Assembly (NCBI GenBank): GCA_016934735.1
Contig: JAFGSG010000071.1
Location: 27,369 to 91,368 of the forward strand
Direction of reading: 5' to 3'
DNA: 64,000 nucleotides
Source: Spirochaetota bacterium
Lineage (GTDB): Bacteria > Spirochaetota > UBA4802 > JAFGDQ01
Translations under genes and position numbers: made by a program
Shown here: positions 1-64,000 of the stretch, piece after piece
How positions within the stretch are numbered: the stretch's first letter is position 1
How the letters are laid out: the number at the start of each line of letters is the position of its first letter
The notes under the pieces: model-generated
Seen by the model: the letters and a program-made list of their open reading frames with translations, nothing else
Told to the model about the DNA's origin: nothing
Databases searched by the model: none

Positions 1-623
1 AGCTTCATAAAATTAAAACCATCTGCCCTGCATGTTGAGATATAAAGGATGCCGTCCTTTTTCAGATCTTTATAAGCTTTCTTTAAGATTAGGTCGGGCC
101 TGTGGAGATGTTCAATTGTAGACCATAGAGTGATTAGATCGAATTTTTTTGAAAAGTTAATTTTCATATAATCGCCCTGACGGACATTCAGTCCGAGCCT
201 GTTTGCAAAGTCCACGCAGTCTTTTGATATATCAATGCCGTATGAATGCCAGCCTTTTCCTTTTAAGAAATTTACAAAATAACCAGCTGCGCATCCGATA
301 TCAAGGCTACGGCGTTTTTCTTTTAACCGGTTTTCATATTTATAAAAACCAAGATCTGCAAGATTAAGCTTAAATACGCGCTCAATTTCATTTTTTGTGC
401 TACCGGAAAAATAATTGTCATAGCCCCGTTCTGTTCTTTTTGTAAAGTATGTTTTTTTATAATAGTATGATATTTCTCTTTCATCCGGAACCTGCGACAG
501 GAATTTAAGTCCGCAATTACTGCACTTAACAAGCGTGAACTCATCTCCCATCGCGGATGTTTTTTTAAATACTGTGTTGTTATCTTTTGATGCGCAGATT
601 ATACATGTATCTATTATTTTCAT
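1..623 (-). CDS. Class I SAM-dependent methyltransferase with N-terminal zinc-ribbon-like motif (3' end outside window)
   Basis: Reverse-strand reading from ATG at 623: MKIIDTCIICASKDN...CSNCGLKFL...SLDIGCAAGYFVNFLKGKGW...DLITLWSTIEHLHRPD. Methyltransferase motif I DIGCAAGYF. The frame is open to the window edge. Confidence 0.75.
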   Translation of the reverse strand, partial: MKIIDTCIICASKDNNTVFKKTSAMGDEFTLVKCSNCGLKFLSQVPDEREISYYYKKTYFTKRTERGYDNYFSGSTKNEIERVFKLNLADLGFYKYENRLKEKRRSLDIGCAAGYFVNFLKGKGWHSYGIDISKDCVDFANRLGLNVRQGDYMKINFSKKFDLITLWSTIEHLHRPDLILKKAYKDLKKDGILYISTCRADGFNFMK

Positions 624-638
624 TGTATCCCTTGAATA

Positions 639-1769
639 TTAATCGTTTATCAGCGATATCACTATTTTAGCAATTCTTTGAATAGCTCCAGATTTTCCAA
701 GTATATTTTTAACTTTGCGGATTCCGGCAATCATTTCTTTCAACGAGTTTTTATTGTCCAGATATTTTGAAACTTCGACGAATATTGTTTTACCTGTAAC
801 GTTTCTCTGCAGAAGCTCCGGGCAGATTTTTTTTCCTGCAACAATATTAACCAGCGCAATATTTTTTACTTTAAGAACTAGCTTTGCCAGCAGTTCAGAT
901 AAAATGTCAACTTTGTAAATTACGATCATTGGTTTGCCCAGTATTGCTGTTTCCAGGGTTGCAGTACCTGATGAGATTATAATAAAGTCGCACTTGTTTA
1001 TTGCTTTATAAGTATTGTTAAAAATCAGCTGTATTTTTAATGTCTTATATTGCGGTTTATCGAGTATTTCTTTAATATAGCTGCTCTCGTTTTTTTTTGC
1101 GACAGGAAGAAGAAATGCCGTATTATATTTTTCTTTTATCAGAATGGCAGCATCTAACATTGCAGGAAGATGAAGCTTAACTTCCGAAAGCCTTGAACCA
1201 GGGAGAAGGCCAATGTATATATTTGCGGGTTTGACTGCAATATCGCACGCATCAGCAGATTTTTCTTTGACAATATCTATAAGCGGATTGCCTGTAAAAA
1301 AAGCTCTTACGCCTTCTCTTCTGTATATCTCTTCTTCAAAAGGATAAAGCACAATCATTGCATCGATATATTTTTTTATCTTTTTTATTCTGGAGTAATG
1401 CCATGCCCATATTTGCGGCGATATATAATAGATTATTTTAATATTATTCTTTTTAAGCTTTTCTGCAAGCCGGAGATTGAATCCGGGAAAGTCGACTAAA
1501 ATAACAGAATTAATTTTTTTGGATAAAATAAACCCATAAATATTTTGAAGTGCATTTTTATAAAATCGCAGTTTAAGAAGAGGCTCAATGATTCCCATAC
1601 AGGCAAAATCTTTATAATTATACAGAAGCTTTACATTTTCTTTTTTAAGATTTTCTCCGCCGACGCCGTAAAAATCGATTTCATTGTTTAGATTTTTAAC
1701 AGCATTGACAAGCATGCCTGCATGCACATCTCCGCTTGTTTCCCCTGTCATTATGAATACTTTTTTCAT
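639..1769 (-). CDS. lpxB: Lipid-A-disaccharide synthase
   Basis: MKKVFIMTGETSGDVHAGMLV...FYGVGGENL...YYISPQIWAWHYSRIKKIKKYID...GLLPGSRLSEVKLHLP; classic LpxB motifs. Confidence 0.93.
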   Translation of the reverse strand: MKKVFIMTGETSGDVHAGMLVNAVKNLNNEIDFYGVGGENLKKENVKLLYNYKDFACMGIIEPLLKLRFYKNALQNIYGFILSKKINSVILVDFPGFNLRLAEKLKKNNIKIIYYISPQIWAWHYSRIKKIKKYIDAMIVLYPFEEEIYRREGVRAFFTGNPLIDIVKEKSADACDIAVKPANIYIGLLPGSRLSEVKLHLPAMLDAAILIKEKYNTAFLLPVAKKNESSYIKEILDKPQYKTLKIQLIFNNTYKAINKCDFIIISSGTATLETAILGKPMIVIYKVDILSELLAKLVLKVKNIALVNIVAGKKICPELLQRNVTGKTIFVEVSKYLDNKNSLKEMIAGIRKVKNILGKSGAIQRIAKIVISLIND

Positions 1770-2057
1770 TGAAAGCTGTATTATTAATTTTTTACTAATC
1801 TGCGATATTCAGGCTGTTAATGATAACAGTAGTTGTTATAATGATTAAATAATAATACTATAATTATAAAGAAACACAATAATCGGCAATAATAAATAAT
1901 TTTATTATTGATTTTATCTATAGTATAAAATATTATACAATCGATATGCTGAGAGAGTTCCTGTGAAATTTATAAAAGTCAATTAAGATTATATTTTATT
2001 AATTTTAATATTGAGAAATATTTTTTTTCTAAATAAATTACCATAGGAGAAATAATT

Positions 2058-2228
2058 ATGAAGCTATCTGCACCAAAATTCGTTCTTTGGCTAATAGCCC
2101 TGATAATAGGTGTTCTCGGTCTATTGGGATATCTTATCTCAATCCCGTTTATCACTGTCTATGCGTTTTGGCTGGTTTTCATTGGATTTGTCCTGTTGCT
2201 GATTGGAACTGCTTTTAAGGGAATCTAG
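2058..2228 (+). CDS. Small two-helix membrane protein (56 aa)
   Basis: ATG after AGGAGA-like RBS (ccataggagaaataattatg); MKLSAPKFVLWLIALIIGVLGLLGYLISIPFITVYAFWLVFIGFVLLLIGTAFKGI. Confidence 0.6.
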   Translation: MKLSAPKFVLWLIALIIGVLGLLGYLISIPFITVYAFWLVFIGFVLLLIGTAFKGI

Positions 2229-2614
2229 GTATAAGGTGAAACGATTGCATATATGCTATTGTCGTATTAACAGCGATTTATTTATGACTAAATGTATGCA
2301 AGGGTCGATCCGTATTTGTAAATAGTAAATAAGCCCAAGCTATGGCGGATATTTTCTTAAGGCAGATATCCGTCATGTGCTTCATGAATTTTCTTACCTG
2401 TAATTTTAAATATTTTATCGCCTTATTATCCTTTTACGGTAATGAAGATGCGGAAATTATGTCTGCAACAACAGCTTCCTGTCCATTAGAAAATGCGTAT
2501 GCAGGGAACAGGAAAATCCGAACTTTTATCTGGAAAAATATAGGATAAAATAATATTCAGCGAATATTTTAATATTCAGATCCATAATAAGCAGGATTAT
2601 AAATAATTCTGCGC

Positions 2615-4018
2615 CTATTTACTGCGAATTATATTCCCTTCCTTCATCTCATACAAAGTTATATTTCTGTTTGTAAGTTCTTCAGGATAATGCGTAATTA
2701 TTATAGAAGGGATTTTTCGTTTTACAAAGAGGTCAAAATACATATCCCATAGTTTTATTCTGGCTTCTTTATGCAGATTGTTAAAGGGTTCATCCAAAAT
2801 CATAAAATCGGGATTAAGCATTAATGCCCGGGCAAAAGACAGAAGTTTTTTCATTCCTCCGCTTAATTCATCAGGGTAGAGATTTATATTCTCTGTCAGT
2901 TCGCAGAGTTCAAGAAAATATAGGGTTATACTTTCATAACCTTGTATCCTTTTCCAGCGCGCAGGCAGGGAAGCATTGCCAAAACAGTCAAGATGGTTTA
3001 ATAACACGTCTTCCTGAAAAATCATTCCTGGATTGCATGGGAGAGAAACGCTGCCTGAATGTGGTTTAAGTATACCGCAAATTATTTTCGCAAGGGTTGT
3101 TTTACCGCATCCTGAATTGCCCGTAAGCACAGCGGTTTCTCCGGACGATATGTGAAAATGTTCCAGAGAAATTATATTTTTTTTGCTGTAAGAGAATATT
3201 ACATTTTTTAAATCCAGGCTTGTGAAGGCCGGATTAAAATAATTATTTGGAATGAATTTATTTTTTTCAGCAGTCATGCTTTTTCTTCTATTCGGGAAAA
3301 AATAATTCCCTACCCAACGGCTAAAAAAAGCCAGTATGCCAACTATTATTAAAAATAAAAGAGCGGTTGCATAAAAGGAAGTCATATCGAACGTATAAAA
3401 ATATTCATTTACAATCCTTCCAATCCCGTTCTTTGCTCCAAACCATTCACCGATAATTGAACTTTTTAAAGCAAGTATTACACCGAGAATTAATATGGTT
3501 TTTAAGTATGGAGCAAGTGAGGGAATAATCAATTCAGTAAGTTTCATTTTTTTTGAATCGGCGTATATCCTGAACATATCCCGCATTAAAGGGCTAATTG
3601 TCTTTCTGCCTTCCTGGATGTTTATTATAACGAGCGGCAATGTAATAAAAAATACAACTACAACAGGGGCTGCCCCCTCTGTTCCGACTATCAGCATCAG
3701 AGGAATTATCCATAGTATTGGCGGCGCTCCCTGTAGTATTATTACGGGGAAAAAGAAAATCCTTTCTATGGCAAGTATGCTTCCTGTTGCTATGCCTATT
3801 CCAGTACCAATAACAAATGCAAGAGCGAATCCGGATAATGTTCTTATAATAGTAATTGCGAGATTAATATAGGTCGAGGGCAGCATAAGTATTTGACACA
3901 GCTTAAGCAATACTTTATGCGGGTAGGGGATTATGCTTTCGGTGAAGACTTCAGACATGATTATCCAGACAGTGGCTATTAAGATAATCCCGGATGTATA
4001 ATAAGCAATCTTTTTCAT
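2615..4018 (-). CDS. Fused ABC transporter permease-ATPase (nitrate/sulfonate/taurine-type, SsuC-SsuB fusion)
   Basis: N-terminal BPD-transport membrane domain (EWFGAKNGIGRIVNEY) followed in the same ORF by an ATPase domain with Walker A GNSGCGKTT, signature LSGGM, Walker B FMILDEP and H-loop ITH. Confidence 0.85.
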   Translation of the reverse strand: MKKIAYYTSGIILIATVWIIMSEVFTESIIPYPHKVLLKLCQILMLPSTYINLAITIIRTLSGFALAFVIGTGIGIATGSILAIERIFFFPVIILQGAPPILWIIPLMLIVGTEGAAPVVVVFFITLPLVIINIQEGRKTISPLMRDMFRIYADSKKMKLTELIIPSLAPYLKTILILGVILALKSSIIGEWFGAKNGIGRIVNEYFYTFDMTSFYATALLFLIIVGILAFFSRWVGNYFFPNRRKSMTAEKNKFIPNNYFNPAFTSLDLKNVIFSYSKKNIISLEHFHISSGETAVLTGNSGCGKTTLAKIICGILKPHSGSVSLPCNPGMIFQEDVLLNHLDCFGNASLPARWKRIQGYESITLYFLELCELTENINLYPDELSGGMKKLLSFARALMLNPDFMILDEPFNNLHKEARIKLWDMYFDLFVKRKIPSIIITHYPEELTNRNITLYEMKEGNIIRSK

Positions 4019-4054
4019 TTATACTGTTTTAATTTTACTAAATCGGAAAACCAA

Positions 4055-4966
4055 TTAGTAGTTAAAGAAAAATTTTTCATCAATAACTGTTGTATTCCCG
4101 ATCTTTTCCTGGTACTTTCTGCAAAGCTCAGCTCCAGTTGCCGACTCGGGTAAATCAAAAATGACTTTTTCCAATGCTCTTTCAATAACCAAATTATCAA
4201 TTTGAAAAACATCTCTGTATTTAAGAGATAATTCTTTGGGATTTTTATCAATGTAGTTAATATTTTTTATTAATTTTTTTACTATGTTTCTTAAAAATGC
4301 TGCATTTATTTTAGCGAATGATTTTTTAGTAAATAAAGATACCTGCGGAGAGCGGCCATCCCCATCGTTTATTTCCTTCCATTTTTCGGAAAATGAAAAT
4401 ACTTCATATGCCTTCTTTTCTAAAATCAGCTTGGAAGCAAGAGGCTCCGGTACACAAATCCCTTCTGCTTTTCCTGCAAGTAAAAATCCAACCTGCTGCC
4501 CGATAGGAGCATAATCGATTATAACCCGATCCAGTAAATTTTCATTTTTTAAAATTGCCTTAAGCTGAAGTTCCAGAGGGCTCTTTGCAAAAGGAACCAG
4601 GATTCTTTTTCCCGAAAAGTCAGCCAGGTTTGTAAATTGTTCTTCCGTGCTTACAAGAGAAGAAACACCCCACACAGGAGTTGCGACCATCACTACGTCA
4701 TTGGAGGCAAGATAATAAGTAAGTCCCAGAGAAAATCCTGTCATAAGGACAGGAAATTTTCCTTTAATAAATTCAGCCATTGACATTATATGATCGTCAA
4801 AAGTATGAACTTTAATTTTAAAATTATCAATCAGGATATTATCCAATTCCATTACAGGTATTGAAGAAAGCGTTCTTGGCACATAAATATCGATTGTTAA
4901 ATTTTTCTCCCCCGCATTTGATATAACTATAGTTGAAAAGAATATCAGTAATAATATTTTTTTCAC
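4055..4966 (-). CDS. ABC transporter substrate-binding protein (SsuA/NMT1-like)
   Basis: Signal peptide MKKILLLIFFSTIVISNAG; NMT1/THI5-like periplasmic fold signatures; immediately upstream of the fused permease-ATPase. Confidence 0.75.
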   Translation of the reverse strand: MKKILLLIFFSTIVISNAGEKNLTIDIYVPRTLSSIPVMELDNILIDNFKIKVHTFDDHIMSMAEFIKGKFPVLMTGFSLGLTYYLASNDVVMVATPVWGVSSLVSTEEQFTNLADFSGKRILVPFAKSPLELQLKAILKNENLLDRVIIDYAPIGQQVGFLLAGKAEGICVPEPLASKLILEKKAYEVFSFSEKWKEINDGDGRSPQVSLFTKKSFAKINAAFLRNIVKKLIKNINYIDKNPKELSLKYRDVFQIDNLVIERALEKVIFDLPESATGAELCRKYQEKIGNTTVIDEKFFFNY

Positions 4967-5435
4967 AACATTTCCCCTTCATTCATTTATAATACAAGAA
5001 AATAATTACATAATAAATAAATTGTCAAACTGAATAAAAATTATAACAGAAGATCTTTTGTCTTTTCTTAAAAACATATGCACAATAAATTTGTTTTAAA
5101 GCAAGACAAGATAATATTTAAAAATGTAAAATTACCGGCACTGTTCTATTATAAGCAGTTTCATTATGCTTGACATAAAAAAGGGGTGTTACTTAATTAA
5201 AACATCACTTAGTAATCTGAATCAGCCAACTTTTATATTAATTAAACGGCGAAATATATCAGAATACTATAACCGGTACACTCCATACGGGCAACAACCG
5301 GGGCGCCATTGCGATTATTGTCCAGTTTAAGAAAAACCTATAAAATATATGATGAATTTACTGCATTCTATAATACACTTATTTAATATGAATATTTATT
5401 GAGCTTTGTTAAAATATATACGACAGGGTAAGAAT

Positions 5436-8400
5436 ATGGTCAATGTTACAATTAACGGAAAAGAGTATTCAGTAAAAGAGGATTCGACAATTATTGATGC
5501 AGCGCGGGCAAACGGTATAGATATTCCAGCCCTCGGATACGATCCGCGCGTAAGCCCGCCGAGCAATGTGGAAGCAGCATTTGTTGAAGTCACACTGGGA
5601 GATAAGACAAGATTTATATCCGCAACATCTTCACTTGTTGAAATCGGCATGTCTATCCGGACTGAATCCGATGCCTTAAAAAATTACAGACAGATATATC
5701 TGCAGGCCCTGTTGCGTCATCATTACGGGGACTGTGCCGCTCCATGCGTTCAGCACTGTCCAGCAAATATTGATATTCAGAAATATATTTATCATGTCAG
5801 CTGCGGTAATTTTTTGGAGGCTCTTGCGGTCATTAAAGATAGCAATCCGCTGCCCTCTGTGTGCGGGCGCGTTTGTCCGCATCCGTGCGAAACAGACTGC
5901 AGGCGAAATGCATTGGACGGCGCGGTCAATATAAACGGTATAAAACGATTTGTTGCGGACTGGAATGTATCGCAGCCTAGTCAGTACAAACCCGAGTGCA
6001 GTCCGGATACTGGATATAGGATTGCAGTAGTAGGCGCTGGCCCTGCAGGTCTTACTGCCGCCTGGTTTTTAAGACGGGCTGGTCATCAGGTTACAATATT
6101 TGAAATGCAGGAAGCAGCCGGCGGCATGCTGCGCTGGGGTATACCGTATTACCGGCTTCCGGAAAGAGATTTGGATATAGAAATTAAAGCAATAATTGAT
6201 CTGGGTGTTGATATTAAATATAATAAAGCATTAGGCCGTGATTTTACTCTTGAATCACTTATAAGGGACGGATTTAATGCTGTGTTTACCGCGTTGGGGG
6301 CTCAAAAGGCAACCTCAATGGGTGTCAAAGGCGAAGATCTCGACGGCGTTATGTCCGGTCTGGATTTTCTGGCTAGGCTTGGGCGCAACGGGAAACCGTC
6401 ACTCGGAGAAAGAGTCATAGTATTAGGGGGCGGAAATACTGCTATGGATGCTGCGCGCAGCGCCGTGCGTCTGGGCGTAAAGGATGTTACCATTGTGTAT
6501 CGCAGGAGCAGACAGGAAATGCCTGCTCAAAAGATTGAAGTAGATGAAGCTATAGAAGAAGGGGTCAACTTCCAGTTTTTATCTACGCCCGTGTCGATAC
6601 AAAAGAGCGGGAATATGCTGCAGGTCAACTGTATGAGGATGGTGCTTGGTGAGCCGGATAAAAGCGGCAGGCGCCGCCCGGTCCCGCAGGAAGGTTCTGA
6701 ATTTACCCTTACCGCTTCCACTGTAATTTCCGCAATAGGCCAGTCTGTTGACGGGCAGTGCATCGGCGATACAAGGCTGCTTGATAAATGGGGCAATATC
6801 CTGGTTGATTCAAAATCGATGCAGACTTCCATTCCATGGGTTTTTTCCGGAGGAGACTGTGTCACAGGGCCCGATATAGCCGTAACGGCAATTGGCGCAG
6901 GCAAAAGAGCTGCGCAGTCGATTGATCAGTATGTCAGAACCGGTAAAGTTATTTTACCCGAAGAACCGTATACATGTACAAAAGGAGAATGGAGCAGCCT
7001 TCCGGCTGAAACTTTTAAAGGAGTTAAATACGATAACCGCAGGGAAGTGCCTTCACTGCCTCCAAATACGCGGAAGAATAATTTTGATGAATCATCAATT
7101 ACGTGGGATGCTGAAACAGCAATGGCTGAAGCTTCCCGCTGCCTGGCCTGCGGCTGCACCGAACGATATGATTGCTCACTCCGCACTTATGCGAGCCGGT
7201 ATGGTGTTCAGCACGATACCTCACAGCCTGCCAAACCTTTACCTGTTGACGATAATCATCCTATTATTACAAGGGATACAGGCAAATGTATTTTATGCGG
7301 ACTTTGCCTCAAGGTCTGCCGCGAAATGGAAGGCGTTTCGGCTTTGAGTTTTTATGAAACAAACAACATCCTGACTATCGGCCCGAACGATCACAAACCT
7401 CTTGATATGACCACGTGTGTTTCATGCGGCCATTGTGCAACCGTTTGCCCGACCGGAGCTCTAACTCTTAAGCCAACTCTGCCGGATGTCTACCGCGCGC
7501 TGAAAAATGAGGAACTTACTGTCATTGCCCAGATAGCACCTGCCGTACGCGCTTCATTCGGAGACTATTATGGCATTGACGCAGCACAGGTTATGCCTGT
7601 TTTAAGCTCTTCCCTGAAAAAACTCGGATTCGACTTTGTATTCGATACATGCTGGGCGGCAGATTTAACTATTATGGAAGAAGGAACCGAATTTCTTTCG
7701 CGTCTTGCCAATGGAGGGGTGCTGCCGCAGATGACTTCATGCTGTCCTGCATGGGTCAATTATTGCGAAAAAATGGCTCCTGATATTTTACCGCATCTTT
7801 CTTCGTGTAAATCTCCGCAGCAGATGTTCGGAGCGGTTATGAAGCAGTACTTCACCAAACAGCTTAATGTACGTCCGGAAGCATTATACTTTGTTTCAAT
7901 AATGCCGTGCAACGCCAAAAAATACGAGTCCATGAGACCGGAATTCAGTACGGGTGACACACCGGATGTAGATAAAGTAATGACCACCACGGATATTATC
8001 GATATGTTAAAAGAGAGAAATATTGATCCATGCTGCATTGAACCGGGTCAGGTTGACGCTTTCTTCGGAAAAGTTAGCGGAGCAGGGATTATCTTCGGCG
8101 CAAGCGGAGGTGTAGCCGAAGCTGCCCTGCGTCTTGCTGCAGAGCGTGTAACCGGCAAACAGATGGAAAGTTTTGAATATGAAGGAGTAAGGGGGCTTCA
8201 GGGTGTAAAGGAAAGCGTTGTTACACTGGGAGACTCTAAAGTCCGTCTTGCGGTTGTAAGCGGTCTCCAGAATGCCCAGAAGCTGATTGACCGCATCAGA
8301 GCCGGAGACGCTCCTTATGACCTGATCGAAGTCATGGCATGCCCCGGCGGATGCATTAACGGGTCGGGCAATCCGGCTCCCATGCTGCATGCGGATACGG

Positions 8401-8858
8401 AACAGCGGCTGGAAGTATTATACAGGCTGGATCAGGAAGCTCCGATACGGAAAAGCCAGGACAATCCTGCGGTTCAGGCGATCTACAACAACTGGCTCGG
8501 CGAGCCGTTCTCCAGGATGTCGCATCATTCACTGCATACAACATATCGCAGGCGATCGATGCGTACCCATGATGCACCTTTGGAACCGCTGAAGATAGAA
8601 TCGCATACAATCGGCGTATGCATAGGCACCAACTGCTATGTCAAGGGTTCATGGAAGCTTCTGGAGGGGCTTTCCATTGAATTGAAGCAGCGCGGGTTGT
8701 CCGATCAGTTTCGCGTACAGGCCAGATTCTGTACCGGTGAATGTGAAGCAGGCCCGAATATTGTGATAGGCGGCAGAGTTATACCCATTCAGGACATGAA
8801 TGATTCCGCATCTATTGTAGATGAGCACTTGCTGCCGTTAATTAATAAAAAAAGATAA
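5436..8858 (+). CDS. [FeFe] hydrogenase fused to GltD-like NAD(P)H:FAD oxidoreductase and C-terminal thioredoxin-like [2Fe-2S] domain
   Basis: GltD motifs (VVGAGPAGLTAAWFL, VIVLGGGNTAMDAARSA); 2x[4Fe-4S] (CILCGLCLKVC, CVSCGHCATVCP); H-cluster motifs TSCCPAW, MPCNAKKYE, MACPGGCINGSGNP; C-terminal CIGTNC...CTGEC. ATG at 5436 chosen over upstream TTG at 5406. Confidence 0.92.
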   Translation: MVNVTINGKEYSVKEDSTIIDAARANGIDIPALGYDPRVSPPSNVEAAFVEVTLGDKTRFISATSSLVEIGMSIRTESDALKNYRQIYLQALLRHHYGDCAAPCVQHCPANIDIQKYIYHVSCGNFLEALAVIKDSNPLPSVCGRVCPHPCETDCRRNALDGAVNINGIKRFVADWNVSQPSQYKPECSPDTGYRIAVVGAGPAGLTAAWFLRRAGHQVTIFEMQEAAGGMLRWGIPYYRLPERDLDIEIKAIIDLGVDIKYNKALGRDFTLESLIRDGFNAVFTALGAQKATSMGVKGEDLDGVMSGLDFLARLGRNGKPSLGERVIVLGGGNTAMDAARSAVRLGVKDVTIVYRRSRQEMPAQKIEVDEAIEEGVNFQFLSTPVSIQKSGNMLQVNCMRMVLGEPDKSGRRRPVPQEGSEFTLTASTVISAIGQSVDGQCIGDTRLLDKWGNILVDSKSMQTSIPWVFSGGDCVTGPDIAVTAIGAGKRAAQSIDQYVRTGKVILPEEPYTCTKGEWSSLPAETFKGVKYDNRREVPSLPPNTRKNNFDESSITWDAETAMAEASRCLACGCTERYDCSLRTYASRYGVQHDTSQPAKPLPVDDNHPIITRDTGKCILCGLCLKVCREMEGVSALSFYETNNILTIGPNDHKPLDMTTCVSCGHCATVCPTGALTLKPTLPDVYRALKNEELTVIAQIAPAVRASFGDYYGIDAAQVMPVLSSSLKKLGFDFVFDTCWAADLTIMEEGTEFLSRLANGGVLPQMTSCCPAWVNYCEKMAPDILPHLSSCKSPQQMFGAVMKQYFTKQLNVRPEALYFVSIMPCNAKKYESMRPEFSTGDTPDVDKVMTTTDIIDMLKERNIDPCCIEPGQVDAFFGKVSGAGIIFGASGGVAEAALRLAAERVTGKQMESFEYEGVRGLQGVKESVVTLGDSKVRLAVVSGLQNAQKLIDRIRAGDAPYDLIEVMACPGGCINGSGNPAPMLHADTEQRLEVLYRLDQEAPIRKSQDNPAVQAIYNNWLGEPFSRMSHHSLHTTYRRRSMRTHDAPLEPLKIESHTIGVCIGTNCYVKGSWKLLEGLSIELKQRGLSDQFRVQARFCTGECEAGPNIVIGGRVIPIQDMNDSASIVDEHLLPLINKKR

Positions 8859-8873
8859 AAGGTAAAACATTTT

Positions 8874-9149
8874 ATGCTGCTTATAACTATCTGCGTGGGC
8901 AGTTCCTGCAGTTTGAGAGGTTCGGACGAACTGGCTATGGAATTACAGAAGCTAATTAAAAAGGAACAGCTTGAAGGGCTGGTAGATATTGTAGGGGCAT
9001 TCTGCATGGATTTGTGTTCAAAGGGCGTTTCAGTACGCGTAGGGGATGCTCAATTCAGCGGAATTAAACCGGAGCAGGCGGAAGAATTCTTTTATAAGGA
9101 AATCATAAGCCGGGCGGATAGAAAACTCCTGAGCAGAAATCCGGATTGA
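8874..9149 (+). CDS. Thioredoxin-like [2Fe-2S] ferredoxin (NuoE/HydC-like)
   Basis: MLLITICVGSSCSLRGSDEL...GAFCMDLCSKGVSVRVGD; C-x4-C ... C-x3-C ligand pattern. Confidence 0.82.
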   Translation: MLLITICVGSSCSLRGSDELAMELQKLIKKEQLEGLVDIVGAFCMDLCSKGVSVRVGDAQFSGIKPEQAEEFFYKEIISRADRKLLSRNPD

Positions 9150-9186
9150 ACCGGAGTTATGCTATACTGCCGGGAAAAGAGGGAAT

Positions 9187-10902
9187 ATGAGTGAACCGCT
9201 TATCATTACAAATTCGGCGCGCTGCCGCGACTGCTATCGTTGTGTCCGCAATTGCGACGTAAAAGCTATCAGAGTAAAAAACGGCCAGGCCCAGGTTGTA
9301 CCTGAGTTGTGCATTCTCTGCGGTACCTGCGTCAGGATATGTCCGCAGAAGGCAAAAGGAGTTCGCAGCTCAACCCCGGATGTTAAGGAAGCGCTGAACG
9401 GCGGCAGGAAGCTGATTGCTTCAGTGGCGCCTTCAACTCCGGCCTATTTTACCATGAACTCTTTTGCAGACATGGAGAATGCGCTACTCGCACTGGGCTT
9501 TACTGCAGTTGAAGAAACGGCAGTAGGCGCAGAAGTCGTAAGCGCAGCTCATCGGGAATATGTTGAAAAAAATCCGGATAGAAAACCGGTCATTACGTCT
9601 TCATGTCCTGTTATCGTCAATCTTATCCAGCAGTATTACCCTGACCTTATCCCTCATCTTGCTCCAATTGTTTCTCCCATGATTGCCCATGGGCGCATGC
9701 TGAAGAATAAATACGGTGCTGATGCCTATATTGTTTTCATTGGTCCGTGCATCGCAAAAAAAATGGAAATACTGGATGAACCGGTAGCCGGTGTAATAAA
9801 CGCGGTTATAACTTTTCGAGGTCTTCAGGAATGGTTGATTGAAAAAGAAGTTATAATTAATAAATCTACTGATATTTGCGCTACTACGCATGAAATGAAA
9901 GCAAGACTTTTTCCTGTAGAAGGAGGACTGATCGGCGCAGCCCGTCTTAATACTGATATGCTTAGTGCGCAGATGATAGTCACCAGCGGGCTTGCTGCCT
10001 GCCGGGATGTTTTACGCGATATTGCAGCTGGCCAGCTTAATGCTGATATGGTAGAGCTTATGGCCTGCAGCGGAGGGTGTATTAATGGGCCTGTCATGGC
10101 CGATCTTCCGGGCGGTATCTACCGGTCTCGCCAGAAGATCATAGAATACTTTAAAAATAATCCTTATCATCCTCAGATATCGAAAGATGACTGGCCTCCT
10201 CTTTCACGTACATACCGGAACAGGGAGCAGCCTATACCAGAGTTTACAGAGGAGCAGATTCAGGACATACTGCATCGTGTGAATAAGTATACTCCTGAAG
10301 ATGAGCTGAACTGTCAGGCATGCGGTTATGAAAGCTGTCGTGAGAAAGCAATAGCTACTCTTCGCGGAATGGCGGAATTAACAATGTGTATTCCATATAT
10401 GCGAAGCCGCTCTGAATCACTCAGGCAGGTGGTTATGGATGTTTCTCTTAATCCCGTTATAATTGTTGACTATAACCTGCAGGTCCAGGACATGTCCCCG
10501 TCTGCTGAAGCGCTTTTTAAAGTATCACTTGCAGGGGTGAAAGGAAAATTTCTCTCCGTTCTTATACCTATCATTGACGATTATCTTTCGGTACGTGACA
10601 CAGGCATGCCGGTAATTTCCAAAGTTAATCGTTTCAGCAGCGGCATAGTTGTTGAACAAACCATTGTCCGGGTAGAAGGCCAGGCTCTTCTGGTTGCAAT
10701 AATGCGGGATATTACGGAGGAGGAAAAGGAAAGACAAAAATTTGTAGGATTAAGATCTGAAATGCTTGAGAAAACCAGAGAAGTTGTACAGAAGCAAATG
10801 CGGGTTGCCCATGAGATTGCACACCTTCTTGGGGAGACAACCGCTGAAAGCAAGATGATCGTTTTAAATCTCGCAAGGCTGCTGGAAGAGGAAGAGCAGT
10901 AA
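9187..10902 (+). CDS. Sensory-type [FeFe] hydrogenase with PAS domain (group C-like)
   Basis: 2x[4Fe-4S] (CRDCYRCVRNC, CILCGTCVRICP); H-domain motifs TSSCPV, GPCIAKKME, MACSGGCINGPVM; additional CQACGYESC motif; C-terminal PAS region (VVMDVSLNPVIIVDYNLQVQDMSPSAEALF). Confidence 0.87.
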   Translation: MSEPLIITNSARCRDCYRCVRNCDVKAIRVKNGQAQVVPELCILCGTCVRICPQKAKGVRSSTPDVKEALNGGRKLIASVAPSTPAYFTMNSFADMENALLALGFTAVEETAVGAEVVSAAHREYVEKNPDRKPVITSSCPVIVNLIQQYYPDLIPHLAPIVSPMIAHGRMLKNKYGADAYIVFIGPCIAKKMEILDEPVAGVINAVITFRGLQEWLIEKEVIINKSTDICATTHEMKARLFPVEGGLIGAARLNTDMLSAQMIVTSGLAACRDVLRDIAAGQLNADMVELMACSGGCINGPVMADLPGGIYRSRQKIIEYFKNNPYHPQISKDDWPPLSRTYRNREQPIPEFTEEQIQDILHRVNKYTPEDELNCQACGYESCREKAIATLRGMAELTMCIPYMRSRSESLRQVVMDVSLNPVIIVDYNLQVQDMSPSAEALFKVSLAGVKGKFLSVLIPIIDDYLSVRDTGMPVISKVNRFSSGIVVEQTIVRVEGQALLVAIMRDITEEEKERQKFVGLRSEMLEKTREVVQKQMRVAHEIAHLLGETTAESKMIVLNLARLLEEEEQ

Positions 10903-12077
10903 TGAGGCAGTTTGTCGAATTCTCGTGGATAAGTCTGAACAAGGACGGAGAGGAATTATGCGGGGATTCGGTAATCATCCAGTCCTCCCGCGATTCATTT
11001 GTGGCAGTATTGTCGGACGGGCTCGGAAGCGGCGTAAAGGCAAGCATATTATCAACCCTGACAGCGGAAATCGCAGCCCGGATGTTCGATTCCGGTGGAA
11101 CCGTTGAGGAAGTGATGCAGACTCTCGTAGAAACGCTTCCGGAATGCTCCGTTCGGAAGCTAGCCTATGCTACCTTTGCGGTTTTAACCGTTGATCATGG
11201 CACGGAAGCACATCTGGTAGAGTTTGACAGTCCTTCACTCATCCTGGTGCGCAACGGAAAATTAGCTGAATTATCATTTGAAGAGCATCAGATTAAAGGC
11301 CGCGTCATCCGCGAGGCGCGTTTTGCATTGCAGGACAATGACTATATGGTACTCATAAGTGATGGTTATGAACATGCGGGACTGGGAGGAATATACCGTC
11401 TCGGATGGGGATGGAAGAATGTAGCCACATCAGTCCAGCGTTTTGTACAGACCGGCATGGATACAGACAGGCTTTCTGATGCACTTTCGCGTACCTGCAT
11501 GAAATTATACAGCGGAAAGCCGGGAGATGATTCCACAGTTATCTGCATGAAAGTGCGGCCGGCGGTATCTGTGTGCATCCTGACAGGCCCTCCAGGCAAC
11601 AGAGAACTGGACAGCTTTGCGGTTAACAGGCTAATGTCTGCAGAGGGAGATAAAATAATTTGCGGGGGCAGCACAGCACAAATGGTCGCCCGGGAACTTA
11701 AGCTGAAGCTTGAGGTCGAATGGGTGCCGCCATGGAAAGTGAGCGGGGAAAAGCCCAGAAAAAAAGGTTCCCCGCCGACAGCAAAATTAGAGGGTATAAA
11801 TTTTGTTACTGAAGGCATTCTGACTATCGGCCAGGCTGTAGAACTGCTGGAGAAATGTAAAACAATATATGAACTTCCCGGCGATAACGATGCCGCAACC
11901 AGATTAGCGCGTTATTTGCTTGCTGCAGACGATATTTATCTAATCGTGGGTACTGCTATAAATCCTAACCAGGTTGCAGACCTTATACGCGGCGAGCCGA
12001 TGAGGATGGTATATATACGTGAACTCGTTCAAAATCTGACAAAGAGAAATAAACAGGTTACAGTGGAAAGGATTTAG
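10902..12077 (+). CDS. SpoIIE/PP2C-family serine phosphatase, hydrogenase-linked
   Basis: GDSVIIQSSRDSFVAVLSDGLGSGVKASILS...LISDGYEHAG...GDDSTVICMKV; start codon overlaps the stop of the sensory hydrogenase. Confidence 0.85.
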   Translation: MRQFVEFSWISLNKDGEELCGDSVIIQSSRDSFVAVLSDGLGSGVKASILSTLTAEIAARMFDSGGTVEEVMQTLVETLPECSVRKLAYATFAVLTVDHGTEAHLVEFDSPSLILVRNGKLAELSFEEHQIKGRVIREARFALQDNDYMVLISDGYEHAGLGGIYRLGWGWKNVATSVQRFVQTGMDTDRLSDALSRTCMKLYSGKPGDDSTVICMKVRPAVSVCILTGPPGNRELDSFAVNRLMSAEGDKIICGGSTAQMVARELKLKLEVEWVPPWKVSGEKPRKKGSPPTAKLEGINFVTEGILTIGQAVELLEKCKTIYELPGDNDAATRLARYLLAADDIYLIVGTAINPNQVADLIRGEPMRMVYIRELVQNLTKRNKQVTVERI

Positions 12078-12106
12078 TATGTAAGATCCAGGGTTTAAAC
12101 CCTGTC

Positions 12107-12622
12107 CTATTCATCATCATGAATAATTACTTTTGAAGGATCATCAGTTCGTATTAATCTGCGAGGAATCCGGATAACTGCCTTTGTACCTGGTGCGCCT
12201 TTTAACGGATCGCTGTTTGTTTCTATAGAAATGCTGCCGGAATGGGCTTTTATAATGCCATAAGTTTCAGCAAGTCCGAGGCCGGTTCCTTCTCCCGGTG
12301 ATTTTGTTGTGAAGAATGGCGTAAAAAGCTGTTCCATGTTGTCATCACTAATGCCTGTTCCGGTATCATGAATTGTTATAAATATAGTATCTATATTGTC
12401 ATCAATCGTTATTGTCAGGCAGCCTCCGTCCGGCATAGCTTCCAGTGCATTTTTTTCCAGATTTATTAAGGCATTAACAATTTTGTTATGGTCAATCCAG
12501 AGGTGTTCATCATTAATGTTCGATAAAATCGATATTTCAACATTATCAGGTTTAATAATACCTGCAAGACTGTCACCTATTATGCGAGATATACTTGTTT
12601 CTTTTAATTTAAGCCCCAGCAA
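12107..12622 (-). pseudogene. Histidine kinase C-terminal fragment (HATPase_c only)
   Basis: N-box NLEKNALEAM, G1 DTGTGISDDN, F-box FFTTK, G2 GEGTGLGLA. No DHp or sensor domain; the frame opens at a TTG directly after an in-frame stop. Confidence 0.65.
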
Positions 12623-13004
12623 GGATTACCTATAATTGTTTATCTTGGATTTGATTTAGAGCAAATATTATAATGTTTAAAAGCTATTGGCCAACCAGAT
12701 ATATAAAATATTGTAAATGTCAGTATGCATGATCAGTTTTTACGAAACGTATAGATCTTATAGATGCTGATTGAACATACAAGGTCTGAAATGTTTTTAA
12801 AAGTCAATATCATTTTACTTGAATTTGGACAACGTTAGAATCAATTTACCCAACCTGAAATAAATGCAGAATAAATCAGAGTACAAAAGACTACAATAAT
12901 GAACGAGAAATATGCCAGCGATACCCCTGCCATATGAATTGGCTTCGTAAGAAAACCGATGGTGCTTATAAGCATTGCAGAAAAAGCGAGTATATTTGGA
13001 AATA

Positions 13005-13032
13005 AAAAACTCAACCTTATGGTTGAGTTTTT
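13005..13032 (-). terminator. Rho-independent terminator downstream of tRNA pair
   Basis: Perfect inverted repeat aaaaactcaacc-ttat-ggttgagttttt; in the minus direction it ends in a T run. Confidence 0.8.
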
Positions 13033-13044
13033 AGATGCATTACG

Positions 13045-13117
13045 CATCCCCGAGGGGATTTGAACCCCTGTTGCAGGGATGAAAACCCTGTGTCCTAGAC
13101 CCCTAGACGACGGGGAC
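13045..13117 (-). tRNA. tRNA-Glu (UUC)
   Basis: Reverse complement GTCCCCGTCGTCTAGGGGTCTAGGACACAGGGTTTTCATCCCTGCAACAGGGGTTCAAATCCCCTCGGGGAT; cloverleaf with anticodon loop TTTTCAT. Confidence 0.93.
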
Positions 13118-13151
13118 AAATATAAAAGCGCAAATAAAATAATATGCACTT

Positions 13152-13224
13152 TGAGTCGCGGGAGAATTGAACTCCCGACCCACTGCTTAAAAGGCAGTTG
13201 CTCTACCGACTGAGCTAGCGACTC
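13152..13224 (-). tRNA. tRNA-Lys (UUU)
   Basis: Reverse complement GAGTCGCTAGCTCAGTCGGTAGAGCAACTGCCTTTTAAGCAGTGGGTCGGGAGTTCAATTCTCCCGCGACTC; anticodon loop CTTTTAA. Confidence 0.94.
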
Positions 13225-13520
13225 GGGTGATTTATTATACAGGACGCTAAAGTATTAAATACACCTTATCTGTCAAACAAAAAAACAAAAAATATGCCGG
13301 TATTTTAAATTTTAACAAAAAATTTTATAAAATCAAATTAATAAATATAGCTTTTCATTTGATTTTAAAAGATATACTTGGCGCCGGAGTCGGTTGCTCT
13401 AAAATTAAAGTAGAGAAATAATAACTGTCATTTGATGAATGTCGCAATATTATACATAAATTTATATTTATGTATAATTGGCATCTGTCAGTTGATAGTT
13501 AAAAATTTACTGTAAAAAAG

Positions 13521-13997
13521 TCAATCTAAATTATAATAAAAAATCTTAATAATATTTTTATCGTTACCCTTTTCTTTTTCAAGAAATGACCAGCCTGATT
13601 TTATGTAATAATTTTCAAGATTGTATTTATCGGACTCAGTAAAGAGATGGAGCCGGTTATATTTAAGTGATTTAGCCTTTTCTATCACCTGCCTGATTAG
13701 TAAATAGCCTAATCCGCGGTTTCTGTATTCCGGCAGAACAAAAAGCGATGCGAGCCATGGGTTCAGGTCTTTTCTTGACCAGAGATCGTTCTCCTTTAAC
13801 GATACCATACCGACAGGAATTTCATCTTCAATCACAATCCATGTTACAGGTATTTTGGCGTTCTTTGTTCTTTCTTCGTACGCTTTTATGACCAGATCAA
13901 AAGTAATTGACCTGGTTTGGTACCATTCCTTATATGCCCAGAAAGCAAGGATGGGTGCGTATTCCGGATGTTTTGTTAAAATTGTAATATATGCCAT
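13521..13997 (-). CDS. GNAT family N-acetyltransferase
   Basis: VGMVSLKEND...PWLASLFVLPEYRNRGLGYLLIRQVIEKAKSL; GNAT acetyl-CoA binding motif. Confidence 0.85.
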   Translation of the reverse strand: MAYITILTKHPEYAPILAFWAYKEWYQTRSITFDLVIKAYEERTKNAKIPVTWIVIEDEIPVGMVSLKENDLWSRKDLNPWLASLFVLPEYRNRGLGYLLIRQVIEKAKSLKYNRLHLFTESDKYNLENYYIKSGWSFLEKEKGNDKNIIKIFYYNLD

Positions 13998-14197
13998 ATA
14001 AAGTATTTTTCACAATATTTTTTAAAAAATAATTTTTGATAGTAAATATCAACAAATTTTATTGATTTAAAAATAAAAAAGTTATATATTTAATATGTTA
14101 TATAGACCAATATTTATTGACAGAATTATTAATTTTTTTAAAACTGCCATTGGACAATATTATATAATGTTTTCCGGGTTTAAATATAATTCAGATG

Positions 14198-14226
14198 TTG
14201 ACAAATTTTTAGTTATCTAATAAAAT
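14198..14226 (+). promoter_or_regulatory. Candidate sigma-70 promoter of the hdr-met cluster
   Basis: TTGACA - 17 bp - TAAAAT, about 55 bp upstream of the hdrC-like ATG. Confidence 0.5.
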
Positions 14227-14281
14227 AAATATTTTTTAATATATCTTTACAGTACGCATCATTGTTAAGGATAAAGAAAAC

Positions 14282-14878
14282 ATGAAAGCGGATACATATA
14301 AATTAAAAGACTTTTCGTCTTTTACAAAAGACATTATAAACGTAAGCGGAGAAAAGATTAACAATTGCTATCAGTGTAGAAAATGCACTGCCGGCTGTCC
14401 AATAACGTTCGCTATGGATATTCTGCCTCATCAGATCATCAAATATATTCAGCTTGGATTTGAGGAGAAAGTTTTAACCTCAAAGACGATATGGCTGTGC
14501 GCAGCATGCGAGACATGCGGGACAAGGTGCCCTAATGAAATTGACCTTGCGGCAATGATGGATGCGTTGAGGCAAAGAGCTCTGGCAACACAATACAGGA
14601 ACCGGATTGGAGAAAAGGGAACATCGGTCTTTCATCAAGAGTTTTTGTCTTCAGTAAAGTCAAACGGCCGGGTATATGAAGCAATGATGATGGCTAAATC
14701 GAGAATGAGGTCTGGACACTTTTTGACTTATCTCCTGAGAGGCGACTGGATAGCTGATATTAAGCTTTTTATTCCTATGCTTTTAAAAGGAAAGATGGGC
14801 ATGTTGCCGCACAGGATCAGGAATAGAAAAGAAATAAAGAAATTATTTAAAAAATTTGCAATAGGACGGAAGGTTTGA
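14282..14878 (+). CDS. hdrC: Heterodisulfide reductase subunit C-like iron-sulfur protein
   Basis: CYQCRKCTAGCPITFAMDILPHQIIKYIQLG...CAACETCGTRCPNEIDLAAMMDALR; HdrC motifs. Confidence 0.88.
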   Translation: MKADTYKLKDFSSFTKDIINVSGEKINNCYQCRKCTAGCPITFAMDILPHQIIKYIQLGFEEKVLTSKTIWLCAACETCGTRCPNEIDLAAMMDALRQRALATQYRNRIGEKGTSVFHQEFLSSVKSNGRVYEAMMMAKSRMRSGHFLTYLLRGDWIADIKLFIPMLLKGKMGMLPHRIRNRKEIKKLFKKFAIGRKV

Positions 14879-14881
14879 TCT

Positions 14882-15742
14882 GTGAACACGAAAGTATCAT
14901 ATTATCCAGGTTGTTCCCTGCGCGGTACAGGGAGGGAATACGGAGAGTCAGCCGAGGCGGTGTTTAAATCGTTAGGCACGGAACTTGTTGAGCTTCCGGA
15001 CTGGAGCTGCTGCGGTGCTTCATCTGCTCACAGTGAAAACAAGGGCCTTGCGGTGGAGATAGCTGCGCGGAATCTGATTCTGGCAAAAGAGAGCGGTCTA
15101 AAGGATATGGTCATTCCATGCTCAGCCTGCTTCCAGAGGACTAAAGTTGCCGAGTATGAATTAAAGGAAAATCCGCAGGCATATCCGGATATCAGTTATA
15201 ACAGTGAAGTCAATATTCCGGATATTGTGAGTTTCGTACATAATAAAATCGGTATTGAAGCGATAAAAAAAAATGTTATTAAAAAGCTTACTGGCTTAAA
15301 AGTCGTAAGCTATTACGGTTGCCTTATTTCACGCCATCCGAAAATAACAGGAGCCGGAAATTTTGAAAATCCGACTGAGATGGATACAATTCTTGAAGCT
15401 CTGGGAACTGAAGTGATAGACTGGGGATATAAGACAGACTGTTGCGGCGGAAGCCTTGCCATCTCGCAAGCTGAAATTATGCAGAAGCTTGTAGGCAATC
15501 TTTACGACAAAGCGCTCGAAGCAGGTGCTGAGTGCATTGCTGTCTGCTGTCCGCTGTGCCATGCAAATCTCGATATGTATCAGAAGGAAATATCAAAAAG
15601 ATTTAAAAAAAATTATAATACTCCCATTTTTTATTTTACTGAACTCATAGGCCTTGCGATAGGGGAAAAAGATATTATAAAATGGCTAAAAAGACATCTT
15701 ACTGATCCGATTAAATTGCTTAAAGAGAAGAATTTATTATAA
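14882..15742 (+). CDS. hdrB: Heterodisulfide reductase subunit B-like (two CCG domains)
   Basis: YYPGCSLRGTGREY...DWSCCGASSAH...CSACF...YYGC...TDCCGGSLA...CCPLCHANLD; GTG start. Confidence 0.9.
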   Translation: MNTKVSYYPGCSLRGTGREYGESAEAVFKSLGTELVELPDWSCCGASSAHSENKGLAVEIAARNLILAKESGLKDMVIPCSACFQRTKVAEYELKENPQAYPDISYNSEVNIPDIVSFVHNKIGIEAIKKNVIKKLTGLKVVSYYGCLISRHPKITGAGNFENPTEMDTILEALGTEVIDWGYKTDCCGGSLAISQAEIMQKLVGNLYDKALEAGAECIAVCCPLCHANLDMYQKEISKRFKKNYNTPIFYFTELIGLAIGEKDIIKWLKRHLTDPIKLLKEKNLL

Positions 15743-15760
15743 AAGGAAATTTTAAACTCA

Positions 15761-15858
15761 CCTCCTAATCCCCGGAGGGGGCCAACGGTTGTGAAGATTT
15801 GAAGGCGGTTGCTGGGATTTATTCCAAGATGGTGCCCCCTTTAGGGGTATAGGGGGCC
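15761..15858. repeat. Intergenic inverted-repeat pair between hdrB and hdrA
   Basis: cctaatccccggagggggcca (left) and reverse complement ccccctatacccctaaagggggcacca (right): imperfect REP/BIME-like inverted arrangement. Confidence 0.55.
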
Positions 15859-15904
15859 GAGAGCGGAAAAGCTAATTTAATTTTTTACAAATGAGATATT
15901 GATT

Positions 15905-18900
15905 ATGTCTGAAAATAATATAATACAATTAGACGATAAAAGAAAACCCGGCACTGGCCTGGGTGCTGTAATGGTTGTAGGCGGCGGTATTGCCGGCATG
16001 CAGACTGCTATCGATCTCGCGGACAGCGGATTCAAGGTGTATCTTGTTGAGGAAAAGACGCATATAGGCGGAAGAATGTCCCAGCTTGACAAGACTTTCC
16101 CGACAAACGACTGTGCCATGTGTATTATTTCGCCCAAGCTTATCGAAGTTGACAAGAATATAAATATTGAGATACTTACAAACACTGAAGTTATGGTTGT
16201 TGAAGGACAAGCCGGGAATTTCAGCGTAAAGTTAAAAGAAAATCCCAGATATGTTGATATAGCTAAATGCACGTCATGCGGGGATTGTATTAAAGTGTGT
16301 CCTGTGCTTGTGCCGAATGAATTCAACACCGGGTTCGATCAGAGAAACGCGGTTTACAAGCTTTATCCTCAGGGAATACCGAGCACGTACGCAATCAGTA
16401 AAGCGGACAGGGCGCCGTGCGGCATAACATGCCCTGCCGGGATCAATGTACAGGGATATGTTGCGCTTACATCAAACGGCAAATTCAATGAAGCTTACGA
16501 TCTAATCGTTGAGAGAAATCCTTTCCCTTCCGTATGCGGGCGTGTGTGCCATCATCCATGCGAAGGAGTGTGCAACAGGGGCGAGATAGATGAGCCTGTG
16601 GCTATCAACAATCTGAAAAGATATAACGCGGATTGGGTAAGACAGAAGCGCAAAGAGGAAGGCTTTAAAGTTGAGAAAGCTGAAATCGATCCAATGAAGC
16701 CAAAGATAGCTATTGTAGGCGGAGGACCTTCGGGATTGACTGCTGCACGCGATCTTGTGCTCGACGGGTATCCTGTGACAGTGTTTGAAGCGCAGAGCAA
16801 ACTTGGCGGAGCAATGAGATGGGGTATTCCCAGATACAGGCTCCCTGACGAAATGCTGGACTGGGACATTCAGAACATCATCGATCTTGGAGTTGAGGTT
16901 AAACTGCAAAGCGCGCTGGGTAAAGATTTTACGATCAAATCTCTAAAGAATGAAGATTACAAAGCAGTGTATCTCGGCATGGGACTTCCGAAGGCAAGGA
17001 AGCTTAACATCAAAGGCGCGGATTCAGAGGGCGTACTTTGGGGCATGGATTTTCTCACTGAAGTGAATATGGGGAAATCGCCTAAAGTCGGGAAGAAAGT
17101 CGTGGTAATCGGCGGCGGCAATGTCGCCATTGATGCGGCAATGACAGCGAAAAGACAGGGCGCAGAAGATGTCACAATAGTCTCACTCGAATGCCGTGAA
17201 GAAATGCCGGCTCACGAATGGGAGATCGAGGACGCTGTAAGCGAAGGCATTAAGCTTAATCCTTCATGGGGCCCGGATGAAATAACCGCAAGCGACGGAA
17301 AAGTAACGGGGATAAAACTAATTCAGTGCACATGTGTATTTGATGAAAGCCAGAGGTTTAATCCCCAGTACAACCCGGAATGCGGTGAGGAACTTAAAGC
17401 TGATACAATTATTATAACAATAGGACAAGCTGCCGATCTGAACTGGGTGAATGACGACAGCAGTATTGAACTCGCAAGCGGAGGCATAAAAGCTGATAAT
17501 CTGACTCTGGCTACAAACATTGAAGGCGTGTTTGCAGGCGGTGACATCGCATACGGGCCTAAGTCCGTTGTTGAAGCAATAGCTCAGGGTCATGAAGCCG
17601 CGGAGAGCATACGCAGATTCATCGAAGGAAAAGATTTATCCGCAGGCCGTGAAAAAGAAGATAAGCCTGCGGCAAAAGTTCCGAAGGACAGGCCGTATTA
17701 TAAGAAATCGAGAACAATAGCTGAAAACATACCTGTAAAAGACAGGCAGGACAATTATAATGAGATAGCGCGTACATTCACGCAGGAAATGGCAATTGAA
17801 GAAGCAAAACGCTGTCTTGCATGCGGCATATGCAGCGAGTGTATGCAGTGCGTTGCAGCGTGCCTGCCAGGCGCAATCAATCACAACGAAATAGTAAAAG
17901 AGACCGTGATTAATGTGGGCGCTGTTGTAGCCGCTCCCGGCTTTGATCCATTTGATCCTTCGGGAAAGCCCGAGTATGGCTACGGAAGATATGCCAACGT
18001 TATCACATCCATGGAAATGGAGCGGACATTCAGCGCATCAGGTCCGTATCAGGGCCATGTGTCAAGGCCTTCTGATCACAAGCTGCCGGCGAGAATTGCA
18101 TGGATACAATGCGTTGGTTCGCGGGATTCTTCAATAGGCAAGGATTATTGTTCATCTGTCTGCTGTACATACGCTACAAAACAGGCATCGCTCGCCAAAG
18201 ACCATTACGGCGACCAGGTAAATGCAACTATCTTTCTTAACGATTTAAGGACATTCGGTAAAGGATTCGACCGCTATTACAACAATGCGGTGAAGAAATA
18301 CGGCGTAAGATACATAAACAGTTTTATATCGACAATTAAAGAAATTCCGGGAAGCAAGAATCTGTTAATTAAATATATCAATGAACAGGGCGGGCTAGCA
18401 GAAGAAGAATTTGATATGGTTGTGCTTTCGGTCGGGCTTGTCCCTTCAGCGTCTTCCGCAAGGCTCGCGAAAGCTCTGGAAATTGAGCTCAATGAATTCG
18501 GATTTACGAAGCCTCAGCCGCTAAGGCCTGGCGAAACATCCAGAAAAGGCATATTTGTTGCAGGCGTTTTCGAGAATCCGAAAGACATACCCGAAAGTGT
18601 AATGAGCGCATCGAGCGCAGCTGCCCTTTCATCCGAATTGATTTCGGCTTCAAGGGGGTCTCTCACTGAGCACAAGGATTATCCACCGGAAAAAGATATT
18701 AGCAAAGACGGCGTGCGTATCGGAGTATTCGTATGCCATTGCGGGATAAACATTGCCGGAGTAGTCGACGTGCCTGCTGTTACCGAATATGCAAAAACAT
18801 TGCCGAATGTGGTTTTCACTGACGATAATTTATTTACATGCTCTACAGATACGCAGGAAAAGATCAAGAAAGCAGTTGAAGAGCATAATCTTACAAGGGT

Positions 18901-20374
18901 GATAGTTGCTTCATGCACTCCGAGGACTCATGAGCCGCTTTTTCAGGATACAATAAGAGAAGCCGGGCTTAATAAATATTTGTTCGAAATGGCGAATATA
19001 CGTGATCAATGTTCGTGGGTCCACCAGAGCGATCATCCAAAGGCTACTGAAAAGGCAAAGGATCTTGTAAGGATGGCTGTTTCAAGATCAGCTACGCTTG
19101 AACCGCTGTATGAACTCCCGTTCGAGATCGATCAGAAAACGCTTGTAATCGGCGGAGGCGTATCCGGGATGACTGCCGCGCTCGGGCTCGCGAAGCAGGG
19201 ATTCGAATCATATCTTGTTGAGTGCTCGGATAAGCTGGGCGGGCATGCTCTAAAGATTCATTATACTCTCGAAGGCATTGAGCCGAAGAATTTTATCAGC
19301 GAACTGATCGAGTCAGTAAAGTCAAATGCAAAGATCAGGGTTCTGCTGAATACAAAGATCAGGAATACATCTGGTCATGTGGGTAATTTTACAACACAGA
19401 TTGAATCTTCCGGGAGTAAAAGCGAGATAAGGCACGGTGCTGTCATTGTTGCTACAGGCGGAGAAGAATATAAACCGACCGAATATCTTTATGGACAGAA
19501 TAAGGATGTTGTTACTCAGGTTATGCTTGAAGATATTATAGCAAAAACTCCGGATGTCCTTAAATCTGTGAAAAATGTTGTTATAATTCAGTGCGTTGGT
19601 TCGCGCGATGACGAGCATCCCTATTGCAGCCGTTACTGCTGTTCTGCAGCGTTGAAGAACGCGATTTGCATTAAAGAGATGAATGAGGGCGCAAATATTT
19701 ACATTCTTTATCGCGACATCAGGGCATACGGTTTTAAAGAACTGTATTATAAAAAAGCGAGAGAGATGGGAATAACTTTTATAAGATATGATGAGAAGAT
19801 AAAACCGGAAGTATCCGTAAACGGAAACGGGCTTGTTGTGAATGTTTATGATAAAGAACTGAAAGTGAATTTTGAAATTGAAAGTGATATAGTCGCATTA
19901 AGCGCAGCGATAAGGCCGGACCCCAAGGGGGAAAGCATTAAACAAATTTTTAAGCTTCCCGGTGATCAGGATGGCTTTTTTCTTGAGGCGCATATGAAGC
20001 TCAGGCCGCTTGATTTCGCAAGCATGGGAGTTTTCCTGTGCGGGCTCGCGCATTCGCCGAAGCTGCTCGATGAGAGCATAGCTCAGGCAAAGGGCGCTGT
20101 TTCCAGGGCATGCACTGTTCTTTCCAAGAAAGAGATGATGGTTGGCGGTATTGTGTCTCACGTCAATCCTGACAAATGTGTAGCATGCCTTACATGCGTA
20201 AGGGTATGCCCTTACGATGTGCCGAAGATAAGCGCTGACGGAGTAGCGGAGATTTCGAGCGCATCATGCCAGGGCTGCGGCAGCTGTGTGGCAGCATGCC
20301 CGAGAAAGGCGATCGAAGTGTATCATTATAAGGATGATCAGATATTGAGCAAATGCGAGGCATTGTATGTGTAA
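15905..20374 (+). CDS. hdrA: HdrA-type flavoprotein with inserted GltD/NfnB-like domain and second HdrA unit
   Basis: N-terminal HdrA FAD site and DKTFPTNDCAMCIISPKLIEV; GltD-like block APCGITCPAGINVQGYVAL...VCGRVCHHPCEGVC...IVGGGPSGLTAARDL...VVVIGGGNVAIDAAMTA; second HdrA N-terminus VFVCHCGINIAGVVDV...LVIGGGVSGMTAALGLAKQG; C-terminal 2x[4Fe-4S] CVACLTCVRVCP, CQGCGSCVAACP. Confidence 0.9.
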   Translation: MSENNIIQLDDKRKPGTGLGAVMVVGGGIAGMQTAIDLADSGFKVYLVEEKTHIGGRMSQLDKTFPTNDCAMCIISPKLIEVDKNINIEILTNTEVMVVEGQAGNFSVKLKENPRYVDIAKCTSCGDCIKVCPVLVPNEFNTGFDQRNAVYKLYPQGIPSTYAISKADRAPCGITCPAGINVQGYVALTSNGKFNEAYDLIVERNPFPSVCGRVCHHPCEGVCNRGEIDEPVAINNLKRYNADWVRQKRKEEGFKVEKAEIDPMKPKIAIVGGGPSGLTAARDLVLDGYPVTVFEAQSKLGGAMRWGIPRYRLPDEMLDWDIQNIIDLGVEVKLQSALGKDFTIKSLKNEDYKAVYLGMGLPKARKLNIKGADSEGVLWGMDFLTEVNMGKSPKVGKKVVVIGGGNVAIDAAMTAKRQGAEDVTIVSLECREEMPAHEWEIEDAVSEGIKLNPSWGPDEITASDGKVTGIKLIQCTCVFDESQRFNPQYNPECGEELKADTIIITIGQAADLNWVNDDSSIELASGGIKADNLTLATNIEGVFAGGDIAYGPKSVVEAIAQGHEAAESIRRFIEGKDLSAGREKEDKPAAKVPKDRPYYKKSRTIAENIPVKDRQDNYNEIARTFTQEMAIEEAKRCLACGICSECMQCVAACLPGAINHNEIVKETVINVGAVVAAPGFDPFDPSGKPEYGYGRYANVITSMEMERTFSASGPYQGHVSRPSDHKLPARIAWIQCVGSRDSSIGKDYCSSVCCTYATKQASLAKDHYGDQVNATIFLNDLRTFGKGFDRYYNNAVKKYGVRYINSFISTIKEIPGSKNLLIKYINEQGGLAEEEFDMVVLSVGLVPSASSARLAKALEIELNEFGFTKPQPLRPGETSRKGIFVAGVFENPKDIPESVMSASSAAALSSELISASRGSLTEHKDYPPEKDISKDGVRIGVFVCHCGINIAGVVDVPAVTEYAKTLPNVVFTDDNLFTCSTDTQEKIKKAVEEHNLTRVIVASCTPRTHEPLFQDTIREAGLNKYLFEMANIRDQCSWVHQSDHPKATEKAKDLVRMAVSRSATLEPLYELPFEIDQKTLVIGGGVSGMTAALGLAKQGFESYLVECSDKLGGHALKIHYTLEGIEPKNFISELIESVKSNAKIRVLLNTKIRNTSGHVGNFTTQIESSGSKSEIRHGAVIVATGGEEYKPTEYLYGQNKDVVTQVMLEDIIAKTPDVLKSVKNVVIIQCVGSRDDEHPYCSRYCCSAALKNAICIKEMNEGANIYILYRDIRAYGFKELYYKKAREMGITFIRYDEKIKPEVSVNGNGLVVNVYDKELKVNFEIESDIVALSAAIRPDPKGESIKQIFKLPGDQDGFFLEAHMKLRPLDFASMGVFLCGLAHSPKLLDESIAQAKGAVSRACTVLSKKEMMVGGIVSHVNPDKCVACLTCVRVCPYDVPKISADGVAEISSASCQGCGSCVAACPRKAIEVYHYKDDQILSKCEALYV

Positions 20375-20430
20375 ATCTTGTAAATACTGGTAGTGTGTGG
20401 AGAGTCAGTTATTATAAAGATCGTCCCTTA

Positions 20431-20491
20431 TGCCCTCACCTGACGGCGCTATCGCTCGGCCACCCTCCTGCCTTTCGGGTGGGTGAGGGCA
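20431..20491. repeat. Intergenic inverted repeat between hdrA and mvhD
   Basis: tgccctcacc ... ggtgagggca perfect 10-bp arms enclosing caccc...gggtg. Confidence 0.6.
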
Positions 20492-20628
20492 CAGCTCGTT
20501 CTTAACTGAGTCCGTTTCCCTTTTTCATAGTACCGGTATTTAGGGGGGGCAAAGCTGCAAGGACTATCTATATTATATCGATTTAAGAGTAAGTTTTACT
20601 GTATGTGAATATCAGGAGTGTATTATAA

Positions 20629-21054
20629 ATGAGCAATAATTACGAACCGAAGATCATAGCTTTCTGCTGCAGGTACTGCGCGTATACTGCTGCTGATCTT
20701 GCGGGTTCCATGAGACTTGAATATCCTTCCAACATAAGAGTTGTACAGCTTTTATGTACAGGAAGGATTGATGTGCTTCATGTGCTTAAGGCATTTGAAC
20801 AGGGCGCTGATGCTGTATATGTCGCAGGATGCGAACCTGGTGACTGTCATTTCCTGGAAGGAAATTACAGGGCTGTAAAAAGAATCGCATACGCAAAGAA
20901 CCTGTTAAAGGAGATCGGACTCGAACCTGAACGCCTTGAATTTTTTCATATAGGTGCTTCGGAAGGCCCCAGATTTGCGGAAGCAGCAAAGGAAATGACG
21001 GATCGGGCGCTGAAGCTCGGCCCGAATCCCTTGAGAAAAAAGCAGGGAGAATAA
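20629..21054 (+). CDS. mvhD: MvhD-like hydrogenase/heterodisulfide reductase delta iron-sulfur subunit
   Basis: IIAFCCRYCAYTAADLAGSMRLEYPSNIRVVQLLCTGRID...VAGCEPGDCHFLEGNYRA. Confidence 0.88.
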   Translation: MSNNYEPKIIAFCCRYCAYTAADLAGSMRLEYPSNIRVVQLLCTGRIDVLHVLKAFEQGADAVYVAGCEPGDCHFLEGNYRAVKRIAYAKNLLKEIGLEPERLEFFHIGASEGPRFAEAAKEMTDRALKLGPNPLRKKQGE

Positions 21055-21113
21055 TATTTTGTGGGGGCGAATAATTATTCGCTTCTGCGCAACATCGTTA
21101 TAGAGGTATAATT

Positions 21114-21782
21114 ATGATAGTAGGAGATCGAAAGCCGATAGAGGAAATAAAGGAGATGCTTGCTCCATATAAAAAAATTCTGCTCGTAGGATGCGGAACG
21201 TGCATAAGCGTGTGCATGACCGGCGGCGAAAAAGAAGTTGGCATTCTCGCAAGCGAATTGCGGATGATTTCTGAACTTGAAAAGAAAGACTGGGAAATAT
21301 CCGAGACAACTATTCAAAGGCAATGTGAAAGGGAGTATATTGAGCCGCTTAAAGAGCAGTTTGAAAAAGCGGATGTGGTAATGTCAATGGCCTGCGGTGT
21401 GGGCATACAATACATGGCAGAAGTATTTCCCGAAAAAATAGTGCTGCCTGCTGTAAATACTACGTTCTACGGCACAAACGTAAAAGAAGGCGAATGGCAG
21501 GAACGATGCGCCGGATGCGGCGATTGCGTTCTGGATAAAACGCTCGGCATTTGCCCTGTTGCGCGCTGTTCAAAAGGACTTTATAACGGGCCGTGCGGAG
21601 GTACTGACAATGGTAAATGCGAGGTAAACAAGGACCTGGACTGCGCATGGTACCTGATATATAACAGGATGAAGGAACACGGCAAACTGGACATGCTTGA
21701 TGAAATAATACCTGCACGAAGCTGGAAAACGAGTCTTCACGGCGGGCCGAGAAAAAGAGTTAGGGAGGATGCGCAAAAATGA
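21114..21782 (+). CDS. metV: MetV-like methylenetetrahydrofolate reductase partner protein
   Basis: VGCGTCISVCMTGGEKEV...CAGCGDCVLDKTLGICPVARCSKGLYNGPCGG; MTHFR C-terminal Cys-rich domain. Confidence 0.85.
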   Translation: MIVGDRKPIEEIKEMLAPYKKILLVGCGTCISVCMTGGEKEVGILASELRMISELEKKDWEISETTIQRQCEREYIEPLKEQFEKADVVMSMACGVGIQYMAEVFPEKIVLPAVNTTFYGTNVKEGEWQERCAGCGDCVLDKTLGICPVARCSKGLYNGPCGGTDNGKCEVNKDLDCAWYLIYNRMKEHGKLDMLDEIIPARSWKTSLHGGPRKRVREDAQK

Positions 21783-22705
21783 AAGCGAACAGCAATCTGG
21801 AAAAGATACTGGAAAGAGGCGAATTCGCGGTCACGGGAGAGCTCGGACCGCCTAAAGGCAATGATGTTGAAGTAATTAAGAAGAAGGCACAGTTCCTTAA
21901 AGGTAATGTCGATGCTGTAAACATTACGGATAATCAGACAGCTGTTGTGAGGATGTCGAGCATTGCAGCGTCGAAGCTCCTCCTCGATCTGGGCGTTGAG
22001 CCGGTTATGCAGATGGTTGTACGGGACAGGAACAGGATCGCTATACAGAGCGACATACTGGGCGCAACTGCACTCGGGCTGAAAAACATGCTGTGCTTAA
22101 GCGGCGACCACCAGACTTTCGGGAACCAGCCGGACGCGAAAAATGTTTTTGATATTGATTCAATACAGCTTATAGGCCTTGTTAAAAGACTGAGAGATGA
22201 GAAAAAAATGCTGAACCTTGAAGATGAAATAGAAGGCGATGTAGGCATTTTTATCGGAGCTGCCGCGAATCCGTTTGCCGAACCTTTCGGGTTCAGACCA
22301 TTAAGGCTTAGAAAGAAGGTGGCTGCTGGTGTTAATTTTATTCAAACCCAGTGCATATACGATATGAAAATATTCAAAGAGTTTATGAAGGCTGTATGCG
22401 ATATGGGTCTTGATCAGAAGGTTCATATACTCGCAGGAGTCACACCGCTTAAATCAGCAGGAATGACTAAGTACATGGCAAACAATGTTCCCGGGATAAT
22501 TATACCGGAAGAACTTGTTAAGAGAATGGCGGGCGTAGCAAAGGAAAAAGCTGCCGAGGAAGGAATTAAAATCTGCGTTGAGCAAATACAGGAATTGCGC
22601 GAAATTAAAGGCGTACACGGCATTCATCTAATGGCTATTGAGTGGGAGTCGCGCGTTCCAGAGATAGTATCGCAGGCTAAGCTCCTGCCGAGGCCGGTCG
22701 TTTAA
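21779..22705 (+). CDS. metF: Methylenetetrahydrofolate reductase
   Basis: FAVTGELGPPKGNDVEV...VDAVNITDNQTAVVRMSSIAAS...CLSGDHQTFGNQP...VNFIQTQCIYD; ATGA overlap with metV. Confidence 0.92.
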   Translation: MKANSNLEKILERGEFAVTGELGPPKGNDVEVIKKKAQFLKGNVDAVNITDNQTAVVRMSSIAASKLLLDLGVEPVMQMVVRDRNRIAIQSDILGATALGLKNMLCLSGDHQTFGNQPDAKNVFDIDSIQLIGLVKRLRDEKKMLNLEDEIEGDVGIFIGAAANPFAEPFGFRPLRLRKKVAAGVNFIQTQCIYDMKIFKEFMKAVCDMGLDQKVHILAGVTPLKSAGMTKYMANNVPGIIIPEELVKRMAGVAKEKAAEEGIKICVEQIQELREIKGVHGIHLMAIEWESRVPEIVSQAKLLPRPVV

Positions 22706-22709
22706 AGGT

Positions 22710-24089
22710 TTATCTTACCTTGCCTCTTGAGAGTGAGGCGAGTATGCCGAATAAGCATAGAAAACCGGAAAAGATAAATGCCGTTTTTATGCTTATCATT
22801 AATTGCGGAAAATTTTCCGGAATTAATTCGGCATTACCGATGAAGATCGCCAGTATAAACATGGCTATCCCCATACTGATTGTCTGCCCTGTCATACGCG
22901 TGGTTCCTAGTATCCCCGAAGCAATACCCAGATATTTTTTTTCTACGGAGCTCATTATAGCGTTGGAATTGGGAGATGCAAAAAGCGCAAATCCTATCCC
23001 CGTGATAATAAGAATAATTAAAATATACGAAAGAGATGTATCGTTATTAAGAAGGGCGAACATGAAAAGCGAAAGCCCGGATAAAGTCATGCCTATGGAT
23101 GATACAATCCTGGGTTCTATTTTGTCTGAAAGCCGTCCTGCGAACGGGGAAAACAGCGCCATGATAACCGGCTGGGATACCATCAGTATTCCCGCGCTCT
23201 GAGGGCTCAGTTGTTTAATGTACTGAAGATAAATGCTCAGGAAAAATGTCGTAGCAAAAGTAGCGCAGTAATTAAGAAATGCAGCCAGGTTCGACAATGC
23301 AAAAACCCTGTTGGTCACGAATAGATTTATATTAACAAGAGGGCTCTTTATCCGTTTTTCCATAAAAATAAAGATTATTATAATACATATACCCGCGATT
23401 ATCAGCCCTGAACTGAATCCCGCTCCCCACTTTGAAAAATTGGAAATGCCGTACATAATTGCCGCAAGCCCTGCGCTGTAAAGAACGGAACCGACAAGAT
23501 CAAATTTTTCGCCTTTTGCGTCTGCCCATTCACTTTTTAATTTAAGCAGTATTAGCACTAAAGCGATTAATCCGATCGGAATATTGACCAGAAAAATACT
23601 TCTCCATCCGAAATTTTGTGTAAGGAATCCTCCGACAAACGGCCCGCATGAAAGCCCCAGATAGGTGGATGTAACGGATATACCGAGCACTTTTCCTCTT
23701 TCATTGGGCGGGAATACGGATGTTAAGAGCGCCATTCCGGTACTGAATATCATGGAAGTTCCGATGCCTTGTGCCAGCCTTAAAGCGATCAGCATTTCAG
23801 AACAGGTACAGATGGTCATTAAGAATGATACAATTGTAAAAATGCATAATCCGATTGTATAAATTTTTTTTCTTCCGTGTATATCGGCAAAGCGGCCGAA
23901 CGGCAGCAGCAGAACTGCAGTAGCTAAAAGATATGCTGTGTTTATCCAGCTGAGGGAGATCGCATCCATCGCAAATTCCCTGCCAATTGTTGGAAGCGCC
24001 ACAGTAATAGATGAGACTTCAAAAGGCGCCAGGAAGGCTGCCATTGTAACAATTATTTGTGTGACCCTCTTTACATTTCTATCTTCCAT
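22710..24089 (-). CDS. MFS transporter, DHA2/EmrB-like drug:H+ antiporter
   Basis: 14-TM profile; FGRFADIHGRKKIYTIGL motif A; GWRSIFLVNIPIGL. Confidence 0.87.
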   Translation of the reverse strand: MEDRNVKRVTQIIVTMAAFLAPFEVSSITVALPTIGREFAMDAISLSWINTAYLLATAVLLLPFGRFADIHGRKKIYTIGLCIFTIVSFLMTICTCSEMLIALRLAQGIGTSMIFSTGMALLTSVFPPNERGKVLGISVTSTYLGLSCGPFVGGFLTQNFGWRSIFLVNIPIGLIALVLILLKLKSEWADAKGEKFDLVGSVLYSAGLAAIMYGISNFSKWGAGFSSGLIIAGICIIIIFIFMEKRIKSPLVNINLFVTNRVFALSNLAAFLNYCATFATTFFLSIYLQYIKQLSPQSAGILMVSQPVIMALFSPFAGRLSDKIEPRIVSSIGMTLSGLSLFMFALLNNDTSLSYILIILIITGIGFALFASPNSNAIMSSVEKKYLGIASGILGTTRMTGQTISMGIAMFILAIFIGNAELIPENFPQLMISIKTAFIFSGFLCLFGILASLSRGKVR

Positions 24090-24138
24090 TCTTATCAGTC
24101 CTGTAGTAAGGATACATGGTCGTTCATTTCCAATATGG

Positions 24139-25332
24139 TTATTCGACAGCTACCGGAGCTTCTCGGGTAATTCGAATTGCCCCGTATTTCAGCGCGTTAA
24201 ATGAAAGCAGAATGATACCGATTAAAAAAGCGATTGCGCATGAGTTGAATGCGGCAAGGTATGTGCCTGTATAATCTATCAGAAAGCCCAGCGGCAGGCT
24301 GAATAACATCATGCCTCCATAGAAGCTTGCCATGTATAATGCATTTGCAGTGTTCTTTTCATTTGTGTTTACAAGGCTGATCATGGTCGTATTTATAATC
24401 GGAAACAATATTCCGTGGGTCAGCCCGTACATTATTCCAATTCCGATCAGGATGGGAAGTGAGTAAAGAAAGTTAAGAAGCGCATTCAATAATGCCCCGG
24501 TAAAGAACATTGTTATTAAAATCCGGTTAATATTATAGCCGGATAATTTGCCGATTATTTTAAATCTGATTATAATCAGCACTGCTATATAAAATATAAA
24601 GAAATAGGAAAATTGAAAATTCGTTGTCGAGAGCACAAAGTTCGGCAGATAGGTAACTATAACGCCGAAGCATCCTCCGAAAATTACTGCTGCAACCGTA
24701 ATGATTATAAAACGAAAGCTGCGAAAAAGATGAAGAAATCCGGCCCGTGTTTCGGTTGATGATTTATCGGGATGAGGCTCTGGCTTAGGCATTATAAAAG
24801 TGACGCATAAACTCAGAAAAACAAGAACAGCTGAAATAGCGAAAATATAATAAAACGGATATCCTTTTGATAAGAGAAGCTCTCCGGCAAACGGACTAAT
24901 GGCATTTGTAATTGCTCCCGTAATGCCGTAAATCCCTATCGCTTCTGCCGCGTCTTTCATCGGCACTATGTCGAATACAATGTTTGTTCCGAATATCATC
25001 GAGATTGAAAAGGCGATTCCATGCAGAATCCGGATTATTAAAATATTCCATGAAAAAGCGGAAATAAAAATATATGATATAAACGCGATTGTCATCAATA
25101 AATAACCCGTGCGGAGAACAATGATTTTATTTTTCACACGGATAAATGAAGCGATGCTAACGGACGTAATAATTATAAGAATTTTATCAACATTATTCAT
25201 AATGCCGATATGCGCTTCGGGAGCGCCTAATTGTTTTAGAAAGATCGGGAACAATATGTAGAACGAATTTCCCAAAAAGAACATCAGGTTTGTAAGAGCA
25301 ACATAATAGTATAAAGGCTTAAATTTTTTCAT
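24139..25332 (-). CDS. MFS transporter
   Basis: About 12 predicted TM helices; MFS-like architecture (MKKFKPLYYYVALTNLMFFLGNSFYILFPIFLKQLGA). Confidence 0.8.
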   Translation of the reverse strand: MKKFKPLYYYVALTNLMFFLGNSFYILFPIFLKQLGAPEAHIGIMNNVDKILIIITSVSIASFIRVKNKIIVLRTGYLLMTIAFISYIFISAFSWNILIIRILHGIAFSISMIFGTNIVFDIVPMKDAAEAIGIYGITGAITNAISPFAGELLLSKGYPFYYIFAISAVLVFLSLCVTFIMPKPEPHPDKSSTETRAGFLHLFRSFRFIIITVAAVIFGGCFGVIVTYLPNFVLSTTNFQFSYFFIFYIAVLIIIRFKIIGKLSGYNINRILITMFFTGALLNALLNFLYSLPILIGIGIMYGLTHGILFPIINTTMISLVNTNEKNTANALYMASFYGGMMLFSLPLGFLIDYTGTYLAAFNSCAIAFLIGIILLSFNALKYGAIRITREAPVAVE

Positions 25333-25513
25333 GCAGTTACTATATAATTTTCCCGATATTTTGTACTTCCGTATTAACCGGGCGCTTCTTTGTCAATTAA
25401 TCTTTTATTTTTATAAAAGATATTATAATTTAAACTTGATTTGATTTCTATAGCTTATATATTTGCAAAGCATACTGGTATAAATTAAGCGGATTTATAA
25501 AAGGTTTTTCATA

Positions 25514-26812
25514 ATGCATAAACCATTTTTTTCTGATAAGTACTATAAAGATTCTCTGGATGCGCTGACTATTGCTCTTGAAACAGCGCCCGCATATCGT
25601 ACATGGCGGCAGTTCGATCCCGGGAAGGATGCTTCCATAGACGACCGCTATGCTGCCATGCCTGTACTGACAAAGAAAGATATCCGCGAGCATTTCCCCG
25701 GCGTCGTAGTTCCGCACGGCCGCAGTTTAACTGAGGGAATAGAGAACGGAGAGATTGAATTCGTGGAGACCAGCGGCACAACAGCGGAAAAAATTACAAA
25801 TGTCTGGAATCAGATGTGGTGGAATGCTTCCGAAGCCGCGTCGTGGAAACTCAATTCCCATACCGCTCATCTTGACCACTCTTTCCGTGAAGCTCAGCTC
25901 GCGAGTGCGCTTAGCGTGGGTTTTCACTCAAACGATGATCTTCCCATGCATGCCCGGATACTTAACGGCCGCTTTCTGTTCCTTAACGAAAAAATGAGCG
26001 CCCACGAATGGACAAAAGCGCACTACGAACGGATGATACGCGAGCTGGATGAGTTTAAACCTGCTGTTCTTGAGGGAAATCCATCGCTTCTCGCACGTCT
26101 GGCATGGTGGGCTATTGATAATAATAAGTCTGTTTATCAGCCTCAGGTAATTCTTTTCACATATGAGTTCCCGTCAGCGCTTCATTTGCAAAGTCTTAAG
26201 CAGATATTTCATGTTCCAATGGCGAGCTCATATGGTTCAACCGAAACAGGATATGTTTTTATGCAGTGCGAGCATGGTATATTCCATCAGAATGCTGATT
26301 TCTGCAGAGTAGATTTTGAACCTCTGAAAGATATGTACGGCAGACAGGACACAGGACGTATATTAGTCACGACCTTTCATAATCCATGGACTTCGCTTAT
26401 CCGCTTCGATGTAGGGGATCTTGTGCGTCTCAATGACTCTTATGCCTGCTCCTGTGGCCGTAAAGAAGGCTTAATGCTGAGATCCATAGAAGGCCGCACG
26501 GCAAATGCTACATTTACAACATCAGGGCGTCTTATTACAACAAAACAACTGGATGATGTTCTTTCAAAGTTTAATGGTCTTCGTGAGTATCATCTTGACC
26601 AGGCTTCTCAAAAAGAGTATAACTTAAAGATTATAATGCAGCATAAAAATGATGTTATAGTAAAAGAAATAATCCGTGAGATGCATTTTCTTTACGGAAA
26701 AGATGCTGCAATAAAAGTTGAAGCAGTCGAAGATATTATGCCCGCATCTTCGGGGAAATACCGCCGTACCTGGGCGCATCTTAAATTTGACACAAAGGAT
26801 CTTTTTTCATGA
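25514..26812 (+). CDS. Phenylacetate-CoA ligase-like adenylate-forming enzyme
   Basis: VETSGTTAEKITNVWNQMWW...MASSYGSTETGYVF...DTGRILVTTFHNPWTSLIRFDVGDLVR; PaaK-like A3/A5/A7 motifs. Confidence 0.8.
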   Translation: MHKPFFSDKYYKDSLDALTIALETAPAYRTWRQFDPGKDASIDDRYAAMPVLTKKDIREHFPGVVVPHGRSLTEGIENGEIEFVETSGTTAEKITNVWNQMWWNASEAASWKLNSHTAHLDHSFREAQLASALSVGFHSNDDLPMHARILNGRFLFLNEKMSAHEWTKAHYERMIRELDEFKPAVLEGNPSLLARLAWWAIDNNKSVYQPQVILFTYEFPSALHLQSLKQIFHVPMASSYGSTETGYVFMQCEHGIFHQNADFCRVDFEPLKDMYGRQDTGRILVTTFHNPWTSLIRFDVGDLVRLNDSYACSCGRKEGLMLRSIEGRTANATFTTSGRLITTKQLDDVLSKFNGLREYHLDQASQKEYNLKIIMQHKNDVIVKEIIREMHFLYGKDAAIKVEAVEDIMPASSGKYRRTWAHLKFDTKDLFS

Positions 26813-27513
26813 AAAAAATTAAACCTGTATATCTCATTGCAGGAGGGAACTGGCGGAAGCCGGGAGCTCTTATGCCTATTCTGAAAGAAGTAATGAAGGC
26901 AGCAGGCAAGGAACACCCTCAAATCGGCTACATAGGCACTGCTAACGGGGATGATCCATGGTTTTTTGATTCAATAAACGAAAATTTAATGAGCGCAGGT
27001 GCAGACAGTATCCGGCAGATTTTCCTCGCAGATAATAATGCGGATATGAAAGCGGCAAAGTCCGCTTTAAGCAGTGTGGACGCAATATTTATGTCCGGCG
27101 GCGACGTTGAAGAAGGAATGCGATGGCTCAATCTGCATAAGCTTACCCCGTTCCTAATGGAGTTATATGCAAATGGCGTTTTATTTTTCGGTCTTTCCGC
27201 AGGCAGCATAATGTTGGGTAAGCAATGGGTGCGCTGGAAGGATCCGGATGATGATTCGTCAGCATCGCTGTTTGGCTGCATGGGTATAGCTCCGGTTGTG
27301 TGCGATACTCACGCTGAAAAAGACAAATGGGAAGAACTTATAACTGCAGTTAAACTGCTCGGCGACAAAAGCAAAGGATACGGCATACCTGCGGGCGGAG
27401 TGATCGTTGCAGGCGCGGATGGAGGACTTTCCGCTCTGGTGAAACCGGCAGCATTATTTGTAAACAACAGCGGCCGCGTTGTCAGAACAGACGATATACC
27501 TGTTTTAAAATAA
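26809..27513 (+). CDS. Peptidase S51/type 1 glutamine amidotransferase-like protein
   Basis: IFMSGGDVEEGMRWLN...LFFGLSAGSIMLGKQWV; ATGA overlap with the upstream PaaK-like gene. Confidence 0.75.
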   Translation: MKKIKPVYLIAGGNWRKPGALMPILKEVMKAAGKEHPQIGYIGTANGDDPWFFDSINENLMSAGADSIRQIFLADNNADMKAAKSALSSVDAIFMSGGDVEEGMRWLNLHKLTPFLMELYANGVLFFGLSAGSIMLGKQWVRWKDPDDDSSASLFGCMGIAPVVCDTHAEKDKWEELITAVKLLGDKSKGYGIPAGGVIVAGADGGLSALVKPAALFVNNSGRVVRTDDIPVLK

Positions 27514-27611
27514 TACATATTTTTGAGATAACTTGTAATAAAAGCCGGAAAAATTCGAAAGTTAACTCTTTTTCTACAGGTATTATGTGCTGAATCAGCA
27601 TTTATTCTAAA

Positions 27612-28241
27612 TTAAGATTTGATATTATTCCCGGAAGAGGATGCGTTTATAAGGTTGCCAGTAAATGTAATGATATGATCATTGATAAGCAGTTCAAATG
27701 CAGATGCAGGATCAATTTCGATAGAGAAGAGTTCCTTCAGGGGTACAGACCTTATATCGCATAATATTGTTCGGTTCACTCCAGCATGCGCCACAATCAC
27801 AACATCCCCAGTGCTGTTAAGCGCGATTTTTTTGAAAGCAGGCAGCGCCCTTTTCTGCACGTCCGTAAAGCTCTCACCTCCTGGACGCCTGTAATGCGTT
27901 ATGTCTCTGCCGCGCTTTTCGAATTCATCCGGGAATCTGCTTCGGACTTCAGTAAAAGCAAGATTATCCCAGTCCCCCATGTGTATTTCGCGAAGGCGCT
28001 TCTCAGCCTTTACGGATATTTGGAATTTTTCAGCAATTATCGATGCAGTCTGCGAAGCGCGCAAAAGATCGCTGCTGTAAACAGCAGATATATCATATTT
28101 TGATAGCTCGTTTGCCAGATGCTCCGCCTGGAGGATTCCCTCAGGCGAGAGCGGAGGATCAGTCTGGCCGAGAAATCTTCTCTCATTATCCTGAGAAACC
28201 GGCTTTGCGTGTCTTGCTAAAAAAATCTTTCGTGTCCGCAT
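27612..28241 (-). CDS. Histidine phosphatase family protein (phosphoglycerate mutase/CobC-like)
   Basis: KIFLARHAKPVSQDNERRFLGQTDPPLSPEGILQAE...VYSSDLLRASQTASI...VVIVAHAGVNRTIL. Confidence 0.88.
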   Translation of the reverse strand: MRTRKIFLARHAKPVSQDNERRFLGQTDPPLSPEGILQAEHLANELSKYDISAVYSSDLLRASQTASIIAEKFQISVKAEKRLREIHMGDWDNLAFTEVRSRFPDEFEKRGRDITHYRRPGGESFTDVQKRALPAFKKIALNSTGDVVIVAHAGVNRTILCDIRSVPLKELFSIEIDPASAFELLINDHIITFTGNLINASSSGNNIKS

Positions 28242-28577
28242 TCTGTCTTATTATTAGAGTTATCTCAAAATTAAGTTTTATATTCGATAACTTGAAATAC
28301 ATTATAAAATTTTTAAGGAGTCCTTTTAAGCCTGAAGTAAAATCCTTCAAAAACATGAAAAATTTACTTTGAAGGCATTCCGCGTAAAATTGTATAAAGC
28401 ATTCCATTTTAAAGTCAGTTATTTATGTAAAATCGAATTTTTGGAATGAGTTCCAATAAATTTGCCTGATTATAAATAAAATAATATTTGACTATATTGA
28501 TTTGTAAATAAAATAATTATATCAAATTAATTAATATTGGAAATGTATTTTGATCAGTCCATATTCGGAGGCAGGTC

Positions 28578-29894
28578 ATGGATGCTGTTTTTCTGTCAAG
28601 GATACAATTCGGATTATCAGTCGGATTTCATTTTATTTTCCCCTCATTAACCCTCGGATTGACTTTAATAATATCAGTCTTTGAAACATTGAATTATAAA
28701 TCGGGCAGCGACAGGTATAGGGCGGTTTCTTCTTTTCTTATCAGGATATTCGCTCTCATATTCACACTCGGGGTTGCCACAGGCATTGTGCTTGAGTTTT
28801 CGTTCGGTACAAACTGGGCGGAATATTCCCGGCTGGTAGGCGATATATTCGGCGCGCCGCTTGCGGCAGAAGCAATATTCGCTTTTTTTCTTGAGTCAGT
28901 GTTTCTCGGCATTCTGCTTTTCGGCAGGAAAAAAGTCTCAGCGAAAGCCTATCTCGTTTCAGCATATCTTGTAACGTTCGGTTCGCATTTATCCGCTTTC
29001 TGGATACTTGCAGCAAATTCATGGATGCAGACCCCGGCAGGTTTTACACTTATAGAGGGCAGGGCAGTGCTCCAGAGTTTTTTCGAAGCAGTTTTTAATC
29101 ATTCGACCCTGATCCGCCTGGTGCATGTTGTACTGTCTTCTTGGATTGCAGGATCAGCCTTTGTAGCAGGCATAAGCGCATTTTATTTGATTAAAAATAA
29201 ATTTAATGAACATGCAAAGCCTATGCTTAAAATTGCCATAATTATTTTCATTTTTTCTTCAATTGCAATTCTTGTCTCGGGTCACACTCATTCTATTCAA
29301 GTCGCCAGGACACAGCCCGCCAAGATGGCATCCTTCGAAGCGCTCTGGAAAACGGAAAAGGGCGCACCTATGTCGCTGATCGGCATTCCATGTGAAGAAG
29401 AGCAGAAGACCTATCTGGAGATCAGCGTTCCCAGGCTGCTGAGCCTTCTGATCGACTTTAACCCGGATTCCGAGGTTATAGGCCTGGAAGCTTTTCCGGA
29501 GGACGAATGGCCTCCGATTATTCCGACATATTTATCCTATCATGTAATGATAGGGCTTGGTATGCTGTTTATTGTAATGGCGTTCATTTATGCATTTCTT
29601 CTCTTTGATAATAAATTGTATGATAATAAAAAATGGCTGCGGGTGTTAGTCTTTGCAATTCCGCTACCGCATATTGCAATACAGCTCGGCTGGATAGCAG
29701 CCGAGGTAGGCAGGCAGCCATGGGCTGTTTACGGAGTGCTCAGGACGTCGGACGCTGCTTCGCGGGTTGTGCCCGCCGGCCAGATACTGTTCACGCTTAT
29801 TATGTTCGGCATTATATATACATTGCTCTTTTGCATGTTTATCTATATACTCATCAAACTGATAAACAAAGGATTTGAATCCGTGGATTACTAG
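28578..29894 (+). CDS. cydA: Cytochrome bd ubiquinol oxidase subunit I
   Basis: LSRIQFGLSVGFHFIFPSLTLGL...GVATGIVLEFSFGTNW...WIAAEVGRQPWAVYGVLRTSDAAS. Confidence 0.95.
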   Translation: MDAVFLSRIQFGLSVGFHFIFPSLTLGLTLIISVFETLNYKSGSDRYRAVSSFLIRIFALIFTLGVATGIVLEFSFGTNWAEYSRLVGDIFGAPLAAEAIFAFFLESVFLGILLFGRKKVSAKAYLVSAYLVTFGSHLSAFWILAANSWMQTPAGFTLIEGRAVLQSFFEAVFNHSTLIRLVHVVLSSWIAGSAFVAGISAFYLIKNKFNEHAKPMLKIAIIIFIFSSIAILVSGHTHSIQVARTQPAKMASFEALWKTEKGAPMSLIGIPCEEEQKTYLEISVPRLLSLLIDFNPDSEVIGLEAFPEDEWPPIIPTYLSYHVMIGLGMLFIVMAFIYAFLLFDNKLYDNKKWLRVLVFAIPLPHIAIQLGWIAAEVGRQPWAVYGVLRTSDAASRVVPAGQILFTLIMFGIIYTLLFCMFIYILIKLINKGFESVDY

Positions 29895-30035
29895 GCTTTA
29901 TTTTAGAAATGTTATTTAATGTCAATACCTGATTATAAATTGGAATACCTTATAATTAAATTTAATTTCTCAAATTACCTTCTTCCTGAAGGCAAGGCAG
30001 TTATCAGCAGCATTAGAAATTAAAGAGGGGGGATT

Positions 30036-31040
30036 ATGGAATTTATCGATATTTTACGGAATATATGGTTTATCCTGATCGGCGTATTATTTATCGGATA
30101 TACAATACTTGACGGATTTGATCTGGGGGTGGGCATGCTTATGCCTTTTATCGCAAAGGATGACGCAGATAAAAAAAAGCTGATCAATTCAATATGGCCG
30201 GTATGGGACGGCAATGAAGTATGGCTGATCGCGGGCGCAGGCGCGTTATTCGCGGCCTTTCCTGCGGCCTATGCTGCGGTATTCAGCGGATTCTATTTGC
30301 TTTTTATGCTCACATTATTCGCGCTTATTTTCAGGGCTGTTTCAATGGAATTCTGGCATTATGATATTAAAAGAAAAAAATTATGGGCAGCCGCTTTTTC
30401 AATAGGTAGTTTTTTCCCGCCTTTGTTCTTCGGGCTGATAATCGGCAATGTTATGCTCGGGCTGCCGTTAAACGATAAGTTCCAGTTTACATCTGATCTT
30501 TCAGTAATATTCAGGCCTTTCCCTGTGCTTGCTGCTGTTCTTGTAATTGTATTTATGATAATACACGGCGCCTCCTATGTTGCGCTCAAAACAGAAGGGG
30601 CCCTTCATGATAAAGCGGAAAGTGCAGCATTGAAATTATGGCCTTTCGCTGTCTTTTTATTTATTATTGCTGTGATTTCTATCTTTTTCTTTTTCCCGGA
30701 AAGATCAGTTAATCCCTTAATGTGGATATTTTCATTATTAATATTCATCGTATTATTTACATTCAGATTATCAATGAAAAGAATGAAGATCTGGAAGTCC
30801 GGGTTTACTTTTATTTTGTCTTCTGTCGTCCTTGCGTGCCTGTGGATTTGTGCAGGAGTACTGCTCTATCCTAATCTCTTAAACAGCACCGGAGGCGGGA
30901 ACAGCCTGAGCATTTACAATGCATCTTCAAGCGAGCTGACTTTGCTGATCATGTTCGTATTTGCTCTTATCGGAATGCCGGTTGTAATCGCGTATACGAT
31001 TTTTGTTTACCGCATCTTTAAGGGCAAAGTAAAGGAATAA
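30036..31040 (+). CDS. cydB: Cytochrome bd ubiquinol oxidase subunit II
   Basis: GYTILDGFDLGVGMLMPF...SIWPVWDGNEVWLIAGAGALFAAFPAAYA. Confidence 0.95.
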   Translation: MEFIDILRNIWFILIGVLFIGYTILDGFDLGVGMLMPFIAKDDADKKKLINSIWPVWDGNEVWLIAGAGALFAAFPAAYAAVFSGFYLLFMLTLFALIFRAVSMEFWHYDIKRKKLWAAAFSIGSFFPPLFFGLIIGNVMLGLPLNDKFQFTSDLSVIFRPFPVLAAVLVIVFMIIHGASYVALKTEGALHDKAESAALKLWPFAVFLFIIAVISIFFFFPERSVNPLMWIFSLLIFIVLFTFRLSMKRMKIWKSGFTFILSSVVLACLWICAGVLLYPNLLNSTGGGNSLSIYNASSSELTLLIMFVFALIGMPVVIAYTIFVYRIFKGKVKE

Positions 31041-31042
31041 TT

Positions 31043-31484
31043 GTGTATAATGACTTAACAATTTATTATTTCAGCGGTACAGGCAATGCTTTAACTGCAA
31101 GCCGCTGGATCGCCGGTTATGCACGTAAAAAAAAGCTTAAAACGAATCTGGTTTCGATCGACAGATTTATAAAAATAACTGTTCCGCCCGCACAAGGCCA
31201 TCCAGGTTTCGCATGGCCTCGCCGTATTTATTGCTGTCATCAGTTCAATTCTTCCGGTTGCACTCGCATTGGAGCTGTTTAATTCTTTTATTCCTTCGCC
31301 TCTTATTAAGACAGCCGACTTTTTTATCAGATGGGGCATATCATTATCAATATTTTTTATCGTTTCGGGATTGGTATTCTGGCTGATTAGAATAAAGTGG
31401 CTGAATAATATTTTTTCATATACATCTCTTACTAAATACTGGAGACGTTACCTTGCCTCAGGTCTTAAACCTAAAGATTTTTAA
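31043..31484 (+). pseudogene. EFR1-like flavodoxin/ferredoxin protein, internally deleted and frameshifted
   Basis: First frame MYNDLTIYYFSGTGNALTASRWIAGYARKKKLK...ITVPP, then from about 31190 another frame PHKAIQVSHGLAVFIAVISS...TSLTKYWRRYLASGLKPKDF. The flavodoxin core and ferredoxin cysteines are missing. Confidence 0.7.
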
Positions 31485-31572
31485 ATGTGTATTCCCTCTT
31501 ATGGTGTGGAGTGCCATTATCAAACAAACTGGTTCAGGTTCACTCAGTATATCGGATAACAAATCATAAGCA

Positions 31573-31941
31573 TTAGCAAGCGATTGACTTTAATGATAAA
31601 ATAACTGTCCCGATACCGGAAATAATATTCAGATAAATTATAATATTTGATAGTGCTGAATTAAAATGATCGCTGCGCTTCACGAATACCTTATGAACTA
31701 AAAATGGGATTACTCCTGCGATTCCCATAATTATTCCAAGCCATAAACCCTGTGAAGATTGTTTTTCGATTTCTAATAAACCGTATAATATAAGCAATAT
31801 TATAGGTATATGCAGAATCAGAAAAATAGTTATCCTGCCCGGAATTCTGAGAATTTCCCACTCTCTTTCATATGCAGATTCGATCTCATGCAGCAGCAGT
31901 AATGTTGCATTGATGGCAAAAAGAATTGTCAGCATCTTCAT
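31573..31941 (-). CDS. Integral membrane protein, four-helix hypothetical
   Basis: MKMLTILFAINATLLLLHEIESAYEREWEIL...; hydrophobic profile. Start placed at MKM rather than at the ORF extreme (32034). Confidence 0.6.
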   Translation of the reverse strand: MKMLTILFAINATLLLLHEIESAYEREWEILRIPGRITIFLILHIPIILLILYGLLEIEKQSSQGLWLGIIMGIAGVIPFLVHKVFVKRSDHFNSALSNIIIYLNIISGIGTVILSLKSIAC

Positions 31942-31996
31942 TGCTTTACTCCTTAAACATAAAATATATAACACATTCGGGTGAAAATAAGTTCCC

Positions 31997-32710
31997 TTAG
32001 TGCCTGAGTCCTTTAAAATATTTGCGGTAATCATTTATATCAAAAGGCAAATACAACAGGAAGAAAATGATTATAGCTGCTATTTCCATTGCAAAGATAT
32101 TATACGGCCAGGAGCCCATGCAATCCAGTAATGTGGATCCGCCTGGTTTATGGCAGATATACAGATAATTTGATTTTAAAACATGATTTATCGGTGCGAC
32201 AATTATTGCGTAAATATTTGTTATTATAAGTGCTTTCCATACAGATTTTAAAGACGGCCTGAAGTCCTCAATGAAAATAAAATACATAACTGACAGAACT
32301 AGTGCATTGTGCGTTAAAAAGAATTTAAGAAACATGAAATGCGGGAAAGTGAATTCGAGATTCGGGGTGATTAAAGCGATCATCGCTCCGCCAAGGCTCC
32401 AGAAGTAAGCCAGTTCAATAAAAGATCTGTTTTTCATGATCAGTATAACAGCGCATATATACGCCGAAATACCGCAGAGATGAAGCGGCAATGATGTATT
32501 AAGAGACCATTTCCCGTGTAGGATTTTCCATAGATTCCCCGCAATTTCAAGAAGAATGATCAATATGCCAAGATTGATTCTGAAAATTCTGTTTATACGT
32601 TCATTGACTGCTCTTTTAAGAAAGAGAATTGTAATAATATTAATTATAAAGAGTATTATGAGAGCAGCAATATGTTCGCAGGAAAATAAATTAAATATTG
32701 AAGAGTTCAT
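31997..32710 (-). CDS. TIGR02206/YwaF-like integral membrane protein
   Basis: GNLWKILHGKWSLNTSLPLHLCGISAYICAVILI...SWPYNIFAMEIAAIIIFFLLYLPF. Confidence 0.75.
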   Translation of the reverse strand: MNSSIFNLFSCEHIAALIILFIINIITILFLKRAVNERINRIFRINLGILIILLEIAGNLWKILHGKWSLNTSLPLHLCGISAYICAVILIMKNRSFIELAYFWSLGGAMIALITPNLEFTFPHFMFLKFFLTHNALVLSVMYFIFIEDFRPSLKSVWKALIITNIYAIIVAPINHVLKSNYLYICHKPGGSTLLDCMGSWPYNIFAMEIAAIIIFFLLYLPFDINDYRKYFKGLRH

Positions 32711-32755
32711 AAATTATTTTCATGGTTCAAGATTCATTAAAAGCAGTTCCCGCTT

Positions 32756-33556
32756 TTATTTGAATCTCTTAAGGCTGTTTTTTTTAAAATGCCATTCCGG
32801 AGTGCGAAGTTCATTGTCTTCAATAATGTACCAAGGCGAAATATTTTCATAGTTTTTTAAAATATGAATTTCCTGGGATGGCATATAGCTTTGCGCAAGC
32901 AGCATAATTTTCCGTCCGGATAATATGTTTTCTGCCAGGTCTATCACGAGAACAGCATGTCCCGGAGTACCTCCCTGAATAAAGACGTCTCCTATTTCAA
33001 TATCTTTGATTTTTACCGGTACCATTTCCTTTGACAAAGAAAGAGTTCCCGCATATATATAAATGAATTCGAGATATTTATCAAAGGTATTTCTTGAATG
33101 ATCTGGATTTGAAGTTAAAACCCATTCTGCTTTATTACCTTTTATGCCCATCCTGTACCCTTTCGCGTATTTTAAAAAAGGAATCCGCATCCCGTTTGTT
33201 ATTGTAAAAGAAATATTATTATATTGTTTTTTTTGATAAAAGTACTCGGCTCTTAGTTTAATCACAGCATCCGCACACTGGATCAAATCTTTATTAAGAA
33301 TAGGGACATCAAGTACTGAGATGTGGACATTATTGGGCTTAATTCTTCCATTAAATAATTTTACTGGGGATCCAAATTTTTTAAGAGGTAAGTTCCGCAA
33401 AAATGACTGGTAAGAGTCTTCAGTATAGACTAAACGTTCGAATCCACTGGGAGGAATAAACCGTCCGGAAATAGTAGCTTTATCATTATTAATAGTCTGC
33501 GGATAAAGAAAAGAATTATATAAAAATATTATAATTAATGTGAATAATTTGTTCAG
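32756..33556 (-). CDS. DUF4846-like exported protein
   Basis: CADAVIKLRAEYFYQKKQYNNISFTITNG...DVFIQGGTPGHAVLVIDLAEN. The reading frame continues upstream of the ORF-track ATG through a signal-peptide-like LNKLFTLIIIFLYNSFLYPQ; a likely CTG start overlaps the upstream stop. Confidence 0.65.
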   Translation of the reverse strand: MNKLFTLIIIFLYNSFLYPQTINNDKATISGRFIPPSGFERLVYTEDSYQSFLRNLPLKKFGSPVKLFNGRIKPNNVHISVLDVPILNKDLIQCADAVIKLRAEYFYQKKQYNNISFTITNGMRIPFLKYAKGYRMGIKGNKAEWVLTSNPDHSRNTFDKYLEFIYIYAGTLSLSKEMVPVKIKDIEIGDVFIQGGTPGHAVLVIDLAENILSGRKIMLLAQSYMPSQEIHILKNYENISPWYIIEDNELRTPEWHFKKNSLKRFK

Positions 33557-33753
33557 CCTTTTCGTTTAATTGCTCCGCTTCTCATCATTTCATGTAATTC
33601 TGCGAGCAGCCTTTTTTCCTGCTGGTCGAGTATTCCGTCTTCGTCAGCAATTGCCATGATTTCGTCAAACTCGGCAGACGTTACTACATGGTCTGCTATC
33701 GCTTTTTTAATCAGTTCTGCGATTCTGTTCGCGGATTCGCTCGGTTTATGCAT
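33553..33753 (-). CDS. Small conserved-type helical protein (66 aa)
   Basis: MHKPSESANRIAELIKKAIADHVVTSAEFDEIMAIADEDGILDQQEKRLLAELHEMMRSGAIKRKG. Confidence 0.6.
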   Translation of the reverse strand: MHKPSESANRIAELIKKAIADHVVTSAEFDEIMAIADEDGILDQQEKRLLAELHEMMRSGAIKRKG

Positions 33754-34036
33754 ATTGGTATCCTGTTTTAGTATTTTTATAATAAATGCCGATCCAGCCA
33801 GATAAAGTTAAAAAATAATATTTATGATATTTTCAAACATGGTCTAAATTAATCAATAAATATTTTTATTAAATGTTAATGTATTTAAATGCGTTTTACA
33901 CATTCTTTAAATATACTTCAGCATAAGTTCAAATCTAAACAGCCGGGAAATGCCGAATGCGAATAATGATATAATGTCGCGCAGGAATATCGGATTGATT
34001 CAATGAATTGGATGCGGGAAAACTGAAGCGTCGAAA

Positions 34037-34996
34037 TTATAATTTTTGTCGTAAGCGCAGCAGTGATCTTCTCCTTTTCTTTTTATTTCCAATTTTACTC
34101 AATAATAAAAAAATAAGCCAGCCGAGTATGAACATTGATAAAATAAAAATACCATATGATATCTGCCACGGTATCCTTCTTGTCATTAAAGTGAATTCAG
34201 ACATACCGCCGATGCTCGCTATCAAATTTAAAGGCAGAAATATTATATTAATAATTGTAAGTTTTTTAATTAATAGGTTCATATTGTTATTTACAATAGA
34301 GCCTCTTGCGTCCATTAATCCCGCGAATATTTGAGAATAAATTTCTGTCTGTTTGCCTGCCTGCTCGTGTTCAATTATAATGTCATTTAAAAAATTTAAA
34401 TTTGTTGATAGTTTATTAATTTTTAAATATCCGTAAAATTTATTTAAAACAGTTTTATTACCGTTTAGGGCGTCGAGATAAAATACCAGAATTTCGCTTA
34501 AATTGAACATTTGCAGTAAATGTTCATTTTCCATCGATTTATTTATTTTATATTGAGTATCGCGATACATTACTTTTATTATTTTTAAATGCTCAATAAA
34601 ATGCTTTATTGAATTATTTAAAAATAATATAATAAGATCAAATAAGGATTTGATCTGGATAGAAATTTTTTCATTGAAATAATTGATGTTTTCCTGGGAT
34701 ATGATTATTAATTTGTTGTTAGTAATAAAAAATCCGACTGATGATATATTAAATGTTGAATCATCTCCCAGTTTAAATGAATTTGGTATTTTCCAGATTA
34801 GAGTTATTTTATCATTTTCGGTTTCCAGTCTGGCGACTTCATCAGGGTCCAATGCGGAGGTTAAATTATGAGTGTCTACGGAATAAACATTTATTATTTC
34901 GTTTTTGGTATCCTCGTTAATATTATAGTAATATAAAATATTACCTTCTTCCGATTTTATAATTGTGTTATTGATAATTTGATATTTTTCCAGCAT
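34037..34996 (-). CDS. CorA-like divalent cation transporter family protein
   Basis: Long acidic/helical N-terminus, then two C-terminal TM helices with IASIGGMSEFT between them, in the position of the CorA GMN loop; cytosolic tail of Lys/Arg. Confidence 0.7.
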   Translation of the reverse strand: MLEKYQIINNTIIKSEEGNILYYYNINEDTKNEIINVYSVDTHNLTSALDPDEVARLETENDKITLIWKIPNSFKLGDDSTFNISSVGFFITNNKLIIISQENINYFNEKISIQIKSLFDLIILFLNNSIKHFIEHLKIIKVMYRDTQYKINKSMENEHLLQMFNLSEILVFYLDALNGNKTVLNKFYGYLKINKLSTNLNFLNDIIIEHEQAGKQTEIYSQIFAGLMDARGSIVNNNMNLLIKKLTIINIIFLPLNLIASIGGMSEFTLMTRRIPWQISYGIFILSMFILGWLIFLLLSKIGNKKKRRRSLLRLRQKL

Positions 34997-35297
34997 TCTG
35001 ATTCACCTTGATCTGTCCTTTACTTATTCAATCGTAATAATATATTTATTGCAAGAACATTATAAACAAGTATTATATAAAACAGTTAAAGGCTATTTCG
35101 CTTCAACCTGATTTTTTTGCCTTTAGGCTGTCAGCTTCTGCTTTATTTCAAAATATGTGAAAACCTGATTGACTTTTTAAAAATATCTTCCGTTATTTCT
35201 AATAATCAGCTAATACTGACATGATATAGACGAAAGTAACAAATAATTGCTGATAATGGGGATTATAATATAAATTATTTGCCCAGAGAATAATAGC

Positions 35298-36356
35298 ATG
35301 ATAAGTAAAATAAAACTAATATATATTTTTGTTATAAGTATTTTTATTTTTACATTAGCTTTGCAGAAAGACGAAAAAAAGCTGATGGGGCAGGAAATAA
35401 TTAAACTTGGATTTTCACATGGTTTTCCTGCGGATCATACAATGCAGGTGCGTGTATTTGAACCCTGGGCAAAAGAAATCAGCAGGCTTAGTAAAGGTAG
35501 AGTAGAGATATTATTTTTCCCTGACGGCACACTTGGCAAAATGCCTGATCAATATAAACTGGCTGAAGATGGTGTTATTGATATTTCGTATGCTATACAG
35601 GATTACACCCCAGATCTTTTCCCACTCACAACCGTATTTGAACTGCCTTTTATGACCCCAAGTGCTGAGAAGGCATCCAGGACAATGTGGTTAACCTATG
35701 AAAAATTTGCTGAATTCCGGAATGAATACAACAAAGTAAAAGTACTTGCATTGTTTTGTCACCCAGGGAGGCATTTTTATTCGATCTCAAAACCCATTAA
35801 AGAAGTGAAGGATTTTAAGGGTATAATATTTACTACCACAAATTCTTTTGCGACCAATGTCGTCAGAATTTTTGGTGCAAATCCTGTTCCAATGACTGTG
35901 GCTGATACATATGCTGCTATGGAAAATGGAATTGTAGGCGGGACTGTTGTTTCTTGGGAAGAACTTAATACTTTTAAACTGGACCGCTTCATTAACTATG
36001 CTACAGAAGTATACTTTAATACAATGGCAATGATGGTTGTCATGAATAAAAAAAAATACAATTCTCTTCCTAAGGATATTCAGAAGCTTATTGATAATAC
36101 CACCGGTCTTGGAATGTCAGTGGATGCTGGAAAGTCATATGATGATGTTGAGATATCATTCAGGAATCTTGCCGAAAAAAAAGGCATTAAAAGATTCAAT
36201 TTTTCCGGTTCTGATATGGAAAAACTGGAATCATTTACATTGCCGTTAAGGCGACAATGGGTAAAAAATATGGAGAAAAAAGGTCTTCCTGGGCAGGCTA
36301 TCCTTCAGGAGGCAACAGTGCTGCATGAAATCTTTAAACTTAATAAAAAATGGTAA
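35298..36356 (+). CDS. TRAP transporter DctP-like substrate-binding protein
   Basis: KLGFSHGFPADHTMQVRVFEPWAKEISRLSKGRVEILFFPDGTLGK...ELPFMTPSAEKAS...MNKKKYNSLPKDIQKLID. Confidence 0.82.
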   Translation: MISKIKLIYIFVISIFIFTLALQKDEKKLMGQEIIKLGFSHGFPADHTMQVRVFEPWAKEISRLSKGRVEILFFPDGTLGKMPDQYKLAEDGVIDISYAIQDYTPDLFPLTTVFELPFMTPSAEKASRTMWLTYEKFAEFRNEYNKVKVLALFCHPGRHFYSISKPIKEVKDFKGIIFTTTNSFATNVVRIFGANPVPMTVADTYAAMENGIVGGTVVSWEELNTFKLDRFINYATEVYFNTMAMMVVMNKKKYNSLPKDIQKLIDNTTGLGMSVDAGKSYDDVEISFRNLAEKKGIKRFNFSGSDMEKLESFTLPLRRQWVKNMEKKGLPGQAILQEATVLHEIFKLNKKW

Positions 36357-36401
36357 AACAATTTTACTTGCTCCAGTCTTTAAAAATTGTTAGTCTCTTA
36401 T

Positions 36402-37340
36402 CTATTCAACCAGCATCCATTTCCCGTGAGTGTAGAATAATTCTGCAGTGAATGTGTAATATTCACCCGGGCTACCGTCATATCTGGTCATTTCAATTTT
36501 ATTATTGCCTTTCCATATGGGATTTACAGCTCCCCATCGAAGTTTTCTTTCAAAATTTTTCTTATAGTTTTTCCCTGCTTTTTCCCAGATCTCGATCCCG
36601 TTGGGCATATATCCTGAAATCATATCTACAGAAGAGCAAATAAACCATTTCTTATCAGGTGAAAATACAGGTGCTTCCCATACCTCAATCTGTTCGCAGT
36701 TATATTCATTAATTAATGAATAGCTTCCTCCCTCCCAGTATTGAATAAATATTAAGAACTGGCGTACGTGTTTATAATAATGTGCAAAAGTATAATATCT
36801 TGAATCGACTGCAGCTTTTTCGCGATGATCTGTGTCGGTGAGCGAAACTAATTTTTTATTTAAACATTTGATTGTCAAAGAATAATTATTGCGGGAGACT
36901 TTTTCATGCAGAAGTGGCAATTTTCTTTTTTCAATATATTGAGCACATTCATAGGAATTATGGATTCTTTTCGGACAATTCATTACTGAAGACAAATTCT
37001 CCGGCAGGTTTTCCTGCATAACAGCTTTTTCAATATATCCCCCGAAAGCGTAACCCGATTCATCGGATGAAATTTTTACTGAATACCAGTTGGAAGTAAT
37101 TCCGGATATTTTTTGTTTTATGCCGGAATCAGCAATGACATCTATGCGGCGGCCTTTAAGTATTCCACTGATCACTTCTCCGTTCAGTCCGGGTTTTGAA
37201 CGGATACGAAGAGCAGAGGCAGTAACCCGGCCGGTTAGAGGCAATTCATTATTATTTAAATATTTTTCTTTTGCCCGGACTTCGTTACATAAATAAATTG
37301 TGAGGATAATTGCCGGCAAAACCGCAGTATATTTTTTCAT
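36402..37340 (-). CDS. Secreted bacterial SH3-domain protein
   Basis: Signal peptide; TASALRIRSKPGLNGEVISGILKGRRIDVIADSG...WYSVKISSDESGYAFGGYIE. Confidence 0.72.
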   Translation of the reverse strand: MKKYTAVLPAIILTIYLCNEVRAKEKYLNNNELPLTGRVTASALRIRSKPGLNGEVISGILKGRRIDVIADSGIKQKISGITSNWYSVKISSDESGYAFGGYIEKAVMQENLPENLSSVMNCPKRIHNSYECAQYIEKRKLPLLHEKVSRNNYSLTIKCLNKKLVSLTDTDHREKAAVDSRYYTFAHYYKHVRQFLIFIQYWEGGSYSLINEYNCEQIEVWEAPVFSPDKKWFICSSVDMISGYMPNGIEIWEKAGKNYKKNFERKLRWGAVNPIWKGNNKIEMTRYDGSPGEYYTFTAELFYTHGKWMLVE

Positions 37341-37621
37341 ACATTATCTCCGGAAACCGGATAATTTTTCCGGGCTGTTTTTCGGATTTACCTGATAATT
37401 AAATAATAGATATTTTATTAAATGTCAATGATATTAAAAATATAAATTAAATTACTTGAAACTAAATAAACTATTGTAATATTTTGTCTGTTATATTCGG
37501 CGTGCTGTTTGAGTTTTCGCAGGCTTATCATGATGCGTCCTTGTCCGGGTTCATCTGTAAATTTTATTATTTTAAACCTGCCGTCATGATCAACAAAAGA
37601 GTATTTATCAGGAGTAATATA

Positions 37622-40108
37622 ATGCAGGAAAGAGAATATAATTTTAAGGATATTGAAAAAAAGTGGCAGAAGATATGGGCAGAAGAAGATATCTTTACTG
37701 TAAAGAAGGATTCGTCTAAAAAGAAATACTATGTGCTTGAGATGTTCCCGTATCCGTCAGGGTATCTTCACATGGGGCATGTGCGTGTGTATTGCATAGG
37801 CGATATAATCGCCAACTACATGAGAATGCAGGGCTATAATGTAATTCATCCTATGGGCTACGACGCTTTCGGGCTTCCTGCAGAGAACGCTGCAATCAAG
37901 AACAAAATACATCCTGCTGAATGGACATATTCTAACATTGACCATGCCCGCGGGCAGTTTAAAAAGCTCGGAATATCATACGACTGGACGAGGGAGATCG
38001 CTACCTGCGACGAAAGTTATTATAAATGGAACCAGTGGTTCTTTATCAAATTTTTTGAGAAGGGGCTTGCGTATAGAAAAAATTCCGCAGTCAACTGGTG
38101 TGATGACTGCAAAACAGTGCTCGCGAACGAACAGGTTCACGACGGCAAATGCTGGCGCTGCGAGAATCCTGTTACACAGCGCGATCTATCGCAATGGTTC
38201 TTTAAGACTACTGCGTACTCTCAGGAACTTCTTGACGGTCATGAAGAGATTAACTGGCCTGAGCGCGTGCTGATTATGCAGAAGAACTGGATTGGCCGCA
38301 GCACAGGCGTAACCATTCTTTTCAAGGAAGCGAAGACGGGCGAAGAAATACCTGTATTCACAACAAGGCCGGATACAATATTCGGTGCAACTTATGTTGT
38401 ACTCGCATCCGAGCATACTATGGTAGAAAAGATCAAGGCAATGGTTGACGCGAAAAAGAAAGCGGAGATCGAAAGGTTTCAGGATAAGTGCAAAAAGATA
38501 GACAAGACTGTTGAGACCATGCTTAATTTGGAGAAGGAAGGTGTCGACACTGGTGTGCATGCAATAAATCCGGTTAACGGGAACAAAGTGCCCATATATA
38601 TTGGAAATTACGTGCTCATGGATTACGGCACAGGCGCAATCATGGCAGTGCCTACCCATGACTCGAGAGACTTTGCGTTTGCTAAAAAGTACAATCTGCC
38701 CATGATTTTAGTCATTCAGCCTAAAGATAAAAAATTGAAGCCGGAGGATATGAAAGACGCTTATGAGGATGAGGGCGTGCTTGTGAATTCCGGAAAGTTT
38801 AACGGAATTGCCAATCTCGAAGCAATTGAAAAGATAGCAGACTGGATGGAGTCAAAAGGCTTTGGCAAAAAGTCCGTAAATTACAAGCTAAAAGACTGGC
38901 TCATCTCGAGACAGAGATACTGGGGCACGCCCATACCCGCGATTTATTGCGACAAATGCGGCATTGTCATGGAGAAGGAAGAGAATCTCCCTGTTATTCT
39001 TCCAAAGGATATTGAGTTCACCGGAAGCGGCAATCCTCTTGAAACATCAAAATCATTTTTAAAAACAAAGTGCCCCAAATGCGGCGGCGAGGCGCGAAGA
39101 GAGACGGACACTATGGACACATTCGTTGACTCGTCCTGGTATTTTGTCAGATACTGCGATCCTAAAAACGACAAAGCGTGCATAGACAGGGAAATTGCAA
39201 AGAGAGAAATGCCGGTTGACCAGTACGTTGGCGGGCCGGAACATGCCTGTATGCATCTTATATATGCACGTTTTTTCACAAAGGTAATGCGCGATCTGGG
39301 CATTTTACCGTATGGTGAACCGTTTAAGAAGCTCTTAACGCAGGGCATGGTTATCAAAGACGGCAATAAGATGTCCAAATCCAAGGGTAACACTGTCAGC
39401 CCTGATGACATCGTAGATAAATACGGAGCGGACACAGTACGCGCATTTATGCTCTTTGCTTCCCCTCCTGACAAAGATCTCGAATGGTCGGATAAAGGCG
39501 TAGAAGGCTGTTTCAGATTCCTTAACAGAATATGGAGGCTGGTTGACAAATTCAGCGCCTCTTACTCAAAGAACACTGATTCTGCGAAACTGGAGCTGAC
39601 CCCGGATATTAAAGAATTGAGAGGGGAACTCCATAGATCGGTAAAGGCAGTTACGACGGATATAGGCGAAAGAATGCAGTTCAATACGGCTATTGCGCGG
39701 ATGATGGAGCTTGTGAACGCAGTATATAAAGTAAATGAAGAAGAACTTGCCACTGATGCCGGTAAGGCAGTGCTGTCAGAAATATTCGGCAAGCTTGTAC
39801 CTATGCTTGCGCCGTTTGTTCCGCACATAGCGGAAGAAATGTGGGAGATGCTCGGTTACAGTGAGATGATCGTTACACACCAATGGCCGGAATACATAGA
39901 AGAGCTATGTGCGAAGAACGAGATAGAGATCGTATTCCAGGTTAACGGTAAGATCCGTTCAAAGGCAAATGTGCCGGCAGGCATACCAAAAGATGAAATG
40001 GAAAAAACCGCGCTTGCGGATGAACGCATTAAAGAATTCATTAAAGACAATAAGGTATTAAAGGTCGTCGTTGTTCCCGGTAAACTTGTCAATATTGTTG
40101 TGAAGTAA
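37622..40108 (+). CDS. leuS: Leucyl-tRNA synthetase
   Basis: MFPYPSGYLHMGHVRVY (HIGH-like HMGH), editing domain TTRPDTIFGATYVVLA, KMSKSKGN. ATG at 37622 (MQEREYNFKDIEKKWQK). Confidence 0.96.
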   Translation: MQEREYNFKDIEKKWQKIWAEEDIFTVKKDSSKKKYYVLEMFPYPSGYLHMGHVRVYCIGDIIANYMRMQGYNVIHPMGYDAFGLPAENAAIKNKIHPAEWTYSNIDHARGQFKKLGISYDWTREIATCDESYYKWNQWFFIKFFEKGLAYRKNSAVNWCDDCKTVLANEQVHDGKCWRCENPVTQRDLSQWFFKTTAYSQELLDGHEEINWPERVLIMQKNWIGRSTGVTILFKEAKTGEEIPVFTTRPDTIFGATYVVLASEHTMVEKIKAMVDAKKKAEIERFQDKCKKIDKTVETMLNLEKEGVDTGVHAINPVNGNKVPIYIGNYVLMDYGTGAIMAVPTHDSRDFAFAKKYNLPMILVIQPKDKKLKPEDMKDAYEDEGVLVNSGKFNGIANLEAIEKIADWMESKGFGKKSVNYKLKDWLISRQRYWGTPIPAIYCDKCGIVMEKEENLPVILPKDIEFTGSGNPLETSKSFLKTKCPKCGGEARRETDTMDTFVDSSWYFVRYCDPKNDKACIDREIAKREMPVDQYVGGPEHACMHLIYARFFTKVMRDLGILPYGEPFKKLLTQGMVIKDGNKMSKSKGNTVSPDDIVDKYGADTVRAFMLFASPPDKDLEWSDKGVEGCFRFLNRIWRLVDKFSASYSKNTDSAKLELTPDIKELRGELHRSVKAVTTDIGERMQFNTAIARMMELVNAVYKVNEEELATDAGKAVLSEIFGKLVPMLAPFVPHIAEEMWEMLGYSEMIVTHQWPEYIEELCAKNEIEIVFQVNGKIRSKANVPAGIPKDEMEKTALADERIKEFIKDNKVLKVVVVPGKLVNIVVK

Positions 40109-40113
40109 AAATA

Positions 40114-40986
40114 ATGCTTGTAGCAGATGACTGGAAAGATTACGAACTCATCGACACAGGGCATGGCGAAAGACTTGAGCGCTGGGGTGAGTTCATTCTA
40201 CGGCGGCCCGACCCGCAGGTGATCTGGCCTGCAGAGAAAGACGCAGATTTCTGGAACATGGCTGACGCTCATTATCACAGGAGTCCGAAGGGCGGGGGTA
40301 GATGGGAGTATAAACGCGTACTGCCTTCAAGATGGACAATATCCTACAAAGATTTAATGTTTTATATTAGGCCTACAGACTTTAAACATACCGGAATCTT
40401 CCCCGAACAGGCTGTCAACTGGAAATGGATAATTGATGTGATACGGAAAGCAGCGCGTCCTGTCAAAGTAATAAATCTGTTCGCATATACAGGGGCTGCT
40501 ACAGTCGCTGCTGCATCAGCTGGTGCAGAAGTATGCCATGTCGATGCTGCAAAGGGTATGGTAAACTGGGCGAAAGAGAACCTTGCTTTATCCAGCCTCG
40601 CTGACAGGCCGGTACGTTTTATTACAGACGACGTGATCAAATTTGTAAAGCGAGAGAAAAGGCGCGGTCACATGTATGACGCTGTTATCATGGATCCGCC
40701 TTCTTACGGCCGCGGCCCTGACGGTGAGGTATGGAAGCTCGAAGACGCTCTGTATACACTTATTGAACAATGCCTTAATATATTATCTTCCGAACCTCTT
40801 TTCTTTTTAATTAATTCATACACAACAGGATTTTCACATGCAGTGCTAGAAAATATTCTTAAAATGCAAATGCAGAAAAAATTCGGAGGCTGTACTGAAA
40901 CAGGCGAAGTCGGGCTGCCAGTAACAGCATCAGGTTTATCGCTTCCATGCGGCATATACGGAAGATGGGGTAATAGCGCGAACTGA
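40114..40986 (+). CDS. Class I SAM-dependent (rRNA-type) methyltransferase
   Basis: VINLFAYTGAATVAAASAGAEVCHVDAAKGMVNWAKEN...YDAVIMDPPSYGRGPDGEVWKLE; RlmI/RlmK-like motifs. Confidence 0.82.
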   Translation: MLVADDWKDYELIDTGHGERLERWGEFILRRPDPQVIWPAEKDADFWNMADAHYHRSPKGGGRWEYKRVLPSRWTISYKDLMFYIRPTDFKHTGIFPEQAVNWKWIIDVIRKAARPVKVINLFAYTGAATVAAASAGAEVCHVDAAKGMVNWAKENLALSSLADRPVRFITDDVIKFVKREKRRGHMYDAVIMDPPSYGRGPDGEVWKLEDALYTLIEQCLNILSSEPLFFLINSYTTGFSHAVLENILKMQMQKKFGGCTETGEVGLPVTASGLSLPCGIYGRWGNSAN

Positions 40987-41036
40987 AATAATACTTATCT
41001 TGCAAAATTGATTGAAAAGAGATAAAATCAATCATT

Positions 41037-41723
41037 ATGAAAATCCGTGTTATATTCGAAGACAATCATATTATAGTTGCTGAAAAGCCGGTGAATGTAC
41101 CGAGCCAGAGAGATGAGTCTAATAATGAGGATATGCTGACTCTGTTGAAAAAGGACATCAGAGAGCGCTTCGCTAAACCGGGGAATGTATATCTCGGCCT
41201 GGTGCACAGACTGGATAGGCCTGCGGGCGGGATCATGGTTTTTGCAAAGACGTCAAAGGCAGCCTCCAGACTATCAGGGCAGATGCGCGCCGGAAGTTTT
41301 AAAAAAAAATACTTAGCCATTCTTCATGGAAAACTGAAGGAAACGCAGGGCAAATTAAGACATTTTTTGCTGAAAGATGAACGGACCAATATTGTAAGCA
41401 TTATGGATGAGTCGATAAAAAATGCCAAGCTTGCTTTGTTATCCTATGAGTTTGTCGAACATAAAAAAGGTTTGAGCCTGGTAAAGGTCGATCTTATTAC
41501 AGGCAGGCCGCACCAGATCAGAGCTCAGTTCGCGTGTATAGGCAATCCATTGTGGGGGGATCAGAAATACGGTTCGGATATAAACAGGCTGGGCCAGCAG
41601 TTGGCATTGTGGTCGGCTGAGATCGCGTTCGTTCATCCGGTTTCAAACGAAGAGCTTTCTTTTACAAGCAGTCCTCCGGCAAAAGAACCATGGAATCTGT
41701 TTGATAATTTCAGAATGAGCTGA
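41037..41723 (+). CDS. RluA family pseudouridine synthase
   Basis: YLGLVHRLDRPAGGIMVFAKTSKAASRLSGQ...LITGRPHQIRAQFACIGNPLWGDQKYG. Confidence 0.92.
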   Translation: MKIRVIFEDNHIIVAEKPVNVPSQRDESNNEDMLTLLKKDIRERFAKPGNVYLGLVHRLDRPAGGIMVFAKTSKAASRLSGQMRAGSFKKKYLAILHGKLKETQGKLRHFLLKDERTNIVSIMDESIKNAKLALLSYEFVEHKKGLSLVKVDLITGRPHQIRAQFACIGNPLWGDQKYGSDINRLGQQLALWSAEIAFVHPVSNEELSFTSSPPAKEPWNLFDNFRMS

Positions 41724-41729
41724 TAATTT

Positions 41730-42701
41730 TTAAAAATTAATATGCACATTGGGGCGGAAGATCAAAGACCAGTGTTCGTCAACCCTTTGTTTAAGCCTTC
41801 CCGAATATCCGCTGGAATTTGTTTTCAACGCTCCAACCGATAACGATAATGCCACGTTTTCGCTAACAACAAGCTTTTTTCCGAAAAGGAAAAGATACCT
41901 GGTTATCCTGTGTTTGCCCAGCATTTGCGGGTCAAAATCAATCCTGACTTCCTGTTCGCTGTTTTTTGTAAATATATTCAGTATCGGATTGCCCCCTTCA
42001 AGGATATAATCAATCCTGTTCCGTTTAATAGAAATATAAAGGGCGTCTTTTATATCAGGATGATAATGTTTTTTATATCCTATTGCATAACTCCAGCTTA
42101 TATCTCTTGTTTTTCTTACATCAGATCCTTTTACTTTTATTTCTGTTTCAAACCAGTTGTCATCAACCATGGTGTTGTCAACAATGTGTTTATTGCCGTA
42201 GCTAAAAAGAAGTCCGCTGAAACCTTTCCCCACTACTTCTTTGTCTTCCTTTATAAAATCCACAACATTGCCCAGAAAGAAGGAGAATGCCCATGGTTCC
42301 GGGAAGCCGGCTGTTATTGATCTGACAATATTAATATTTTCGGAAATTTGCGATTTTTCCTGCCATGCTGTGTTTTTTTTTATGTAAACGCCTGCAATAG
42401 GCAGGGGGTAGATACTGGCTTCGAGAAGGACGAACTGGGGCATATAGATATTTTTGATCAGATAATAATAAATATTCTTTTCATTTGAATAAGGTTCTTT
42501 CGGGATCGATTTATCCGTAAGAGAAAATATATATGAAACATTTGAATAATACTGATCAAGTTCAAAACTGAATTCGTGTTTTCCCGCGTCATCAAGCTGA
42601 AATGTTTTTTCGTAAGCTAAGGATCTTAAGGGATAGAATAAAATTAAAAATAAAAGCCATGTTTCTATAAATATCAGATTTTTATTTGTATTTATAATCA
42701 T
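41730..42701 (-). CDS. Hypothetical exported, possibly outer-membrane beta-barrel protein
   Basis: N-terminal signal peptide; alternating-strand composition; C-terminal residue Phe (NVHINF), as in many outer-membrane barrels. Confidence 0.5.
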   Translation of the reverse strand: MIINTNKNLIFIETWLLFLILFYPLRSLAYEKTFQLDDAGKHEFSFELDQYYSNVSYIFSLTDKSIPKEPYSNEKNIYYYLIKNIYMPQFVLLEASIYPLPIAGVYIKKNTAWQEKSQISENINIVRSITAGFPEPWAFSFFLGNVVDFIKEDKEVVGKGFSGLLFSYGNKHIVDNTMVDDNWFETEIKVKGSDVRKTRDISWSYAIGYKKHYHPDIKDALYISIKRNRIDYILEGGNPILNIFTKNSEQEVRIDFDPQMLGKHRITRYLFLFGKKLVVSENVALSLSVGALKTNSSGYSGRLKQRVDEHWSLIFRPNVHINF

Positions 42702-42800
42702 ATTTTTACTGCATTGCGTGGGAATTCCCGAACGTTCTCAATATCTTTCAGAAACAGCCTGTTGTTTAAGGATACATCGCGTTAAAAGAAAAAGCAAGAA

Positions 42801-43601
42801 CTATGATGCAAGATATTTCGATAACTTATAAAGAGCACGTTTAACGGAAGGCATTCCGAATGATAATCCGGAAAGGAAGCCGTAGTATTCTTTCCCGTCC
42901 CTCTTTTCTGTGGGCTTTATCGGCCGCGGATTGGTCGGGAGCCCGAATTTTTCCGGGATGTCTTTTAGTATTGTAATTACGTGCATGCCTCCGAATTCTT
43001 CAAGCCCGTAAATGCATGCGTCCGGGAAATTTTTTTTTATTATTTTCAGCCTTTTTTTCGCAATCGCGACAATCTTGAGCCTGAAGTCGAATGTGAGCGC
43101 ATCGCTTGGGCATGCGCTCACGCATGCCGGTATTTCTCTTGCTTTTACAGTGCACGCATGGCATTTGTATGCTTTGTCTTTATCAATAAATCCGCCTGTA
43201 CCGTACTCATTGTAATCCTTGTTCGCCAGATGCGGTACATTGTATACGCACGCCCGGACGCACTCATCGCATCCAATGCATTTTTCCTGATCTATAATAA
43301 CCCAGTAGTTGTTTTTATAAATCGCTTCAGCAGGGCAGACTGTAATGCAGTTCGCTATTTCACAGTGAAAACATTTTTTATGCATCATTTGCAGGATGGG
43401 TATGCTGCTGTCAGCACTTTCTATTCCGGTAATTATTACATGGTTGAAGGTGATTGCGGATAATTTCTCAGGACTTGTATATTCATGTGGAAAGGAAGAT
43501 ATCTCATCCGAAGGCAGATTGTTCCATTGTTTGCATGCAGTCTGACATGCCTTGCATCCGGTGCATTTTGTTGTGTCTACAAGGAATGCTTTATCAGCCA
43601 T
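42801..43601 (-). CDS. Four-cluster ferredoxin subunit, formate dehydrogenase beta-like
   Basis: CTGCKACQTACKQWNNL, CFHCEIANCITVCPAEAI, CIGCDECVRACVYNVPH, CHACTVKAREIPACVSACPSDAL. Confidence 0.87.
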   Translation of the reverse strand: MADKAFLVDTTKCTGCKACQTACKQWNNLPSDEISSFPHEYTSPEKLSAITFNHVIITGIESADSSIPILQMMHKKCFHCEIANCITVCPAEAIYKNNYWVIIDQEKCIGCDECVRACVYNVPHLANKDYNEYGTGGFIDKDKAYKCHACTVKAREIPACVSACPSDALTFDFRLKIVAIAKKRLKIIKKNFPDACIYGLEEFGGMHVITILKDIPEKFGLPTNPRPIKPTEKRDGKEYYGFLSGLSFGMPSVKRALYKLSKYLAS

Positions 43602-43602
43602 T

Positions 43603-46563
43603 TTATGCCTCCCTGTCCATGTTTACCAGAAAAGCTTTGTATTCAGGAACACCGGAATTTGCGTCTCCAATGTCATGAGCCAGATTATTGAAGCAATTTA
43701 GTATTGTCGCATTACCGGAATTTGAAACAATGCCTATCAATTCAATTTTTCTTCCGTTAATTATAAACGGCTGAATTCTTTTTGTCACCATGCAATAAGC
43801 GCTTAATTTGCCTCTAAGGGAATGAATTGATACTTTATCGCCGTTCCGAATGCCTTTGGCTTCTGCAAGCGACTGGCTTATTTCGCATAAATAAAACGGC
43901 GAAAGCTCGTCAAGCCATGAAAGATTTTTGGTCATAACGCCTTGCTGCCATTGCTCTGCAATCCTGAACACTGTTGCAATATAAGGATATACTCTGCTGT
44001 TCCCGCCCTGATTTTGCTTTGCAGCAATGATTGCCGGATTAAATGCGGCAGCGTTAAGCAGGTTGCCTGTCGGGCTTTCCATCGGTTCATAATGTTCCGG
44101 CAAAGGGCCGTCTGCCATGTTTCCGGCAAATATTTTTCCGACTCCTTCCTCCAGCATAATAAACGGATTTTTTTCCGCAGGGCCTGCCATGCCCTCGCCG
44201 TTAACCGCGTCTCCCTCCCATACGTCGTCCCATTCTGTCAGTTGTTTTTCCTGGGCCCACGGTTTGCCGAGCCTGTTTACGCCTGCCCTGTTGTAAAGTA
44301 TTCTGCTGTTGCCGGGCCAGCTCCATGCCCATCCCGGGTACAAGCCAAGCTTGCTTGACAAGTCCCGCGTGCTTCTTCTTGCGGTCATGCTGCCGGTTTC
44401 GGAATAGCTTCCGCAATAGAGCCAGTTGCCTGCAACAGTGGAACCGTCATCCTTCAGCCTGCCGAATTCAGGTACCTGTTTATGGGTTTTCAGGTCATAT
44501 CCGTTTATTTCTCTGCAGACCTCAAGAGGATCGGGGTCGTTTTTCTCTCCTTTGTAATCCCAGTTTGAGTGCGTTATGCAGTCGGGGAAAGAAGCGTTTT
44601 TATCTTCAGTGTAAAGTCTTTTTAATTCATTAAAAATCGTATCAATGATCCATAAATCGGATTTTGCCTGCTCCGGGGGATTCACAGCTTTGTTCCTCCA
44701 TTGCACCCATCTTCCGGAGCTGGTCAGGGTGCCGTCTTTTTCAAACGCGGATGCAGACGGTATAAAAAAAACTTCGGTTTTTATTTTTTCGGGTTTTGCA
44801 TTCGGCCTTTTCCAGAAAGCAGCGCTTTCAGTTTCAAATATACCGGTCACTGCGATCCATTCGAGGTTTTCCATTGTCTTTGCTTTTAATCCGGTATTTG
44901 GAGCGTTCATCAATGGATTCGCACCGGCAAATACAGCTCCCTTAATTATACCTTTCTGTATTTCGCTAAAAATATTTTTTTGGTAATTGCTTTTGCTGAT
45001 TTTAGGAAGCCAGTGAAAGCAGTAATCGCTTTCTTTTAATGCGGCTGCCCCGTAATAAGCTTTAAGCAGATTTATTATCTGATAATTTCTCCTGCTTAGA
45101 ATATTTATGCTCATGGGATTATTTGTTAGAGGGGACACGCTTTTTATGTACGAATCTAGAGTAGAATGTTCTTCAGCAAGAGGGACAGGGAGATATCCCG
45201 GCAGATAATCGGATCGCATTCCGTGATCGTCACATCCCTGTTCATTCGGCCCCTGCCTCAGCGCGTTTAGTCCGCCGCCCGGAATGCCGATGTTTCCTAA
45301 CAGCATCTGGAGGATAGCGTATGCCCTGATATTCTGCGCGCCTACAGTGTGCTGTGTTGCTCCGGAAGAAAAAAGTATCGCTCCTGCTTTTCCGGATTTG
45401 CCGGTTGAAGTAAACATATTCGCGATTTTTAAAAAAGTATCTTCGGGGCATCCAGTTATCCGGGAAACAATATCCGGTGTGTATCTGGAAAAATGATTTT
45501 TTATAATCTGGAAAACAGATCTGCTGTTTTTCAGGGTCTTGTCTGCACGCGGAATGCCTTTTCTGTCCTTCTCATAATCCCATGCGTTGTAATTATATTT
45601 TTCGCCTTTTAAACCATTGAAAATGCCGTTTTGAAATTTATATTCCTGATTTATGATAAATGATGCGTTTGTATATTCTAAGACATATTCCCTGTTTATT
45701 CTGTTGTTTTGAAGCGCATAGTTAATAATGCCTCCGATAAACGCGATATCTGTACCCGGCCGCAAAGGCGCGTATATATCGGCTAAAGATGATGACCTTG
45801 TGTAACGGGGATCAACATGGATAACCTTCCCGCCTTTTCCCTTTGCTTTTAAAATGAATCTGACAGAAACCGGATGAGTTTCAGCCGGATTGCTACCGAT
45901 TGCCAGGATCACGTCCGCGTTCTTAATGTCTATCCAGTGATTTGTCATTGCGCTATATCCGAAGGTGTTGCGAAGAGCCAGGCCTGCTGCGCTGTGCGAG
46001 TATTCCGATTCATTGTATATACCGGTGATGCCTAAAATCCTGGCCATTTTGGAAAGAAGGTAATATTCCTCATTGTTAAGCGATGATCCGGCAGCAACAA
46101 CTATTCCTGAGGTTCTGTTTACAGTGGTTTTCCCTTCATATTCTATAAATGTTTTTTCCCTTGCGTCCTTAATTTTTTCTGCGATCTTCTTTATTGCTTC
46201 TTCCCACGATATCTCGCGCCAGTCCGATGCATATGGCGCCCTGTACATTACTCTTCCGAGTCTTTTACTATTATGGCTGCTTAGCTGAAAAGCGGCACTG
46301 CCTTTTGAGCACAATTTGCCCCTGTTGATGGGATGTACCGGGTCGCCTTCAATGTTTACAATTTTATCATCTTTAACGGATACGGTCATACCGCACCCCA
46401 TACTGCACATGGGGCATATACTTGAAATTTCTTCTGCGCCTTTTAGTTTATTAACCGCCGCCCTGCGACAGCTGTATAAGAAAGATAAGGAAGCGTTTCC
46501 CAGAAATGCAGCCATGGTCGTGAAGCCGGATAATTTAAGGAAATTTTTTCTGGTAACCTTCAT
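43603..46563 (-). CDS. FdnG-like molybdopterin oxidoreductase (formate dehydrogenase alpha-like; Ser at the Sec/Cys position)
   Basis: CPMCSMGCGMTVSVKDDKIVNIEGDPVHPINRGKLCSKG; EYSHSAAGLALRNTFGYSAMTNHWIDIKNADV; NTEQGC-type and C-terminal FdnG motifs (MARRSTRDLS..LGLYPGWAWSWPGNSRILYNRA, GPLPEHYEPMESPTGN). Confidence 0.88.
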   Translation of the reverse strand: MKVTRKNFLKLSGFTTMAAFLGNASLSFLYSCRRAAVNKLKGAEEISSICPMCSMGCGMTVSVKDDKIVNIEGDPVHPINRGKLCSKGSAAFQLSSHNSKRLGRVMYRAPYASDWREISWEEAIKKIAEKIKDAREKTFIEYEGKTTVNRTSGIVVAAGSSLNNEEYYLLSKMARILGITGIYNESEYSHSAAGLALRNTFGYSAMTNHWIDIKNADVILAIGSNPAETHPVSVRFILKAKGKGGKVIHVDPRYTRSSSLADIYAPLRPGTDIAFIGGIINYALQNNRINREYVLEYTNASFIINQEYKFQNGIFNGLKGEKYNYNAWDYEKDRKGIPRADKTLKNSRSVFQIIKNHFSRYTPDIVSRITGCPEDTFLKIANMFTSTGKSGKAGAILFSSGATQHTVGAQNIRAYAILQMLLGNIGIPGGGLNALRQGPNEQGCDDHGMRSDYLPGYLPVPLAEEHSTLDSYIKSVSPLTNNPMSINILSRRNYQIINLLKAYYGAAALKESDYCFHWLPKISKSNYQKNIFSEIQKGIIKGAVFAGANPLMNAPNTGLKAKTMENLEWIAVTGIFETESAAFWKRPNAKPEKIKTEVFFIPSASAFEKDGTLTSSGRWVQWRNKAVNPPEQAKSDLWIIDTIFNELKRLYTEDKNASFPDCITHSNWDYKGEKNDPDPLEVCREINGYDLKTHKQVPEFGRLKDDGSTVAGNWLYCGSYSETGSMTARRSTRDLSSKLGLYPGWAWSWPGNSRILYNRAGVNRLGKPWAQEKQLTEWDDVWEGDAVNGEGMAGPAEKNPFIMLEEGVGKIFAGNMADGPLPEHYEPMESPTGNLLNAAAFNPAIIAAKQNQGGNSRVYPYIATVFRIAEQWQQGVMTKNLSWLDELSPFYLCEISQSLAEAKGIRNGDKVSIHSLRGKLSAYCMVTKRIQPFIINGRKIELIGIVSNSGNATILNCFNNLAHDIGDANSGVPEYKAFLVNMDREA

Positions 46564-46677
46564 GAACAATCCTGTGGTAAAAACCTTTTACGGAATTTGT
46601 CTTTTAAAAATATTCAGCATTACTTATGACTGACTTTTAATATGTGTCAATAAAATATTTATCAAAATGGATTTTCC

Positions 46678-46706
46678 TTGACACTGGCGAGTTGTTCTTT
46701 AATATA
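46678..46706 (+). promoter_or_regulatory. Candidate sigma-70 promoter of small lipoprotein gene
   Basis: TTGACA - 17 bp - AATATA, about 40 bp upstream of the ATG at 46746. Confidence 0.45.
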
Positions 46707-46745
46707 TAGGAGCAGTTATTCTGTATTATATGAGACTAAGGAGGA

Positions 46746-47033
46746 ATGATGAAAGCAGTTAAGACGTTTTTAATAATTATAACAGCCGTAATGCTTATGG
46801 TTTCATGTAAAATGTCAGATAAGGAAATGACCCCGGAAGATTTTTTAAAGATCGAAACTGAATATCTTAACTCGGATTTAAAGATTGAAACAAAAGAAGC
46901 CATAGCAAAGAAATACGGCTATACCATTAAAGCATTTACGGATTTTGAAGAAAAAGTGGATAATGACCCTGCCCTTAAAAAACAGATCGGCGAATTAATG
47001 CTTAACCAGAAAACGAAAGGTGTAAGGAAATAA
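46746..47033 (+). CDS. Small putative lipoprotein
   Basis: Preceded by AAGGAGG; signal with lipobox-like LMVSC; charged helical remainder. Confidence 0.65.
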   Translation: MMKAVKTFLIIITAVMLMVSCKMSDKEMTPEDFLKIETEYLNSDLKIETKEAIAKKYGYTIKAFTDFEEKVDNDPALKKQIGELMLNQKTKGVRK

Positions 47034-47040
47034 ATTGAGC

Positions 47041-47072
47041 TTATAGAGACGCAATGCGTTGCGTCTCTATAA
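47041..47072 (+). terminator. Rho-independent terminator
   Basis: Perfect 14-bp arms ttatagagacgcaa-tgcg-ttgcgtctctataa followed by tttttttt. Confidence 0.85.
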
Positions 47073-47921
47073 TTTTTTTTCCAGGAAATTTTTTAAAATA
47101 ACAGCCGCGTTTTCTCCGCATATATTTTTTTTATCATCCTCATTGTTTAAAACTTTATTAATTGAATCAAAATACTTTTTAAAATTTATAAGAGGATAGT
47201 CGCTGCCGAATAGTATTTTTTTTGAACCGGTAATTCTAACAGCTATTTCGAATATATCTTCTTTATAAAGATAGGGAGATGCTGCAGTGTCGTAGTAAAC
47301 ATTTTTAAGCGAAGCACGTGTTTCTTCCATCAGCTCGTAGAAAAACAGTCCCCCGCCCCAGTGCGCGAGTATAATAACAGCACTGGGAAAATTTTTTATT
47401 ATCGTATACAATATTGAAAGATCCGTGCTATGTTTTCCCGTGTAGTCTTTGCCCACAGGTTCGCTTACATGAACACAGACCGGCAGAGAGTATTTTGTGC
47501 CTGCAGCGAATACCTCCTCTAAAATACCAGCGGTTCTATATGTCAGTCCTTCACCGTAAAATGCTACTTCTCCGATGCCTGCCAGTCCGAGTTCTTTTAT
47601 ATATTTTGCCCAGTCGTCTGCCTGCTGTTTATCATTCAGAGGGACGGAGCCGAACGGGATAATTCTTCCTTTTGATGAATTTTTTAAACTGCTGAAATAT
47701 TTATTCTGTTTTTCGCAGTATTTTTCTTTTTCCCATGGAAATCCCATTGCGGCTGCGTAGCCGACGTTCGATTCATCCATTGCCTTAATAAGTGTATTGT
47801 GGCTGATCAATTTTGATTTTTCGCAGGAATAAAGAATAGAAAATGTCTGGTCGTCTAAAAAATTTGTTTTGTTCTCAATTACATATGAATCGAATACGTG
47901 AGTATGAAAATCAATTATCAT
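47067..47921 (-). CDS. Amidohydrolase family protein (metal-dependent TIM-barrel)
   Basis: MIIDFHTHVFDSYV...PVCVHVSEPVGKDY...VIILAHWGGGLFFYELM...KKILFGSDYPLINFKKY. Confidence 0.82.
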   Translation of the reverse strand: MIIDFHTHVFDSYVIENKTNFLDDQTFSILYSCEKSKLISHNTLIKAMDESNVGYAAAMGFPWEKEKYCEKQNKYFSSLKNSSKGRIIPFGSVPLNDKQQADDWAKYIKELGLAGIGEVAFYGEGLTYRTAGILEEVFAAGTKYSLPVCVHVSEPVGKDYTGKHSTDLSILYTIIKNFPSAVIILAHWGGGLFFYELMEETRASLKNVYYDTAASPYLYKEDIFEIAVRITGSKKILFGSDYPLINFKKYFDSINKVLNNEDDKKNICGENAAVILKNFLEKKL

Positions 47922-48152
47922 TTTATGTGTAGCAGAGGCTGACTGCAATTCAATTTAATTAGACCTGCCGGAAACCGAGTATCCGTTTTAATGAAAGATT
48001 AAACTTATGTAAATCTCTCTCAATCTTATCATTTGAAACGGCCTTTATACAAAGATTCAGGCAGTAAGATGGAACAATATTGATACTTTTTATGATGTCA
48101 ATATATTTTTATTCCAAGGTGTAATACAAAACGGGCTGCAAACTGAGAAAAG

Positions 48153-48620
48153 CTATCTCAGGATTTTTGCCAGTATTATTCCAAGGATAAGCCAGAATGG
48201 TATGGAAATTATTAATGCCCAGTTCATTCCCCTGAGCACAGATTTTGATTTAAGCAGGTCTTTTCTTTCAAGGCATCTTTCAATCTTCATTTTTAGCTCT
48301 TCCGCATTTATAGGCTTTGGCAGGTAATCAAAAGCGCCACCCCTGATTGACTGAACGGCAGAATCGAAAGATGGATATCCTGTGAGAATGAGGATTATTG
48401 TATTTGGACGGCTTGCGAGTATTTTATTAATCAATTCAAGACCGTCCATCTCGGGCATCACCATGTCGGTAATCACCAGATCAATGGGCATTTCGCTGAA
48501 TTTTTCAAGAGCTTCCTTCCCCGATGTTGCTTTGACCGGGTTATAGCCCCATTTCTGCAGCAATTCGGAGAGAATGTTTACTATATGTTTTTCATCATCT
48601 ACAACTAAAATATTATCCAT
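48153..48620 (-). CDS. Response regulator receiver protein with C-terminal transmembrane helix
   Basis: MDNILVVDDEKHIVNILSELL...DLVITDMVMPEMDGLELI...ILTGYPSFDSAVQSIRGGAFDYLPKPI, then MNWALIISIPFWLILGIILAKILR. Confidence 0.83.
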   Translation of the reverse strand: MDNILVVDDEKHIVNILSELLQKWGYNPVKATSGKEALEKFSEMPIDLVITDMVMPEMDGLELINKILASRPNTIILILTGYPSFDSAVQSIRGGAFDYLPKPINAEELKMKIERCLERKDLLKSKSVLRGMNWALIISIPFWLILGIILAKILR

Positions 48621-48992
48621 AATATTCTCTTTATATATAAGATTTAAAAACAATAGCAGGGCTGAATCAGCCTTCCGGTATCAATCATTTCTGAGTTATA
48701 AGAAGTATTTTAAATGATTTTCCGGAAAGATACTGATACATACATATACATTTCATAGAAAAATACTATATTTTAACTGTTTTGTCAAGTATTATCGATA
48801 TATTATCCGTGTCATTATCCCGGCATGGATGAATTATGGATCATCAGAGCGGACTTGCCTGAGTTATTAAATATTGAGGATATCTTAAAAAGTTATAATT
48901 TTTTTGTGACGATTCAGCCAAAATTCGAACTATATATTGAAGGGTATGTTAAGAGTAGAACTTTTTAATATTAAGCAGTTTTGGAGGGTAAT

Positions 48993-49199
48993 ATGAAAGT
49001 CATAATAATTAAGTTAATCAGATTGCTGGCACTTGCATTTATACCTGCGCTCATTATATACGCATGCGGCCCTGGGGATAGGAATAATGAAGCTGATATA
49101 AACAATAACGTAAACTCAATTGGAGTTTTCGGAGATTGGTTAGGCGTATATGATTACACATTGTCGGAATTACAATATGAAGATAGATTTTTCGGATAG
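48993..49199 (+). CDS. Small putative lipoprotein (68 aa)
   Basis: GGAGGGT RBS then MKVIIIKLIRLLALAFIPALIIYACGPGDRNNEADINNN...; lipobox-like IIYAC. Confidence 0.6.
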   Translation: MKVIIIKLIRLLALAFIPALIIYACGPGDRNNEADINNNVNSIGVFGDWLGVYDYTLSELQYEDRFFG

Positions 49200-49323
49200 T
49201 GCAATATTTATATTCCTCGTATTATAAAATTTTAAATAATGGTATTATTCGCATTCAGCAGGATAACAAAGGAGTTGCAGCTCCTTATCCTGTAACAGTC
49301 AAATAAAGCATACCCCCCTCCTA

Positions 49324-49361
49324 AAAACAAGACCGGCGGCATAGTCCGCCGGTCTTGTTTT
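49324..49361. terminator. Strong hairpin, candidate bidirectional terminator
   Basis: Perfect 16-bp arms aaaacaagaccggcgg - catagt - ccgccggtcttgtttt. Confidence 0.7.
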
Positions 49362-49524
49362 AAAAAACTTGTTGTCATTTTTTCTGCCGTCTTTTGATAA
49401 TACTTTCAGAAGTCATCTTATGCAAATACTTATTTTTAAGATAACTTGTAGATTATAATATTTTCTGTTTATATAAGTATTTAAAATACAACTTAATAAA
49501 TATTAAATTTTCAGGAGAAGCTGA

Positions 49525-51279
49525 ATGTTCCCTTATAATGCAGACAACCGCAATCTTGTAGAAACAGCGCTTGGAAACAAGCCTGCTGATCTTGTAATAC
49601 GCAACGGCAGTCTTATTGACGTATATACAGGCCGCGTGCTCGAAAAGCGTTCTGTTGCTGTGTCAGGGAGGTGGATCTCGTACGCGGGCCCGGACGCGGA
49701 TTACGCGATAGGAAAAGGCACGCGCGTTATCGAAGCAGAGGGACACGTAATTTCACCGGGTTTTGTCGACGGGCACACTCATGTTACAAGCTTTTTTGAT
49801 ATTGCCGATCTTCTAATGTATTCGATTCCGGGAGGTACTACAACATTCATTACAGAAGTCGACAGCTACGGCTTCGGACTTGGAGCACAGGGATTCAGAA
49901 TCTTTCTGGATCAGGTAAAGGACAGACCTGTTAAATTTTTCTGTACTGTCCCTGCGCTTGTTTCCGCCAGCCCGGCTTCTGCTCATCATGCTATAAAGCC
50001 GGAAGAGATAAGAGAATTGCTTAAAATGGAGGAAGTGCTTGGAATGGGCGAATCCTACTGGCAGAATGCAATACTTACAGAGGATAACCGTGTGCTCGAG
50101 CTGATGCAGGAAACCATAAAAGCAGGGAAGTCAGTACAGGGGCACGCTGCAGGTGCAGCTGACAGAAGGCTTGGTGCTTACGCGTGTGCCGGAGCCGTGT
50201 CGTGCCACGAGGCTGTATCTCCGGAAGATATTCTGAACAGGCTTGAGATGGGCTACTGGACTTTTCTGCGCCAGGGCTACATAAGGGAGGATGTTGAGGC
50301 ATTAAAGCCGCTTATCGGCAGTATCAGTCTACGGAAATGCATTCTATGCACTGATGGGATTGACGCTGAATTCCTTCTGCAGCGCGGTTATTTTAACGAT
50401 GTAATTCAGAATGCGATAAACATGGGCATCCCTCCTGTAGAAGCAATACAAATGTCATCCCTGAACTGCGCAGAGCTTTATCATATGGACCATCTTATAG
50501 GCGGCATTGCCCCGGGCAGATATGCGGACATCTGCATTCTGCCTTCACTGGACGTAATTAAACCCGATGTTGTAATTTCGAACGGCCGCATTATATACGA
50601 AAACGGCGCTGTCAGTGCCGGGCTTGAGCGCATACCATACAAAAAACAAATATATATGACTGTAAATGTCCCTCCTGTAAAACCTGAGGATTTTATTGTT
50701 GCAGCTGACAAATGCTCAAAACCGGGTATGGTCAGGACTATTGATATCCAGTCTAACGGGCTTGTTGCCAAGGAAGGATCTGCAAAGGCTCCTGTTGCAG
50801 ACGGAAAAGCTGCAGCTGATCCGGAGAATGATCTGCTTAAGGCTGTGTTCATTGACAGGGCTACCGGAAAAGCAGAGATGTTCACCGGATTCGTCCGTGG
50901 AATGGGGATGAGAGCGGGAGCTGCCGCAACAACACAGGCATGGGATGCATCTGCTATTGTAGCTGTCGGGGCAAACGATGAGGATCTCGCTCTTGCTGTA
51001 AACAAAGTAATCGCTCATCAGGGCGGGACGGTAATCGCTGTCGGAGGCAAAGTGGCAGTCGATCTCCCGTTCCCGATCGCAGGCTATGTTTCGGATGCTC
51101 CGGTCGAAGAGGTCACTGCAGGTATGATATCTTTTCAGAAGAAGTTTGAAGAGCTGGGGTCAAAATTGCGGTCTGCTCATCTTACGCTTGTAGTCCTTAC
51201 ATCTGCTGCAATACCTTTTATACGTATCACTGAGAAAGGCTATTTCCGCTTCCGCGAGAATGATTATGTCGGGATCTAG
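49525..51279 (+). CDS. ade: Adenine deaminase
   Basis: ADLVIRNGSLIDVYTGRVLEKRSVAVSGRWISYAGPDA...HVISPGFVDGHTHVTSFF...GQGHAAG-type QGHAAGAADRRLGAY...FDGI-like CTDGIDAEFLL...HQGGTVIAVGGKV. Confidence 0.92.
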   Translation: MFPYNADNRNLVETALGNKPADLVIRNGSLIDVYTGRVLEKRSVAVSGRWISYAGPDADYAIGKGTRVIEAEGHVISPGFVDGHTHVTSFFDIADLLMYSIPGGTTTFITEVDSYGFGLGAQGFRIFLDQVKDRPVKFFCTVPALVSASPASAHHAIKPEEIRELLKMEEVLGMGESYWQNAILTEDNRVLELMQETIKAGKSVQGHAAGAADRRLGAYACAGAVSCHEAVSPEDILNRLEMGYWTFLRQGYIREDVEALKPLIGSISLRKCILCTDGIDAEFLLQRGYFNDVIQNAINMGIPPVEAIQMSSLNCAELYHMDHLIGGIAPGRYADICILPSLDVIKPDVVISNGRIIYENGAVSAGLERIPYKKQIYMTVNVPPVKPEDFIVAADKCSKPGMVRTIDIQSNGLVAKEGSAKAPVADGKAAADPENDLLKAVFIDRATGKAEMFTGFVRGMGMRAGAAATTQAWDASAIVAVGANDEDLALAVNKVIAHQGGTVIAVGGKVAVDLPFPIAGYVSDAPVEEVTAGMISFQKKFEELGSKLRSAHLTLVVLTSAAIPFIRITEKGYFRFRENDYVGI

Positions 51280-52199
51280 ATATTAAAAATATCCGTTTTA
51301 TCCGCGTCTTTCTGGGAACGGGTTATTAAGAGCTGGGTCATTTGTTCCATCAGCAGATAAGGCATATGAACCACAAAGGATTCGATCCACTGTGCTTTTT
51401 CCCTTGCGACATCTTTTGGGTCTTCTCCGTAAACCCTTTCAAGCATTTCCAGGTGATATGCTTCGGTTGCTTTTAATGCCTGCTTACAAAAGTCGCGCGC
51501 TTCTCTGTTAATAATTCCGTTATGGCTGAGAGCACAGCGTTTTGCCGGAATTGATGCAAGCTTGCGCAAACTGTTGCAATATTGTTCTAGAGATAAGAAA
51601 TAGTTAGGCCAGAAAACGTTCATGTCAGGATAATATAACCCGCAGGCATCGCCTGTTGCAAGAGTACCATCCTTTGCTTCGTACAAAGCCATCTGGCACG
51701 GCGAATGTCCTGGTGTAGAATGCACGGTCCAGTTTACGCCATCGCCCAGATCAATATTGCTTCCTTCTTCAATTATTTTATCCACTTTAAAAGTATAATG
51801 ACTGAGCCTGGGGGGCAGTTCAGCAATTTCTTTTAAAACTTTCATCCGTTTTGCAATAAAATCATCCATTTTGATAAAATCTTCAATTACTCTTTCATTA
51901 GTTAAGGTCTTGGATGCAATTGCGCCTGCGACCAGTTTAAGATGCTTCCATTTCTTTTTTAAATGCGGAACAGCGCCAATATGGTCGTTGTGCTCATGTG
52001 TAAGAGTAATATATTTTATTCTCTCAGGTTCAATCTGTAATTCATTCAACTGCTCCAGTATTATTGCTACTGTTGCACCTGTGCCTCCTTCAATAAGCAT
52101 TGCATCTTTTCCCAGCGATAAATACATAGGGAAAAACGGGGTTCCAAGCTGGTAAAAATGTTCAGTGATTTTTATTGGTTTGAACTTTCTTATTGGCAT
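51276..52199 (-). CDS. MBL-fold metallo-hydrolase
   Basis: YITLTHEHNDHIGAVPHLKKKW...VHSTPGHSPCQMALYEAKDGTLATGDACG; HxHxDH motif. Confidence 0.9.
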   Translation of the reverse strand: MPIRKFKPIKITEHFYQLGTPFFPMYLSLGKDAMLIEGGTGATVAIILEQLNELQIEPERIKYITLTHEHNDHIGAVPHLKKKWKHLKLVAGAIASKTLTNERVIEDFIKMDDFIAKRMKVLKEIAELPPRLSHYTFKVDKIIEEGSNIDLGDGVNWTVHSTPGHSPCQMALYEAKDGTLATGDACGLYYPDMNVFWPNYFLSLEQYCNSLRKLASIPAKRCALSHNGIINREARDFCKQALKATEAYHLEMLERVYGEDPKDVAREKAQWIESFVVHMPYLLMEQMTQLLITRSQKDADKTDIFNI

Positions 52200-52434
52200 A
52201 ATTTTACTTCCTTTTTGCTGTTTTAAAAAAAGGTTTATGAAAAACGCAAGTATTTATTTAAATTTTTTCTTTGCAAGCTTTTTTCCGTAAGAAAGGTTTA
52301 ATTCTTGATTTTTTCGGATTTCTATTCGAATTTTTATCTAACCAATAATGTTTATTATCATACTACAGCGCAGGCAGGATTAAATTTACAATTGATCATA
52401 AATATTTTTTTAAAGAATAAATTAAGGCAGAATT

Positions 52435-54372
52435 ATGAAAAGACACATTATAAGTGAATTATTTTGTATTATATTTATTAGTCTTGTGTTTGAAGCATAT
52501 TCTTCTGCTGAAGAAAGTATAGCAGATGCCGTAAAAAGATTTGCTGAGGGCAGAAAACCAACGCGGGTTGCTGTTCTTGATTTTGCTGGATCTGGAGATA
52601 AAAACCGCTACGGCGCGTTCATAGCTGACTCGATCATAAGCGAACTCGGCAAATACAAGCTTACTTTGCTGGAGCGAAAAAGGCTTGAGCTGCTTTTGAA
52701 GGAAAGCGAGCTTGCGCAGACAGGAGCCGTGGATTCCGAAGGTGCAAGGAAGCTCGGCACGCTTCTGCCTGTGGATGTGGTTGCGTCCGGATCGTACACG
52801 GAGTTCGGGGGCAGACTCGTTATTAACGGCAGGTTTATTCATGTGGGCACGGGGGAGATCATTTACGCATTCACTGCGTCAATGCCTGTGGAGCAGTCGA
52901 AGCCAGTTGCTTTTCCAGTTCCCGGCGCAAAGCCCGACTGTGAAAAAGAAAAAGCTCTGATAAAGAAAGCAATGAGCGATCTCAGCAGCGAAAGCTCTAT
53001 CAGTAAAGCTGTAGAAACCTCGGTCAGCATTCCGTTTGAAGGAGAGTGCGGGAAAGTGCATTATGATGTTTTGTATTATTTCACAAACTATAAGATATAT
53101 CCTTCCAAATATAAATCATTTTTAATAAACACGTTAAGTTCTATCGATAATCCTTCGGATGACAACAGGGCAGGCGAAATAATCAGATACTTTGCTTCAG
53201 ACGGTGTCGTTGACAATGACGAATGGGCTGCTTCTCTTGCGATCCTGAAAAGAACGCGGGTTATGTGGCATTCTGTTACTCTCGGGAATATGCTCAAGGG
53301 AAGCAAAACTGATACGGTGCTTTTAAAAGCAAGGATTGATGAGGTCATGGTTCTCGCGTTGGACAAGAAAATAGGCAAGCCTGTGCCTGCAGCACCTGAG
53401 GATGTTCTTTTTGCTGCGATCTCCGGCTTAAGATCATACTATCAAATTGAAAATATGGAACCGTCTGCTTACGCTTTCAGAAAATACAGCCATATAATAC
53501 CTGACAATGACAAGTATAATAAAAAAGCTGCAGATATATTGAGCACAATGTATTTCAATGCGAACAAAAGGGCTGACCAGAAAGAAATACTTTCAATAAT
53601 AATTTCTTTCTTTAAGAGCAGAGAGTCGGAGGTCATGTGCGAGGAATGCGCTGACCTTTTTAAAAGCGTTGTGGCAAAGACAGATGGCCGCAATGAGACC
53701 GATAAGAATAAGTTTAATAGCTATGCTGAAGATATCGATGTTCTAAACCGATCGCTGGGGGATGTTTACTGCAGGTCAGTCGGTGCAGCCAGGAAGAAAG
53801 GATATAGATACATTGTTGAAGAACGTGAGCTTCATATCCTGAGAAATAAAATGAAGTGCTCACTGACGCCTGCCATAAGAGACCTTGAAGCTGATATGCG
53901 CTCCGGCGACTGGGATAAAAAACTTGTTGCAGTTGAAAAGCTGTCAAAAATAGGTATGGCCGCAAAAGAAGCAGAAGGCACTTTAATCAAATATCTGGGA
54001 CAGCAGGGATTCGGGTTTCAGGGAGGAAAGCTTCGCAGTCTATGCGCAAAGACCCTCGGTAACATAAAGACAAATAATCAGAAGGGGATAGAGATGCTCA
54101 TTGAATCATTCCCGGATTACGACAACGGGGTCTCGCACGAAGCAGAAGAAGCGATAAAGAAAATAGGTTTGCCCGCAATGCCTTATCTGATAAAGGGACT
54201 GAGACACGGCAGCCACGCGGTGCGCTTCCGATGCGCAAAGGCGCTCGGGAACATGGGCAGACATGCGAAATCCGCGCTTCCGGAACTGAACTGGCTTTCA
54301 GAGAAAGACAGCGATCCGTACGTCCGCAAAGAGGCAAAGGGAGCAGCACAGATGATAAGCAACGATTATTAG
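52435..54372 (+). CDS. CsgG/FlgO-like domain protein with C-terminal HEAT repeats
   Basis: RVAVLDFAGSGDKNRYGAFIADSIISELGKYKLTLLERKRLELLLKE...DVVASGSYTEFGGRLVINGRFIHVGTGEI; C-terminal HEAT-like PAMPYLIKGLRHGSHAVRFRCAKALGNMGRHAKSALPELNWL. Confidence 0.8.
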   Translation: MKRHIISELFCIIFISLVFEAYSSAEESIADAVKRFAEGRKPTRVAVLDFAGSGDKNRYGAFIADSIISELGKYKLTLLERKRLELLLKESELAQTGAVDSEGARKLGTLLPVDVVASGSYTEFGGRLVINGRFIHVGTGEIIYAFTASMPVEQSKPVAFPVPGAKPDCEKEKALIKKAMSDLSSESSISKAVETSVSIPFEGECGKVHYDVLYYFTNYKIYPSKYKSFLINTLSSIDNPSDDNRAGEIIRYFASDGVVDNDEWAASLAILKRTRVMWHSVTLGNMLKGSKTDTVLLKARIDEVMVLALDKKIGKPVPAAPEDVLFAAISGLRSYYQIENMEPSAYAFRKYSHIIPDNDKYNKKAADILSTMYFNANKRADQKEILSIIISFFKSRESEVMCEECADLFKSVVAKTDGRNETDKNKFNSYAEDIDVLNRSLGDVYCRSVGAARKKGYRYIVEERELHILRNKMKCSLTPAIRDLEADMRSGDWDKKLVAVEKLSKIGMAAKEAEGTLIKYLGQQGFGFQGGKLRSLCAKTLGNIKTNNQKGIEMLIESFPDYDNGVSHEAEEAIKKIGLPAMPYLIKGLRHGSHAVRFRCAKALGNMGRHAKSALPELNWLSEKDSDPYVRKEAKGAAQMISNDY

Positions 54373-54381
54373 AGGTGAATC

Positions 54382-54660
54382 ATGGAAGGTATATCAGCAT
54401 CGGAAAAAAAGAATCTTAAAGCAAAGGCTCATCATTTAAAGCCTGTTGTGCAGATAGGACACAAAGGGATGACAAAAGCTTTGATAAAAGCAATTGATGA
54501 CGCATTAATTGCTCATGAGCTTATTAAAATACAATTTCTTGATTTCAAGGAAGAGAAGAGAGAACTTGCACAGGAAATCTCTAAAGAGACCGGGTCTGTG
54601 ATTGTAGGAATGATAGGGAATGTGCTTATTCTTTACAGGAAAAATCCGGAAGATGAGTAA
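54382..54660 (+). CDS. YhbY/CRM-domain RNA-binding protein
   Basis: LKAKAHHLKPVVQIGHKGMTKALIKAIDDALIAHELIKIQF...VGMIGNVLILYRKNPE. Confidence 0.92.
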   Translation: MEGISASEKKNLKAKAHHLKPVVQIGHKGMTKALIKAIDDALIAHELIKIQFLDFKEEKRELAQEISKETGSVIVGMIGNVLILYRKNPEDE

Positions 54661-54722
54661 TTTCAGGTTATTTTAAAAATAAGTTTTGCTTTTAAATGTA
54701 TTTCAATTTATGTATGTACAAC

Positions 54723-55613
54723 TTAATTGTGAGATGGCTTATGACTTTTTTTCTTTTTAGGTATGCCGGACTCGCATGGCACTTTAGTCTGGCATAACCC
54801 GCATGTATTTACTTCAAGATCGTAGCGAGTCATTGCGTATTCAACACATAGCTCGTCAACGTGCGCCTTGCATTTTTCTTTATCATGCCCATTCTCCGTA
54901 ATGGCTCCGACCGGGCATCTTGTCATGCAGACACCGCAACTGCCTTCGGTCAGAAAAAGACAATATTCATTGTGGTTTTTATATGGCCTTTTAGTAGGAG
55001 GGATTTTTATCTGTGCTATAATTGAACCGCATCTCATGGCCTTGCCAACGGCTGTAATAAGCCCGTCGCACAGCCCGAATGTTCCAAGCCCTGCAGCATA
55101 AGCTGTGTGCCTTTCAGACCAGGTTGAAGCATAGCTGTATTTCGGGGATGTCTGTTCAGACCAATGCGGCGGACTGCATGGCGCCATTGCCTTAATGCCT
55201 TCTCCTTCCAGTTTAGCAATCAAATACTTCTGAAGCTTTATATTGATAAGTACGCCGAATTTTTTTCCTCTTGCCCATCGCTCTGAAGGATATGTTGATT
55301 CTTTGCGGTTGTCCGTCTTCGTCTCCTTAATATGCGGAAGGACCCAGCTTATGACTGTCAGTTCATCTGCTTTTATTGCGGATTCAGGATAAAGTTTTTT
55401 AAACGCTTCTGCAGGCGTCATGTAAAAATTACCGATATCCCTTTTAAATTCTTCGAATATCGGGTCATCGCCCGAGGCAAAACCGACTATCGATTTTTCA
55501 AAGGCTTTATCATTTGAAGAGTTCTCAAGCGTGTTCTCAGGCGACTGAATAAATTTTTCGATCAGTCCTGTAATCCATTTACTTTTATCGGAAGATTTTA
55601 ATGCATTGTCCAT
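54723..55613 (-). CDS. QueG-like 4Fe-4S cluster protein (epoxyqueuosine reductase family-like)
   Basis: CSPPHWSEQTSPKYSYASTWSERHTAYAAGLGTFGLCDGLIT...CLFLTEGSCGVCMTRCPVGAITENGHDKEKC. Confidence 0.75.
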   Translation of the reverse strand: MDNALKSSDKSKWITGLIEKFIQSPENTLENSSNDKAFEKSIVGFASGDDPIFEEFKRDIGNFYMTPAEAFKKLYPESAIKADELTVISWVLPHIKETKTDNRKESTYPSERWARGKKFGVLINIKLQKYLIAKLEGEGIKAMAPCSPPHWSEQTSPKYSYASTWSERHTAYAAGLGTFGLCDGLITAVGKAMRCGSIIAQIKIPPTKRPYKNHNEYCLFLTEGSCGVCMTRCPVGAITENGHDKEKCKAHVDELCVEYAMTRYDLEVNTCGLCQTKVPCESGIPKKKKSHKPSHN

Positions 55614-55697
55614 AAAGCTGTATTTAAATATTTCATTATGTCAATTCATAAAATTATATATGATGCTGTACCAGGATGACATTTAAGATAAACAAGA

Positions 55698-55721
55698 AGG
55701 GCGAATCCGTAAATTCGCCCT
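55698..55721. terminator. Hairpin downstream of the inositol-phosphate synthase gene
   Basis: agggcgaat-ccgtaa-attcgccct; T-rich sequence on the plus-strand 3' side. Confidence 0.5.
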
Positions 55722-55728
55722 GTTATTT

Positions 55729-57042
55729 TTAATCATAAGATTCTGATCCGAGGAATGTAACCGGCGGAACGTCCATTAGCCAGCGAAGTGTGTTTTTAAG
55801 CTTCATAAGCTGGACAAACAGATCGTGTGTAGGATGCGCACCGGGTTCGTACATAGGGCTTTTCCAATAGAAAGAGAGCCATTCCTGAATGCCGTACATG
55901 GCTGACCTTTGCGCAAGGTCAATCAAAAGTGCGAGGTCAAGAACGATCGGCGCAGCAAGTATGGAATCCCTGCACAGAAAGTCGACCTTGATTTGCATTG
56001 GATATCCTAACCATCCGAAAATATCTATATTGTCCCAGCCTTCTTTGTTGTCTCCTCTGGGCGGATAATAATTGATGGTGACTTTATGATAATAATCCTT
56101 GTACAGATCAGGATATAATTCGGGCTGGAATATGCGGTCAAGTACTGAAAGCTTGCTTACTTCCTTTGTTTTAAAAGATCCCGGGTCATCCAGCACTTCT
56201 CCGTCGCGGTTTCCCAGTATGTTTGTCGAGAACCAGCCATTGACGCCAATCATTCTGGCTTTGAGGCCTGGCCCCAGAATTGTTTTCATCAATGTCTGGC
56301 CTGTCTTGAAATCCTTGCCGCTTATACAGACTCTATTTTTATCCGCAAGTTCGCGCAAAGCGGGAATATCGGTGCAGAGATTCGGCGCGCCATTTGCGTA
56401 CGGAATTCCGAGGTCAAGAGCCGCATATGCGTATATCATGCTCGGGGCGATTTTAGGATTGCTTTCTTTTAAAGCCTTCTCAAAATTTGCGAGCGTGTCG
56501 TGCACGCCCGGAACTATCTCCTGATAGATCTCAGTGCTGCCGCACCAGACCATTATCATCCTTGTTACATTTTTTTCTTTTTTAAAGTTGTTTATATCAT
56601 CCTTGACCATCTGCGCAAGGTCCATGTATGTCTTGGCTTTTTTAACCCACGGCCCGTCCAGCTTTTTAACATATTCCCTATTGAACACTGCTTTCCAGGG
56701 CTTAATAGCAGAGAGTTCTTTTTTAACCGGCTCAATATCTTCTGTTTTTAAAACAGCGGCTTTACAGGCGGATTCATAGGCGTCGTCTTCGAATATATCC
56801 CATGCTCCGAACTCCAGATCATTCAGATTTGCAAGCGGCACAAAGTCCTTTATGTTGATGTCTTTACTGCTGTCTCCCTTGCCGATTCTGATCTTGCCCA
56901 TCTGTGTCAGCGATCCTATAGGCTTGCTGAGGCCTTTTTTTATTCTTAACACACCGGCAATAAATGTTGTGCTTACAGCACCTAAGCCGGGTATAAGAAT
57001 ACCTAACTTACCTTCCGGCTTTGCAATGTCTTCTTTTTTCAA
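55729..57042 (-). CDS. ino1: Myo-inositol-1-phosphate synthase
   Basis: GKLGILIPGLGAVSTTFIAGVLRIKKGL...ICISGKDFKTGQTLMKTILGPGLKARMIGVNGWFSTNILGNRDG. Confidence 0.93.
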   Translation of the reverse strand: MKKEDIAKPEGKLGILIPGLGAVSTTFIAGVLRIKKGLSKPIGSLTQMGKIRIGKGDSSKDINIKDFVPLANLNDLEFGAWDIFEDDAYESACKAAVLKTEDIEPVKKELSAIKPWKAVFNREYVKKLDGPWVKKAKTYMDLAQMVKDDINNFKKEKNVTRMIMVWCGSTEIYQEIVPGVHDTLANFEKALKESNPKIAPSMIYAYAALDLGIPYANGAPNLCTDIPALRELADKNRVCISGKDFKTGQTLMKTILGPGLKARMIGVNGWFSTNILGNRDGEVLDDPGSFKTKEVSKLSVLDRIFQPELYPDLYKDYYHKVTINYYPPRGDNKEGWDNIDIFGWLGYPMQIKVDFLCRDSILAAPIVLDLALLIDLAQRSAMYGIQEWLSFYWKSPMYEPGAHPTHDLFVQLMKLKNTLRWLMDVPPVTFLGSESYD

Positions 57043-57243
57043 TTTTTAAATCTCTCCTTTTGCTTTAGGCATAAATAAATATAATATTTGTATGATATGT
57101 CAAGATATATTAAGATCACTGTCAAGAATAAATTATTCATTAATTTATTATAAAACCCGTATAATCTCTTGACATTATGATAATAATCAGGATAATTATA
57201 GCGTCAAATTGACGTGTTATAATTTTATTTTGAGGAGGAATTT

Positions 57244-57948
57244 ATGGCTGAATACGGTTTTAATTTTCAAAAATTAATTGAGGAATCAAAAAGTGTTTTA
57301 ACTAGTCCTAAGCAGTATTTTTCGTCAATGGCAAAGACCGGCGGATTTGTAGAGCCGATCATAAAAGCATTGATTTACGGAATTGTTGCCGGAATAATAA
57401 GTTTGATTTGGTCACTGCTGAGTCTTACTACGGCATCATCAATGGGGATGTTCGGCGCAGGGGCTGCGGGGATAATGATATTAATCTGGGCAATAGTCGG
57501 CGCTATTATCGGACTTTTTATAGGTGGAATCATTATTCTGATCATTTCTGCGATATGCGGCGGCAGCACCAATTTTGAAACTAATGTCAGAGTAGCTGCC
57601 TCTTTAATGGTATTGAGCCCGGTCAGCGCACTTCTTGCAGTATTGGGAGCTATAAGCATAAGTCTCGGGGTTATTGTCAGCCTTATTGTAATGCTTTATG
57701 GAATATATTTACTCTATGTTGCTCTTGTAAACACTCTTGGAGCAAAAGAAGGAACATCAAAGATAGTTTCCATAGTACTTGGTGTTATTATACTTATTTT
57801 TATGCTGGGCGGTTTAATGTGCGCATCTACTGCGAGTAAATTTTCAAGCGATATGATGAAAAATGTGCCTGCAGCTGACAGCAAAGAAATAAAGGAAATG
57901 CAGGAAAAATTAAAAGAGCTGCAGGAATTGCAGAAAAAAATGGAATAA
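57244..57948 (+). CDS. YIP1 family membrane protein
   Basis: ESKSVLTSPKQYFSSMAKTGGFVEPIIKALIYGIVAG...; multiple TM helices, preceded by AGGAGGAA RBS. Confidence 0.78.
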   Translation: MAEYGFNFQKLIEESKSVLTSPKQYFSSMAKTGGFVEPIIKALIYGIVAGIISLIWSLLSLTTASSMGMFGAGAAGIMILIWAIVGAIIGLFIGGIIILIISAICGGSTNFETNVRVAASLMVLSPVSALLAVLGAISISLGVIVSLIVMLYGIYLLYVALVNTLGAKEGTSKIVSIVLGVIILIFMLGGLMCASTASKFSSDMMKNVPAADSKEIKEMQEKLKELQELQKKME

Positions 57949-57965
57949 GATTCAATCCCGTAAAC

Positions 57966-58003
57966 TGTCGGGTGCAAATGGTCGTTCGTGACCGCACCCG
58001 ACA
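57966..58003. terminator. Hairpin between convergent genes
   Basis: tgtcgggtgc ... gcacccgaca 10-bp arms with an internal ggtcgttcgtgacc hairpin. Confidence 0.65.
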
Positions 58004-58012
58004 TAAAGTCAT

Positions 58013-58267
58013 TCATGTCCGTTTTTTTATCATTTCCTCAATGTAATCGCAAATCTGATTTATTGTACGAATTTCAAGGGTTTGTTTTTTCTCCTCCTGT
58101 GTGAGCGGCGTACCTATCATTTTTTCCATATGTTCAAGCAGTGCTATCGCGTCAATGCTGTCGAATTCATATTTTTCCTTTAAATTATCATCCAGACCCG
58201 GATCATTTATTTCAAATTCTTCTTTAAAAATATTTAATATTTCCTTTATTATTGATTCTCGCGTCAT
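58013..58267 (-). CDS. Acyl carrier protein-like
   Basis: 84 aa acidic; EKYEFDSIDAIALLEHMEKMIGTPLTQEE, with DSI at the phosphopantetheine Ser. Confidence 0.82.
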   Translation of the reverse strand: MTRESIIKEILNIFKEEFEINDPGLDDNLKEKYEFDSIDAIALLEHMEKMIGTPLTQEEKKQTLEIRTINQICDYIEEMIKKRT

Positions 58268-58439
58268 TTAAAATATCCTTTAATTGTTGAGTATTGGGTT
58301 TGCTGCAAATTAAATATACCATCTCTTACGGAGGCGTTCATATAATTACCGAAGGTTAAATCCTGTGGCAATCGGGTAATTTTACCTTACAAACTCTCTG
58401 ACATGATAGACAGAGTTTTTTATATCAGTTCAACTTAAA

Positions 58440-59060
58440 TTATTTAATCAGATAAGCGTCGTAAACAACAGCATTTGGCAGGCGCATTGCAAAACCGATT
58501 GCCATCGACTTGTTCAGCCAGTCATATTTTTTCGCACTTGTTTCGAACTGCATATAAATTCTAAAAAAATACAGGCTTGGGTCTACGACTTCGCCTTTGG
58601 CCATTCTTTCCAGAACTTCCGTATTGCCGTAGCGGTATCCCCTTGTCTGCAGATAGACTAATGCTTCGTCATCAGTCTTGAGCAAATAGCGCGTATCAAT
58701 AATCGCTAAATTATCCTTTCTGATTATTTGCCAGTCAGCACCATTGTTCTGTATTGTGCCCTTAAAGTCCGGGCCCTCAAATTTTCCGCCTGTAATCGGA
58801 ATGATCTTTCGTGTGCCGAGATCGGAAGTCTGTCCAAGATCCCATACCGGAGCGATTAAATCAACAGACCATCGTCCCAGAAATTCAAGCTTGGGTTTCG
58901 GAGGCTCAAAGCCTTTAGTATCCGCTGTGTTTGTTTCTTCCTTTTTCATTGATGGAGATGAAATTATACCAAATACTATCATTGATAATAATAACCCGAT
59001 AATCATGCTCCAGTATTCCATACCTTTTCTCCCTGAAAGTATATAATAGAGTTGTTGCAT
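58440..59060 (-). CDS. Hypothetical single-TM protein
   Basis: Long open frame, N-terminal TM EYWSMIIGLLLSMIVFGII, globular remainder; family not recognised. The internal Met (MEYWSM) may be the true start. Confidence 0.55.
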   Translation of the reverse strand: MQQLYYILSGRKGMEYWSMIIGLLLSMIVFGIISSPSMKKEETNTADTKGFEPPKPKLEFLGRWSVDLIAPVWDLGQTSDLGTRKIIPITGGKFEGPDFKGTIQNNGADWQIIRKDNLAIIDTRYLLKTDDEALVYLQTRGYRYGNTEVLERMAKGEVVDPSLYFFRIYMQFETSAKKYDWLNKSMAIGFAMRLPNAVVYDAYLIK

Positions 59061-59089
59061 AACTCAATATAACATATGAGAAGTCCGGA

Positions 59090-59128
59090 GAAATTCCCTC
59101 CCCCGCCTGCGGCGGGGGAGGGAATTTC
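59090..59128. repeat. GC-rich perfect inverted repeat (hairpin)
   Basis: gaaattccctcccccgc - ctgcg - gcgggggagggaatttc, 17-bp perfect arms in an otherwise AT-rich spacer. Confidence 0.8.
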
Positions 59129-59579
59129 CCATTATTTCTTAGTTTTGCAACAAGTCTAATGATAATTGATAACATTTATAAATATGAAGGAAGACAAAGT
59201 CAATTAAACTTTTATAAGCAGTAAATTATATATATTTTTAAGATGGCCTCACAAATTCAAAGAAAAAATATAAACATATTATATATTTTGTACTTGCAAA
59301 TTTTATAGATATTTGTTTTACATGTGTCTGTTTTTATTATTTTGTACATTATTGGATTATTTGTAACTGTTATAAAAATGCAGATCCATTTTTACACAGC
59401 TGCAATTTTTTCCCCAATATTATTATTCGATGAAAATGAATATTTATTACTGCTTGTTAATGGTATAAAGTAGTATAAAATCCTGTTAAAAAAGCCGAGT
59501 TATTATATTAGCGAGTCTAATTTTTTATATTTTTTAAAGATCTCAATGAAATATATAGTGTTTTAAATCCGGGAAAACA

Positions 59580-59711
59580 ATGAGTATGGAATTACAGCAA
59601 AGAGCGGAAAGAATAACAAAAGAACTTAAAGAAGCTCTGATCCCGCTGCGCGATGAAATACGAAAGCTGAAAGAAAATAATTACCCTAATAACAGTAATA
59701 TAGCCAAATAA
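59580..59711 (+). CDS. Possible small coiled-coil protein (43 aa)
   Basis: MSMELQQRAERITKELKEALIPLRDEIRKLKENNYPNNSNIAK; no strong RBS. Confidence 0.35.
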   Translation: MSMELQQRAERITKELKEALIPLRDEIRKLKENNYPNNSNIAK

Positions 59712-59882
59712 GCACATCTTTTTATAAAGATATTGATAAATACATCCATCAATTTTTGAGAAACTGAATTTTGGAAAGCCTCTTTTATAGCTCTTTTTAG
59801 ATTGTTCAGGTTTTGTTTCCGCTAGTTGGGCGGGGTGGATTGATAATGATGTAATGAAATAATTGAAACTTGAGGTATTTAC

Positions 59883-60491
59883 ATGCTGACAAAAGGCCAC
59901 AGAAGAAAACAGCAGATCATTGATACAGCAAAGGATATGTTCATTAAATACGGTTTTCAGAGCACGCATATCGGTAAGGTATGCGACGAACTGAGAATTG
60001 CCCGCGGAACCGTATATCAGTACTTCGGAAACAAGCGTGAAATATTATACGCCATTCTTGATTCAGCAGAAGAAAGTATTGATGATATACTTGATCCTGA
60101 CGATATAAAGGATTTTTTAAAAAACAATAATTCCCAGAAAAGTCTTTTAACCTATATTAACGAAAAGATAGCATCAACAATTGATATTATTATAAACGAG
60201 CCTATAATCCTGAAACTGATATTCAAAGATATCGTAGGTATTGATGAAGGTGTTTTTAAAAGAATTAACGAATTCATTGAATATATTGTTAAAGCAATAG
60301 TGGTTTATATTGATGAAATAATAAAAAAGGGATTTTTCAAAAAGGGAATCAATCCGGAAGATACGGCTCAGATAATACTGGGCGGTATATTATTTATGGT
60401 GAATAATTATAATAATAAACAATATGCTAAACTGGAAAAGAATGCTGTTGAAACACTGATAGATAATTGCTTTAAAGGCGTATTGAAATAA
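59883..60491 (+). CDS. TetR/AcrR family transcriptional regulator
   Basis: RRKQQIIDTAKDMFIKYGFQSTHIGKVCDELRIARGTVYQYFGNKREILYAILD; TetR HTH. Confidence 0.93.
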   Translation: MLTKGHRRKQQIIDTAKDMFIKYGFQSTHIGKVCDELRIARGTVYQYFGNKREILYAILDSAEESIDDILDPDDIKDFLKNNNSQKSLLTYINEKIASTIDIIINEPIILKLIFKDIVGIDEGVFKRINEFIEYIVKAIVVYIDEIIKKGFFKKGINPEDTAQIILGGILFMVNNYNNKQYAKLEKNAVETLIDNCFKGVLK

Positions 60492-60496
60492 ACTGA

Positions 60497-61807
60497 ATGG
60501 GAGTTAAAAAATACTTACTTTATTTTATTTTTATTTTTTGTGCTGCTGCGAGCCTCAGGGCTGAAGAGAAAAAGAACAAAGAAATAATAAACCAGCTTTT
60601 AAGCGGCAATGAATTAAAAGTAAACAATGCTTTAGAAATTATATCCGCAAACAGATCTCCGGAATTGCTGCCTCTGATTTCATTAGCTATAATATCGGAT
60701 GAAAAAAGCGCTAATAAAGCAGCCGCGATTAAAGCATTAAAATATTATCCTCACAGGCAGGCAGCTTCTTACTGCATAGAAATAATTAAAAACACAAATT
60801 CATTCATCATCAGGAAAGAAATTATTGATTATCTTGCGGGTTCAACCGATAGGCAGGCGGTTCCCGCGATTATAAATGAACTAGGCAGCCCTTTTTTTGC
60901 TGTAAGGGAAAGCGCTATTCTTGCGCTGAAAAAAATAGGCGATGACAGAATGTTCCCTTACATTCTGAACATGATGGAGAACCGGAATCCTGTTTTTAAA
61001 GTATATGCTCTTAAGGCTATTTATCATCTTTATGACTTAAGGTTTTATGATCATTTGATAAAAATGCTTAAAGACGAGAACAAGTCAATAAGATATTATG
61101 TCTTTAAATGTATTGAAGCAAACAACCTTAAATCCGCCCTGCCGAATATCAGGAATTTAGCTCTTAACGACAGCAGCTGGGAAGTGAGAGTTAAAGCTAT
61201 TCAAATACTTGAGAGTTTTCTGGATAGAAAATCGCAGTATGTCCTGCTTACATGCCTGAGAGACGCTGAGAGAGAGGTCAGATATTATTCATCAAAGGCT
61301 TTAAACAAGTTAAAATTTGCTGGATCTGCTGTGCCTGTTTCTGCTGCTCTTTATTCCGAACCGGATGATGAGATAAAAGAAATATTGATGAATACTTTGA
61401 TTGCGTTGAATAACGGGGGCGGTTTTAAGGGGCTAAAAAATGTTTTATTAAAAGATGATAATTACAGGATGAGAATTTTATCTTCTTATGCTCTTGGGCG
61501 GATAAAGCATAAATGGTCTTCGTTGATATTGCTTGAAGCGAAAAATGATGCATCAAAGGAAGTAAGAGCCGAGATCTGCAATTCGCTGGGATTTTATAAC
61601 GATAAAAAAATAATAAACGAATTGCTTGATGTTGTTAATAATGAACCCGAAGCTTATGTAAGATCCGCAGCGCTGTTCTCTTTAAAAAGAATGGGATCAC
61701 GGCAGGCGGTTCTGCCTTTGTTTGACAGATTTACAGCAGAGAATGATCCGGTTGTCAAAGAGCAGATCAGGTTTGTTCTGAGAGGTCTTATCAAAGAAGC
61801 AAAGTAA
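60497..61807 (+). CDS. HEAT-repeat domain protein with signal peptide
   Basis: Signal peptide LLYFIFIFCAAASLRAEEK; repeated VRESAILALKKIGDDRMFPYIL-type HEAT units. Confidence 0.82.
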   Translation: MGVKKYLLYFIFIFCAAASLRAEEKKNKEIINQLLSGNELKVNNALEIISANRSPELLPLISLAIISDEKSANKAAAIKALKYYPHRQAASYCIEIIKNTNSFIIRKEIIDYLAGSTDRQAVPAIINELGSPFFAVRESAILALKKIGDDRMFPYILNMMENRNPVFKVYALKAIYHLYDLRFYDHLIKMLKDENKSIRYYVFKCIEANNLKSALPNIRNLALNDSSWEVRVKAIQILESFLDRKSQYVLLTCLRDAEREVRYYSSKALNKLKFAGSAVPVSAALYSEPDDEIKEILMNTLIALNNGGGFKGLKNVLLKDDNYRMRILSSYALGRIKHKWSSLILLEAKNDASKEVRAEICNSLGFYNDKKIINELLDVVNNEPEAYVRSAALFSLKRMGSRQAVLPLFDRFTAENDPVVKEQIRFVLRGLIKEAK

Positions 61808-61816
61808 AGGAAATAA

Positions 61817-63463
61817 ATGAAAATTGCAGTAGCGCAAATAAATCCGACTGTAGGCGACATCGGTGGAAATAAAAAAAAGATATTATCTTACATGCTTGAG
61901 GCGGAAAAACAGGGTGCTGAACTTGTGGTCTTTCCTGAAATGGCGCTGATTGGTTATCCTCCTATGGACCTGTTGCTGAACAAAAAATTAATCCGGGATA
62001 ACATTGATGCTCTTAATGAAATTGCCGGTAAAAGTAAGGATATTGCAGTTGTCTGCGGTTACGTGGAATACGATAATGATAATCCGCCAATGCTTTACAA
62101 CGCAGCAGCATTTATGCACTGCGGGAGTATAATTTCAAAGCATTATAAAACTCTTCTCCCGACCTATGATGTATTTGATGAAAGCCGTTATTTCTCACCC
62201 GCAAAAAAACAGGAACCTGTTAAGTTAAAGGATAAGCTGTTAGGCATTACTATATGCGAAGATATCTGGAACGATGAATATGATTCTGCCGGCCAGCTTG
62301 TAATCGGAAGAAAATATGAAGTTGATCCTGTCGCAATTTTAGCAGGCAGAAAAATTGACCTAATGATAAACATTTCCGCTTCTCCCTACGTAAAGGGCAA
62401 AAACGAATTGAAGTGGAAGATGATATCAAAGATCGCGGAGAAGCATTCACTTCCTATAATTTATGTAAATCAGGTCGGAGGCAATGACAGCCTCATATTT
62501 GACGGGAACAGCTTCTTTGTCAACGGCAAAGGAGAATTTAAAGCAGTTGCCGGAGGATTTAAAGAAGACCTGGTAATTATTGATATTACCGGCAGCAATA
62601 AAGCAATTAATCCTGTAGAGGACGGTATTGAGGACATTAGAAAAGCGCTTGTACTGGGCATCAAAGATTATTTTTCCAAATGCGGATTTAAAAGCGCTGT
62701 GCTCGGATTAAGCGGCGGAATTGATTCAGCTCTCACAGCCGCTCTTGCAGTACAGGCCCTGGGAGAAGATAAAGTGACCGGCATTACAATGCCTTCTGTG
62801 TATTCTTCCAAAGGAAGCGTGGATGATTCCCTGAGGCTTGCAAGGAACCTGGGCATAAGAATTGAAGAGCTCGCAATCAAAGATATATTTGAATCTTATA
62901 ATAATCTTTTTTCAGATTTATTCAAAGGCCTGCAGCGCGATGTTACGGAAGAGAATCTTCAGGCAAGGATAAGAAGCAATATCCTGATGGCTTTCAGCAA
63001 TAAATTCGGCAGCCTTTTACTTACAACCGGAAATAAATCCGAGCTGGCAATGGGATACTGTACTTTATACGGCGATATGGCAGGCGGTCTTGCAGTGATT
63101 TCCGATCTGCCAAAGACCATGGTTTATGAGCTTGCAGGGCACATCAACAGAGAAAGGGAGATAATACCTCCTGATACAATAACAAAAGCGCCCTCAGCTG
63201 AACTCCGTGAAAATCAGAAAGATCAGGATACTTTGCCGCCGTACGAGATCCTTGACCGCATTCTTGAAAGCTATATAGAAAAGCAAATGTCCGCAGATGA
63301 GATTATAGCTCAGGGTTTTGATGCGCGCATTGTAAAGGAGGTGCTGGCAACCGTAAACAGAAGCGAGTATAAGAGGAGACAGGCAGCGCCTGGCCTCAAG
63401 GTCACTAGCAAGGCATTCGGTACAGGCCGCAGGCTCCCTATAGCGCAGCGTTTTGTGCCCTGA
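61817..63463 (+). CDS. nadE: Glutamine-dependent NAD+ synthase
   Basis: Nitrilase domain MKIAVAQINPTVGDIGGNKKK...LGITICEDIWND; synthase AVLGLSGGIDSALTAALAVQALG...TTGNKSELAMGYCTLYGDMAGG. Confidence 0.95.
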   Translation: MKIAVAQINPTVGDIGGNKKKILSYMLEAEKQGAELVVFPEMALIGYPPMDLLLNKKLIRDNIDALNEIAGKSKDIAVVCGYVEYDNDNPPMLYNAAAFMHCGSIISKHYKTLLPTYDVFDESRYFSPAKKQEPVKLKDKLLGITICEDIWNDEYDSAGQLVIGRKYEVDPVAILAGRKIDLMINISASPYVKGKNELKWKMISKIAEKHSLPIIYVNQVGGNDSLIFDGNSFFVNGKGEFKAVAGGFKEDLVIIDITGSNKAINPVEDGIEDIRKALVLGIKDYFSKCGFKSAVLGLSGGIDSALTAALAVQALGEDKVTGITMPSVYSSKGSVDDSLRLARNLGIRIEELAIKDIFESYNNLFSDLFKGLQRDVTEENLQARIRSNILMAFSNKFGSLLLTTGNKSELAMGYCTLYGDMAGGLAVISDLPKTMVYELAGHINREREIIPPDTITKAPSAELRENQKDQDTLPPYEILDRILESYIEKQMSADEIIAQGFDARIVKEVLATVNRSEYKRRQAAPGLKVTSKAFGTGRRLPIAQRFVP

Positions 63464-63613
63464 TCCTTCTAAATATTTACGAATCCCGGATTTATTATGA
63501 AAAAAAATAGTTTCTTCGGAATAGATATTATCCAGTCAGGTTATGGACGGCGATATTTGACACCTGCTGAAATAGGCTCTAAATGCATTATGCTTTTGAA
63601 GGAGTAAAAATAA

Positions 63614-64000
63614 GTGACAGTTATATTGTTTATTCTGGGCGTGCTTTTATTAGTGGGAGGAGGAGAACTATTAGTACGCGGGGCATCACGGCTTGCCGTA
63701 TCATTAGGCGTTTCTCCGCTTATTGTCGGGCTTACCATTGTTGCTTTCTGCACCAGTGCTCCGGAACTGGCTGTTACCCTTCAGGCGGTCTATGCCGGGA
63801 CAGCAGATATTGCGCTGGGAAATGTAATTGGAAGCAATATTTCAAATACCCTGTTAATTCTTGGTCTAAGTGCCGCGATTATACCATTGATTGTCTCGCA
63901 AAAATTACTGCGGGTAGATGTGCCCTTGATGATTGGTATAACTATACTCTTGTACGTGTTCGGATTGGATGGGCGAATCAGCCGTCCTGAAGGTTTCCTG
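63614..64000 (+). CDS. Calcium/sodium antiporter (CaCA family), truncated by window end
   Basis: GTG start after GGAG; VTVILFILGVLLLVGGGELLVRGASRLAVSLGVSPLIVGLTIVAFCTSAPELAVTLQAVYAGTADIALGNVIGSNISNTLLILG; alpha-repeat motif. Confidence 0.88.
   Translation, partial: MTVILFILGVLLLVGGGELLVRGASRLAVSLGVSPLIVGLTIVAFCTSAPELAVTLQAVYAGTADIALGNVIGSNISNTLLILGLSAAIIPLIVSQKLLRVDVPLMIGITILLYVFGLDGRISRPEGFL

Follow-up and report, generated by a model that had tools for sequence, protein, structure and literature searches.

The window (the whole 64,000-nucleotide stretch of Spirochaetota DNA analyzed here) encodes an FdnG-type alpha subunit that has lost its metal ligand together with several formate-site residues and that keeps its iron-sulfur Cys residues, its predicted fold and the main pterin motifs; genes of this kind are intact in five genomes. 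The reading that we prefer, with a probability of roughly 0.6, is that the gene and its neighbor specify an exported alpha–beta pair of the FdnGH type, no longer active as a formate dehydrogenase but maintained as a module for electron transfer or scaffolding. More specifically, the alpha subunit, which is of the FdnG/FdhA type within the periplasmic FdnGH family, would have lost its formate-oxidizing site, the iron-sulfur wiring of this subunit and of its FdnH-like beta partner would have been kept, and the pair, Tat-exported and probably lipid-anchored, would serve as an iron-sulfur electron-transfer or scaffold module.

The alpha subunit (986 aa) lies at 43606–46563 on the minus strand, the ATG at 46563, which gives a conserved MKVTRKNFLKLSG start, being preferred to the TTG at 46569 of the open reading frame listing (ORF 43603–46569). 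The ORF is intact. In a profile search, residues 5–985 match the FdnG model TIGR01553 with 1040 bits (cut-off 814), in line with the initial annotation, which had called the protein FdnG-like, and three Pfam domains are recognized (PF04879, PF00384 and PF01568, the last one being the C-terminal dinucleotide-binding domain). Residues 3–984 align by phmmer with FdhA of D. vulgaris (DvFdhA; E 1.5e-249), and the AlphaFold2 model (pLDDT 88, pTM 0.90) superposes on DvFdhA and E. coli FdnG with TM-scores of 0.93 and 0.92, respectively. By sequence, membership in FdnG is indicated by the TIGR01553 score over the curated cut-off, the Cys residues of the alpha cluster and the adjoining gene for a four-cluster beta subunit. 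In the alpha [4Fe-4S] cluster, Cys ligands 1–3 (C50, C53 and C57; 46393–46416, minus strand) are kept in all five degenerate proteins, and the fourth (C85; 46309–46311, minus strand) is found inside a CxKG motif. The N-terminus displays a Tat-like signal (TRKNFLKLSG; 46468–46563, minus strand) ending at Cys32 in a lipobox-like LYSC context, which suggests lipidation; Cys32 is common to all five degenerate proteins and, like the export signal, to the majority of the close, intact Sec/Cys FdnGs in the order.

Directly downstream lies the gene for an FdnH-like beta subunit of 266 aa (42801–43601, minus strand) with 16/16 ligand Cys for four [4Fe-4S] clusters. Counting against an electron-transfer role, no gene for a partner such as a membrane quinone subunit or a cytochrome is found next to the pair in the window; it is the retained clusters that argue for this role, and electron transfer may well have been retained. 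The following gene (41730–42701, minus strand) encodes a 323-aa protein with a signal-like N-terminus and a C-terminal Phe, possibly an outer-membrane barrel, for which neither a Pfam match nor a usable BLASTP match was obtained. Its tie to the alpha–beta pair is uncertain; an operon partner was not established, as this protein is not homologous to the 433- and 454-aa genes found downstream in the two related genomes G002 and G001. The latter genes, which directly follow degenerate FdnGH genes (L052:12031-13395, 454 aa, in G001; L053:12944-14245, 433 aa, in G002), encode homologous proteins (58% identity) that lack a Pfam match, that were not seen at any other searched locus and that are possibly outer-membrane barrels.

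The Sec/Cys position of the alpha subunit is occupied by Ser189 (TCG, 45997–45999, minus strand), as read from the strand (...AAT GAA TCG GAA TAC TCG CAC AGC..., translated ...NESEY-S-HSAAGLALRNTFGYSAMTNHW...) and from the phmmer alignment, in which Ser189 falls under U192 and His190 under H193 of DvFdhA, with no gap nearby. Both the Ser and the preserved catalytic His (CAC, 45994–45996, minus strand) had been reported in the initial annotation, which is thus borne out on these two points; the His is replaced by N, Y, S and D in the four homologues. No Cys is present anywhere within the loop around Ser189 of the window protein. The change extends to the whole loop, QARIUHSATVAGLAASFGRG being replaced by ESEYSHSAAGLALRNTFGYS.

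This loop is one of three catalytic loops that are altered in the window protein (DvFdhA numbering for substitutions): (i) loop 1, residues 184–204 in the Sec helix region (45952–46014, minus strand), which is heavily altered; (ii) loop 2, residues 395–410 (45334–45381, minus strand), where A404 and M405 are both replaced by S; (iii) loop 3, residues 430–457 (45193–45276, minus strand), where R441 and Q447 are kept and where the substitutions are G442 to Q, E443 to G, S449 to C, T450 to D and H457 to D. Formate is bound in DvFdhAB by R441, Q447 and T450, and H193 shifts together with the Sec loop when the enzyme is reduced (PMC9820355). The Asp found at the T450 position of the window protein therefore supports the loss of formate dehydrogenase activity, which is probably absent. 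Altogether, the pair resembles DvFdhAB and E. coli FdnGH in family, fold, alpha–beta gene order, export signal and cluster ligands, but differs from them by the missing Sec/Cys ligand and by the changed equivalents of T450, H457, M405, G442 and E443.

The losses are concentrated in the catalytic loops. Out of 174 columns that are at least 98% conserved among the canonical rows, the window protein has lost 15/36 within the loops versus 11/138 elsewhere (Fisher 6e-6), and the other four degenerate proteins show the same bias (Fisher 3e-7 to 3e-5), these values being descriptive as the three loops were set from literature positions for DvFdhAB after the loss pattern had been seen. All the iron-sulfur Cys are kept in the five proteins (4/4 in alpha, 16/16 in beta), and the GSNPAE, DPR and RPGTD motifs, known in this family to bind the pterin dinucleotides, are largely retained in all of them, as is PF01568 in the window protein.

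The sample of the order comprises 46 genomes, whose named members are Spirochaetota metagenome-assembled genomes. At the Sec position, most FdnG genes of the order show an in-frame TGA and a small number a Cys codon; five FdnGs have neither Sec nor Cys, and the ligand and the next residue are Ser-His in the window protein, Pro-Asn in G002, Gly-Tyr in G001, Ser-Ser in G037 and Asp-Asp in G008. G002 and G001 belong to the same family as the window genome, and G037 and G008 to another family of the order. The residues at the catalytic Arg position are R, S, K, S and P, in the same sequence of genomes. Each of the five proteins has lost further catalytic residues besides the ligand. The least degraded of them is the window protein: it lacks the Sec/Cys ligand and has His190, Arg436 and Gln442 at the active site, whereas neither His nor Arg survives in its four homologues. 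The five proteins all score over the TIGR01553 cut-off for FDH-N, and their genes are full-length intact ORFs from five separate genera with the alpha–beta gene pairing kept, the homologues being 44–54% identical to the window protein, whose own identity with intact FdnG amounts to about 50%. Five positions are common to the five degenerate proteins and nearly absent from the Sec/Cys proteins of the order. Two more distant FdnG-like genes (28% identity), in G004 (L051:4140-6962, minus strand) and G013 (L050:4086-6833), adjoin FdnH-like genes and specify Lys-His and Arg-His, respectively, at the Sec/Cys position, with Asn for the catalytic Arg; they possibly represent a further degenerate group.

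The canonical FdnG rows have U/C, His and Arg in 104/104 cases each. Outside the order, U/C-His...Arg is kept in every FdnG among the best 80 loci of the scan of named genomes, the sole exception in the set being the G002 record; a single-sequence scan of the named genomes gave no matches. When the phylum of a Desulfobacterota genome was surveyed, Cys was found in 6/6 FdnGs without in-frame TGA among those listed, it being understood that the large surveys scored two candidates per genome and that divergent copies can be missed. One of the six (L199, in G841) has kept the Cys and has Gln for His and Gly for Arg; the other five are canonical Cys enzymes. A set of FdnG-like proteins from Dehalococcoidia (L144 and L147–L151) has likewise kept the ligand Cys, with Val or Ile in place of His and Ala or Thr in place of Arg, and most of these proteins have Cys at the position equivalent to S449.

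This last position brings in the alternative that we take most seriously, although we regard it as unlikely, namely that the protein is a repurposed Mo/W enzyme acting on another substrate, in which the bis-pterin cofactor would still be bound, either without a protein ligand or by a relocated thiolate such as Cys444 (45232–45234, minus strand). Cys444 replaces a Ser or Thr that is invariant in 104/104 canonical rows, it is shared with G002, and the same position carries Cys in most of the above Dehalococcoidia group, which lacks His and Arg. The retained pterin-binding motifs and PF01568 point in the same direction, and so do the five positions common to the five degenerate proteins. A catalytic site can also dispense with a protein ligand: in arsenite oxidase AioA, Mo has no amino-acid ligand and the enzyme is active (PMC10100899). 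The Pro and Gly homologues would be similar in this respect if the metal is bound, but AioA belongs to another MopB lineage and is an active enzyme with its own conserved site. No such new set of conserved active-site residues is seen in the five proteins, where the pocket residues diverge differently from genome to genome, and the position of Cys444 is Ala in three of the five, which argues against a general replacement ligand. Two points nevertheless count against the electron-transfer or scaffold module: a pure electron wire would not need the retained pterin framework and C-terminal dinucleotide-binding domain, and the window protein is precisely the one in which His, Arg and Gln are kept. 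A more far-reaching version, which we consider doubtful, is that a catalytic FdnG was converted on more than one occasion in a single Spirochaetota order, giving rise to periplasmic alpha–beta redox modules of a new class, and that the window protein perhaps still binds the metal, through the relocated thiolate (Cys444) or with no protein ligand, for non-formate chemistry.

We consider it improbable that the genes are pseudogenes on their way to full loss, with no function left. The end branches of the degenerate proteins are long, 0.5–1.4 changes per site versus a median of 0.19 in the same alpha tree, as expected from this hypothesis, but the ORFs are intact and full-length in five genera at the identities given above, every cluster Cys of both subunits is present and the alpha–beta pairing is kept.

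The initial annotation had pointed to Ser ligation as characteristic of enzymes of the DMSO-reductase type, had inferred an altered substrate or chemistry or a loss of formate activity, and had proposed to look for a clade of Ser enzymes. Ser is indeed the ligand in DMSO and TMAO reductases (PMC10100899), and the window protein has kept His and Arg; a Ser-ligated enzyme of this type is highly improbable here, since the Ser is not conserved in the lineage. No Ser clade exists in the order, the five non-Sec/Cys proteins carrying S, P, G, S and D at this position, which indicates that the ligand was lost and that no new one was adopted. Furthermore, family, fold and tree group the window protein with FdnG and not with DmsA/TorA, and the models for DMSO/TMAO reductases score below their cut-offs (TIGR02166, 137 bits for 778; bisC_fam, 61 bits for 1018). 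The Ser-ligated enzyme of the first reading is thus most likely to be replaced by the loss of the active site in an FdnG lineage, as judged from these comparisons. A working formate dehydrogenase in which Ser replaces Sec is scarcely tenable either: His190, Arg436 and Gln442 are in place, but the homologues have lost the His and the Arg too, the T450 to D substitution puts an acid at the formate-binding spot, and the Sec to Ser substitution abolished the activity of E. coli Fdh-H (Zinoni 1987, as cited in PMC3160892). The loss of formate activity that had been suggested from the outset is the likely consequence of the Ser. Finally, the window comes from a draft assembly (150 contigs, 90.85% completeness), but an assembly or sequencing error at the Ser codon is hardly credible, and a simple base-call error very unlikely, because the alterations extend to the entire loop and to other catalytic residues and because homologues in four other genomes, including the orthologous site of the sister genome G002, are altered too.

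A Ser at the Sec/Cys position of an FdnG orthologue has already been published for Dehalococcoides, whose protein, OmeA, is described as having no formate dehydrogenase activity or formate use (PMC3160892, PMC5736913); the initial annotation had overlooked this case. Like the window protein, OmeA of Dehalococcoides and Dehalogenimonas is an FdnG orthologue over the TIGR01553 cut-off with Ser for Sec/Cys; it has also lost the catalytic Arg. Homologues from genomes rich in reductive dehalogenases have S-T, S-Q or G-P at this position. Contrary to OmeA, whose partners are the NrfD-like OmeB, HupX, a NiFe hydrogenase and RdhA, the spirochaete locus comprises the alpha–beta pair only. The origins differ as well: a shared origin was discarded, as the constraint placing the two sets of proteins in one clade was rejected (AU p 2.6e-6). 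Since the spirochaete and Dehalococcoides proteins form no single clade, the FdnG ligand has been lost at least twice. A role in organohalide respiration is not indicated either, as the distribution of reductive dehalogenases does not follow that of the degenerate spirochaete gene: one RdhA over the cut-off is found in the window genome and none over the cut-off in G001, G002, G037 and G008. The one in the window genome (G000:C42:30168-30815, inside L205) is of the reductive dehalogenase type and exceeds the TIGR02486 cut-off, with 172.5 bits.

QrcB and the B1 domain of ActB are homologues of catalytic molybdo-subunits that lack the Mo/W-pterin cofactor and are part of electron-transfer complexes (PMC6303296, PMC5928083). 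The non-catalytic electron-transfer role proposed here for a MopB homologue would be akin to theirs. However, QrcB is very distant in sequence (81.5 bits with the QrcB model for a cut-off of 440), and, unlike QrcB and ActB B1, the window pair keeps the pterin motifs and the Cys residues for all five iron-sulfur clusters. The spirochaete pair most likely works like OmeA and QrcB but arose independently of them.

As to how the degenerate lineage arose, loss of the Sec machinery was excluded as the cause. SelB is over the cut-off in 5/5 genomes with a degenerate gene, the window genome contains a further FDH-like gene whose Sec position is encoded by TGA, and G037 and G008 each carry a separate FdnG with TGA at this position; hence, the Sec system was not lost. 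The degenerate locus of G037 and G008 displays the order AI-2E transporter, FdnG, FdnH, amidohydrolase and two cyclic-nucleotide-type genes, and the same six-gene order surrounds the intact Sec FdnG of G035 and G040. This synteny points to a loss in place at the G037/G008 locus. In the alpha tree, the five degenerate proteins form one clade (support 96/92), but on long branches and with a placement that weakens in leave-out trees. The rpoB tree puts G037 and G008 inside a different family from the window genome, and separate placement of the two groups within the order is not rejected (AU p 0.09–0.11). The degenerate genes of the order may have one or two origins, the five shared positions favoring a common one.

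The spirochaete proteins constitute a second, independent lineage, beside OmeA of Dehalococcoides, in which the metal ligand of FdnG was lost and all the iron-sulfur Cys of both subunits were kept. That this happened in two lineages suggests that the wiring of FdnGH can be of use even when formate chemistry is gone. Where the loss apparently occurred in place, the relatives' intact Sec gene with the same neighbors makes the steps from enzyme to non-enzyme directly comparable. Note that annotation would ascribe to the five organisms a respiratory formate dehydrogenase encoded at this locus, which is probably absent: since each of the proteins scores above the curated FDH-N cut-off, metabolic models built from metagenomes would mis-call them.

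Three other regions of the window, all on the plus strand, encode redox proteins. Positions 5406–8858 specify an [FeFe] hydrogenase of 1150 aa with fused FAD/NAD(P) and 2Fe-2S modules. At 9187–12077, the gene for an [FeFe]-hydrogenase-like protein immediately precedes one for a SpoIIE/PP2C-type phosphatase, an arrangement known from sensory hydrogenase pairs, which suggests a sensory role. Lastly, positions 15899–20374 encode a protein of 1491 aa in which several FAD/NAD(P) domains are combined with 4Fe-4S motifs.
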